From Dyella acidiphila (GTDB lineage Bacteria > Pseudomonadota > Gammaproteobacteria > Xanthomonadales > Rhodanobacteraceae), in NCBI RefSeq assembly GCF_014863405.1, contig NZ_JACZZA010000016.1:88167-127728 (forward strand): DNA of 39,562 bases. Reading direction: 5' to 3'. The notes beneath the pieces are model-generated. The model searched no databases, was not told where the DNA came from, and saw only the letters and a list, made by a program, of their open reading frames with translations. The position numbers and the translations under genes were made by a program. How positions within the stretch are numbered: the first letter of the stretch is position 1; every line of letters starts with the position of its first letter. Below, piece by piece: positions 1 through 39,562 of the stretch.

Positions 1-25
1 AGCCCTGGAAGAGGCCGGCGACTGA
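1..25 (+). CDS. 3' end of a tyrosine integrase gene (second copy, cut by window edge)
   Basis: The first 25 bases read A-L-E-E-A-G-D-stop and are identical to the last codons of the integrase at 5566-6633, with the stop codon at 23-25. Only this tail is in the window, so an almost identical integrase gene must lie just left of it, presumably as part of another element of the same family. Whether that upstream gene is complete cannot be seen. Confidence 0.7.
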
Positions 26-185
26 GCGACAGCACGGCGTCGGCCGGAAACGTGCATCAGGGGGTCTCACCGTTTACCATCGATGGCGTGTCGGGGTGAA
101 ACGCTTGGGAGGCCGCAGCCGCGCTAGGGGATCAGGGCGAAAGTACGACAGAACACGGTGGCGTGCGCTGTTGTTCCAGACACGG
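1..185 (+). repeat. Direct repeat, left copy (element boundary, may extend left of window)
   Basis: All 185 bases are identical to 6609-6793, and the match stops exactly where the two different toxin tips begin (after CACGG). The repeat holds the integrase tail, about 130 bp of non-coding spacer with a 10-bp perfect palindrome at 77-86, and the codons V-A-C-A-V-V-P-D-T. A short inverted pair (GAACA at 151-155, TGTTC at 172-176) sits around the presumed crossover region. An attachment site of the neighbouring integrase is the simplest reading, but the core has not been defined experimentally. Confidence 0.9.
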
Positions 186-655
186 TAGGAGCAGCACCCG
201 GTGCGACTTATAGTCAAATCGTCAATCGCGTACCCGGCACTGTCTTATCAGAAGCTGATGCGCTGAATCCTGGATCCCTGTCAGATAGTTTGGCTGAAAC
301 ATTCTCAGGCGGTCGCTACGCAAGCGTTCAGTTGGATCAATCCCTTACTCTGTATCGTGCATGGACACCAGGGCAGTCGAGCGAATTTGGTGCGTTCTGG
401 TCCTTGGATCAGCCGGCAGGTTCACTTTCGGCGCGTATGGATTCGGCACTCCTACCGGAATGGGGCAACATTCGAGGCACTCCGTTCAGTGCTCAAGCAT
501 CGCAATACACAACGATTGAAGTTCCGGCAGGAACTACTATTCATGTGGGCGAGGTGAGTTCTCAGGGCGGTCCATGGGTTGGCGGCCAAAGTCAGCTTCT
601 TATTGATGGCGGGGCGCAGCCCGCGTGGAAAACAGGTGGAGGATCATTGCAATGA
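158..655 (+). CDS. Toxin tip 1: orphan C-terminal domain of a polymorphic toxin
   Basis: This frame begins inside the direct repeat with V-A-C-A-V-V-P-D-T and then becomes unique. The only possible start is a GTG at 158 without a Shine-Dalgarno sequence, and an in-frame TAG at 125-127 closes the frame upstream, so it looks like a detached toxin C-terminus rather than a free-standing gene. The body has an L-Y-R-A-W motif (about residue 66), an E-F-G-A-F-W-S-L block and a late G-G-P-W-V-G-G-Q-S-Q segment. This arrangement loosely recalls NAD-targeting toxins of the TNT/ADP-ribosyltransferase type, but I cannot assign the family. The stop overlaps the next ATG (ATGA), which is the usual layout of a toxin followed by its immunity gene. 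Base composition is more AT-rich than the primase and integrase genes downstream. Confidence 0.6.
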   Translation: MACAVVPDTVGAAPGATYSQIVNRVPGTVLSEADALNPGSLSDSLAETFSGGRYASVQLDQSLTLYRAWTPGQSSEFGAFWSLDQPAGSLSARMDSALLPEWGNIRGTPFSAQASQYTTIEVPAGTTIHVGEVSSQGGPWVGGQSQLLIDGGAQPAWKTGGGSLQ

Positions 656-900
656 AGGATGTATCCGCATGCGAGTGCAGTCATTTGCACAGCGTGGGCA
701 AGTTTCATGGATGGGATGATTTCGATGGATTTGTGCGTTTATTGAAATCTAGTTCTGGATTTAAGGAGGTGCCGGTGTTGAGGCCTTACTCAAATGTAGG
801 GCTGGCTGAAAGCTGGTACCAATGCCTTCAATGCGAACAAGTTTGGCGATTGGTGTCGCCAGATCCTCCTTTCGCGGGACTGTGGGAACCAGTGTCTTGA
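652..900 (+). CDS. Candidate immunity protein for toxin tip 1
   Basis: This encodes 82 residues. The ATG at 652 overlaps the stop of toxin tip 1 by four bases and is preceded by GGTGGAGG, a good ribosome binding site, so I prefer it to the longer start at 625. Cysteines at C7/C9 and C58/C61 suggest a small zinc-ribbon-like fold. The C-terminus has a W-R-L-V-S-P-D-P-P-F stretch, but I do not recognise a named family. Immunity function is inferred only from position, size and overlap with the toxin frame. A hairpin 50 bp downstream closes the cassette. Confidence 0.6.
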   Translation: MKDVSACECSHLHSVGKFHGWDDFDGFVRLLKSSSGFKEVPVLRPYSNVGLAESWYQCLQCEQVWRLVSPDPPFAGLWEPVS

Positions 901-950
901 TTTAGCTAGGGCATCTTGTGCGGTGCCGTGCGTCAGAGTTCTAGAGGACG

Positions 951-977
951 AGAACGCCCGCCTTGCGCGGGCGTTCT
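951..977 (+). terminator. Hairpin after immunity gene 1
   Basis: An 11-bp perfect GC-rich stem (951-961 with 967-977) and a 5-base loop follow the immunity gene by 50 bp. There is no clean T-run, so termination may be weak. A very similar GCCCGC-type hairpin follows immunity gene 3 at 8280, which suggests that these cassettes travel with their own terminators. Confidence 0.55.
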
Positions 978-989
978 GCTGTCTGCGCC

Positions 990-1140
990 TGGTTTTTCGT
1001 CATGACGAAAAAATGCAGCACTGCGGATCTAGTGCAGGATAGGCAAACGCCGGGAAGTATGCGCATATCTTCGCCACTTTCTGCAAACCTTTGAGCCGGT
1101 TTAAGCAAGTTTGAGAACGCCATGGCGTTCTCAAAGCGGC
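990..1140 (-). other. oriT: Candidate origin of transfer (IncP-like oriT)
   Basis: On the minus strand, 1044-1033 reads GCCTATCCTGCA, which contains the IncP-type nick consensus YATCCTG^Y; the predicted nick lies between 1035 and 1034. A 5-bp inverted repeat (1018-1022 with 1031-1035) adjoins it, and two perfect palindromes flank it (993-1012 and the 26-bp 1110-1135). The next gene resembles TraJ, the protein that binds IncP oriT next to the nick. The consensus is established knowledge for RP4/R751-type systems; the assignment here rests on motif and context. No relaxase is encoded between the two direct repeats. Confidence 0.55.
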
Positions 1141-1307
1141 TTGAAGTGTCTTAAACCTATGCACAGAAAAGAGCAGGCAAGATGGGTATTGTGGGCCTAC
1201 ACGTAAACGTGCAGTCCCCCAATCCTGTCCTTACTCGTGCTTCGCACTCGACGGTATCTTGCTCTGCGAGGCACACGGCCGCTGCCGCGGCTTCCATCGG
1301 AGATGCA

Positions 1308-1682
1308 GTGAGTAAACGCCATACACAGTTGCGCGAGGTCTGCGAGCGCGAGCGTCCTTTAAAGGTGTACGTCACGCCAAGTGACCGGGAAAAGATCGAG
1401 GAACGCGCGAAGCTGACGGGCCTGTCCGTGTCATCCTTCCTGACTCGGGTGGGGTTGAATACGCCCATCCGCTGCATGGCCGATCATGATGTGATCGATG
1501 CCGTGTTGCGCCTCAATGCCGAAGTGACGCGAGTGGGTGCCGAGCTGAAAGCGTGGCTGACCAAGAGACCTGGTGAAGGTGCATCACCCGAAGATATCTG
1601 GCAGACGTTGCAGGAGCTGCACGCGCTTCAGCAGCAAATGATGGTCACCGTATCCCAGCTTCGTCGCCCTGGATGGCGTTAG
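1308..1682 (+). CDS. TraJ/MobC-like relaxosome accessory protein
   Basis: The GTG start at 1308 gives 124 residues, close to the length of IncP TraJ, and has GGAG five bases upstream. The frame is open back to an ATG at 1182, but the extra 42 residues look non-coding. The core L-K-V-Y-V-T-P-S-D-R-E-K-I-E, the L-S-V-S-S-F-L-T-R-V-G helix pair and the later V-L-R-L-N-A-E-V-T-R-V-G block match the ribbon-helix-helix layout of TraJ/MobC proteins. These bind oriT and help the relaxase to nick. The gene lies directly downstream of the candidate oriT, which supports the role. The family call is fairly firm; the start is uncertain. Confidence 0.7.
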   Translation: MSKRHTQLREVCERERPLKVYVTPSDREKIEERAKLTGLSVSSFLTRVGLNTPIRCMADHDVIDAVLRLNAEVTRVGAELKAWLTKRPGEGASPEDIWQTLQELHALQQQMMVTVSQLRRPGWR

Positions 1683-1906
1683 TCGGCGTCGTCGATCAAG
1701 GTCTTGCGTGTGCCCTCAACGGTAAATCGGTGAGCGGACCACGCCTGTAACTCGGCGCGAAGGCTTGCAAGGTTGTCGGCATCGGGATGCGGTTGGGCTT
1801 CTTCGGCCCGGATGCGCGCTTGGATCTCCAGCGCTTTTTGCATCCAGCGGGTTGCGTGCAGCTCAGGCAGGAATGACTCGATAAGCGGGTCAAGGGTGCG
1901 CGGCAT
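1679..1906 (-). CDS. Small protein of unknown function
   Basis: This encodes 75 residues from an ATG at 1906 with AAGGAG seven bases upstream, which argues for a real gene. It overlaps the last four bases of the convergent TraJ-like gene. The sequence is charged, predicted helical and rich in Ala, Glu and Arg (E-I-Q-A-R-I-R-A-E-E-A), with no signal peptide or membrane segment. I do not recognise it. Its position between the TraJ-like and repressor genes suggests a part in transfer or control of the element, but nothing in the sequence shows that. Confidence 0.55.
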   Translation of the reverse strand: MPRTLDPLIESFLPELHATRWMQKALEIQARIRAEEAQPHPDADNLASLRAELQAWSAHRFTVEGTRKTLIDDAD

Positions 1907-2050
1907 GAGCAAACTCCTTTACAGCCAAGGCATGGAGGCTGTGGGCGGGTGCTTTATTTTAAGAGAAAACCCCATCACTAGCTGCTATCTGCAGCTGTGC
2001 GGTACCACTATGCGATCCCTCATCCAGCGCGGATCGTTCTTCCTTAGCTG

Positions 2051-2395
2051 CTACGAATGCATCGCAGCAAGCTGCTTGGTGCGGTGTTTGACGATCAGGC
2101 CATCGAGTACCGCTTGAACAACGCTCTGCTCGTCCGGCGGCAAGCTGGAGACGGCCTCGAACAGCATGGTCAGGCGCGCACCGTGCGGTCCTCGCTCGCT
2201 GGGATCAAACACCAGCTCATCGAGCGAAACGTGCAATGCCAGCGCAATCTTCTTCAACCCATCAAGCGAAGGCTGCGCGTTCCCGGCTTCATACCGGCGA
2301 ACCTGATTGACATGCAATCCGGCCAGCTCGGCGAGGTCGTTCTGGGTAAGGCTCTGGGACTTACGCAGGCGCACCAGGTTGGCGGCAATGCTCAT
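2051..2395 (-). CDS. XRE-family helix-turn-helix repressor
   Basis: This encodes 114 residues from the ATG at 2395; an in-frame ATG at 2425 would add ten residues. An HTH_3 domain covers residues 1-60 with a clear L-T-Q-N-D-L-A-E-L-A-G-L-H-V-N-Q-V-R-R-Y-E-A-G-N core. A helical tail (S-L-P-P-D-E-Q-S-V-V-Q-A-V-L-D) probably dimerises. The gene is transcribed away from the primase-integrase operon, and the spacer between them has two palindromes and a third half-site. It therefore probably represses both itself and the operon and keeps the element quiet. That role is inferred from layout and family. Confidence 0.8.
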   Translation of the reverse strand: MSIAANLVRLRKSQSLTQNDLAELAGLHVNQVRRYEAGNAQPSLDGLKKIALALHVSLDELVFDPSERGPHGARLTMLFEAVSSLPPDEQSVVQAVLDGLIVKHRTKQLAAMHS

Positions 2396-2450
2396 GCAGA
2401 AATGTCGTAGCGGGATGGTGCGCATGAGGCTAAACCCTGGGTTCTTGATG

Positions 2451-2528
2451 GGTTTGACAAACCTACCCTAGTAGGTATCACAATACAACCCCGAAAGGGT
2501 ATTGACGCCCATCCCAACAAGGTAGGTT
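2451..2528 (+). promoter_or_regulatory. Divergent operator/promoter region of the element
   Basis: This region holds a 13-base odd palindrome GGTTTGACAAACC (2451-2463) and a second one, ACCTACCCTAGTAGGT (2461-2476), sharing three bases. A further GGTAGGTT half-site at 2521-2528 overlaps the ribosome binding region of the primase gene. A TTGACA (2454-2459) could serve as -35 with a weak TATCAC -10 at 2476-2481. The XRE repressor encoded on the other strand is the obvious candidate to bind here. Confidence 0.55.
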
Positions 2529-2529
2529 T

Positions 2530-5500
2530 ATGGCTCGTATCCCCGAGCACGAAATCGAGCAGCTCAAGCGCGAGGTGTCGCTGGTCCGGCTGGTCGAGGC
2601 GGACGGGATCGCGCTGGCCAAGCAGGGCAAGGACTATGCGTGCCGCTGCCCCTTCCACGAGGATGCGACGCCCTCGCTGATCGTGACGCCGACGAAAAAC
2701 CTGTATCACTGCTTCGGCTGCAACGCGGCCGGCGGTCCGATCGACTGGGTGATGCAGCGCCGTGGCGTGAGCTTCCGGCATGCGGTGGACGTGCTGCGCA
2801 CAGAGCTGGGCGTGGTGGATGCGCCGGCGGTGGCCACGGTGCGCACGCCGGCCGCTTTTACCCTAGCCGCCGAGGCCGATCGGCAAATCCTGCTGCGCCA
2901 GGTGCTCGACTACTACCACGCGACCTTGAAGGAAAATCCCGAGGCGTTGGCGTATCTGGCCAAGCGTGGCCTGCAGCATCCCGAACTGATCGCGCGCTTC
3001 CAACTGGGCTACGCCAACCGCACGCTGGGTTACCGCCTGCCGGATAAGCAGCTCAAGGCCGGTGCCGAACAACGCGGCCGGCTGCAGGCGATTGGCCTGC
3101 TGCGCGACTCCGGCCACGAACACTTCAACGGCAGCCTGGTCGTGCCGGTGATCGGCACGGACGGCACGATCCAGGAGGTGTACGGACGCAAGATCCGCGA
3201 TGATCTGCGTGCAGGCACCGCCTATCACCTGTATCTGCCGGGACCGCATGCCGGCGTGTGGAACGAGGAAGGCCTTGCCGCATGCGACGGCGAAGTGATC
3301 CTGTGCGAAGCGTTGATCGATGCGATGACCTTCTGGGTGCACGGCCTGCGCAACGTCACGGCCAGTTACGGCGTACACGGGTTTACCGACGATCATCGCG
3401 CGGCCTTCCAGCGTTACGGCATCCGTCGCGTGCTGATCGCCTATGACCGCGATGACGCCGGCAACACCGCCGCCGACGCGTTGGCCAAAACGCTGATGGC
3501 CGAGGGCATCGACTGCTATCGCGTGCTGTTCCCGAAGGGCATGGATGCCAATGCGTATGCCTTGGCGATGAATCCGCCGGCCAAAGCGTTAGCGTTGGTG
3601 ATCCGTAAAGCGCAATGGTTAGGTAGTGGTGATGCGCCGACACCGACGAGTGCACCGCGTGATGCGCTGGACGTGATCGATCCTCACTTAGCGGCTGCTC
3701 CGGCTGCACCGGTCGCTAAGGAAAAAGCGGTCGCCGTGGAGGAGGTGCGTGAACCCACACTCGCCACGCCGCTGCCGCCGGCACCGGTCGATGACGTGGC
3801 CACGCAGGAAGGCGAGCACGACCTGGTGCTGACCTTCGGCGATCGCCGTTACCGCGTGCGCGGCTGGAAGAAGCCGCTCAATCCCGAAGCGTTGAAGATC
3901 AATCTCCTGGTCAGCCGGGGCGAACGCTTCCACGTCGACACGCTGGATCTGTATCAGGCTAAAGCGCGTGCCGCATTTACCAAGCAGGCCGGCATGGAGC
4001 TGGGTGAGGCTGAGGATGTGCTCAAACACGATCTGGGCCGTGTGCTGTTGAAACTCGAAGCGGTGCAGACCGAACAACTGACCGCCGCGCTCACCAAAGA
4101 AGACAAGCAACCTAAGCTCAGCGACAGCGAGCACAGCGACGCGTTAGCGTTGCTGAAATCGCCCGATCTGCTCGACCGCATCGTGGCCGACTTTACGGCG
4201 TGTGGCGTGGTGGGCGAGCGCACCAATACGCTGGTCGGGTACGTGGCGGCAGTATCACGTCAGCTCGATCGTCCGCTGGCCGTGATCATCCAAAGCTCCA
4301 GCGCCGCCGGCAAGAGTGCGCTGATGGATGCGGTGCTCGCCCTGATGCCCGACGAGGTGCAGGTGCGCTACTCGGCGATGACTGGGCAAAGCCTGTTTTA
4401 CATGGGTGAGACCAACCTCAAGCACAAGATCTTGGCCATCGCGGAAGAAGAGGGCGCGTCGAACGCAAGCTATGCCTTGAAGCTGTTGCAATCGGAAGGG
4501 CAGGTGACGATTGCCAGCACCGGCAAAGATCCCACCACGGGTCTTCTGGTCACGCACGAGTACCGGGTGGAAGGTCCGGTGATGCTGTTTTTAACCACCA
4601 CCGCGATCGACATCGATGAGGAACTGCTCAACCGCTGCCTGGTGCTGACGGTGAACGAGAGCCGTGAGCAGACGCGTGCCATCCATGCGTTGCAGCGTCA
4701 GCGGCAAACGCTCAACGGTCTCTTGGCCGCCACCGATCGCGAGGCGATCCTGGCCGTGCATCGCAATGCGCAGCGCTTGTTGCAACCGCTTGCGGTGGTC
4801 AATCCGCATGCCGATGGCCTGACCTTCCTGGATGACCAGACGCGCACGCGCCGCGATCACATGAAATACCTGACGCTGATCCGTGCAATCGCGCTGTTAC
4901 ACCAGTACCAGCGGCCGGTGCACACGGTGCAGCACCGCGGCAAAGAGCTGCGTTACATCGAGGTGTTGCCGACCGATATCGCGGTGGCCAATCAGCTCGC
5001 GCACGAGGTGCTGGGCCGCACGCTCGATGAGTTGCCGCCGCAAACCCGCTTGTTGCTGAAACACCTGCATACGTGGGTCAGCGATGAGTGCGAACGGTTG
5101 GCGGTATCCCGCACGGATCTGCGCTTCACGCGCCGGCAGGTGCGTGCGCTGACGGGCTGGGGTGATACGCAACTGAAAATCCATCTGGGCCGCCTGGCCG
5201 AACTGGAGTACGTGCTGATCCACCGCGCCGATCGTGGCCAGCGCTTCGACTACGAACTGCTGTATGACGGCGAGGGCGAGCAGGGCGGCCGCTTCCTGAT
5301 GGGGCTGACCGAGGCGAACGGTGACGCGATGACCGCCTACGACAGCGACCGGTCGGGGGGCAGCGCATCGCGGTCGGCATCCGGTCGGGCCACGGTCGGC
5401 GCGGTATCGGGCCGTGGTCGTCGAGTCGCCGATACCGCGCACGCCATGCACAGCAACGTCTCGACGCTGATCGATGCGAAAACCTCACCGACAAGCACGA

Positions 5501-5562
5501 CACCGGTGGTCTCGCGCGCCGGGTCGTACACAGCCGCTTCTCACTTAGCCGCCGGCAAGTAA
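2530..5562 (+). CDS. CHC2 zinc-finger/Toprim primase fused to an ATPase domain
   Basis: This encodes 1010 residues. A DnaG-type zinc finger is visible at C40-x2-H43-x17-C61-x2-C64, followed by a Toprim domain with the acidic E260 and the D-R-D-D motif at 306-309. After a Pro/Ala-rich linker (about 370-430), a second half carries a Walker A-like A-A-G-K-S at 592-596, plus I-A-E-E-E and T-T-T-A-I-D-I-D-E-E segments as in AAA-type helicases. The enzyme likely makes primers and unwinds DNA for element replication or for complementary-strand synthesis after transfer. The stop codon is three bases before the integrase ATG, so the two are probably co-transcribed and translationally coupled. The C-terminal 100 residues are Ser/Thr/Arg-rich and probably disordered. 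Confidence 0.85.
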   Translation: MARIPEHEIEQLKREVSLVRLVEADGIALAKQGKDYACRCPFHEDATPSLIVTPTKNLYHCFGCNAAGGPIDWVMQRRGVSFRHAVDVLRTELGVVDAPAVATVRTPAAFTLAAEADRQILLRQVLDYYHATLKENPEALAYLAKRGLQHPELIARFQLGYANRTLGYRLPDKQLKAGAEQRGRLQAIGLLRDSGHEHFNGSLVVPVIGTDGTIQEVYGRKIRDDLRAGTAYHLYLPGPHAGVWNEEGLAACDGEVILCEALIDAMTFWVHGLRNVTASYGVHGFTDDHRAAFQRYGIRRVLIAYDRDDAGNTAADALAKTLMAEGIDCYRVLFPKGMDANAYALAMNPPAKALALVIRKAQWLGSGDAPTPTSAPRDALDVIDPHLAAAPAAPVAKEKAVAVEEVREPTLATPLPPAPVDDVATQEGEHDLVLTFGDRRYRVRGWKKPLNPEALKINLLVSRGERFHVDTLDLYQAKARAAFTKQAGMELGEAEDVLKHDLGRVLLKLEAVQTEQLTAALTKEDKQPKLSDSEHSDALALLKSPDLLDRIVADFTACGVVGERTNTLVGYVAAVSRQLDRPLAVIIQSSSAAGKSALMDAVLALMPDEVQVRYSAMTGQSLFYMGETNLKHKILAIAEEEGASNASYALKLLQSEGQVTIASTGKDPTTGLLVTHEYRVEGPVMLFLTTTAIDIDEELLNRCLVLTVNESREQTRAIHALQRQRQTLNGLLAATDREAILAVHRNAQRLLQPLAVVNPHADGLTFLDDQTRTRRDHMKYLTLIRAIALLHQYQRPVHTVQHRGKELRYIEVLPTDIAVANQLAHEVLGRTLDELPPQTRLLLKHLHTWVSDECERLAVSRTDLRFTRRQVRALTGWGDTQLKIHLGRLAELEYVLIHRADRGQRFDYELLYDGEGEQGGRFLMGLTEANGDAMTAYDSDRSGGSASRSASGRATVGAVSGRGRRVADTAHAMHSNVSTLIDAKTSPTSTTPVVSRAGSYTAASHLAAGK

Positions 5563-5565
5563 GCC

Positions 5566-6633
5566 ATGCCGCGCAAAGGCCAGCACACCCCGCGAACGCC
5601 GATCGGCGACGTACGCGATCCGGACAGCCTGTATCACGCCATGCTGCGCTTCGGTGCGTGGCAGCGCGAGAAAAACTACTCTGAGAAGACCATCGAGGCG
5701 CGCGAGATTTACCTGCGTTACTTCGTCGCCTGGTGCGATGCACGTGGTCTGCGTCGTCCGCAGGAGATCACCAAGCCGATCCTGGAGCGGTATCAGCGTT
5801 ACCTGTTTGTGCATCGGAAGAAGGATGGCCAGCCGCTCTCCACACGCAGCCAGCACACGCGCATCGTGCCGGTGCGTGCGCTGTTTAAATGGCTCGCGCG
5901 GTACAACCACATCCTCTACAACCCGGCCTCGGACCTGGAGATGCCGCGCCTGGAACATCGGTTGCCCAAGCATGTGCTGACGGCCGCCGAAGCCGAGGCG
6001 ATCATGGCGGTGCCAGATCTCCAAACATCGACGGGCGTGCGTGATCGTGCGATCCTGGAAACGCTGTACTCCACCGGCATCCGCCGCATGGAGCTGATCG
6101 GTATCCACGTGCATGACATCGACACCGAGCGCGGCACGCTGATCGTGCGCCAGGGCAAGGGTCGCAAGGATCGGATGGTGCCGATCGGTGAGCGTGCGCT
6201 GGCGTGGATCGGCAAATACCTGGACGATGTGCGGCCGGAGCTGGTCGGCGGGAGTGATGACGGTACGCTGTTCCCGACGCACCTGGGTGAAGCGTTTACG
6301 CCCAATCGTCTGACGCAGATGGTGCGCGAGTACGTCGATGCCGCCAAGCTCACCAAGCGCGGTAGCTGCCACCTGTTTAGGCACACGATGGCCACGCTGA
6401 TGCTGGAAAACGGGGCGGACATCCGTTTTATCCAGGCGATGCTCGGCCACGTCTCGCTCAACACCACGCAGATCTACACGCAGGTGAGCATCCGGCAGCT
6501 CAAGGCGATCCACACGGCCACGCATCCGGGGCGCCTGCCGGTCGCGCGTGCGTCCGTAGAGGTGCCGGCGGCTGATCGCGACACGTTGCTGGCCACGCTC
6601 GACGCCGAAGCCCTGGAAGAGGCCGGCGACTGA
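5566..6633 (+). CDS. Tyrosine recombinase/integrase of the element
   Basis: This encodes 355 residues. An N-terminal SAM-like core-binding domain (about 25-115) is followed by the catalytic domain. The catalytic residues are visible: R173 in G-I-R-R-M-E-L, a K198/K201 beta-hairpin lysine, H269-x2-R272 (H-L-F-R-H), H295 in L-G-H and the nucleophile Y304. Overall it resembles XerC/D-type recombinases with an extra 45-residue tail. The last codons are part of the 185-bp direct repeat, so the gene ends within the element boundary. This places the integrase next to its own attachment site, as is typical of integrative elements. An identical tail at 1-25 shows a second copy upstream. Confidence 0.92.
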   Translation: MPRKGQHTPRTPIGDVRDPDSLYHAMLRFGAWQREKNYSEKTIEAREIYLRYFVAWCDARGLRRPQEITKPILERYQRYLFVHRKKDGQPLSTRSQHTRIVPVRALFKWLARYNHILYNPASDLEMPRLEHRLPKHVLTAAEAEAIMAVPDLQTSTGVRDRAILETLYSTGIRRMELIGIHVHDIDTERGTLIVRQGKGRKDRMVPIGERALAWIGKYLDDVRPELVGGSDDGTLFPTHLGEAFTPNRLTQMVREYVDAAKLTKRGSCHLFRHTMATLMLENGADIRFIQAMLGHVSLNTTQIYTQVSIRQLKAIHTATHPGRLPVARASVEVPAADRDTLLATLDAEALEEAGD

Positions 6634-6793
6634 GCGACAGCACGGCGTCGGCCGGAAACGTGCATCAGGGGGTCTCACCGTTTACCATCGATGGCGTGTC
6701 GGGGTGAAACGCTTGGGAGGCCGCAGCCGCGCTAGGGGATCAGGGCGAAAGTACGACAGAACACGGTGGCGTGCGCTGTTGTTCCAGACACGG
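6609..6793 (+). repeat. Direct repeat, right copy (element boundary)
   Basis: This is identical over 185 bases to 1-185 and includes the last eight integrase codons. The identity ends after CACGG, where toxin tip 2 starts. Perfect identity over non-coding DNA implies a recent common origin of the two copies. With the left copy it delimits a unit of 6608 bp. Confidence 0.92.
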
Positions 6794-7128
6794 CAGAGAC
6801 CGTGATTCAACGCGGCGGTGCTCATGGAGATGTAAAGGGGATTCCGGGTTACGAGTCGCACCATACGCCAGCTGATTCGATTAGCCCGGTTCCGACTAAT
6901 CAGGGGCCTGCGATTGCGATGAAGGTCGAAGATCATCGATTAACGGCAAGCTGGGGTAACTCTCGAGAAGCGCGCATCTATCGTCAGCAACAGGCTTCTT
7001 TGATTGAGCAGGGCAACTTTAGAGCTGCCCAGCAGATGGACGTTCAGGATATTCGCGCGAAGTTTGGTAGCAAGTACGACGACGCAATTCAACAGATGTT
7101 GGAATACACCAACAATCAGGGTTTCTAA
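6766..7128 (+). CDS. Toxin tip 2: HNH/AHH-like nuclease C-terminal domain
   Basis: The frame enters from the direct repeat (V-A-C-A-V-V-P-D-T) and then encodes about 110 unique residues. As for tip 1, only a GTG inside the repeat could start it and no ribosome binding site is visible. The body has E-S-H-H-T-P-A-D-S (H32, H33), a G-P-A-I-A-M stretch and D56-H57 in V-E-D-H-R-L-T. This histidine-rich pattern is common in toxin tips at the end of Rhs/PAAR and hemagglutinin-type proteins and resembles treble-clef HNH-type nucleases. DNase or RNase activity is inferred. The immunity gene starts one base after the stop. Confidence 0.65.
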   Translation: MACAVVPDTAETVIQRGGAHGDVKGIPGYESHHTPADSISPVPTNQGPAIAMKVEDHRLTASWGNSREARIYRQQQASLIEQGNFRAAQQMDVQDIRAKFGSKYDDAIQQMLEYTNNQGF

Positions 7129-7129
7129 G

Positions 7130-7552
7130 ATGAACTACGAAATATCGCCTTTGGAAGGTGTTCGTGGAATTCGATTTGGCATGAATTTCCAGGCCGTAAG
7201 GTCGTTGGTGGGCATTGACTTCAAGTCGTTCAAGCGCACAGCCTCTGCCGTCTTTCCATGTGATCACTTTTCGGAAGCTGGAGTGTTTGCCTACTATGAT
7301 GCGAATGGGGCGTTGGAGGCATTGGAGTTGGCTGAGCCTGCTGCTCCAACCTTTGATGGCGTAAATCTTCTTGGGTTGAGTTTTGAATCGGTATTGGCTC
7401 TTTTAGAGTCTAAAGATGCTTCTGTTTCTAAAGAGGCTGATGGGGCGATTTCTCTTGCTCTTGGCGTCAGTGTGTATGCGCCTCAGGCGCTCAAAGATCC
7501 CACTGCAAATTGCGAGAGCGTAGTTGTATTTAAGCGCGGTTATTACGATTAG
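7130..7552 (+). CDS. Candidate immunity protein for toxin tip 2
   Basis: This encodes 140 residues from the ATG at 7130, one base after the toxin stop. An open frame runs back to 7004 but lies inside the toxin and is spurious. The protein is acidic and soluble, with two similar halves (G-V-R-G-I-R-F-G-M and G-V-N-L-L-G-L-S-F-E-S-V-L-A-L-L) that may form a repeated alpha/beta fold. I do not recognise a named family. The role is inferred from its place behind the toxin. Confidence 0.6.
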   Translation: MNYEISPLEGVRGIRFGMNFQAVRSLVGIDFKSFKRTASAVFPCDHFSEAGVFAYYDANGALEALELAEPAAPTFDGVNLLGLSFESVLALLESKDASVSKEADGAISLALGVSVYAPQALKDPTANCESVVVFKRGYYD

Positions 7553-7554
7553 AA

Positions 7555-8022
7555 GTTCCAAACACGGCATCAAAGCTTACTTTCGATCCGTCGTTGAATG
7601 TCGTAGATAGAAATTTCGCGACAAGAACAGGCGAGATCCTGGCCGACAACCCAGTAGGTGCCGCTAGCTATGCTCGACTGCAGAGTCAAGGTACGAATGT
7701 TGTGTTTGTAAATGATCCAGAGATGGCATCAATGGGGACGTTTGATCCCAATGCCAACGAGGTGACTGTAAATATGGCTCTACACTCGTCCCCTGATGAG
7801 GCTGCGTCCACCATTGTCCACGAAGCTACACATCAGAATGGATTTTTCAACGGCATTCCGCAGAATACTCAGTACACGGAATATCAGGCGTTCAGAAACG
7901 AGAGCCTTTTTCAGAACGGAGTTAGGCCGACACTGGATGAGCGCATGAATATTTGGAACGACGTGCAGCAGCTCTACCCTGATCTTCCTCAGGGCAAATA
8001 TCCTTTCGGAGGTCAGCAATGA
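7555..8022 (+). CDS. Toxin tip 3: HEXXH zinc metalloprotease-like domain
   Basis: The frame begins three bases after the stop of immunity gene 2 with V-P-N-T-A, the shared cassette head, and has no ATG; a TTG at 7594 is the first conventional start. It encodes about 155 residues. A zinc-binding H89-E-A-T-H93 motif (T-I-V-H-E-A-T-H-Q) is followed by a possible third ligand in T-E-Y-Q-A-F-R-N-E. This pattern fits metallopeptidase effector domains. Without an N-terminal carrier it should not be secreted. The stop overlaps the next ATG (ATGA), giving the same architecture as tip 1. Confidence 0.65.
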   Translation, partial: VPNTASKLTFDPSLNVVDRNFATRTGEILADNPVGAASYARLQSQGTNVVFVNDPEMASMGTFDPNANEVTVNMALHSSPDEAASTIVHEATHQNGFFNGIPQNTQYTEYQAFRNESLFQNGVRPTLDERMNIWNDVQQLYPDLPQGKYPFGGQQ

Positions 8023-8264
8023 AGACTTTGATCGCAAATCAAGTTTCCGGTGCTGAGGCGGCGAAGCTCATAGGGCAAGGATGTGAGTTGCTCTGTCCCG
8101 TCTGCAACGCAAAAATCAAAACGATTCCAGAGGAGTGGAGCGCTGGCAAGCCGTTGCACGGAATAGAATGCCCGAATGATCAGCGCCATTTTATGGTCCA
8201 CTACGATGACGGCGCGAAGATGAAGGAGATGCGCGATCGCATGAAAGCGAGGTCTCACAAGTAG
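8019..8264 (+). CDS. Candidate immunity protein for toxin tip 3
   Basis: This encodes 81 residues. The ATG overlaps the toxin stop by four bases, and GGAGGT lies just upstream. Cysteines C22, C26-x2-C29 and C51 suggest a small zinc-ribbon, as in immunity protein 1, although the two sequences are not obviously related. The tail is basic and helical (M-K-E-M-R-D-R-M-K-A-R). Function is inferred from position. A terminator hairpin follows 15 bp after the stop. Confidence 0.6.
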   Translation: MKTLIANQVSGAEAAKLIGQGCELLCPVCNAKIKTIPEEWSAGKPLHGIECPNDQRHFMVHYDDGAKMKEMRDRMKARSHK

Positions 8265-8279
8265 CGAACGATCAAGTAG

Positions 8280-8303
8280 ACGCCCGCCTAGTGCGGGCGT
8301 TTT
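8280..8303 (+). terminator. Rho-independent terminator after immunity gene 3
   Basis: An 8-bp stem ACGCCCGC/GCGGGCGT (8280-8287 with 8293-8300) with a 5-base loop is followed by TTT. It directly precedes the head of toxin tip 4 at 8304, so tip 4 would not be reached by transcription from upstream cassettes. Confidence 0.7.
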
Positions 8304-8616
8304 GTTGTTCCAAACGCAGCAACTCCAGTAAATACAGGCACGGTCTGGGACTCAATTAGTCCCACCCAAGATGCTTATGCGGGTACTCAAATTCCACGTT
8401 CCTTCACATTGTCTACGGATGGTGCTGACGTATGGGTGGCGCCAAATGCTACTGAACATATGGCGGAGTACGCACTCGGCAACAATGGGTCAGCTGGCGG
8501 ATTTAGCCCGGATCTAGTAAACCTCAACTCCCAAGTTCAGTTGACTAGTCTTCAGGCAGCAGTCGGCGACGCTACTGCTAACGGAGTTCCTTACGGAACC
8601 TTGATAAACCAAGGGG
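8304..8616 (+). pseudogene. Toxin tip 4, truncated by the IS element
   Basis: The frame opens with V-V-P-N-A-A, the cassette head, immediately after a terminator. It reads about 104 residues to the IS boundary, including I-P-R-S-F-T-L and W-V-A-P-N-A-T-E-H-M-A-E-Y, a pattern I associate with a widespread polymorphic-toxin tip whose activity I cannot name. The C-terminal end and any immunity gene are missing: the IS3 element replaces them and the sequence beyond it is unrelated. The fragment has no start codon and is presumably inert. Confidence 0.6.
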
Positions 8617-8642
8617 TGGTACGCCCCCGCTTTCGTAGACGG

Positions 8643-9494
8643 TTAGGTACTCGTTTTTGAGTTAGCCGCCTCAAACATCATCGGCGCAAGGCCACCCAGA
8701 TGTCCATGTCGGCGTTGCCGGTTGTAGAAAACCTCGATGTAATCGAACACGTCACTGCGCGCTTCTTCACGACTGCTGTAGACACGACCACGCACACGCT
8801 CCTTCTTTAAGCTGCTGAAGAACGATTCGGCCACCGAGTTATCCCAGCAGTTGCCGCGTCGACTCATGCTGACCTGAAGCCCGTGCTCGCGACAGAAGCG
8901 ACGCCAATCATCGCTGCCGTATTGCACGCCTTGGTCGGAGTGAATGACGACCTCCGCCGTGGGGCGTCGCCGCCAGATCGCCATTAGGAGAGCGTCCAAG
9001 GCCAGTTCGCGCGCCAGGCTGGATTTCATCGACCAGCCGATCACCGCGCGCGAATACAGGTCGATGACGACCGCCAGGTACAACCAACCTTCCGCGGTGC
9101 GCAGGTAGGTGATGTCAGTCACCCACGATCGATCCGGCTGGTCCACGGTGAACTGCCGCTGCAATCGGTTGGGTGCAACCACGGCTGGCTTGCCGCTTTT
9201 ATAGCGCCGCCTCAGTGGCGAGCGAACCGAACGCAGGCCATGCTTGCGCATCAACCGTTCAACCCGCTTTTTGCTGATGCGCTCGCCAGCTTCCGTCAGA
9301 TCGCGATGCACATTGCGGCTTCCATACACGCCGCCAGATGCCAGATAGGATTCTTCGATGTGCACGAGCAGTCGTGCGTCTTCCTTCGCGCGCGCGGACA
9401 TCGGTTGCTTCAGCCATGCGTAATAACCGCTGCGCTCGACTTTAAGCACACGGCACATGGTGGCAACACGAAACTGCTGGCTATGGGCCTGCAT
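8643..9494 (-). CDS. IS3-family transposase OrfB (DDE integrase domain)
   Basis: This encodes 283 residues. An N-terminal HTH_21 region (R-V-L-K-V-E-R-S-G-Y-Y-A-W) precedes an rve/DDE core with D in W-V-T-D-I-T-Y-L, D in I-H-S-D-Q-G-V-Q-Y and E in S-V-A-E-S-F-F-S-S-L-K-K-E. All three acidic residues are present, so the enzyme may be active. It is normally made as an OrfAB fusion by -1 frameshifting from orfA; an A6G run on the minus strand (9545-9539) near the end of orfA is a suitable slippery site. Confidence 0.92.
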   Translation of the reverse strand: MQAHSQQFRVATMCRVLKVERSGYYAWLKQPMSARAKEDARLLVHIEESYLASGGVYGSRNVHRDLTEAGERISKKRVERLMRKHGLRSVRSPLRRRYKSGKPAVVAPNRLQRQFTVDQPDRSWVTDITYLRTAEGWLYLAVVIDLYSRAVIGWSMKSSLARELALDALLMAIWRRRPTAEVVIHSDQGVQYGSDDWRRFCREHGLQVSMSRRGNCWDNSVAESFFSSLKKERVRGRVYSSREEARSDVFDYIEVFYNRQRRHGHLGGLAPMMFEAANSKTST

Positions 9495-9511
9495 GAAGGC
9501 GTACTTCGCCT

Positions 9512-9790
9512 TTACCCCTTGGCAAAGTACGCGGCGGCCTTTTTTAAAATGTCGCGCTCCTCTTCCACGCGACGCAGCTCAGCACGAAGCCGAGCATTCT
9601 CCTGGGCCAGGTCATCGGTCTTTTGCATGCTGCGTGCCTGACGGCTTACGCCTTGTTCGCGCAGCCACGCATACAGGCTGTGCGTCGACATCCCCAAGCG
9701 TTCTGCGACCTCCGAAACGGGATAGCCACGCTCGGTAACTTGCTTGACCGCCTCAGCCTTGAACTCGTCGGTGAAACGTTTGCTGGTCAT
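9512..9790 (-). CDS. IS3-family transposase OrfA
   Basis: This encodes 92 residues from the ATG at 9790. A helix-turn-helix (R-F-T-D-E-F-K-A-E-A-V ... V-A-E-R-L-G-M-S-T-H-S-L-Y-A-W) binds the IS ends. A leucine-zipper-like coiled coil (L-A-Q-E-N-A-R-L-R-A-E-L-R-R-V-E-E-E-R-D-I-L-K-K) supports multimerisation. The length and layout are those of typical IS3 OrfA proteins. Confidence 0.9.
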   Translation of the reverse strand: MTSKRFTDEFKAEAVKQVTERGYPVSEVAERLGMSTHSLYAWLREQGVSRQARSMQKTDDLAQENARLRAELRRVEEERDILKKAAAYFAKG

Positions 9791-9825
9791 AGATCCTCCG
9801 ATCCTCAATAGACACTATCAGGTGT

Positions 9826-9981
9826 CTACGGAATCGGGGGCGTACCAGTAGTCCCTGAGATGCCATGCGCACCACCAAGCAACAGCTGCGCGTCTTCCAA
9901 GAGTTTCAACGGGGGATCCAGCGGTGCAATGTGGTAGCTGGCATTGAGGGTGAGGCAGGTTCCGGGGGAGGGCTGGTTCAT
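9826..9981 (-). pseudogene. N-terminal fragment of a small protein, cut by the IS element
   Basis: From the ATG at 9981 (with AAGGAG upstream) the frame reads 51 residues, the last ten or so coming from the IS end. The host part contains Y-H-I-A-P-L-D-P-P-L-K-L-L-E-D-A-Q-L-L-L, which weakly resembles DUF3077/DUF6124-type small proteins of pseudomonads and xanthomonads. The remainder is not found on the other side of the IS. The gene was therefore lost in the event that brought in or rearranged the IS. Confidence 0.45.
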
Positions 9982-10466
9982 CGTTCGCTCCTTGCGATAC
10001 CGAGAATGGCCGCCCGCCATGCGCGGGCGGCGGACGTGTCGGGGTGACAAACCGGGAACCACGTTACCGGCCAGGCAAAGCCTGCCCAACACGTCCGCCA
10101 TAAACACGCGAAAGTGTTAGCGCATAGAAAAAGCGCCGGTTGGCGCTTCTGCGCCGTGGTTACGCGGGTTGTCACGCCCGGCCGCTGATTGTGCAGCGAC
10201 CCGAGCAAGTTAAGTCCCGACCACACACCGGTCAAGCCGATTCCGGCGCCAAACAGCGCCGGCCATTGTAGGAAAAAGACGCTGGAACGCGTAAGCACAC
10301 CTACAGCATCAACGACGCAGCACCATCCACACACCCGCAACACCGGCACCCGAAAAGCGGCGCTTCCGCACCTTTTCCCATCGCCCATCGCATCGGATTT
10401 TGACGGACAATCCCCCACACGCACTCAGCACACCGAAACGCGACACCAGAGCAGGGGACAGCATCG
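9982..10466. other. Intergenic stretch with hairpins, no convincing gene
   Basis: I see no reliable gene in these 485 bases. A 148-codon minus-strand frame (9978-10424) runs through all the hairpins and has an unnatural Trp/Cys-rich composition. The left third holds the candidate structured RNA described separately. The right half is rich in CAC/CCA runs and probably contains the promoter of the methyltransferase gene at 10467, although no clear -35/-10 pair stands out. Confidence 0.5.
10009..10148 (-). ncRNA. Candidate structured leader RNA
   Basis: Five stems pack into 140 bases: 10009-10017 with 10023-10031; an 11-bp perfect stem 10029-10039 with 10089-10099; a 5-bp hairpin 10072-10076 with 10080-10084; 10103-10107 with 10114-10118; and 10131-10137 with 10142-10148. 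The first two share three bases and exclude each other, as in attenuators. The last hairpin is followed on the minus strand by a T-run and looks like a terminator. The set lies directly upstream of the broken minus-strand gene at 9981. It may be a leader RNA or an independent small RNA; strand and function are inferred. Confidence 0.4.
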
Positions 10467-11402
10467 ATGAATTTCCGCCAGTTGGCCTATGGCCTGCTTA
10501 GCTACTTGCCGGTCTCCCCCGATCTGTTTACGCCCAAGACGGGAGGCACGGATTCGGCGGAATACTGCTATTGCGTATGGCTGCGGCAACTGGTGCTCGC
10601 CGCCAACGGGGGTATGACTTCGTTCCCGCAGGTGATCGCCGAGCTCGGCCCGGGCGATTCGCTGGGCGTGGGCATGGCTGCACTTATTTCGGGCGTGGAG
10701 CGTTACTACGCATTCGATGCGGTTCCGCATGCGAACCGGCGCAACGACCTGGCCATTTTCGATCGCCTGGTGGAGCTGTTCCGTGCGCGCACGCCGATCC
10801 CCAGCCTGGCGGTATTTCCGGCCATGGTGATCGGCCTGCCTTCGTACGATTTCCCCAGCCATGTATTGACCGAGCAACATATGCAGGAGGCGCTGCGGCC
10901 GGCGCGGATTGAGGCCTTGCGCGAGCAGCTGGCCAGCCATAGCGCGGAGACGCCGGCGATGGCTTATCGCGCGCCGTGGCAGCAGCCGGCGGAGGCGGAA
11001 TTCGGCAAGGTGGATCTGCTGATTTCCAATGCGGTGCTCGAGCATGTGGAGCATGTCGGGCCGGCTTACCGCGCCGTTCGCGATTGGCTCAAGCCGGAGG
11101 GCTGGAGTGCGCATCAGATCGACTTTCGCAGCCATTCGCTGTTCCAGGGATGGGACGGGCATTGGGCCTGTCCGGATTGGTTGTGGCGGCTGATGCAGGG
11201 GCGGCGGGCGTATCTGCTTAATCGTGAGCCTTATTCGACGCATGTGCGGGCGATCCAGGATGCGGGCTTGACGCTGCTGCAGGCGATTCGCGCGGAGCGG
11301 CAGCCTGAGCGTAAGAAGCTGGCGCGGCGGTTTGCGCATATGGATGGGCAGGATCGGAGCACCAGCATGGTGTTTGTGGTGTTGCGCAAGCCGGCGTCGT
11401 AG
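10467..11402 (+). CDS. SAM-dependent methyltransferase family protein
   Basis: This encodes 311 residues. The SAM-binding motif I appears as I-A-E-L-G-P-G-D-S-L-G (about residues 52-62). A typical post-motif A-F-D-A-V-P-H follows, and V-D-L-L-I-S-N-A-V-L-E-H-V-E-H (about 187-201) matches the motif IV region of class I methyltransferases of the Methyltransf_11/23 kind. The substrate cannot be told; such proteins often modify sugars, lipids or small molecules. The gene stands alone and is followed by a repeat-type hairpin at 11457. Confidence 0.75.
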   Translation: MNFRQLAYGLLSYLPVSPDLFTPKTGGTDSAEYCYCVWLRQLVLAANGGMTSFPQVIAELGPGDSLGVGMAALISGVERYYAFDAVPHANRRNDLAIFDRLVELFRARTPIPSLAVFPAMVIGLPSYDFPSHVLTEQHMQEALRPARIEALREQLASHSAETPAMAYRAPWQQPAEAEFGKVDLLISNAVLEHVEHVGPAYRAVRDWLKPEGWSAHQIDFRSHSLFQGWDGHWACPDWLWRLMQGRRAYLLNREPYSTHVRAIQDAGLTLLQAIRAERQPERKKLARRFAHMDGQDRSTSMVFVVLRKPAS

Positions 11403-11456
11403 GTTGGATTTTTCTCGGGCTTGTTGCGGGGAGTTCAGGCCTGCCGCATGAGCTTG

Positions 11457-11480
11457 TTGGGTTACGCTGCGCTAACCCAA
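11457..11480. repeat. Interspersed hairpin repeat, possible bidirectional terminator
   Basis: An 8-bp stem TTGGGTTA/TAACCCAA around CGCTGCGC is followed by CCTACG. This GTTGGGTT...AACCCAACCTACG unit is a common interspersed element in xanthomonad-type genomes. It lies between two convergent genes, where it could stop transcription from both sides. Confidence 0.6.
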
Positions 11481-11499
11481 CCTACGGGTTAGGCGCGTG

Positions 11500-11784
11500 C
11501 TACGCGTGAGGCGTGGTTTGATCATGTGGTGGGGTTGGGGTGGCTTGGGTGGCTTGCTCAAGCAGCTTCACGGCGGCTTCCACGCGTTGGGCCAGGTGAT
11601 CCAGGCAATAGGCCAGCGTGCTGCGGCAGATCGGTACCTGCGGCTGGACGGATGGGCGTGCGGCAATGCCGGCAAATAACAGTAGTTCGTCGCGTACGCT
11701 GCAGAGTTTGCGGTGGGCGTCGGCCAGCCTGGGATCGGTGTCGGGCGGCGTTGCGGGGGCTGCTGAGGTGTGTTGCTCGCTCAT
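11500..11784 (-). CDS. Small XAC0095-like protein
   Basis: This encodes 94 residues from the ATG at 11784. The central part, L-C-S-V-R-D-E-L-L-L-F-A-G-I-A-A-R followed by I-C-R-S-T-L-A-Y-C-L-D-H-L-A-Q-R-V, resembles the two-helix core of the XAC0095 family seen in Xanthomonas and relatives; flanking tails are Ala/Pro/Thr-rich. The family has no known function. The longer frame to 12105 overlaps the start of the opposite XRE gene and is unlikely. Confidence 0.6.
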   Translation of the reverse strand: MSEQHTSAAPATPPDTDPRLADAHRKLCSVRDELLLFAGIAARPSVQPQVPICRSTLAYCLDHLAQRVEAAVKLLEQATQATPTPPHDQTTPHA

Positions 11785-11985
11785 AGTAATACTCGTCTGA
11801 CAGGGATAGGTGATATTGGCGTGGGCGATAGTCGCTAAATCGGTAGCGCTCGCTGAACGTTGATCGCCAATCCCCGTATTTTCTGCTGTTCCTCGATTTT
11901 TAAAACCGCTAAAAAGATATTTTTCGCGTAAATGTAATCCGGCTAATAACGTCATCGCCGGACTAGTGGAAAGGAAGGCAATGAC

Positions 11986-12336
11986 ATGAAGAGGAAGAGC
12001 ATTCACTCCGTGGAGCATCGGGAATTGGTGACATATTTGTCCGATTTGCGTCACCAGACCGATATGACGCAGGAGGAAGTGGCTGCGGCCATGGGTTGTC
12101 AGCAAACGTACGTATCGGCAATCGAGTCAGGTCGTCGCGGCGTGGATATGTTGCAGGTGCGCGAGTTCTGCGCGGTGTACGACATCACCTTGCCGGAGTT
12201 CGCCACGGAGTTCGAAGAACGCGTGGGCGCGGCAGTCGGGCAAAAGCGTCCACCAAAACTGTCGCCGCGCAAACGCAGCACGGCCAAGAAGACCACCAAG
12301 AACGGTGCGAGCAGGGACAGATCGAAGCCGAGGTGA
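11986..12336 (+). CDS. XRE-family transcriptional regulator
   Basis: This encodes 116 residues. An HTH_3 domain lies at about 14-70 (T-Q-E-E-V-A-A-A-M-G-C-Q-Q-T-Y-V-S-A-I-E-S-G-R-R). A Lys/Arg/Pro-rich tail probably contacts DNA non-specifically. AAAGGAAGG lies 10 bases upstream of the ATG. The 200-bp region before it is AT-rich with a TTTTTAAAA stretch and a CCGGC...GCCGG hairpin, and probably carries divergent promoters for this gene and the XAC0095-like gene. The targets are not visible. Confidence 0.8.
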   Translation: MKRKSIHSVEHRELVTYLSDLRHQTDMTQEEVAAAMGCQQTYVSAIESGRRGVDMLQVREFCAVYDITLPEFATEFEERVGAAVGQKRPPKLSPRKRSTAKKTTKNGASRDRSKPR

Positions 12337-12578
12337 TCGCCGGCACTGCCGCATGCCGGGCCAATTCGGGTGATCGGGCAATTTTTCCGCAGCATCGTGC
12401 ATCGTTCCGTCACGTTTGCGGGCTGACAATCGATGAACAGGTAGCCGGGCCATGCCTCGCATGGCCCGGCTACCATGGGGAACCTGGGCGCGCAACGCGC
12501 TGCCCGTGCCGGCTGCGACCGGCGTGTCGGCCAGGAAGGGCGCATCATCTTTTTCGTTGCGGTAGGCAGAGAGAGCTC

Positions 12579-14240
12579 ATGGGCAAGCATGCGTGGTGGC
12601 GGTCTTCATGGTGTCCCGTGCTGGGGCTGGTCGTGCTGAGTGGGGTGGTCGGATCGGCGAGTGCAGCCGATACCACCACGTTCCACGGAGCGCCCAGCGC
12701 GGCGGCGGCAGTGGCAAATCCCGATAGTGGCCAGGCGGCGATCAGCGCCGGCGGCCAGTTGTATGCCGCGCATTGCGCGAGCTGCCACGGCGCGGTTGGC
12801 CAGGGCACCGGCAATATTCCCGCGCTGGCGCACGGCGCCACGCAGCAGGCAACGGATGGTGCGTTGTTCTGGTTCATCACCAAGGGCGCCGTCAATGACG
12901 GCATGCCGTCCTGGGTGGCGCTGCCAGAGCAGCAGCGCTGGCAGATCGTGTCCTATCTGAAGACCTTGCCCACGGCGAAGGCTGCGCCGGCGGCGGCCAA
13001 TGCCGCTACCGCTTCGACCATCACCACGCCACCGCCCACGCCGCCGTTTACCGATTTCCGCTATGAGGCACCCGGCAAGGTGCGCAAGATCACGCTGAGC
13101 GATCTGCCGACGCCGTATGCCACCGAATCCGCCGGCAACGCACCGTCCATGGCGGCACGCCCGGCGGGCGCCATGCCGATCGCACCGGCCGGCTTCAAGG
13201 TGAACCTGTATGCCGAAGGCCTGGGCACGCCGCGCGTAATCCGCATGGCGCCGAACGGCGACATGTTCCTGGCCGAAAGCGGCAGCAATCAGATTCGCGT
13301 GTTCCGCGGCATGGGCGCGGATGGCAAGCCGCAGCAGACGTCGGTGTTCGCCACGGGGCTGAAGCGGCCCTACGGCATCGCCTTTTATCCGGTGGGGCCG
13401 AATCCGCAATGGATCTATATCGGCAATACCGATGAAGTGGTGCGCTTTCCGTATCGCAATGGCGATTTGAAGGCGCGCGGCAAGGCCGAGCATGTGGCCG
13501 ACCTGCCGCACGGCCCCGGCCATTGGACGCGTGACCTGGCGTTCTCGCTCGACAGCAAGACCTTGTATGCGGCGGTGGGCTCGGCCTCCAACGTCGACGA
13601 TCCGGATACCTCACCGGCGGAAAAGCATCGCGCCAATATCCTGGCCTTCGATCCGGATGGCTCGCATTTGCGCGTCTACGCCTGGGGTATCCGCAACCCT
13701 TCGGGTATTGCGATCGATCCGGACAATGGCCAGCTCTGGACCACGGTGAACGAGCGCGACGGCCTGGGCGACAACCTGGTGCCCGACTACATCACTTCCG
13801 TGCAGCAGGGCGGTTTCTACGGTTGGCCGTGGTGGTACATGGGCCAGCACCAGGATCCGCGCCATGCCGGCAAGCATCCGGAGCTGAAGGACAAAGTGAT
13901 CACCCCGGATGTGATCCTGCAGCCGCATAACGCATCGCTGCAGATCACCTTCTACGAGGCGGACCGTTTTCCGGCCGAGTACAAGGGCGATCTGTTTGCT
14001 TCCGAGCACGGCTCGTGGAATCGCTCCACGCGCGTGGGCTATGAAGTGATCCGTATTCCGCGTCACCACACCGGCAAGGCGAGTGGCGAATACGAAGATT
14101 TCCTTACCGGCTTTGTGCTGCCCGATGGGCGCGTGTGGGGGCGGCCGGTGAGCGTGGCGGCCGCGCCGGATGGTTCGCTGCTGGTGACGGACGATGGTTC
14201 GGACACGATCTGGCGCGTGGACTACGTCGGCAAGAAATAA
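12579..14240 (+). CDS. Periplasmic cytochrome c-PQQ/sorbosone dehydrogenase fusion
   Basis: This encodes 553 residues from the ATG at 12579; the frame is open much further upstream but no signal sequence is found there. A signal peptide ends near A-S-A-A-D (about residue 29). A cytochrome c domain with haem motif C66-A-S-C69-H70 and an M-P-S-W axial-ligand region follows, then an Ala/Thr/Pro linker. A six-bladed propeller of the glucose/sorbosone dehydrogenase type (P-R-V-I-R-M-A-P-N-G-D-M-F-L-A-E-S through G-R-P-V-S-V-A-A-P-D-G-S-L-L-V-T-D-D) fills the rest. It probably oxidises a sugar or aldose with PQQ and hands electrons to its own haem. A strong hairpin follows the stop. Confidence 0.88.
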   Translation: MGKHAWWRSSWCPVLGLVVLSGVVGSASAADTTTFHGAPSAAAAVANPDSGQAAISAGGQLYAAHCASCHGAVGQGTGNIPALAHGATQQATDGALFWFITKGAVNDGMPSWVALPEQQRWQIVSYLKTLPTAKAAPAAANAATASTITTPPPTPPFTDFRYEAPGKVRKITLSDLPTPYATESAGNAPSMAARPAGAMPIAPAGFKVNLYAEGLGTPRVIRMAPNGDMFLAESGSNQIRVFRGMGADGKPQQTSVFATGLKRPYGIAFYPVGPNPQWIYIGNTDEVVRFPYRNGDLKARGKAEHVADLPHGPGHWTRDLAFSLDSKTLYAAVGSASNVDDPDTSPAEKHRANILAFDPDGSHLRVYAWGIRNPSGIAIDPDNGQLWTTVNERDGLGDNLVPDYITSVQQGGFYGWPWWYMGQHQDPRHAGKHPELKDKVITPDVILQPHNASLQITFYEADRFPAEYKGDLFASEHGSWNRSTRVGYEVIRIPRHHTGKASGEYEDFLTGFVLPDGRVWGRPVSVAAAPDGSLLVTDDGSDTIWRVDYVGKK

Positions 14241-14268
14241 CGCGCATTGTTTGTGCGCAGGTAAATGC

Positions 14269-14288
14269 GACCGGCCTCAGGGCCGGTC
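14269..14288. terminator. Bidirectional terminator hairpin
   Basis: A GACCGGCC/GGCCGGTC stem with a 4-base loop lies between the convergent genes at 12579 and 14277 and is followed by GTTCTT. It overlaps the stop codon of the minus-strand gene. Confidence 0.65.
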
Positions 14289-14576
14289 GTTCTTGTTGGA
14301 ATCGTCGACTTCGCCCAGCACCCACTTTTGCCACTTTGGCGGCAGCGCGCTCAGTTGCCCGAGGCGGGGCGGGGTGGCTTGGCCACGGTGTTTCCAGATG
14401 CGCCACAGCACGATGACCGATGCTGTTGCCATCGCGAGCAGGATGGCGATGGCGCAGATTTGCTTGATCAGCGCCGAATGCGTATTGACCAGCAGCGTCA
14501 AGGCGAGCAGGGCCACGCCCAGCTCCGTAAAAGCGCGCGGGCTGCCCCATCGACTGCGTCTGGATGGCGGGTGCAT
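14277..14576 (-). CDS. Small two-helix membrane protein
   Basis: This encodes 99 residues from the ATG at 14576; a GTG at 14594 would add six. Two hydrophobic helices are visible (L-G-V-A-L-L-A-L-T-L-L-V and I-C-A-I-A-I-L-L-A-M-A-T-A-S-V-I-V-L-W), with a basic N-terminus and a charged C-terminus ending in D-D-S-N-K-N-D-R-P. It follows the FUSC-type gene by some 30 bp in the same direction and is probably the last gene of that operon. No family is recognised. Confidence 0.6.
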   Translation of the reverse strand: MHPPSRRSRWGSPRAFTELGVALLALTLLVNTHSALIKQICAIAILLAMATASVIVLWRIWKHRGQATPPRLGQLSALPPKWQKWVLGEVDDSNKNDRP

Positions 14577-14606
14577 GGCGCGCGAGTCTAGCACCGGTGA
14601 CCGTGC

Positions 14607-15791
14607 TCAGTGAGGGGCGCGCCAGGCCACAATCCCTAGCCTGATGCGCGTGCTCAGGAACATCACCAGGGTCAATGCGCTCAGGCCGATCAGAATGCCG
14701 GCCAGGCGCAGCAGCGGCGCCGAGGCATCGGTGGACCAGCGCTGGTCCTGCACGAAGGTCATGATGAAGCCGATGCCGAACTGCGTGCCCAGGTAGCTGG
14801 TATTGGCCGAGCCGGCCTGCACATGCGCGGCCATCCACACGCCGATCGCCAGGGTAAGCAGGCACAGCCACGGCGTATTGCCGATCAAGGGCAGCAGGAT
14901 CACCGCCAACAGCGCAGCGAACATGCAGCCCAGCGCACGGTTGGCCATGCGCAGGCTGACCAGGTCGTCTTCGCCCGGTTTGCGCAGCAGGGCCGGCAAG
15001 GGCACCAGCAGCACGGCGACAATGGAAATCAGTGTCTGCGGAAACGACGACAGCGGATGGCTATACGCAAACAAGCCCAGCACGCCGATGCTGATCGCAC
15101 CTTGCAAGGCTTGCAGCGCGCGCAGGCGGCGCATGGTCCAGTTGCGGCGGTCGAGCGCAGGCACCGCGACTGCCGGCGCCGCGCTGATCGATTTGTTGAT
15201 CGCGCGGTGCGGCAGCAGCCGGTGGCGTAGATCGCGCGCCAGATGCGTGGCGGCGATTACCGCCACCGACGCGCCGATACCCGTGGCGACATCGCAGACG
15301 CGGCGCAAGGCAAGTTCATAGACGCCCAGGCCGTGCAGCTGATGTGCTTCGCTCATCACCAGCAGGCCGGTGACTGTGCCCAGGATCCACGCATAGCTGC
15401 GCGGCGAGCCGATTGCCCGATACAGGCCCAGCCCGGCGAACAAGGCCAGCATCAGCGCAAACAGTGCGCGTCCGGGTGGCAGCAGGCTGATCGCCACTGC
15501 CGCCAGCGCGGCGCCGAGCACGGTGCCGGCGATGCGATCCAGCGCGCGCCACAGCGACACCTTGAGACTGCCGCGCACCACTGTGTAGGCGCTGATCGCC
15601 ACCCACCAGCGATCCTTCAGGTCGAACAGATCGGCCAGCAGGATCGCCAGTACCACCGCGCTGACCGTTTCGGCGCAGAGCAGGGGCCGCAGCCCCCAGG
15701 GGCGCAGCAGCTTCAGTTCGTCGAGCAGGCCGGTGGCGGTGAGGCGGAAGAAGCGGGCGACCCGGGCCTTGATGGCGGCATCCGCGATCAT
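14607..15791 (-). CDS. FUSC-family inner-membrane transporter (fusaric acid/aromatic acid efflux type)
   Basis: This encodes 394 residues with about ten hydrophobic segments in two blocks separated by a cytoplasmic stretch around residues 190-225 (H-R-L-L-P-H-R-A-I-N-K). The N-terminal D-R-W-W-V-A-I-S-A-Y-T-V-V-R-G-S-L block and G-T-V-L-G-A-A-L match FUSC/YccS-like proteins, which work in export of aromatic acids. The ATG overlaps the stop of the GNAT gene by four bases, so the two are co-translated. It lacks the long cytoplasmic domain of YccS. The substrate is unknown. Confidence 0.82.
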   Translation of the reverse strand: MIADAAIKARVARFFRLTATGLLDELKLLRPWGLRPLLCAETVSAVVLAILLADLFDLKDRWWVAISAYTVVRGSLKVSLWRALDRIAGTVLGAALAAVAISLLPPGRALFALMLALFAGLGLYRAIGSPRSYAWILGTVTGLLVMSEAHQLHGLGVYELALRRVCDVATGIGASVAVIAATHLARDLRHRLLPHRAINKSISAAPAVAVPALDRRNWTMRRLRALQALQGAISIGVLGLFAYSHPLSSFPQTLISIVAVLLVPLPALLRKPGEDDLVSLRMANRALGCMFAALLAVILLPLIGNTPWLCLLTLAIGVWMAAHVQAGSANTSYLGTQFGIGFIMTFVQDQRWSTDASAPLLRLAGILIGLSALTLVMFLSTRIRLGIVAWRAPH

Positions 15792-16258
15792 GTGCGTGCG
15801 GCTTGCAGATCCAGGGTCATGAACACGCTGTTCGGGTCGGCCAGGTAGTCACCGAATGGCGCGCATTCGGCGAAGCCGTGCTGGCGGTAGAAGGCGCGGG
15901 CCGGGATGAAGTAATCCCAGGCACCGGTTTCCAGGCTGAGCCGGGACATGCCGCCGGTACGCGCGGCTTCGATGATATGGCGCAGCATGGCGGCGCCCGC
16001 ACCGTGGCGGCGTGCCGCTTGCGCGGTGTGCATCGATTTCACTTCGCCGTGCTCGGTGCTGAGTTGTCGCAATGCGCCTACCGCTAGTAGTTGTTCGCTG
16101 TCCCAGGCGGTCCAGAAGTGGATATCCGGTGTTTGCAGGGCGCTGATATCCAAGGCGTGTGCGCTGCCGCGGGCGGTTTGTGCGCGGGCGGTGGTGACGT
16201 GGATGCGCAGGAGTTCGATCACGCGCGGGTCAGTGAGGTCGCCGGGGATGATGCGCAT
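15788..16258 (-). CDS. GNAT-family N-acetyltransferase
   Basis: This encodes 156 residues. The acetyl-CoA-binding motif A is V-K-S-M-H-T-A-Q-A-A-R-R-H-G-A-G-A-A-M-L (about 73-92), and motif B (F-Y-R-Q-H-G-F) is near residue 130, the order found in small-molecule or peptide acetyltransferases. It is the first gene of a minus-strand operon with the FUSC transporter. The pair might acetylate and export a toxic compound, but that is inference from context. Confidence 0.85.
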   Translation of the reverse strand: MRIIPGDLTDPRVIELLRIHVTTARAQTARGSAHALDISALQTPDIHFWTAWDSEQLLAVGALRQLSTEHGEVKSMHTAQAARRHGAGAAMLRHIIEAARTGGMSRLSLETGAWDYFIPARAFYRQHGFAECAPFGDYLADPNSVFMTLDLQAART

Positions 16259-16319
16259 GGTGGTAGGTGGGTGACGGGTTGGGCTGAGTGTAGAGGGCGG
16301 TATCGGTGAAGCACAGCTT

Positions 16320-17060
16320 CGTGCTTCTCCTCCTCTCCCCTGGGAGATGGAGTGCGGCGCTCAGCTCTTCCTCCTCTCCCCTGCGGGGAGAGGATTGAGG
16401 TGAGGGGGACACGCTCGCGGTGATCTACATCAAAGCGATGCTCTGAATGGATATCTGCGCGAGGTTGCCCCCTCACCCCAGCCCTCTCCCCGGAGGGGAG
16501 AAGGGGCAGAGCTTTTCGCTCGTTATGCTTTTTCTCGTGATGGGATGGGCGCAGTTCCACGCTCTTCCTCCTCTCCCCTGCGGGGAGAGGATTGAGGTGA
16601 GGGGGACACGCTCGCGGTGATCTACATCAAAGCGACGCCCTGAATGGATATCTGCGCGAGGTTGCCCCCTCACCCCAGCCCTCTCCCCGGAGGGGAGAGG
16701 GGGCAGAGCTTTTCGCTCGTTATGCTTTTTCTCGTGATGGGATGGGCGCAGTTCCACGCTCTTCCTCCTCTCCCCTGCGGGGAGAGGATCGAGGTGAGGG
16801 GGACACGCTCGCGGTGATCCACATCGAAGCGACGCTTTGAATGGATATCTGTGCGAGGTTGCCCCTCACCCCAGCCCTCTCCCCGGAGGGGAGAGGGGGC
16901 AGAGCTTTTCGCTCTTCCTCCTCTCCCCTGCGGGGAGAGGATCGAGGTGAGGGGGCACGCTCGCGGTGATCCACATCAAAGCGACGCTCTGAATAGATAT
17001 CTGCGCGAGGTTGCCCCCTCACCCCAACCCTCTCCCCGCAGGGGAGAGGGAGCAGAGCGC
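16320..17060. repeat. Array of palindromic CTCTCCCC/GGGGAGAG repeats
   Basis: The unit begins GCTCTTCCTCCTCTCCCC at 16364, 16561, 16758 and 16911, so three periods of 197, 197 and 153 bp are seen. Each unit carries two opposed palindromes: CCTCTCCCCTGCGGGGAGAG on the left and the CTCTCCCC-rich CCCTCACCCC arm about 100 bp later. A unique-looking spacer with GATATCTGCGCGAGGTTG lies between. Related units recur at 20490-20890. Open frames through the array are artefacts. It fills the gap between the GNAT and kinase genes. Confidence 0.85.
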
Positions 17061-17127
17061 GCTAAAGCAGGCGTTTGCGGCCCGGGTAGCTACACTTGCG
17101 GTATCCGCCAAGGGTGATGGGGACTGC

Positions 17128-18234
17128 GTGGAAGCCTTGCACAGCACGCCAACGAATACGCTTACGGCCAGATCCCGCAGCAGCCTGTGGATTGGCCTGT
17201 GGTTCGGCGTGGTTACGCTGATCGGCCTGCTCAACGCGCTGCATCGCTATCTCAACAATGTGGCAAACCGCGCTCCGGCGCTGTTCTCGGTCAACCTGAT
17301 CGAGGAACTGACTGGCAGTCTCAGCTTCGGGCTGATGCTGCCTTTGTTATTCGCTGCGCTGCGCCGCATCCGCCAACTGCCCTCACGTTGGCAGCGCTAC
17401 GCCTGCCATGCGCTGGTGTTGCTGCTGCTGTCGGCCTTGCACACCAGTCTCTCCTGGGGCTCGCGCGCGCTGTTGTTCCAACTGGCCGGACTGGGGCATT
17501 ACGACTACGGCGTGATGCCCTGGCGTTATCTGATGGAATTTCCCAGCGACATTTTCTATTACCTGCTGGTGGCGATCGTGCTGTGGCTGATCGATCGTTA
17601 TCGCGCCGCGCAGCAACGCGAATTGCGTGCGGCGCAGCTGGAATCGGCCTTGTCGGAAGCACGCCTGGATGCGCTGCGCCTGCAGCTCAATCCGCATTTT
17701 CTGTTCAATACCCTCAACGCCATTTCTTCCATCATGTACGAGCGCCCCCGCGTGGCGGACGAAATGCTGGCGCGCATCGGCGAGCTGCTGCGCGCCACGC
17801 TCAATGCAAAAGTGCAGGAACATCCGCTGGCGGAGGAATGGCGCCTGCTGGATTTGTACCTGGATATCCAGCGTGCACGCTTCGGCCAGGAGCTGGCCGT
17901 CACCATCGATACCGACCCGGCCCTGGCCAGGATCCGCGTGCCGTTTCTGGTGTTGCAGCCGCTGGTGGAAAACGCGATCGAGCACGGCGGCGAGGATCGG
18001 CAGGTGAGCATCGCCGCCTGGCGCAGCGGCGCGCAATTGCAGTTCCGCGTCAGCAACCCTGCCGCAGCCGGCGGCGCTCCGGTGCATCGCGGGCACGGTA
18101 TCGGTCTTAGCAATAGCGAGGCACGGCTGAAACATCTGTACGGCGATGCCGCCGGCCTGCGCCTGGAACAGCGGCCAGGGCAGGGCTGGGACGTGCTGCT
18201 GTGGCTGCCTTGTCGTGAGGAGGCCGCGGTATGA
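17128..18234 (+). CDS. LytS/YpdA-type sensor histidine kinase
   Basis: The GTG at 17128 gives 368 residues; the open frame continues upstream into the repeat array, which is not credible protein. Four hydrophobic segments (about residues 15-160) form the membrane sensor. The His_kinase domain has the phospho-acceptor H190 in L-N-P-H-F-L-F-N-T-L-N. An HATPase_c domain follows with V-E-N-A-I-E-H-G and G-H-G-I-G-L-S-N. The stop overlaps the ATG of the LytTR regulator, so the pair is a coupled two-component system. The signal is unknown. The start inside or near a repeat array is unusual and uncertain. Confidence 0.88.
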   Translation: MEALHSTPTNTLTARSRSSLWIGLWFGVVTLIGLLNALHRYLNNVANRAPALFSVNLIEELTGSLSFGLMLPLLFAALRRIRQLPSRWQRYACHALVLLLLSALHTSLSWGSRALLFQLAGLGHYDYGVMPWRYLMEFPSDIFYYLLVAIVLWLIDRYRAAQQRELRAAQLESALSEARLDALRLQLNPHFLFNTLNAISSIMYERPRVADEMLARIGELLRATLNAKVQEHPLAEEWRLLDLYLDIQRARFGQELAVTIDTDPALARIRVPFLVLQPLVENAIEHGGEDRQVSIAAWRSGAQLQFRVSNPAAAGGAPVHRGHGIGLSNSEARLKHLYGDAAGLRLEQRPGQGWDVLLWLPCREEAAV

Positions 18235-18992
18235 GCTTGCGCCTGGCGATTGTTGACGACGAAGCCCCGGCACGCGCGAAGCTGCGGCGTTATCTGTCCG
18301 CGTATGAAGATTTGTCGGTAGTGGGCGAAGCGGCCAATGGCCGCGATGCCTTGACGCTGATCACCCGCGAACGCCCGGATGTGGTGCTGCTGGATATCAG
18401 CATGCCCGATATGGATGGCTTCGCCGTATTGCAGGCCCTGGGCGAATCGCTGGCGGCGGAGATCGTCTTTGTGACCGCGCACGACGATCGCGCGCTGCAG
18501 GCGTTCGAAGTGCATGCGTTCGATTACCTGCTGAAGCCGGTAAGCCCCGAGCGCTTCGACCGGCTGCTGCAGCGCCTGCGCGAACGCCTGATACCGCGAC
18601 AGGATCTGGATCAGCGCCTGGATGGCTTGCTGCAAGATTTGCCGGCGCCTACGCACTATCTGGAACACTTGCTGGTGCAGGCCGATGACAGCGCCCAGTT
18701 GCTGCGCACCGACCGTGTAAGCCGGATCGAATCCAGCCGCAATTATCTGGACGTGCATGCCGAGGGCCACAGCTACCGTCTGCGCGGCACGTTGGAAAGC
18801 ATGCAATCGCGCCTCAATCCGGTGCGCTTCGCCCGCGTGAACCGTTCCACCCTGATCCGCCTGGATGCGATCCGCGAAGTGCAACCCTGGCCGGAGGGGG
18901 AATACCGCCTGCTGCTCGACGATGGCGCGCGCATCACCTGGACGCGCCGGTATCTGGAGCATTTGCCGCCGGGTCTGTCGCTGCGTCTTTAA
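18231..18992 (+). CDS. LytTR-family response regulator
   Basis: This encodes 253 residues. The receiver domain has D9/D10, phospho-acceptor D55 in V-V-L-L-D-I-S-M-P-D and the conserved K of Y-L-L-K-P-V. A short linker leads to a LytTR DNA-binding domain (I-E-S-S-R-N-Y-L-D-V-H and F-A-R-V-N-R-S-T-L-I-R-L-D). This layout matches AlgR/YpdB-type regulators. It is translationally coupled to the kinase gene and probably controls the serine hydrolase downstream or distant targets; no binding repeat is evident in the 110 bp that follow. Confidence 0.92.
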   Translation: MSLRLAIVDDEAPARAKLRRYLSAYEDLSVVGEAANGRDALTLITRERPDVVLLDISMPDMDGFAVLQALGESLAAEIVFVTAHDDRALQAFEVHAFDYLLKPVSPERFDRLLQRLRERLIPRQDLDQRLDGLLQDLPAPTHYLEHLLVQADDSAQLLRTDRVSRIESSRNYLDVHAEGHSYRLRGTLESMQSRLNPVRFARVNRSTLIRLDAIREVQPWPEGEYRLLLDDGARITWTRRYLEHLPPGLSLRL

Positions 18993-19102
18993 GGCTGCCG
19001 GGCTTCGTCCCTGGCCTGGCGGCGTTCGTCCCAGCGGCGCCCCGGCACCGTATTGGCGCTGGCATGCTCCGTCGCATCCGTCATTGAACCGGGGTGTTGT
19101 GT

Positions 19103-20482
19103 ATGGCTAAGCGTAGTGTGGCGTTGGTGGGCGCTCTGCTCATCGTGGCGATCGTTGCCTGCATCGTCATCTGGCGGCCCGATCGCGCGGCGCGGGTGGG
19201 TGCCGGCATGGCTGCACATAATCTGTGTTCGGCGACCTTTGTGGCCGGGCTGGATCCGGAGGACAGCTTGCAGGAGCTGGTGCGCCCGATCATCGGCGAG
19301 CCGCTGGGCCGGTATCTGCATTACCGCGTGGATCGTGCGGATCAAAGCGTGTCAACGAGCTTTCTGGGCGTGTTTCATGCGCGGGCACGTTTCATCCCTG
19401 GCTACGGTTGCCAGATGGTGTTTGCCGATACACCGCCAGCACCGGCACCGCGCCCCGTGCTGCCCGCCGACGTGACGGACGGCTTTGCGCCGGCCGAGGC
19501 GGTGAAGAGCACCGATCCGGCGATCAACGCTGCGCTCGACCAGGTGTTCGACGAACATCCCGGCGAGCCGATCAAGGACGTGAAAGCGGTGGTGATCGTA
19601 AAGGACGGCCACGTGATCGCCGAACGCTATGCGCCGGGCTTCGACGTGAATACGCCGCTGCTGAGTTATTCGGTGGCCAAGTCGTTTACCAATGCTTTGC
19701 TGGGCGTGCTGGTGCGGCAGGGGCGCCTGCGTGTGGATCAGCCGGTGAATGCGCCGGAATGGCGCGCTGCGGGTGATCCGCGTGCACGCATCACCATCGA
19801 GGATCTGTTGCGCATGCGCAGCGGCCTGGATATCAAGGAATCGGATTCGGGTTTCGATCCGGTCGGGCGAATGGAGTTTTTGAAGGACGATATGGCGGCC
19901 TATGCCGCACAGCAGCCCTTGCGCACGGCGATCGGCAGCGAATGGGATTACACCTCGGGCAATACCTTGATTCTCGACCGCTTGCTGGGGCAGACGGTGG
20001 GCGGTGGCGCCAAGGGCATGCGCGATTTTGCCGAGCGCGAGCTGTTGCAGCCGGCGCATCTGGGCAACCTGACCATGGAGTTTGACGGTAGCGGGGTGTT
20101 TGTCGGCTCGTCTTATGTGTATGCGCCGGCGCGTACGTATGCGCGCTTCGGCGAGCTTTATCTGCACGATGGCGTGGCGCCGAATGGGCAGCGTATTTTG
20201 CCGGAGGGCTGGGTGGCGTGGTCGCGGCGTTCGACCCTGGGTGAACCTTATGGTGCCGGTTTCTGGACCAATGACGGTTCGAGCCATGTGGCGGCCCAGC
20301 GGGTGGCGGCCGGTTTTCCCAAGGATGGGTTCTATGCCAGCGGCTTTCTGGGGCAGCGTATTTATGTGGTGCCGTCCGAGCATCTGGTGGTGGTGCGGTT
20401 TGGCTATTCGCGTCCGCCAGCGTTCGGTATCGGGGACGATATTGCGTTGATTGCGGCGGCGATTCGGGCTACTCGCCAGTAG
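19103..20482 (+). CDS. Serine hydrolase of the beta-lactamase/class C (NylB-like) family
   Basis: This encodes 459 residues from the ATG at 19103. An N-terminal hydrophobic helix (V-A-L-V-G-A-L-L-I-V-A-I-V-A-C-I-V) anchors or exports it. The nucleophile motif is S190-V-A-K193, and a Y-T-S-G-N sequence lies where the second catalytic Tyr is expected. A roughly 100-residue N-terminal extension before the hydrolase domain is common in such proteins from Lysobacterales. Substrates of this group vary (esters, amides, peptides). The gene lies 110 bp after the LytTR gene on the same strand and may be part of its regulon. Confidence 0.82.
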   Translation: MAKRSVALVGALLIVAIVACIVIWRPDRAARVGAGMAAHNLCSATFVAGLDPEDSLQELVRPIIGEPLGRYLHYRVDRADQSVSTSFLGVFHARARFIPGYGCQMVFADTPPAPAPRPVLPADVTDGFAPAEAVKSTDPAINAALDQVFDEHPGEPIKDVKAVVIVKDGHVIAERYAPGFDVNTPLLSYSVAKSFTNALLGVLVRQGRLRVDQPVNAPEWRAAGDPRARITIEDLLRMRSGLDIKESDSGFDPVGRMEFLKDDMAAYAAQQPLRTAIGSEWDYTSGNTLILDRLLGQTVGGGAKGMRDFAERELLQPAHLGNLTMEFDGSGVFVGSSYVYAPARTYARFGELYLHDGVAPNGQRILPEGWVAWSRRSTLGEPYGAGFWTNDGSSHVAAQRVAAGFPKDGFYASGFLGQRIYVVPSEHLVVVRFGYSRPPAFGIGDDIALIAAAIRATRQ

Positions 20483-20489
20483 CGCGCTT

Positions 20490-20890
20490 GCCGGTACTTT
20501 CTTCTCTCTACGCGGGGAGAGGGAGCAGCGCTCCCAGCTCTTCCTCCTCTCCCCTGCGGGGAGAGGATCGAGGTGAGGGGGACACACTCGCGGTGATCTA
20601 GATCAATGCGACGCTCTGAATACATCTTTACGCGAGGCTGGCCCCTCACCCCAACCCTCTCCCCGGAGGGGAGAGGGAGCAGAGCTCCCGTTCTTCCTTC
20701 TCTCTCCAGCGGCGGGGAGAGGGAGCAGCGATCCCCGTTCTTCCTCCTCTCCCCCGCGGGGAGAGGATCGAGGTGAGGGGGACACGCTCGCGGCGAGCCA
20801 GATCAACGCGACGCTCTGAATACATCTTTACGCGAGGCTGGCCCCTCACCCCAACCCTCTCCCCGGAGGGGAGAGGGAGCAGAGCACCCG
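20490..20890. repeat. Second cluster of CTCTCCCC/GGGGAGAG palindromic repeats
   Basis: Two related units (about 20536-20690 and 20736-20885) share the 16-kb array's palindromes and the GATCGAGGTGAGGGGGACAC arm, but have a different spacer word (TACATCTTTACGCGAGGCTGG). They lie between the serine hydrolase and the small gene at 21060. From 20891 to 21059 I see no repeat and no gene. Confidence 0.8.
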
Positions 20891-21059
20891 CGCGCTTTCG
20901 CCTCTCCCCAGCATCACGAATGAGCGGCGGCCGGCGAATGAAGCGGCTTAACCAGTCCTCCGTCGCTTCGTTACAGCGCGCTAACAGGTCAAGGCGCAGA
21001 TTGACTCTCCTGGCGGCGGAAAAACGACGCCCATCACCCTGCACCCGGCGAGGCCATTC

Positions 21060-21287
21060 ATGAATACCCAAGGCGCCCCCCATGCACGCTCGCCCTGGCA
21101 TCTGAGCACATGGTCCGACTACTTGGCCCAGCTGATGCACCCGCAGGTGCAGCCGCCGGTGCATATGACGCGCCGGCAGGAGCTCTTGGCCGCGCAGGAC
21201 AAGCGCCGCCAGGAGCATCGCGATCAGGTGCTGGAACTGTTGCGTGAAGTACGCGAAAAGCGTCACGCCGAGGCGCACATCAAATAG
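21060..21287 (+). CDS. Small charged protein of unknown function
   Basis: This encodes 75 residues. The C-terminal half is a charged helix (R-R-Q-E-L-L-A-A-Q-D-K-R-R-Q-E-H-R-D-Q-V-L-E-L-L-R-E-V-R) that could form a coiled coil, and the N-terminal half has several Trp, Pro and His. An A-rich GAAAAACG is the only possible ribosome-binding signal and is far away, so the call is tentative. The gene converges on the large GGDEF-EAL gene. Confidence 0.5.
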   Translation: MNTQGAPHARSPWHLSTWSDYLAQLMHPQVQPPVHMTRRQELLAAQDKRRQEHRDQVLELLREVREKRHAEAHIK

Positions 21288-21299
21288 CGCAGGCGCCGT

Positions 21300-24236
21300 T
21301 TACAGCCATTCGTCGATCGGCGCGGGGCGGCCGAGCAAATAGCCCTGGCCCATTTCGCAGCCCATGCTGAGCAGGGTGTCGAACTGCGCCTGGGTTTCGA
21401 TGCCTTCGGCAATCACCTGGATATTCAGTGCGTGCGCCAGCGCCAGGATCGCGGCCACCACGGTGGTGCTGTTCTTGCTGCCGACCTTGTCCAGCTCGTG
21501 CACGAAGGCGCGATCGATTTTCAGCATGCGCATGGGCAGCGAATGCAGGTAGCTGAGCGAGGAGTAGCCGGTGCCGAAATCGTCCAGCGCCGCGCCCACG
21601 CCGGCCACGCGCAAGCGGTCGAGCATGCTGCGCACGCTTTCCGGGTTATCCAGCAGGGCGCCTTCGGTGACCTCGGTGATCAGCCGCGATGAGGCCAGTC
21701 CGGTGCGTTCCAGCATCTTCAAAATGCGCGTGTCGAAATCCGCGTGACGCAGGTGCAGGGCCGATACGTTGAAGGTGACGAATTGCTCGGCCGGCCCTTT
21801 CTGCGCCAGCATGCGGCAGCTCATTTCGAACAGGCGCCAGTCGATCGCCTCGATCAGGCCGCTGTCCTCGGCGATGCGCACGAAGTCATGCGGCTTGAGC
21901 AGGCCGCGCTGCGGATGGTTCCAGCGGATAAGCGCCTCGTAGCCGACGATCTGGCCATCGCCGAGGCGGAAGATTGGCTGGAAGTGCGGCTCGAATTCAT
22001 TCTGGCGCAGTGCCTTGCGCAGCTCGCTTTCCATGGTGAGCACGTCGACCATGTCTTTGGCCAGGGCTTCGTCGAACACCACAAAGCGTTTGCGGCCGAG
22101 CTGCTTGGCCTGATACAGCGCCATATCTGCGTCGCGGATCAATTCATCGGCATCCAGATAACTGGAATCGCCGCAGGCAATACCCACGCTTACCGATGGC
22201 TCCAGTTCCTTGCCGGAGATGCGCAGCGGCGCTGCGATGGCGTGCAGTACGCGGTCGGCAATGGCGGTGGCGGTGGCGGTGACTTCGATATCTTCCAGCA
22301 GGATGGCGAATTCGTCGCCGGACAGGCGCGCGACCATGTCCGGTTCGCGCACATGCGCCAGCAGCCGCAGGGCGATCGCCTTGAGGAATTCGTCGCCGGC
22401 CAGATGCCCCAGGCTGTCGTTGATCACCTTGAAGCGATCGACGTCCAGATAGAGCAGGGCACAGCGGCGCTGCGGTTCGTGCTGGATCGCGCTGAGCACC
22501 ATGTCCAGCCGCTCGCGCAGGTAGCCGCGGTTGGGCAGGCCGGTAAGCGGGTCATGCATCACCTGGTGGTGCAACTGCTGTTGCATCTGTTCGCGGCGGG
22601 CGATTTCCGCGCGCAGCTCGCGCGTGCGTTCTTCCACCCGATGTTCCAGCCGCACATTGGCCAGGTGCAGGGCGGCGGCGGAGCGGCGCCGGTAGATGCT
22701 GTTGGCGATCTGCAGCGCCACAAAGCTCAGCAGTTCTTTTTCGATGGAGCCGTAGCTGGCGTTCTTGTCGTAGCTCTGCACCACCACCACGCCGATGGTG
22801 GATTCGTCCACCTTCAGCGGCACGCCCAGCCAGCAGGCGCAGGGATCGCCGATGCTGTGCGGCACCACCTCGCCGGTATCGGTAAGCGCCTTGATGTCTT
22901 CCTGCTTGCCCGACCAGGGTTCGCCCAGCCGCAGCACGTATTCGCTCAGGCCACGGCCGATCGGCCGGCTCAGCGTGTGCACCACGCCGGCATCCATGTA
23001 ATACGGAAATTCCAGCTTGGTGCGGTCGTCGCTGAGCAGGGCGATAAAGAAATTGCGCGCGTCCAGCAGGCGCCCGACCACGGTGTGCACGCGCTCGTAG
23101 AAGGTGTTTTCGTCGATATCGGCGGTGGCCAGCTGCGCCACCTGGAATAGCGCCTCCTGCAGGCGCTCGGCGCGATGGCGCTCGCGCACTTCCTGGCGCA
23201 GGCCGCGGTTGACCTCGGCCAGTTCTTCGGTGCGCTGGCGCACGCGCCGTTCCAGTTCGTCCTTGCTTTCCTTGCGTTCCAGAGCGGTGAGGATATGGCT
23301 GCCGACGAATTCCAGCAGCGCGAGGTCATCGCGCGAATACACCTGGCCGCTGCCGTAGCTCTGCACCACCAGCGCGCCGTGCACGCTGCCATGGTGCAGC
23401 ATGGGCACGCCCAGCCAGTCGTCGCTGTCGGGGCCGGACAGGATCACCGGGCCGTTGACCTGTTCCATCAGTTGCTCGTCGGTACCCATCAAGGCCTTGC
23501 CCTGGGTAAGCAGATACCAGGTAAGCGTGTGGCGGCGTTCGTCGAGGCTGATTTCGCGTGTGGTGTCGGGCTGGTCCTGGTCCTCGATGTCGGCGTAATA
23601 CAGGAACCGCATGGTTTCGCGTTCGGGGTTGTAGCGCACGATGAAGAAATTCTCGGCGTACATCAGCCCGCTGACGATGCGGTGGATCTCGCGCAGCATG
23701 TCCGGCATGTCCAGGCTGGAACCGGCCAGATCGGAAATGGCGAACAGGGCGCGCTGCAGGTTTTCGGAGTGTTCCAGCTGGGCGTGCGAATCGTAGAGAT
23801 CGGCCAGCTTCATCGCGTGATAGAGCTGGCGCACGCCCAGTTGCAGATACGGGCTCATGGCGGCCAGCAAGTTCTTGACCGGTGCTTCGCCGTTCAGGGT
23901 CAGCACCAGTACCACTTGTTCCTGGCTGAGCAGGGTCAGCGCGTAGTGCCGGCCATCGGGCGCGTGCACGCCTTCGCCGGCGTCGAGCGCCATATGCGCG
24001 AGCTCCATTACCCCGGCATCCGGTGCGTTGGCGCCGGTGGCGGTATGCAGGTGGCCGCTGCCGTAGGGATTGAGCCACAGCACCTGCGCCCGAGCGCAGC
24101 CGGACTGCCGCCGGGCCAGCGCTTCGATCAACGCCGCGACCTGTTCCGGCGTGGTGGCTTCGATCAGACGCGCGAGCCACGCCGCGTGTTCGGCGTCTTC
24201 AATGGTTCGAGTTTGGATAGGAAGAGTTCGGCTCAT
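21300..24236 (-). CDS. GAF-GAF-GGDEF-EAL cyclic-di-GMP protein
   Basis: The ATG at 24236 gives 978 residues; the frame continues to 24473 but the extra residues look non-coding. A variable N-terminal part is followed by two GAF-like sensory domains (about 150-320 and 360-520) joined by a coiled coil. Next come a diguanylate cyclase domain with R-L-S-G-D-E-F (639-643, Ser in place of the first Gly) and an EAL phosphodiesterase domain with E767-A-L-I-R-W and D-D-F-G-T-G-Y. The second domain keeps the usual catalytic residues, so breakdown of c-di-GMP is likely; cyclase activity is uncertain. It is a soluble sensor, with no membrane segments. A convergent small gene ends 12 bp away. Confidence 0.92.
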   Translation of the reverse strand: MSRTLPIQTRTIEDAEHAAWLARLIEATTPEQVAALIEALARRQSGCARAQVLWLNPYGSGHLHTATGANAPDAGVMELAHMALDAGEGVHAPDGRHYALTLLSQEQVVLVLTLNGEAPVKNLLAAMSPYLQLGVRQLYHAMKLADLYDSHAQLEHSENLQRALFAISDLAGSSLDMPDMLREIHRIVSGLMYAENFFIVRYNPERETMRFLYYADIEDQDQPDTTREISLDERRHTLTWYLLTQGKALMGTDEQLMEQVNGPVILSGPDSDDWLGVPMLHHGSVHGALVVQSYGSGQVYSRDDLALLEFVGSHILTALERKESKDELERRVRQRTEELAEVNRGLRQEVRERHRAERLQEALFQVAQLATADIDENTFYERVHTVVGRLLDARNFFIALLSDDRTKLEFPYYMDAGVVHTLSRPIGRGLSEYVLRLGEPWSGKQEDIKALTDTGEVVPHSIGDPCACWLGVPLKVDESTIGVVVVQSYDKNASYGSIEKELLSFVALQIANSIYRRRSAAALHLANVRLEHRVEERTRELRAEIARREQMQQQLHHQVMHDPLTGLPNRGYLRERLDMVLSAIQHEPQRRCALLYLDVDRFKVINDSLGHLAGDEFLKAIALRLLAHVREPDMVARLSGDEFAILLEDIEVTATATAIADRVLHAIAAPLRISGKELEPSVSVGIACGDSSYLDADELIRDADMALYQAKQLGRKRFVVFDEALAKDMVDVLTMESELRKALRQNEFEPHFQPIFRLGDGQIVGYEALIRWNHPQRGLLKPHDFVRIAEDSGLIEAIDWRLFEMSCRMLAQKGPAEQFVTFNVSALHLRHADFDTRILKMLERTGLASSRLITEVTEGALLDNPESVRSMLDRLRVAGVGAALDDFGTGYSSLSYLHSLPMRMLKIDRAFVHELDKVGSKNSTTVVAAILALAHALNIQVIAEGIETQAQFDTLLSMGCEMGQGYLLGRPAPIDEWL

Positions 24237-24600
24237 GGCCACCCAACTATCGATAAGGCGCCTATCAACGAGTACGTGTTGTATAGAAAACGTGAAATCG
24301 GCGGAGGCAAGGTTATATGGATCGATACATATGCCTGTATCGGTCGAAGCACGGCCTGCCTTGAGCTGGCGAGTGGTGGTTTTTGAGATTTCCCCTGTGG
24401 TGCGCCGGCAGCATAGCCTGAATTGAATACCCCATTGCAATAGGCAGGGCGGCACGTGCCAAAGGGAGGCCAATAGCGTCGCTTTCCTGTACCGAATGGC
24501 TCTTGGCGGCTGCTTGAATGCGCGCGAGATTTAAGCGACGCCGGACATACCCCAGGTCTGGCCGGCCACGCGTGATGAAAAACAGCCCAAGGAGGGTGTG
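24237..24600. other. Divergent intergenic region, no gene seen
   Basis: This 364-bp region separates the EAL gene (leftward) from the lipoprotein gene (rightward) and should hold both promoters. Near the EAL start lies the near-palindrome GATAAGGCGCCTATC (24251-24265) and two ATCGAT words. AAGGAGGG at 24590-24597 is a strong ribosome binding site for the lipoprotein gene. I see no other feature. Confidence 0.5.
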
Positions 24601-25029
24601 ATGAAACATTGGCTTGCAGCGCCCTTGGCCGCACTCGTGCTTGCTGCGTGCGCGACGACGAAGAGCAAGGTGGTCGATGCGCAATCCTTGTCTGCATTGA
24701 AGCCGGGCGTTACCACGGTTGCCGAGGTGGAGGCAGCGTTCGGAGCCCCGTTCCACGAAACCAAGGAGCCGGACGGCACCGACAAGCTGCAGTACGTCAG
24801 CACGGTCCGCGTTATCGACGACAGCGGCAACAGCGGCCCGGTGGTGGGCTCGAAGATTCCCAGGAAGATCGAAAAGACCGTGTCCGCGCTGCTGGTATTC
24901 GACCAGAGCGGCCGCTTCATGCACGCATGGACCAGCGACAAGACCATCGACGAAAACGTGCCCGGCAACCTGGGCAAGATTCAACAGAGCGATATTTCGC
25001 GCGGTTCGCTGTCAGGGCGCGGCATTTAG
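24601..25029 (+). CDS. BamE/SmpA-like outer-membrane lipoprotein
   Basis: This encodes 142 residues. A lipoprotein signal peptide ends at L-A-A-C17, the lipobox. A small alpha/beta domain with L-K-P-G-V-T-T-V-A-E-V-E-A-A-F-G-A-P (about 37-55) has the start seen in SmpA/BamE/OmlA domains. The rest does not clearly match essential BamE itself, so I call it an accessory SmpA-like lipoprotein. The GTG at 24598 is possible, but the ATG has the better spacing from AAGGAGGG. Confidence 0.75.
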   Translation: MKHWLAAPLAALVLAACATTKSKVVDAQSLSALKPGVTTVAEVEAAFGAPFHETKEPDGTDKLQYVSTVRVIDDSGNSGPVVGSKIPRKIEKTVSALLVFDQSGRFMHAWTSDKTIDENVPGNLGKIQQSDISRGSLSGRGI

Positions 25030-25054
25030 CGTGATGGGCGGTGCCGTTGCATGT

Positions 25055-25447
25055 TCAAGCGGCGGCGACAACGGTGCCTTGGTGGTAAACGATCTTCCAG
25101 CCCTCCGCCGTATGCCGCCACAGGGTTGCGCGACGCGTAACGCGCGCGCCCTGTTTCAGCGTATAGGTGAGCAGGTAGTTGTCGGCGGCGATCTGGCGGC
25201 AATGAAACTCGCTGGTTTCCCACACATCCTCGGCGGGATGCTGGAAGCGCTGTTCCAGCACATCGAGTACATAGTCGCGGCTGTAGCGTTGCCCGGAGGC
25301 GCCGACCTCCCAGAAGTCGGCTTCGGTCATGGCCTCGAACTGCTGGCGCGTGGTGCCGAATTCGGCACGGTGGAAAATCGGCTCGCGCTGCTTCAGTTCA
25401 TCGAGTATGGGCAGCAGGGCAGGCGCGGTGTCGAGGCTGGGTTGCAT
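25055..25447 (-). CDS. DUF4440/NTF2-like protein
   Basis: This encodes 130 residues from the ATG at 25447; a longer frame to 25531 is possible but has no ribosome binding site. The sequence L-K-Q-R-E-P-I-F-H-R ... F-W-E-V-G-A-S-G and L-T-Y-T-L-K ... R-A-T-L-W-R-H-T-A-E-G-W-K-I-V-Y-H-Q-G-T fits the cone-shaped NTF2/DUF4440 fold. Such proteins can be small enzymes or binding domains. No signal peptide is present, and the ligand is unknown. Confidence 0.72.
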   Translation of the reverse strand: MQPSLDTAPALLPILDELKQREPIFHRAEFGTTRQQFEAMTEADFWEVGASGQRYSRDYVLDVLEQRFQHPAEDVWETSEFHCRQIAADNYLLTYTLKQGARVTRRATLWRHTAEGWKIVYHQGTVVAAA

Positions 25448-25551
25448 GGGAGTGGGCCGGCTGGATTGCCCGGCAGCATAGCGAAGCCGGCTGGTGATGG
25501 CGCCCGCTTCGCAGGCGGATGCGGGCGCCATCGTTTAGCAGGTTCTTGCGC

Positions 25552-26577
25552 TTACACCGGCGGCGGATTGCGCTCGGCGAAACCGCGCTGGTGCCAATAC
25601 GGGTAAACCGGCGTGACCTCGCTGGCGGCATCGAGCTTGGCCACCTGTTCGGCACTGAGGTTCCAGCCCACGGCGCCGAGGTTTTGCCGCAGCTGTTCTT
25701 CATTGCGGGCGCCGATCACCACGGTGGAGACGGTGGGACGCTGCAGCAACCAGTTCAGGGCTACCTGCGGAATCGACTTGCCGGTTTGCTGGGCGACTTC
25801 GTCCAGCGCGTCCACCACGCGATACAGGTATTCGTCTTCCACCTGCGGGCCCATGTCGGCGGTCTTGTGCAGGCGGCTTACGGTGGGCAGCGGCTGGCCG
25901 CGGCGGATCTTGCCGGTGAGGCGTCCCCAGCCGAGCGGGCTCCACACCACCGCACCCAGGCCCTGGTCCAGGCCCAGCGGCATGAGCTCCCATTCGTAGT
26001 CGCGGCCGATCAGCGAGTAGTACGCCTGGTTGGCCACATAGCGCGGATAGCCGTAGCGATCCGCCACCGCCAGCGACTTCATCAAATGCCAGCCGGAGAA
26101 ATTCGATACGCCCAGATAGCGGATCTTGCCGGCGCGCACCAGCTCGTCCAGCGTGGACAAGGTTTCTTCCACCGGTGTCATCGCATCGAAGCCGTGCAGT
26201 TGGAACAGGTCGATGTAATCGGTGCCCAGGCGCTTGAGCGCTGCTTCGCAAGTCTTGATCAGGTGATAGCGCGAGGAGCCGACGTTGTTGGGCTGGTCGT
26301 TGAAGCGGAAGGTGGCCTTGGTGGAAATCAGCACTTGGTCGCGGCGGCCCTTGATCGCCTCGCCCAGCACCGACTCGGCGGCGCCGGAGGAATAGATGTC
26401 CGCACTGTCGAACATGGTGACGCCTGCGTCGAGGCAGATGTCCACCAGGCGGCGCGCTTCGGCCACATCGGTGCTGCCCCATTCCTTGAAAAAATCGCCC
26501 TTGCCGCCGAACGTGCCGGTGCCGAAACTCAACACGGGCACCTTGAAGCCCGATGCGCCTAAACGCCGATATTCCAT
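25552..26577 (-). CDS. Aldo/keto reductase
   Basis: This encodes 341 residues. The AKR catalytic tetrad is present: D57, Y62, K87 and H128 (F-D-S-A-D-I-Y, S-T-K, Q-L-H-G). The C-terminal region has the NADPH-binding V-I-G-A-R-N-E-E-Q-L-R-Q-N motif. Length and pattern match the YhdN/potassium-channel beta-subunit-like AKR groups that reduce aldehydes and ketones, including methylglyoxal-type compounds. It lies 104 bp upstream of the DUF4440 gene on the same strand and may be transcribed with it. Confidence 0.92.
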   Translation of the reverse strand: MEYRRLGASGFKVPVLSFGTGTFGGKGDFFKEWGSTDVAEARRLVDICLDAGVTMFDSADIYSSGAAESVLGEAIKGRRDQVLISTKATFRFNDQPNNVGSSRYHLIKTCEAALKRLGTDYIDLFQLHGFDAMTPVEETLSTLDELVRAGKIRYLGVSNFSGWHLMKSLAVADRYGYPRYVANQAYYSLIGRDYEWELMPLGLDQGLGAVVWSPLGWGRLTGKIRRGQPLPTVSRLHKTADMGPQVEDEYLYRVVDALDEVAQQTGKSIPQVALNWLLQRPTVSTVVIGARNEEQLRQNLGAVGWNLSAEQVAKLDAASEVTPVYPYWHQRGFAERNPPPV

Positions 26578-27118
26578 TGCTTTAATCCTCTCGATGGGAA
26601 TGGTCGATCACGATTTGTACCTGAAGTTTTGTCATGCCGGCGCAGGCCGGAATGGCGGCCAAGTAAGCAACGGCGTGATTGGGAACCGCCGTACTCAAGC
26701 AACGCGACAAGCGGGGGAAACGCCAGGGTTCGCGCCAAGTGATAACAGCGTGGAGGGTAAATACAAGTAAGCCCCAGGTTATTGCGGAGGATCGAGCAGG
26801 AAACGAGGTCATCCAGGCAGCGCCCAGGGTGGCCTTGTTGCGCTGAGCGAACGAAGCAGTTGTTGTCGGCGCAGGCCGATCAGTGCTTACGTAAAACTTG
26901 CGACGACGGCTTGCCATCACCCATAGAAAAAGCCGCCATTGCGGCGGCTTTGGTCGGAAGACTCACAGGGCAGGGGAACCCTGGGAGGCAGTGTCACCCG
27001 ACGGCGACTTTGTCGCATATCGAATGTGATGACGGCGAAAAGAACGCAGGCTTTTTATGCCGAACCAGCATGAAAAATGCGCGGCACTTTTGTTTGTGAT
27101 GCAGGTGTGAAAGCTGCG
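26578..27118. other. Intergenic stretch with terminator, no gene seen
   Basis: These 541 bases contain no gene I can support. Part of the left side (GTCATGCCGGCGCAGGCCGGAA near 26633) is a widespread interspersed repeat, and a second GGCGCAGGCCGATCA word appears near 26870. The right side holds the terminator at 26929-26951, serving the minus-strand gene at 27119-27571. Short frames here lack ribosome binding sites. Confidence 0.5.
26929..26951 (-). terminator. Rho-independent terminator
   Basis: A 9-bp stem AAAGCCGCC/GGCGGCTTT around ATTGC gives a T5 run on the minus strand. It lies 168 bp downstream of the minus-strand gene at 27119 and probably ends its transcript. Confidence 0.75.
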
Positions 27119-27571
27119 TCAGTAAGGAATATCCACCCAGCCGCTGCCTTGCAGTGCGTATTGAATGGTGTCGTTGCCCCAGCGGGCACGCAGTGGGCCA
27201 TCGGGTAATTGCAACAGGGTACCGATTTGCAGTTGCTCGATCAGCGCGTAGAAAAATTCCTGCACCTCTACGGAGCTGCTTGCCTGCCAGAAATCGATGC
27301 ACCCGATGCACGCCCGCAAATCACCCTGCAGCCCCATGATGTCGCCGATCTGTCCAAGCACATTGGAATCCGGGTCGAACACGGGCGTGCCATCCTCGCT
27401 GATCAGGGCCAGATGAATGACACGAATGGAACTGGCTGCGTCCGCACTTTGCTGGACCAGGGCGATGCAACTGGTCATCGCACCGAAATTGACTTCCACC
27501 GCTTCGCCCCAGCAACACTCGCTGACCAGTGGCGGATTTGTGCCGGTTGCTTGTTGGATGATGTAAGGCAT
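27119..27571 (-). CDS. Hypothetical protein
   Basis: This encodes 150 residues from the ATG at 27571, with AGGAAA five bases upstream; the longer frame to 27754 reads Arg/His-rich, unlikely sequence. The protein is acidic with mixed alpha/beta character (I-R-V-I-H-L-A-L-I-S-E-D-G-T-P-V-F-D) and three Cys (C-C near residue 22, C-I-G-C near 95). No signal peptide or known motif is seen. Confidence 0.55.
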   Translation of the reverse strand: MPYIIQQATGTNPPLVSECCWGEAVEVNFGAMTSCIALVQQSADAASSIRVIHLALISEDGTPVFDPDSNVLGQIGDIMGLQGDLRACIGCIDFWQASSSVEVQEFFYALIEQLQIGTLLQLPDGPLRARWGNDTIQYALQGSGWVDIPY

Positions 27572-27821
27572 CGTTTTCCTCGCTACTTGTCGACGGTGGG
27601 ACGCGAAACATCGCGCCATAAGGTGCGGCCAGCGCTGCATCCGGGCGTCGCTTGGCACGATGGGAGCATCGGACACCAAGTCAGGGGTAGGTCGGTCAGC
27701 GCTGGCCGCGTTGTGTCGAACGTCTGAGCGCGGCGGGTGTGAACATGCTGTCACTCATGCGGTTCGCTTGGCACGAGCGCGATTGAGCCTGAAGCAGATT
27801 CGAGCACCCTTCCTATACTTA

Positions 27822-28418
27822 TCAATAGGTCGGGCAGGATCCCTTGGTCACCAATTGCGGCACACCGCCGCCTCTGTAGAGCAAGGTAATGGCTTGCCCA
27901 TCCGAACTGGTGCCGTGGTAAATGCCATACAGGCTGGCCGGCGAAATAGCCGTTGCAACCGGCGTGGACCGTATTTGGTAGTGATATCCCGTGCGAACCG
28001 AATAAACATTCATGGTGACGGGCCGGCCGGTATCGCGACTGAGCCCCTCGCTGACGGATATATGGAGCCCCTCGCTTACCGCCTTCAGCTCCTCATAGGT
28101 TGTAGCTCTCAGCGTCACACCCGCTGCCAGCGGATTGTGCTCGTCGATCATCTGATAGGTGCCCGCACCGTTGGCGCGTATTTCGACGGAAAGCCCCGCA
28201 TTATTTACGCCGGAAGCAAAGCAGCCCACGAAATTACTTGAGCCTGGCGCCTCGACGTGCGTGGCTTGCACATTGGCCCCTTCGCAGGGCGTGTCCTGAT
28301 ATGTAACGGCGCCGGCCTTGCTGCATTTATAGATATCCGCCCGGGCGTTGAGGGGCAGGCAAGCAATCAGCAATAAAATGAGCAGGGCGCAAGCCATGCG
28401 CCAGCGATATCCCATCAT
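27822..28418 (-). CDS. Exported DUF4124-domain protein
   Basis: This encodes 198 residues from the first of two ATGs at 28418. A signal peptide ends around A-R-A-D (about residue 25). Directly after it comes I-Y-K-C-S-K-A-G-A-V-T-Y-Q-D-T-P-C, the start of a DUF4124 domain, with both Cys probably disulfide-bonded in the periplasm. The rest (L-Y-G-I-Y-H-G-T-S-S-D-G) is not recognised. DUF4124 proteins are common in xanthomonads; their function is unknown. Confidence 0.75.
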   Translation of the reverse strand: MMGYRWRMACALLILLLIACLPLNARADIYKCSKAGAVTYQDTPCEGANVQATHVEAPGSSNFVGCFASGVNNAGLSVEIRANGAGTYQMIDEHNPLAAGVTLRATTYEELKAVSEGLHISVSEGLSRDTGRPVTMNVYSVRTGYHYQIRSTPVATAISPASLYGIYHGTSSDGQAITLLYRGGGVPQLVTKGSCPTY

Positions 28419-28751
28419 CAAACCCACGACGTGCCCCCTGTGGCAACGAATGGCCGCAGCGTTCCGGCTGCGTTGCCTGGATGTCCAGACCGGCATTTAA
28501 ATTAGCAAGGCGGCCTTATGGGCCGCAATAGTTAATCAGGCTTGTTCTTGGTGGGCTGCCCAAAGCGCCAGTCGACCCTCTTTATTATCAGGGGCCTGCG
28601 CCGCCTGCATCGAGGGTATTGCCCGCCTGGCGGGTGGCCTCTTCACGGCGCCCGGCATCAAGCACGTACTATCGTTGCTGGCGTCGTATTTCTTCCTGGG
28701 AAGGACCGATACTTAAACTCCGCGACGTTATGTTGCTCGATGAGGTACCCC

Positions 28752-29459
28752 ATGAAGCGCACCTGCCATTCGCTCGCATCGGTGCTTTTTCCACTTTTCG
28801 CCGTTCTTGCACTCTGTCTCGCCGGTCCCGCCTTTGCAGGGCAGGGAGTGGCATGCGTTAAAGGTCCGCCTGAGCCCAAGAGCCCAATCATTCCAAAGAT
28901 TCGAGCCATCCAGACTGCGAAATGCGCCTATGGATTCGACGAGATGGTTTCCCGGATAACGGCCTTGGCGACAGACAAGCAGTCTGTAGACAGCGTGGAG
29001 ACGGTGAAAGAGGCTCTCGGTCTGCCCGACATAACCACGGGTTATGACCATTCCCGCATTGCGGCTTACGCGCTGGACATGTCGGGCAAGGGAGGGTGGG
29101 CCGTCAAACTGGGCGTATCCGAAGCGTTTTACCCATTAGACAAAGGTCCCGCTCGTTTTGTACCAGGGCCTCATCCTCGGCGCTTGTACAAAGTCACCGA
29201 TGCGGCGCTTGAGATCGACCTTCGTGTTTTCGCTTTCCGGCCCGCTTCAGCGGCTGGCGGCCAATGCGTTCCCATCTCGCCGCTCGAAGATGCACTCAAG
29301 CAAGCAGGTTGGACCAAGGTTCGACCACGGCCTTCGCTGGGTGGCGGGAGCACAACCGCCACCTTCCAGTACGGAAATAAATTCGTGGCTATCAATGCGG
29401 AGTGCTCAAAGAAGGTGCCGCAGGCTATTTATCTAAGGCAGGATCCCGGTAAAGCCTGA
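28752..29459 (+). CDS. Exported protein of unknown function
   Basis: This encodes 235 residues from the ATG at 28752. A clear signal peptide (L-F-P-L-F-A-V-L-A-L-C-L-A-G-P) ends at A-F-A, residue 29. The mature part has five Cys (as in G-V-A-C-V-K-G, T-A-K-C-A-Y and A-E-C-S-K), which suggests a periplasmic, disulfide-bonded protein. No catalytic motif or known family is apparent. It is transcribed away from the DUF4124 gene, with 330 bp between. Confidence 0.65.
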   Translation: MKRTCHSLASVLFPLFAVLALCLAGPAFAGQGVACVKGPPEPKSPIIPKIRAIQTAKCAYGFDEMVSRITALATDKQSVDSVETVKEALGLPDITTGYDHSRIAAYALDMSGKGGWAVKLGVSEAFYPLDKGPARFVPGPHPRRLYKVTDAALEIDLRVFAFRPASAAGGQCVPISPLEDALKQAGWTKVRPRPSLGGGSTTATFQYGNKFVAINAECSKKVPQAIYLRQDPGKA

Positions 29460-29552
29460 TATTAAAAAAGATGGAGCCAAGTTGATTGACGTGCCGCAGA
29501 TTGGTCGCGATGCGGATTGTTGAGGTAAGGAAATTTACCAACTACAGAGGGC

Positions 29553-30176
29553 ATGGATGTGCGCAAAGCAATTATTCCCGGCGAGCCAAGAAGCTCGACT
29601 ATTGAAGTACTCAAGGAGATTGGCTCAAATGAGCGTCACTTCAACACGATCCAGGCCGAATACAGGAAGCTGGCGTCTGGATGGATGATTGCCGCGCTTG
29701 GCGCAATGGGTTGGGTGCACTCCCATCTGAAGGACGAGCATGCCACGCGCCTGGCGTGTCTCATCGCAATGGGTAGTTCTATCGGCGTTGCCCTGTTGTG
29801 GCTGCTGGATAGAGGCGTCTATCACGCACTATTGGTGGCCAATTGCGTCGCTGCGGAGAGGCTGGAGCGGTTAGCCGCTCCCAAATATCACGTGCACAAT
29901 AAGGTGAGGCGCGATGTTGGCGACGACCTGGTGGGACAGAAAATTGACCTGTTTTATCTCGGGCTTATTGCCGCGGTGCCAGTCGCGCTCATGGCGGGAT
30001 ACTACGATCTGTTAACCCAGGCGAGACAGGATGAAATTCTAGTGGTTCCCCTTTTGTCCTGCATGGGGGTGTTGGGACGCGGGCTGATTATCAAGCTAAA
30101 GAACGTCAAAGAAAGTAGATTCGAGGAGACAAGCATCGGGCGACTACTACTTACAGGTACCACCGCGCAAAAATGA
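29553..30176 (+). CDS. Membrane protein of unknown function
   Basis: This encodes 207 residues. AGAGGGC just before the ATG is a modest ribosome binding site. Helices at about 45-62 and 68-85 (L-A-C-L-I-A-M-G-S-S-I-G-V-A-L-L-W-L-L), then 132-152 and 160-176, suggest two membrane hairpins around a basic loop with H-V-H-N-K-V-R-R-D. No domain is recognised. It lies 93 bp after the exported protein on the same strand. Confidence 0.6.
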   Translation: MDVRKAIIPGEPRSSTIEVLKEIGSNERHFNTIQAEYRKLASGWMIAALGAMGWVHSHLKDEHATRLACLIAMGSSIGVALLWLLDRGVYHALLVANCVAAERLERLAAPKYHVHNKVRRDVGDDLVGQKIDLFYLGLIAAVPVALMAGYYDLLTQARQDEILVVPLLSCMGVLGRGLIIKLKNVKESRFEETSIGRLLLTGTTAQK

Positions 30177-30296
30177 ATGTGTCGCAATGTTCGCCGAGCC
30201 TGATGATCGAGGCCGAATAGTTGCCAAGTCCAGTGCGACAAAGAAAGGTTCCGGCCTTCTTTGCGTACCGCTAGCGTGCCAAGTCGACCCAGAACA

Positions 30297-31067
30297 CTAT
30301 GCACCGTGCTCGGCTGGAATCTGCCCGGACGCCCATGCCGCAAGGCTTTCTTTGTCATGCAGAACGTTCGACAGGAACGTGTTCATTTCAAGAAAGTGCG
30401 GCGTTCCACCCGGCTGCACCGCGTGGTGGAACGATTTGCGGACCAGGTCGTCGAATGGGTATGCGAACACCACCTCCTCGCCCGCATTCCGGCCGAGCCG
30501 GACACGATCCTCGCAAGCAGTGATCGAGCATGAGCGATGTGTGCGGCAGTTGATGGGGCGTGCTGCGTAAAGGGTGCATAACCCCTGTTCGTCCAGCAGG
30601 CCACATTGCGAACCCGGTCCAGATTTTCCGAGTGAAGGAAGCCGGCGCGCGATCTCCGCCTTTTCAGGCTCCGTAAGCCCAAGCAGTTCTTTGGCAATGG
30701 CACAAGCTTCCTGCGCGCTAAGAACAATGCGCATATGTGTGCAGCACATCGAGCATCCACCACTATCCGGGCATGCCGGCTTGGGATAGCGATGGCTGCC
30801 TAGTTCGTCTTTGACGGTAGCATCGGCAAGCTTGAACAGGGCATGGATCTGATGGAGAGGATCATCGTTGGACTCGCTCTCCTCACCCGGATCAATCACG
30901 AGGCGTGCAACGATCCTGTGCGCTCGTTCCTCAAGCAGTGGCCGGTAGCGACGCATGCCTTCCTCGGACGCGCATCGCTCCTCAAGCACGGCGTCGACGA
31001 TTTTTGCTGCGAGTTCATCCGCTTGTGCTTTCATATACGATGGACGGCCGATATTTATCCTGTCCAT
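30297..31067 (-). CDS. YkgJ-type cysteine-cluster (zinc/iron-chelating) protein
   Basis: This encodes 256 residues from an ATG at 31067; an ATG at 31034 is equally possible and neither has a clear ribosome binding site. A cysteine cluster spans the middle: C-P-D-S-G-G-C-S-M-C-C-T-H (about 98-110), then Q-C-G-L-L-D-E-Q-G-L-C-T-L-Y-A-A-R-P-I-N-C-R. This is the YkgJ (CxxxCxxCC) domain, thought to bind zinc or iron. The N-terminal 90 residues are helical and the C-terminus has no recognised feature. The role in the cell is unknown. Confidence 0.82.
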   Translation of the reverse strand: MDRINIGRPSYMKAQADELAAKIVDAVLEERCASEEGMRRYRPLLEERAHRIVARLVIDPGEESESNDDPLHQIHALFKLADATVKDELGSHRYPKPACPDSGGCSMCCTHMRIVLSAQEACAIAKELLGLTEPEKAEIARRLPSLGKSGPGSQCGLLDEQGLCTLYAARPINCRTHRSCSITACEDRVRLGRNAGEEVVFAYPFDDLVRKSFHHAVQPGGTPHFLEMNTFLSNVLHDKESLAAWASGQIPAEHGA

Positions 31068-31209
31068 TTTTACATGTGCAGCAGGTTATGGAAAATCGAC
31101 CCTGCTCCCATGCCATGAAGGGGATGTTTTGCCGCTATGGCTGGCGGAAACCACCTGGCGCCAAGGGAAGGGCGGAGGCAGTTAAATATGCCTGGCTGCC
31201 TACGGCCCT

Positions 31210-32229
31210 TTAAGGCTTGCCATCGAGGATCGCATTGATGGCATCGGCCAAGGCGTAGACATGATCGTTCTGGTTGGTCTCAATGATGATCGTTCGGCCC
31301 TTGGAAGCGTCCGTTGTCAGCAAGGCCTCGAAGTTATGGTTGTTGCCATCGTGCACATGCTTCATCAACTGATTGCCGATCACATCCCAATGCCCAAGCG
31401 CCGTGGACCAGCCGGGATGCCGCCCGATCCCGAGCTGGCGTGTGCTGTCTGGCGTGATGAGGCAGAAACTGGCCATGCAGTTCGACCAGCGGAACAAATC
31501 GTCCGTGGTCAATGACGTCCAACCGCTGATGTCCAGCGTCATTGGATCCTGCTTGAAATTCGCGTCGAAACTTTTGGCGAAGCTGGGCGTGGCTTCCGTC
31601 GGGTCGATCACGGCGTCGCGAATGCCGGCCTTCGGAAATTCCCTTTTCGTGATGAACTCGTCGAAGCTCATGCCGCTGATTTTCTCTATCACCTGCCGGC
31701 GCAAGAACGTGTTGTTATTGTTGTAGGCGTAATGCGTACCGGCCGGATGATCGAGCTGCTTGAGCGCGCGGAGATTGCGGTAAGCATCCGCATCGCTGTG
31801 CACAGTATCCCAATCGATGTCGGGTAAGCCGCTCGTGCAATGCATCAGGTCGTCGATCGTCACCGTTGCCGCCCAGGGCGGCAGGTCAGGCAAGAACTTC
31901 GACACGGGATCGGTCAGCGCAAGCTTCCCCTCCTGCGCAAGCATCAAGATACCGACGGCATCGAACTCCTTAGAGATCGACCCGATGTCGAAGCGGTCCG
32001 AGAGCTTCAGGGGGAGCGTGCGGGATGCGTCCGCGTAACCGATCGCGCGGCGAAGAACGATCTTTCCATGATCCGCAATCAGGACATTTCCGTTCAATAA
32101 GCCAGCTTGGTGCGCCTGGTCGAGGTAGGCATCGAGTCGGGTAACCGTTGTTGACTCTGCATGTGCCGCGCACGGTCCGATGATGGACCATAGAATCGCG
32201 ACAAGAATACCCTTGCCTACCAACGTCAT
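31210..32229 (-). CDS. Exported serine hydrolase (beta-lactamase-like)
   Basis: This encodes 339 residues. A signal peptide ends at A-H-A-E (about residue 25). The nucleophile motif is S84-I-S-K87 in D-I-G-S-I-S-K-E-F, and a Y-N-N-N-N motif in H-Y-A-Y-N-N-N-N-T fits the Tyr-x-Asn box. A H/K-T-G motif near the C-terminus is not obvious. The family includes class C beta-lactamases, D-aminopeptidases and esterases; which one applies cannot be told. It ends 142 bp from the YkgJ gene and is on the same strand. Confidence 0.82.
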   Translation of the reverse strand: MTLVGKGILVAILWSIIGPCAAHAESTTVTRLDAYLDQAHQAGLLNGNVLIADHGKIVLRRAIGYADASRTLPLKLSDRFDIGSISKEFDAVGILMLAQEGKLALTDPVSKFLPDLPPWAATVTIDDLMHCTSGLPDIDWDTVHSDADAYRNLRALKQLDHPAGTHYAYNNNNTFLRRQVIEKISGMSFDEFITKREFPKAGIRDAVIDPTEATPSFAKSFDANFKQDPMTLDISGWTSLTTDDLFRWSNCMASFCLITPDSTRQLGIGRHPGWSTALGHWDVIGNQLMKHVHDGNNHNFEALLTTDASKGRTIIIETNQNDHVYALADAINAILDGKP

Positions 32230-32550
32230 AGTTCACCTCGGAGTGGCTTTTCAGGAGTCGGCACTCGACTGCGCATCGAGCGTCTGATGCGTGCCGCTGG
32301 GAAGAGGTTTAGCCCGGGACTATGGTGCGTTTGCAGACGCCTTCAAACAGCATGGAGCATTGCTGGCACTTGGACGGGACGGCGCCGCTCATAAAATGGC
32401 TGTACGGAACCGGCTCTACCGAATCAGTGACCGCGCAGCGAGGCAGCACGGTGCTATACATGCGCTGAAATAACGACTTGGGTCTGTTTGATTTAGGTCA
32501 ATTGGTTGCCGTTGGCGATAAGTGTTGCTGTAGGGTGCCGGCGATGATCA

Positions 32551-32588
32551 ACAAAAAAGCCCGGCGAGAAATCGCCGGGCTTTTTTGT
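32551..32588. terminator. Strong bidirectional terminator
   Basis: A 17-bp perfect stem pairs 32551-32567 with 32572-32588 around a tetraloop, with A6 on the left and T6 on the right. It lies just beyond the ssrA-like 3' end on the minus strand, where the tmRNA gene's own terminator would be expected. Confidence 0.92.
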
Positions 32589-32593
32589 TTTGA

Positions 32594-32611
32594 TGGTGGA
32601 GGTGGCGGGAA
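32594..32611 (-). other. Remnant of ssrA 3' end, probable island attachment site
   Basis: On the minus strand these 18 bases read TTCCCGCCACCTCCACCA, which matches the T-arm/acceptor/CCA end of bacterial tmRNA (a tRNA-Ser end is the alternative). The rest of the gene is absent: the sequence changes abruptly at 32612. A 3'-terminal stub beside the native terminator is what an integrase leaves when an island inserts in ssrA; the complete gene would be rebuilt at the other end, outside the window. Confidence 0.6.
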
Positions 32612-32739
32612 CGCCCAGGGCGCTTTCGCCAACCCTTTGATGCCCTTTAGTCTGCTAGACCTCATCTGGCATCTCATTCGACACAATTTTAGTGTCTTGG
32701 TTGGGACTTCAATAGCGTACCGGCTTGAACCCTCAAAGG

Positions 32740-32783
32740 CCACCCGGAGGTATGGTTCGACTCCTCTCCTGGGTACCAAATTC
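32740..32783 (+). pseudogene. tRNA 3'-end remnant
   Basis: The segment contains GGTTCGACTCC followed by TCTCCTGGGTACCA, which looks like a T-loop and CCA end of a tRNA. The T-stem does not pair (four extra bases break it), and no matching D-arm or anticodon arm lies upstream. I read it as a decayed or captured tRNA fragment. Confidence 0.35.
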
Positions 32784-32850
32784 GGACGCGGGTTCGACTC
32801 CCGCGTCTACGGCTTTGCAGTCCGTTGCCTGACCACTTTGCCACCCGAAG
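32780..32850 (-). tRNA. tRNA-Cys(GCA)-like sequence, probably degenerate
   Basis: Read on the minus strand, 32850-32780 folds into an acceptor stem with 6 of 7 pairs, a D-arm (GCA...GGC), an anticodon arm with loop CTGCAAA (anticodon GCA, Cys; one A-G mismatch) and a perfect T-stem. The T-loop is AGTCGAA instead of TTCGANN, exactly what is expected if the T-arm hairpin had been inverted, and no CCA is encoded. Function is doubtful. On the plus strand the same T-arm resembles a tmRNA 3' region. Confidence 0.35.
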
Positions 32851-32939
32851 GCCGCCGTAACTTTAGACCCTTCCAAAGGTTCGCATCCCAAGGGGGGCAA
32901 CGAACCCCGGGCCCGCATTGCCTACTCACCAACGTGGCG

Positions 32940-33683
32940 TCATGTCTTCACATTGAGGCAAAACGAGACACATGCGGGAACAGGTTTGGTGGAAGGGCAG
33001 GCGCTTGCATTGTTAGCCAATTCTTTCCAAGGCTCACCGTGTAAATAGAACAGCCCGACAAGGGTGAGAAGGCAGCCCACAATCACTTTGTGTCGAGATG
33101 TCAATGCAGTAATGCCAATCTTGTCCCATGTACTCTCAAAATTGATGGCAAACCAGAAAACCAGATTCATGAGAAGAACAAGGCAAACCGCCAACGCAAC
33201 AGAAGCGGTGCCTGATAGGAACCCATTTGTGAAACACATGGCGAGCCAAGTGCCTGCGACAACACCAATGGTAGAACTTGTGCAGTCGAAGCCCGCTTCA
33301 CAAACAAAGGATGTGATTTGTTTGATGGCCGTGGACATGGCGCGCATCTGATTTAGCGCAAGATGTAGGCCTAGAAGAATAATAATGATGTAGCTAGAAA
33401 GCTTGATTAGCGTTAGCGACATGAGATTGGTAAAGGAAGCAAACAGAATATGTTGAACATGTTCGCTTGCCCCAAGACTTATCATGCTTAGTGCCATCGT
33501 GATGGTAAACGTTGGCCTTGCAAATCGAACGATTCTTCGAAAGGCGGTCGATGGCTTCATGCCTCGAAGGGGGGTGTTCAAGTTTGCTTGAGGCCGTGAC
33601 TTGCTTGGCTTGTCTTGCAGCTCAGGGAACTTCGAATCTATCCATGTGCCAAGCCTGCAAAATATGTTGTCGGAACTTTCCAT
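32940..33683 (-). CDS. Membrane protein of unknown function
   Basis: This encodes 247 residues from the ATG at 33683. The N-terminal 55 residues are soluble. Then come hydrophobic segments at about 58-75, 82-108 (I-K-L-S-S-Y-I-I-I-I-L-L-G-L), 137-185 (V-A-L-A-V-C-L-V-L-L-M-N-L-V-F-W-F) and 202-215. No family is recognised. It is the first gene inside the ssrA-junction island and is clearly more AT-rich than the chromosomal genes to its left. Confidence 0.6.
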   Translation of the reverse strand: MESSDNIFCRLGTWIDSKFPELQDKPSKSRPQANLNTPLRGMKPSTAFRRIVRFARPTFTITMALSMISLGASEHVQHILFASFTNLMSLTLIKLSSYIIIILLGLHLALNQMRAMSTAIKQITSFVCEAGFDCTSSTIGVVAGTWLAMCFTNGFLSGTASVALAVCLVLLMNLVFWFAINFESTWDKIGITALTSRHKVIVGCLLTLVGLFYLHGEPWKELANNASACPSTKPVPACVSFCLNVKT

Positions 33684-34081
33684 TACCACCGATTCCCTCG
33701 GGCCAGATTGAAGGGAAATTATCGGCTATTCGTTTCAGCCCTTGAGATGGGTTTGCGCTCCACCTTTGATCACATTCCCTTCACATCCTGAAATGGTCCA
33801 CTATGTGATGAAGGTCTCACTTAGGGCCTGGGTAGTGACAATCTAAGGACCGGCCAGGAATACGGCCATACACGCATACAGGGGGCTGTGAGCGTGAACA
33901 CAAATCGCAATTGGGGTACCCGTGTCTTCAATAAATTGATTGAGGCTGGGTAGACGCAGGCCCGTATGTGGCATTTGGAACATCCTGTCTTGGTCAGCCT
34001 TTTCTTGAAAGAGCAATGGGCTGGGTCTGCGTTGCCGTGGAATGAACATCATTCCATCCACAAAACCATAGGATTTTGGTA
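33684..34081. other. Divergent intergenic region, no gene seen
   Basis: These 398 bases separate the membrane protein gene from the HNH gene and probably hold their divergent promoters. A 72-codon minus-strand frame at 33843-34061 has no ribosome binding site and is not supported. I see no palindrome of note. Confidence 0.45.
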
Positions 34082-35029
34082 ATGCGAGTATTTGTCGTTC
34101 GACTTAACCCAGACCCTCGTTCTGGTCGCGCGTACAGTAAGTATGTGACAGAGGCTGAGTACCAAGAAATTCATAAGTCATCGCCGATGGATGGATTCGA
34201 GGAGGCTGTGAATTTTCTGCCCGAAAAAGGAGTGGTCCGAGGATATCTTCCTCCAAAGCACCTCAAGGCAATACGAATGGGGGAGCCTTTTGCTCTTGTC
34301 ACGATTACAGCGAAGACAGCAGAAAAACGGGGTGATTTGGTAGTGGGCCTACAAGCAGGATGCGTCTACGCAGAAAGCCAACACCGATCCAAATCAGGGG
34401 ATAAACGCGGATACCGCAATTTGATTTGGACTTACTGGTGCGATGAAGGCAAGTCAATTTTGTTGAAAAAGCCAATTGCTGGTGCACGCAATCTTGTTCT
34501 TGGCGAGAGCGGAGTATGGGTAAGGGGGCCGACTCTTGAGTTAAAAGGGCAGTCCTTAAACCGATTTGTAAGAGTACTCGAGAAGTCTGCGCTTGTATCT
34601 GAAGACAAAAAAGTGATTAAAACATGGGCAAGTTTTATCGCCGACAAGGGAAGAAAAACTAAGCTCAATGGACACCTTGCAGATGTTGATGATCAATCTT
34701 TCTTGAGTCCGGAGGGGCGCCAAAAACTCGTTGTCCATAAGACTCGAGAGAGAAATGCAACCTTGGTCTCGTCAAAAAAAGCTAGTGTTCTTGCACAAAA
34801 GGGAACACTGGTGTGCGAAGTATGTGATTTTGATTTTCAGAAATTCTATGGTGAGTTAGGGGAAGGCTATGGGGAGGTACACCACCTAAGACCTCTTTCC
34901 AAAGGTGGTGAAAGGAAGACTTCTTTGAGCGACTTAGCCATCTTATGTGCCAATTGCCATCGAATGATTCATCGCACCGAGCCCATGATGTCGATTGAGG
35001 AATTTAAAGAATCAATCAAGAACCGATGA
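34082..35029 (+). CDS. HNH endonuclease
   Basis: This encodes 315 residues from the ATG at 34082. The N-terminal 230 residues form a specificity or sensor part I do not recognise. The C-terminal HNH domain has C245-x2-C248, V-H267-H268-L-R-P-L-S and C289-A-N291-C292-H293-R-M-I-H297, thus all metal and catalytic residues of McrA-type zinc HNH nucleases. Such proteins often cut modified or foreign DNA (type IV restriction). The gene converges on the MmeI-like restriction-modification gene, which fits a defence role, but its target is unknown. Confidence 0.8.
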   Translation: MRVFVVRLNPDPRSGRAYSKYVTEAEYQEIHKSSPMDGFEEAVNFLPEKGVVRGYLPPKHLKAIRMGEPFALVTITAKTAEKRGDLVVGLQAGCVYAESQHRSKSGDKRGYRNLIWTYWCDEGKSILLKKPIAGARNLVLGESGVWVRGPTLELKGQSLNRFVRVLEKSALVSEDKKVIKTWASFIADKGRKTKLNGHLADVDDQSFLSPEGRQKLVVHKTRERNATLVSSKKASVLAQKGTLVCEVCDFDFQKFYGELGEGYGEVHHLRPLSKGGERKTSLSDLAILCANCHRMIHRTEPMMSIEEFKESIKNR

Positions 35030-35105
35030 AGGGTATAAATTTTCGACTCAATAAACTGTCGAAAGAAGAGTCGAGTTGCTGTGCTAAGTGGAAGATCGTT
35101 GCACA

Positions 35106-37868
35106 TCAATGACTATTTTTTTCAACCAAATTTGCATATAGTTCGAAAAGAAAGGATACGCGGTTGGAATCAGCCTTTGATCCTCGGTAGCCATAAGTAA
35201 GATCCACCGCTTTGTCTAGCGCCGCATGCGCTGACATCAGGTCATTTGGCATGGAATTCGGATTGTACAGCTCTGCCAGTGTTGCATTCGGGTGATTTTT
35301 CCTGGCAATCAAGACCGATTCTGCGGCGGATATTACGGCCTGTCGCTGTGTATCGGAGATGGAGGTTGGCCAGGGGTAGTTGTTATAAACAACGTTTACA
35401 GAGTAGCGGTAGTCGCTCTTGAGTCGTCCCGCGACTGTACGCATCCATGCATTATGCATCGAACTGGAAAGTACGCCGAATTCAAATAGAGTTGCGCCTG
35501 GCAGAACACGAAGGAGGTTGCTGGCCAAGGTTTGGTGGCCTATGTATCCAATAGGGATGAAATTTCTGCGCTCGGAAGAAACCTCAGGTATCACGAGGTA
35601 TTCATCTTTTGGCATAAATTCAACGTGAAATCTACGAGGTGTTTCAGCTAGCTTTCTCGTGGGCGCACTCTTACTCGACATGCGGAAGGCTCGCACGGAT
35701 GCAACTCTCTCCATTGATAAAGGCATCGAATGAAGTTCATTTGGTTCGATATCACCCAGCCATAAGCACCAACGTTCATAACCGTTGAGAAATTCATCGG
35801 CACCAAGCCAACGCTTGAAATACGGTTTGGCGTTGGGTTCTTTGTCAACAAATTCGTGCATCTCTTCCGTTGAAAATAGATACAAACCACCGTCTATTGG
35901 TTTGTTGCCAACGCTCATTTTTGGTACATGACAAAGTGGCGTTGAGCGTCGTCCTAGTACGACATCTGGAGCATCGGTTAGATATGGGTTGATGTTTTTA
36001 ACCAAGTTGGATGTTGGCTCGCCTTTAATGTCACTGTAGGTGTAGAGGATTTTCTTACTGGCGTCTTGAAGACCAAAGCCAACGATGATGCAGTGAACGG
36101 CGGCAACCCCCTTTCCTTCGTTATTCCACTGGAATGTTCGATGCGCAAAAGAAATATGGACGCCTTTTCCAAGGAGCCAGGGCCAAAGCGCACCGGCTTG
36201 TTCACCTTGACAAACGCTGTTAGTAGAAACGAATGCAGCGCGAATCGACGTGTTTCCGAGCATGTAAGTGGTTGCTTTGACATACCATGCAGCAACATAG
36301 TCAAGAAGCCCGCCATTCTCGATAGTTCTAAAAACTGGAGCGATGTCGGCACGCTGACTATCGCTCATGTACTTGGCTCCCACAAAAGGAGGGTTACCAA
36401 GAATGTAGTGGCAATCGGGGGACGGGAGCACAGAACTCCAATCCAGATGAAGTGAGTTACTACAGACAATCGTAGGGCTAGTAACAAGCGGGACGGTTGG
36501 ACGGGTTGTTCCAAACCGCCCAGCTGCCTCAAGATTCAATTGATGATCGGTAATCCAAAGTGCGACTCGGGCAATATGAGCAGCGGCATCATCAATCTCA
36601 ATTCCGTAAAACTGGTGGACGTTGACCCTGCAAAGGGTCGAGACATCAAGAACTCCTCGTTGATCCCCCCACAGCTCCGCAATAACTTCCATTTCAAGAA
36701 GACGAAGTTCACGGAATGCAATGACCAAAAAATTTCCGCACCCACAGGCTGGGTCAAGAAAAGTGAGCCTTGGAAGCTTATCGTAAAGCGCTCGAAGCGA
36801 AGCCTTTGCCCTTTTAGGGGAATGAAGCTCAGCTCGAAGATCATCCATAAATAGCGGATTGATCAATCGAAGAATATTTCTCTCACTCGTATAGTGAGCG
36901 CCTAGTTCTCTTCGGGTCGCTTGACGCTTACTTGCTTCTGGATGCTGTTGCTCCAAGATTCCTTGGAACATCGCCCCAAAAATAGCGGGCGAAATACTGC
37001 TCCAGTCCAATTGAGCACACGCAACGAGTTCGTTTCGTAGGGAAAAATTGAAAGCCGGGATATTGGTCCGCTCTGAAAATAAGCTGCCGTTGATGTACTC
37101 AAAATTCTTGAGATCTTCATCGAGAGTGGCTTGGCGGATTTCTCGTGAGGAATCGAGCACCTGGAAAAGCTCGGCAAGAAGTGGCCCCAGGTCTTTGCCA
37201 TCTTCTCTAGTTTGACCAATAAGTCTAAGAAACTGTCCGTTTTCACCGAAAATTCCAGTATCGTCAGCGAAAAAACAGAACAGTAATCTAGTCATGAAGA
37301 CTTCTAAGTCATGACCGACAAAGCGTATATCGAGAAGGGCCTGATGTAAGCGAGATACTTGGTAGGCCGCCTTTCGGTCGATCTTGGACTCTTCTTTGAT
37401 TTGCTCTGGTCGTTCATCAACCAAGAATGCAAACCAATCTGCATGCTTTGACAGATCCTTGAGACTGCACTCATGTGTGGTGTCGTTCTTTAAGTCCGTA
37501 AGAATGAATCTGCCAAAGTCCGAAGTGATGATGTAGCGTGGACGCTCATGTTCCTTTAGGCCAAGAAAATAATCGCTGGCTTGTTGGAAGGCGCGAGCTA
37601 AGTCTTGGCCACGACTTTTGTGCTCCACGATAAGTTTTCCGGGAATAAAACTATCGATGAAGCCACGGGCGCCATCGATTTTTGAAACGGCCTTTTCGTA
37701 AATGGTGGCAGATTCTGGCCTGACGCCGAAGCACTCGTAGAATCTTGCCCAGAATAGTTTGCTATCGGCATTTTCACGAGACGCTTGAGCCCATTCCTTT
37801 GAGAAGGAAGATAAGCGTCTGCGTATTTCATTTCTGGTAATCATCAGAGATACTTGCTCCAGCTTCAC
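35106..37868 (-). CDS. MmeI-like (type IIL) restriction-modification enzyme
   Basis: This encodes 920 residues from a GTG at 37868 (ATG at 37844 possible). An N-terminal PD-(D/E)xK nuclease is visible as D72...E82-H-K84 in I-V-E-H-K-S-R-G. A helical spacer follows, then an N6-adenine methyltransferase domain with motif I D-P-A-C-G-C-G-N-F (from 372) and catalytic N492-P-P-F. A target-recognition domain (about 640-850) completes the protein. This order is that of MmeI-type enzymes, in which one polypeptide cuts and methylates. Cleavage would then be 20 or so bases from the site. All key residues are present, so it is probably active. The neighbour at 37918 is transcribed away from it. Confidence 0.87.
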   Translation of the reverse strand: MKLEQVSLMITRNEIRRRLSSFSKEWAQASRENADSKLFWARFYECFGVRPESATIYEKAVSKIDGARGFIDSFIPGKLIVEHKSRGQDLARAFQQASDYFLGLKEHERPRYIITSDFGRFILTDLKNDTTHECSLKDLSKHADWFAFLVDERPEQIKEESKIDRKAAYQVSRLHQALLDIRFVGHDLEVFMTRLLFCFFADDTGIFGENGQFLRLIGQTREDGKDLGPLLAELFQVLDSSREIRQATLDEDLKNFEYINGSLFSERTNIPAFNFSLRNELVACAQLDWSSISPAIFGAMFQGILEQQHPEASKRQATRRELGAHYTSERNILRLINPLFMDDLRAELHSPKRAKASLRALYDKLPRLTFLDPACGCGNFLVIAFRELRLLEMEVIAELWGDQRGVLDVSTLCRVNVHQFYGIEIDDAAAHIARVALWITDHQLNLEAAGRFGTTRPTVPLVTSPTIVCSNSLHLDWSSVLPSPDCHYILGNPPFVGAKYMSDSQRADIAPVFRTIENGGLLDYVAAWYVKATTYMLGNTSIRAAFVSTNSVCQGEQAGALWPWLLGKGVHISFAHRTFQWNNEGKGVAAVHCIIVGFGLQDASKKILYTYSDIKGEPTSNLVKNINPYLTDAPDVVLGRRSTPLCHVPKMSVGNKPIDGGLYLFSTEEMHEFVDKEPNAKPYFKRWLGADEFLNGYERWCLWLGDIEPNELHSMPLSMERVASVRAFRMSSKSAPTRKLAETPRRFHVEFMPKDEYLVIPEVSSERRNFIPIGYIGHQTLASNLLRVLPGATLFEFGVLSSSMHNAWMRTVAGRLKSDYRYSVNVVYNNYPWPTSISDTQRQAVISAAESVLIARKNHPNATLAELYNPNSMPNDLMSAHAALDKAVDLTYGYRGSKADSNRVSFLFELYANLVEKNSH

Positions 37869-37917
37869 AGGATTTCTACCACCTAATTAGATTATCACAG
37901 ATTAAAAGGAGATCAAT

Positions 37918-38619
37918 ATGAAAACAATGATAAATAAGATTCAGTTTCTTGCAAATAATTCAACGGGTGTTCCTATTTATTATAGTAATGCCGTTGATGT
38001 TGGCCATTCACCTGGTCTGTCAGTAACTTCAATTGATAATGGAAATATAGCTCTGTACGATAAGGACATTCTTTTTAAAGTAAAGAAGAATCCGCCGACA
38101 CAGACTAAAAATCGGGTGGATATTTACATGTCTTTGGAGTCTGCTTGTAACTTGGCGGGCGAATTGGCTCGATTTACTGTCAATGTGCAACCCGTTGTTT
38201 GGCCGCTTTTTCGTGGCGATCCAAATAAGAATGCCGGGGGTAGGATGAAGTTGCCAGGTATTATTTCTTCGTATTCTTCAAGAGGTGTTAGAGTTATTGC
38301 AAGGGTTTCATCTGGCGTTTCGATGCAGCAAGAAAATTGCTACGTCAATATAGACATTGAAGTGCCAGCGGACGGGCACATCATGATGAAAGGTACGGAA
38401 TTGCACATCGGTGTTTCACTCGATCCTCCGAAAGGAGCTCATGATTATAAAGCTGGTTCTTTGGTCGTTGTTCCGCTACATGAGTTACAGAAGGGTACGG
38501 GTGAGCAAAATCCTATACAAAAAGTTACTGGCGATTTTATGCTTGAATTTACGCCAGGGGTGGCGGCGGGATTGGCGGTTCTTCTAAACCAGGTTTGTGG
38601 TTGTCGAGCACATAGCTGA
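37918..38619 (+). CDS. Unknown protein divergent to the restriction-modification gene
   Basis: This encodes 233 residues; AAAAGGAGATCA is an excellent ribosome binding site. The protein appears rich in beta strands and polar, without signal peptide or membrane segment (G-V-R-V-I-A-R-V-S-S-G-V-S; Y-V-N-I-D-I-E-V-P-A-D-G-H-I). Cysteines are near the C-terminus (V-C-G-C-R-A-H-S). No family is recognised. Placed beside a type IIL enzyme and an HNH nuclease, it may be a defence-associated gene, but nothing in the sequence demonstrates it. Confidence 0.6.
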   Translation: MKTMINKIQFLANNSTGVPIYYSNAVDVGHSPGLSVTSIDNGNIALYDKDILFKVKKNPPTQTKNRVDIYMSLESACNLAGELARFTVNVQPVVWPLFRGDPNKNAGGRMKLPGIISSYSSRGVRVIARVSSGVSMQQENCYVNIDIEVPADGHIMMKGTELHIGVSLDPPKGAHDYKAGSLVVVPLHELQKGTGEQNPIQKVTGDFMLEFTPGVAAGLAVLLNQVCGCRAHS

Positions 38620-38703
38620 GTGTTAGCTCAATTTTGAATTGAAGAGCGCGTCTATGTGTTGTTCCAACACCGCGTAAAGCCAACCCAACATCAAGAGCAA
38701 TCG

Positions 38704-38733
38704 AAGCCAACCTATACGCAAGGTTGGCTTTTT
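38704..38733 (+). terminator. Rho-independent terminator
   Basis: A 10-bp stem AAGCCAACCT/AGGTTGGCTT with a 7-base loop is followed by TTT. It lies 85 bp after the gene at 37918 and before the relaxase gene, so it ends the former's transcript. Confidence 0.8.
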
Positions 38734-38828
38734 AATTTTCACTGCACGCCTTGACACGCATCGGCTTTCTGTTTTGATGTTGGACATGGTCATGGAAGAC
38801 CTATTCCTATCTCTCATGGAGGACACAT

Positions 38829-39437
38829 ATGCATTTACACGCTCGCCCACATCTCGAAGTCCACACGCGCTCGAAAGGCCATTCCGCCGTTGCCGGCGCC
38901 GCCTATCGTCTAGGTCTTCGCCTCTATGATGAAAAAGCCAAGGTTTGGCATGACTTCAGGAAGAGAGAGTTGGGCGAAGAAATTGTTCGCGCCTTGACCA
39001 TTGCACCAGCTGGCGCACCAGCTTGGGCCACTGACCCCGCTGAGTTGTGGAACCGGGTGGAAGCTTCAGAGAAAAGGAAGGATGCTCAGGTAGCCCGCGA
39101 CTACCGCATCCCTATCCCGTTTTGCCTGTCCGACCAGGACGCAGGTGACCTAGCCGAAGAGATGGCTCGCTTCATTTGCGATGAGCTGCATGTCCCGGTT
39201 TCCCTCGGCCTACACAGAGATGCCGATAGGGATGCTCTTGGCAACCTCAAGCCACCGGACAAGCAAGGGTTCCACGCGCACTTGTATTTTCCAACCCGTG
39301 GCCTTGCAGAAGTAGGGAAGGGAGACGATGGCGAGACAGGTGAAGGGACAGGCTTCGGGCCAAAGCTTCACGAGTTTTCCAAGATGCACCTCGGCGCTGC
39401 GTTCATTGAACTGCTGAACTGCCGTGAGCTGACCTGA
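38829..39437 (+). pseudogene. MobA/MobL-family relaxase, truncated by an IS element
   Basis: This encodes 202 residues from an ATG with GGAGGA five bases upstream. The N-terminal A-A-Y26-R-L-G fits the catalytic tyrosine region. H129 and the H149-A-H151-L-Y-F pair give the three-histidine metal site of MobA/MobL relaxases. The family is usually 400-700 residues; here the frame ends at a stop inside the IS element starting near 39430. The relaxase would nick an oriT of the island, but the helicase/primase part is lost. Confidence 0.75.
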
Positions 39438-39562
39438 AATTTCTGGTCCAGATCCAAAGTTCATAGACTTATGACGAGGAGACTGGACGATGCCCAAGAA
39501 ACGCTTTAGTTCCGAAGAGATCATCCACAAGCTGCGCGAGGCCGAGGTGCTTTCCTCGCAGG
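39430..39562 (+). mobile_element. IS3-family insertion sequence, left end (cut by window edge)
   Basis: The sequence changes at TGACCTGAAATTTCTGGTCC, a terminal repeat typical of IS3-family members. An orfA frame then begins at 39490 (GAGGAG upstream): M-P-K-K-R-F-S-S-E-E-I-I-H-K-L-R-E-A-E-V-L, the classic N-terminus of IS3 OrfA. The element differs from the IS at 8617-9847. It interrupts the relaxase gene; its other end lies beyond the window. Confidence 0.8.
39490..39562 (+). CDS. IS3-family transposase OrfA, N-terminal part
   Basis: Twenty-four codons are visible. They form the first helix of the helix-turn-helix found in IS3 OrfA proteins (R-F-S-S-E-E-I-I-H-K-L-R). The remainder is outside the window. 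Confidence 0.75.
   Translation, partial: MPKKRFSSEEIIHKLREAEVLSSQ

What the first reader, a model, noticed from the sequence alone, without database searches (positions are those of the whole stretch)
1..6793. A mobilizable integrative element that carries a toxin tip and immunity gene and may swap polymorphic-toxin C-termini
Between two perfect 185-bp repeats lies a unit with a headless toxin tip, immunity gene, terminator, IncP-like oriT, TraJ-like protein, repressor, primase and integrase. The repeat ends inside codons V-A-C-A-V-V-P-D-T, and a different toxin tip follows each copy. If the integrase crosses over at that codon block inside a toxin gene, the incoming tip is fused to the carrier and the old tip is displaced behind the integrase. 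This would be a dedicated vehicle for toxin-specificity exchange. The layout is seen; the mechanism is inference.
Basis: partly seen in the sequence, partly recalled or inferred. Interest (0 to 1): 0.92.

Follow-up and report, generated by a model that had tools for sequence, protein, structure and literature searches.

The report
Mobile element that swaps toxin tips
A small bacterial mobile element appears to insert itself exactly at the joint of a large toxin gene, giving the toxin a new killing end together with its probable antidote and pushing the old end downstream; relatives sit at the joints of two well-known families of bacterial weapon, in some E. coli too.

Summary
Left of the window (same contig) a ~4,590-aa YD-repeat carrier reads in frame through V-P-D-T into the tip that opens the window. 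A 13-bp word, GTTCCAGACACGG, is all that the carrier/tip, integrase/tip and integrase/next-tip junctions share. The element (tip, small downstream ORF, HTH, DnaG-type primase, XerC-like integrase) belongs to a family found in many phyla: 71 of 76 named-genome loci have a primase next to the integrase, 44 of 76 show polymorphic-toxin evidence. E. coli supplies natural empty and occupied sites: in cdiA, 7,782 bp inserted at the VENN codons (13-bp core), the old tip now behind the element; in rhs, two units inserted at the DPIGL codons (15-bp core). In 27 PT-VENN loci (30 examined) the VENN codons are frozen at DNA level (GAG AAT 27 of 27) while most neighbouring codons drift, as expected of a recombination site; DPIGL codons show no freeze. 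Best reading: an integrative element whose attachment site is the toxin joint and whose cargo is the exchangeable toxin end. Recombination, excision, transfer and toxicity are inferred. "Mobilizable" is weakly supported.

The parts
1..185 (+). First copy of the 185-bp repeat: end of an integrase gene, arm, and core; right-hand side of an assembly join
173..185 (+). Core site GTTCCAGACACGG (codons V-P-D-T), integrase/tip B junction
173..655 (+). Tip B: toxin-like end; the same sequence is fused in frame to the upstream YD-repeat carrier (outside the window); fold weakly resembles NADase effectors
652..900 (+). Small ORF overlapping tip B, probable immunity gene (no Pfam or NCBIfam match)
   Evidence: inference from position
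952..975 (+). Terminator-like hairpin after the tip B module (read by eye; the scan reports an overlapping stem at 965-988)
1034..1163 (.). Candidate oriT: nic-like octamer (1041-1034, minus; at chance level) and 41-nt imperfect inverted repeat 1082-1163
1182..1682 (+). NikA-like mobilization protein
1679..1912 (-). 77-aa ORF with a homologue in a relative (46%); VbhA-family antitoxins are annotated at this place in two plasmid-borne relatives
2051..2425 (-). HTH (Cro/C1-type) regulator
2530..5562 (+). CHC2/Toprim DnaG-type primase; its homologue stands next to the integrase in most relatives
5566..6633 (+). XerC-like tyrosine integrase (NCBIfam NF002331); R173, K198, H269, R272, H295 and Y304 invariant in the 12 aligned
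6609..6793 (+). Second copy of the 185-bp repeat
6781..6793 (+). Core site at the integrase/tip C junction (attR-like)
6781..7128 (+). Tip C, headless, behind the integrase
7130..7552 (+). Probable immunity gene of tip C
   Evidence: inference from position
7555..7567 (+). Core site GTTCCAAACACGG
7555..8022 (+). Tip D, headless, weak metallopeptidase match (DUF6782, below its cut-off); homologue fused to another carrier in G056
8019..8264 (+). Probable immunity gene of tip D; homologue follows the tip D homologue in G056
8278..8302 (+). Terminator-like hairpin whose T-run abuts the next core
8307..8616 (+). Core variant GTTCCAAACGC and tip E, cut by an insertion sequence

Best explanation
This is an integrative element whose attachment site is the joint between the carrier part and the toxin end of a polymorphic toxin gene. 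Its XerC-like integrase (inferred) crosses over within about 13 bp of coding DNA (V-P-D-T here; V-E-N-N in CdiA, D-P-I-G-L or other Rhs joint motifs in relatives). Because the circle begins with core + tip + immunity and ends with integrase + core, integration fuses the incoming tip in frame to the carrier and leaves the old tip and its immunity gene headless behind the integrase. Repeated insertions, and loss of the backbone between cores, would leave arrays of core-tip-immunity cassettes (tips C, D, E here). Shown: anatomy, in-frame fusions, exact shared cores, natural empty and occupied sites in E. coli, tandem copies. Inferred: catalysis by this integrase, excision as a circle, the direction of events, cassette movement in trans, toxicity and immunity of these ORFs, and the adaptive role (changing weapon specificity while keeping the old immunity).
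For: Carrier in frame into tip B; three junctions that share only GTTCCAGACACGG. Four cores, all +, against 0.09 expected. E. coli 1303 (no element) vs C11: 97.2% over 7,006 bp up to the joint, then 7,782 bp extra, then 99.7% over 9,411 bp; 13 bp TGTTGAGAATAAC common to both junctions and the empty site. The displaced tip module is annotated as cdiA in 26 and as a headless VENN module in 9 of the 35 genomes that hold at least 80% of it. E. coli Ec-U9-1 (empty rhs) vs D6 (two units): 880 bp identical to the left of a 15-bp core, 1,354 bp identical from the core on. ZYB39: cdiA annotated intact, two 7,782-bp units differing at 1 base. Rhs core-end matches in the element loci: 57 on the integrase strand, 0 on the other. 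On a tree of 91 integrases, the 41 rows labelled with one of four joint types need 3 changes, the minimum. VENN codons: GAG AAT in 27 of 27 loci; relative synonymous entropy 0.145 at A-V-E-N vs 0.714 at 30 other conserved columns.
Against: No recombination, circle or transfer has been observed. 32 of 76 genome-contig loci lack positive toxin evidence (many end at contig edges; behind L086 a kinase-like frame follows, by eye). Five of the 76 lack a nearby primase hit. The DPIGL codons show no DNA-level freeze (0.706 vs 0.764), so that argument holds for VENN only; and the VENN loci were not corrected for relatedness. cdiA is annotated as frameshifted in both occupied strains C11 and C10. In G186 the carrier frame is broken before the joint. 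No empty site was found for the window's own carrier; only 3 of 233 family genomes (own included) have a related one. One of 33 control integrase loci (L118) also has an Rhs match.
Confidence: 0.9

Rival explanations
1. RecA-type homologous recombination between conserved joint sequences shuffles tips (a model of Poole 2011), and the integrase is only a passenger.
For: Orphan modules often keep carrier homology upstream of VENN, and Poole 2011 and Ruhe 2016 propose it (passages). One C11 module keeps a 611-bp stretch about 81% identical to the carrier.
Against: Element junctions share only 13 or 15 bp with the empty site, which I take to be too short for RecA (recalled). The same integrase-primase pair lies at toxin joints in many phyla. 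Integrase lineage tracks joint type.
Confidence: 0.07
2. A selfish integrative element that uses conserved toxin genes as a landing place and carries a substitute 3' end only to keep the host gene working (like lambdoid elements in icd, recalled); changing toxin specificity is a by-product.
For: Mechanically identical; several relatives also carry toxin-antitoxin genes between integrase and core, a selfish stabilising trait.
Against: The substitute end is not equivalent to the old one: tips differ and come with their own small downstream gene; tip families recur behind unrelated carriers.
Confidence: 0.3
3. The repeat in the window is an assembly artefact and there is only one ordinary insertion.
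For: A single N precedes the window, and left contig and window overlap by 156 bp that start exactly at the core.
Against: An artefact does not readily make an integrase/tip B junction; genuine tandem units exist in complete genomes (ZYB39 and D6). Either reading needs the same core.
Confidence: 0.1

Closest known systems
Orphan cdiA-CT/cdiI and rhs-CT/rhsI modules ('silent cassettes', displacement model)
   Same: The E. coli arrays analysed here are such modules; Ruhe 2016 notes integrase genes among them and suggests site-specific recombination (passages); Poole 2011 marks VENN and PxxxxDPxGL as the joints (passages).
   Different: In the passages I read, no element, integrase family, attachment site or empty site is identified, and VENN is treated as a peptide landmark or homology block, not as an att site.
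Integrons
   Same: Tyrosine recombinase; direct array of headless cassettes behind a fixed head.
   Different: The integrase scores 115.7 bits against a cut-off of 265 for the integron integrase model; cores are short coding words; the integrase lies inside the array with its own cassette and a primase.
Shufflon (Rci/pilV), recalled
   Same: A site-specific recombinase changes the C-terminal end of one host protein.
   Different: Cores here are direct, not inverted, and new ends come from outside.
rAID clusters of Bacteroidales (passages in PMC12247911)
   Same: Predicted tyrosine recombinase with an array of acquired immunity genes and conserved intergenic motifs.
   Different: Immunity genes only; no carrier toxin joint and no primase mentioned in the passages read.
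Integrative elements with att sites in coding genes (e14, phage 21 in icd; recalled)
   Same: Integration replaces the 3' end of the host gene.
   Different: There the new end is equivalent; here it is a different toxin-like end plus a probable immunity gene, i.e. the cargo.
XerC/D recombinases beside polyimmunity loci (Zhang 2012, PMC3482391, passage)
   Same: A similar association noted in one sentence.
   Different: No element or junction described in that passage.

Membership tests
NCBIfam NF002331 (PRK01287, 'XerC' subfamily) | score above the curated cut-off | tested here: met
   464.7 bits vs 371
Integron | IntI-type integrase | tested here: not met
   115.7 bits vs cut-off 265
Integron | folded attC sites between cassettes | not tested
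   no folding of cassette ends was run
Shufflon | inverted repeats flanking alternative ends | tested here: not met
   all cores on one strand: 4 of 4 in the window, 12 of 12 in E. coli C11
Integrative mobilizable element | integrase and att sites with a natural empty site | tested here: met
   met for E. coli relatives; for the window only the occupied junctions are seen
Integrative mobilizable element | oriT and mobilization protein | tested here: inconclusive
   NikA-like protein E 1e-16, no relaxase among the ORFs scanned; nic octamer at chance level
Integrative mobilizable element | excision and transfer | not testable with these tools
   needs PCR, long reads or mating
Polymorphic toxin (carrier + exchangeable C-terminal tip + immunity) | the same joint followed by unrelated tips | tested here: met
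   window tips B, C, D; E. coli cdiA loci
Polymorphic toxin | tip is toxic and neutralised by its neighbour | not testable with these tools
   model of tip B (pLDDT 73) nearest to the NADase effector Tne2, E 1.9e-3, no match at E <= 1e-3
rAID | recombinase followed by an array of immunity genes only | tested here: not met
   cores opening tip frames precede the small genes

The most novel reading that the evidence does not exclude
The landmark motifs that mark toxin joints (VENN in CdiA, and junction words such as VPDT in other carriers) are kept largely because their DNA is the attachment site of this integrase family. Orphan toxin-immunity arrays of CDI and Rhs systems would then be an integron-like cassette store: the integrase of any resident element can load, displace and perhaps reload headless cassettes in trans onto the carrier. 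In some lineages the element also lends a secretion leader to the tip next to its integrase (10 of 49 anchored units by a mechanical test).
Probability: 0.55. Interest if true: 0.97.

Novelty: new variant of a known kind. Interest (0 to 1): 0.93.

Why it matters
How CdiA, Rhs and other polymorphic toxins exchange their ends, and why orphan toxin-immunity arrays exist, has been discussed mainly in terms of homologous recombination between joint motifs (passages in PMC3150448 and PMC4927057). A dedicated element with defined cores, an integrase and natural empty and occupied pairs makes the question directly testable and gives a DNA-level reason for the VENN motif. It also points to a job for a widespread integrase subfamily annotated only as 'XerC', and predicts where new toxin-immunity pairs are to be found: right after that integrase.

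Tried and rejected
DPIGL codon freeze: tested in 27 of 30 Rhs loci and not found, so the codon argument is made for VENN only. A common DNA arm on the integrase side of the core: by eye some of the 16 listed share words such as GCGTCGGG, most do not; left out. An empty site for the window's own carrier: not found; only 3 of 233 family genomes have a related carrier end. Viral or phage origin: none of 31 viral-contig hits has a primase hit at E <= 1e-8 and 50,697 phage records give no match at E <= 1e-50. Pooled scans of mechanically chosen ORFs include wrong-frame ORFs and were not used for the counts (for the record: Rhs core model TIGR03696 in 11 of 46 upstream ORFs). The PT-VENN search in the class gave only 3 of 369 genomes, hence the second search around G564. 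The 'mismatches 1876' for G186 units reflects a register shift and was not used. L041 was dropped as the same contig as L029. L032 and L033 are overlapping stretches of one array.
Full report
Observation. The window is C7:88167-127728 of a 28-contig assembly. Its 185-bp repeat is exact at 1-185 and 6609-6793. Between the copies lie a tip (173-655), a small overlapping ORF, a NikA-like protein, an HTH protein, a CHC2/Toprim primase and a tyrosine integrase. Behind the second copy come three more tip frames, each opening with the same word: GTTCCARACRC is found at 173, 6781, 7555 and 8307, always on +, against 0.09 expected. The last frame is cut by an insertion sequence at about 8617-9847.

The carrier. 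The base before the window is a single N, an assembly join. Left of it a giant YD-repeat frame (start L012:4065) runs in frame through ...EAKPLVE-VPDT into the very tip that opens the window. Left contig and window share 156 bp that start exactly at the core. Three junctions are thus seen: carrier/tip B, integrase/tip B and integrase/tip C; all three share GTTCCAGACACGG and no more. Integrase/tip B is what an excised circle or a tandem copy would give; the assembly cannot tell which. The genome has one integrase of this family; the two other matches are 39% and 35% identical.

Relatives. Of 233 genomes of the family, 11 (own included) have the integrase at E <= 1e-60. By record title and taxonomy they come from Pseudomonadota, Planctomycetota, Verrucomicrobiota, Acidobacteriota, Myxococcota, Actinomycetota and others, many of them metagenome bins. 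The window's integrase scores above cut-off for NCBI's 'XerC' subfamily NF002331. In 18 of 88 loci two or more units stand head to tail, about 6.3-8.8 kb apart; two of the 18 are overlapping stretches of one array.

What they sit in. A profile of the Rhs core end, built from 26 seeds found by pattern in these same loci, gives 57 matches (E < 1e-3) in 39 of 88 loci, all on the integrase strand. The count is partly built in by the seeds; the strand result is not. Of 33 other integrase loci (31 viral-contig hits and the two other integrase loci of this genome), one has a match. Among the 76 named loci, 30 have an Rhs match; 14 more show other toxin evidence: L046, L048, L052, L055, L061, L062, L068, L074, L104, L109 and L117 by Pfam (haemagglutinin repeat, DUF637, PT-VENN, RHS repeat, PT-HINT, Ntox17, Tox-REase-7, colicin DNase, CdiA_C), and L045, L092 and L106 by an in-frame joint motif only. 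That is 44 of 76; 32 are unresolved. In a sample of 398 genomes of the phylum, 6 (own included) have the integrase; of 9 copies outside G000, 8 have the primase and 6 a joint motif or Rhs match.

Joint words differ by lineage: VPDT/VPNT, VENN, DPIGL, QYYDAE, RYYDPATG, SGDTVG. On a tree of 91 integrases the 41 rows that I could label with one of four joint classes need three changes, the least possible for four classes. With the 50 unlabelled rows counted as a fifth class, 22 changes are needed against a shuffled mean of 35.9. The Rhs labels rest on the profile above, and the long row L154 is uncertain.

Empty and occupied sites. In E. coli the cdiA-type element is held (at least 80% of the query) by 4 of 5,426 genomes and the rhs-type primase-integrase segment by 55 of 5,426. 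E. coli 1303 has cdiA fused to a tip that in C11 and C10 stands headless behind the element. 1303 and C11 agree at 97.2% over 7,006 bp up to the joint and at 99.7% over 9,411 bp from the joint on; C11 has 7,782 bp more, and 13 bp, TGTTGAGAATAAC, are common to both junctions and the empty site. cdiA is annotated as frameshifted in C11 and C10, though open for 903 codons before the joint. Of 35 genomes with at least 80% of that tip module, 26 annotate it as cdiA and 9 as a headless VENN module. ZYB39 has a cdiA annotated as intact and two units of 7,782 bp that differ at one base. In rhs, Ec-U9-1 has a full-length gene whose tip, in D6, lies behind two inserted units; 880 bp left of the 15-bp core, and 1,354 bp from the core on, are identical. 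C11 carries 12 VENN cores in 29 kb, all forward. In GXU-23-25-310 another tip stands between carrier and element, as expected if later insertions or cassette moves occur at the first core.

A DNA-level signature. If VENN is an attachment site, its codons should be frozen. I took the 30 best PT-VENN places, one per genome, out of 103 matching genomes in 246 of the (unnamed) family of G564. Three had no in-frame VENN near the match end. In the other 27 the codons are GAG in 27 of 27 and AAT in 27 of 27; valine is GTT in 18 and GTG in 9; the preceding alanine is GCG in 23 of 24. Relative synonymous entropy is 0.145 over A-V-E-N and 0.714 over 30 other conserved columns (lowest of those 0.24 and 0.30, at -6 and -4); glutamate elsewhere in the stretch is 34 GAG to 34 GAA. 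The last asparagine is free (AAC 16, AAT 11). The same test on DPIGL in 27 of 30 Rhs loci is negative (0.706 vs 0.764). Several genomes share a genus, and relatedness was not corrected for.

Mechanism. The most economical account is integration of a circle [core-tip-immunity-backbone-integrase-] at a core in the carrier. It explains the in-frame fusion, the displaced tip, the tandem copies and the arrays. The window's tips C and D and the tip 2 cassette of Rhodanobacter sp. A1T4 (L029:13717-14492, ending in a hairpin whose T-run abuts the next core) lack an integrase, so either backbones were lost or cassettes move in trans; I cannot decide. The primase suggests replication of the excised form (inference). 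In several relatives a toxin-antitoxin pair lies between integrase and core, and in 10 of 49 anchored units a signal-peptide-like leader precedes the core, so that the adjacent tip would gain a secretion start.

Tips. Tip B has 8 homologues in the protein search, one of them directly behind an Rhs DPIGL joint, and a 35% match within a 4,466-aa open frame of G193. Its model (pLDDT 73) is nearest to the NADase effector Tne2 (E 1.9e-3), then a fungal NADase and Tse6; no match reaches E 1e-3. This is suggestive only. Tip D with its neighbour recurs, fused to another carrier, in G056.

Literature. Nine searches of the held library (at most 20 rows of each seen) showed no description of this element or of VENN as an att site. 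From passages only: Poole 2011 (PMC3150448) and Ruhe 2016 (PMC4927057) describe orphan modules and displacement, the latter with integrase genes among them; Zhang 2012 (PMC3482391) notes XerC/D beside polyimmunity loci; PMC11278526, PMC13183296 and PMC12247911 give related cases. Most subscription papers and preprints are not in the library, so priority is not assured.

Noticed in passing
window 8617-9847: IS3-type insertion sequence (by eye) with 24-nt terminal inverted repeats (92%) that cuts tip E.
   Followed up: no
L046, L054, L055, L070, L073, L100, L116, L117, between integrase and core: Sec-like leader peptides just before the core, so that the tip next to the integrase (in the circle: the element's own tip) would be a secreted stand-alone protein. 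Mechanical count 10 of 49 (L034 and L035 included); L186 looks alike by eye but failed the mechanical test.
   Followed up: partly
L152, L153, L155, L065, L069, L081: Toxin-antitoxin-like genes (DinJ/RelE or ParE-like; the last three by eye) between integrase and core, not seen in the window's element.
   Followed up: no
G000:C1:31227-31382 and C1:32246-32443: Another Rhs gene of the same genome with a headless Rhs core-end fragment beside it (113-aa frame).
   Followed up: no
plasmids collection: 138 Salmonella plasmid records hold a match to the integrase (about 52% in the rows seen); of the 19 Salmonella rows listed, 18 are partial with no annotated feature under the match. 12 Leptospira plasmid records hold a distant relative (40.7-44.2% in the rows listed).
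   Followed up: no
L118: Viral-contig record whose integrase (42% identity) is accompanied by an Rhs core-end match: perhaps a distant relative of the family.
   Followed up: no
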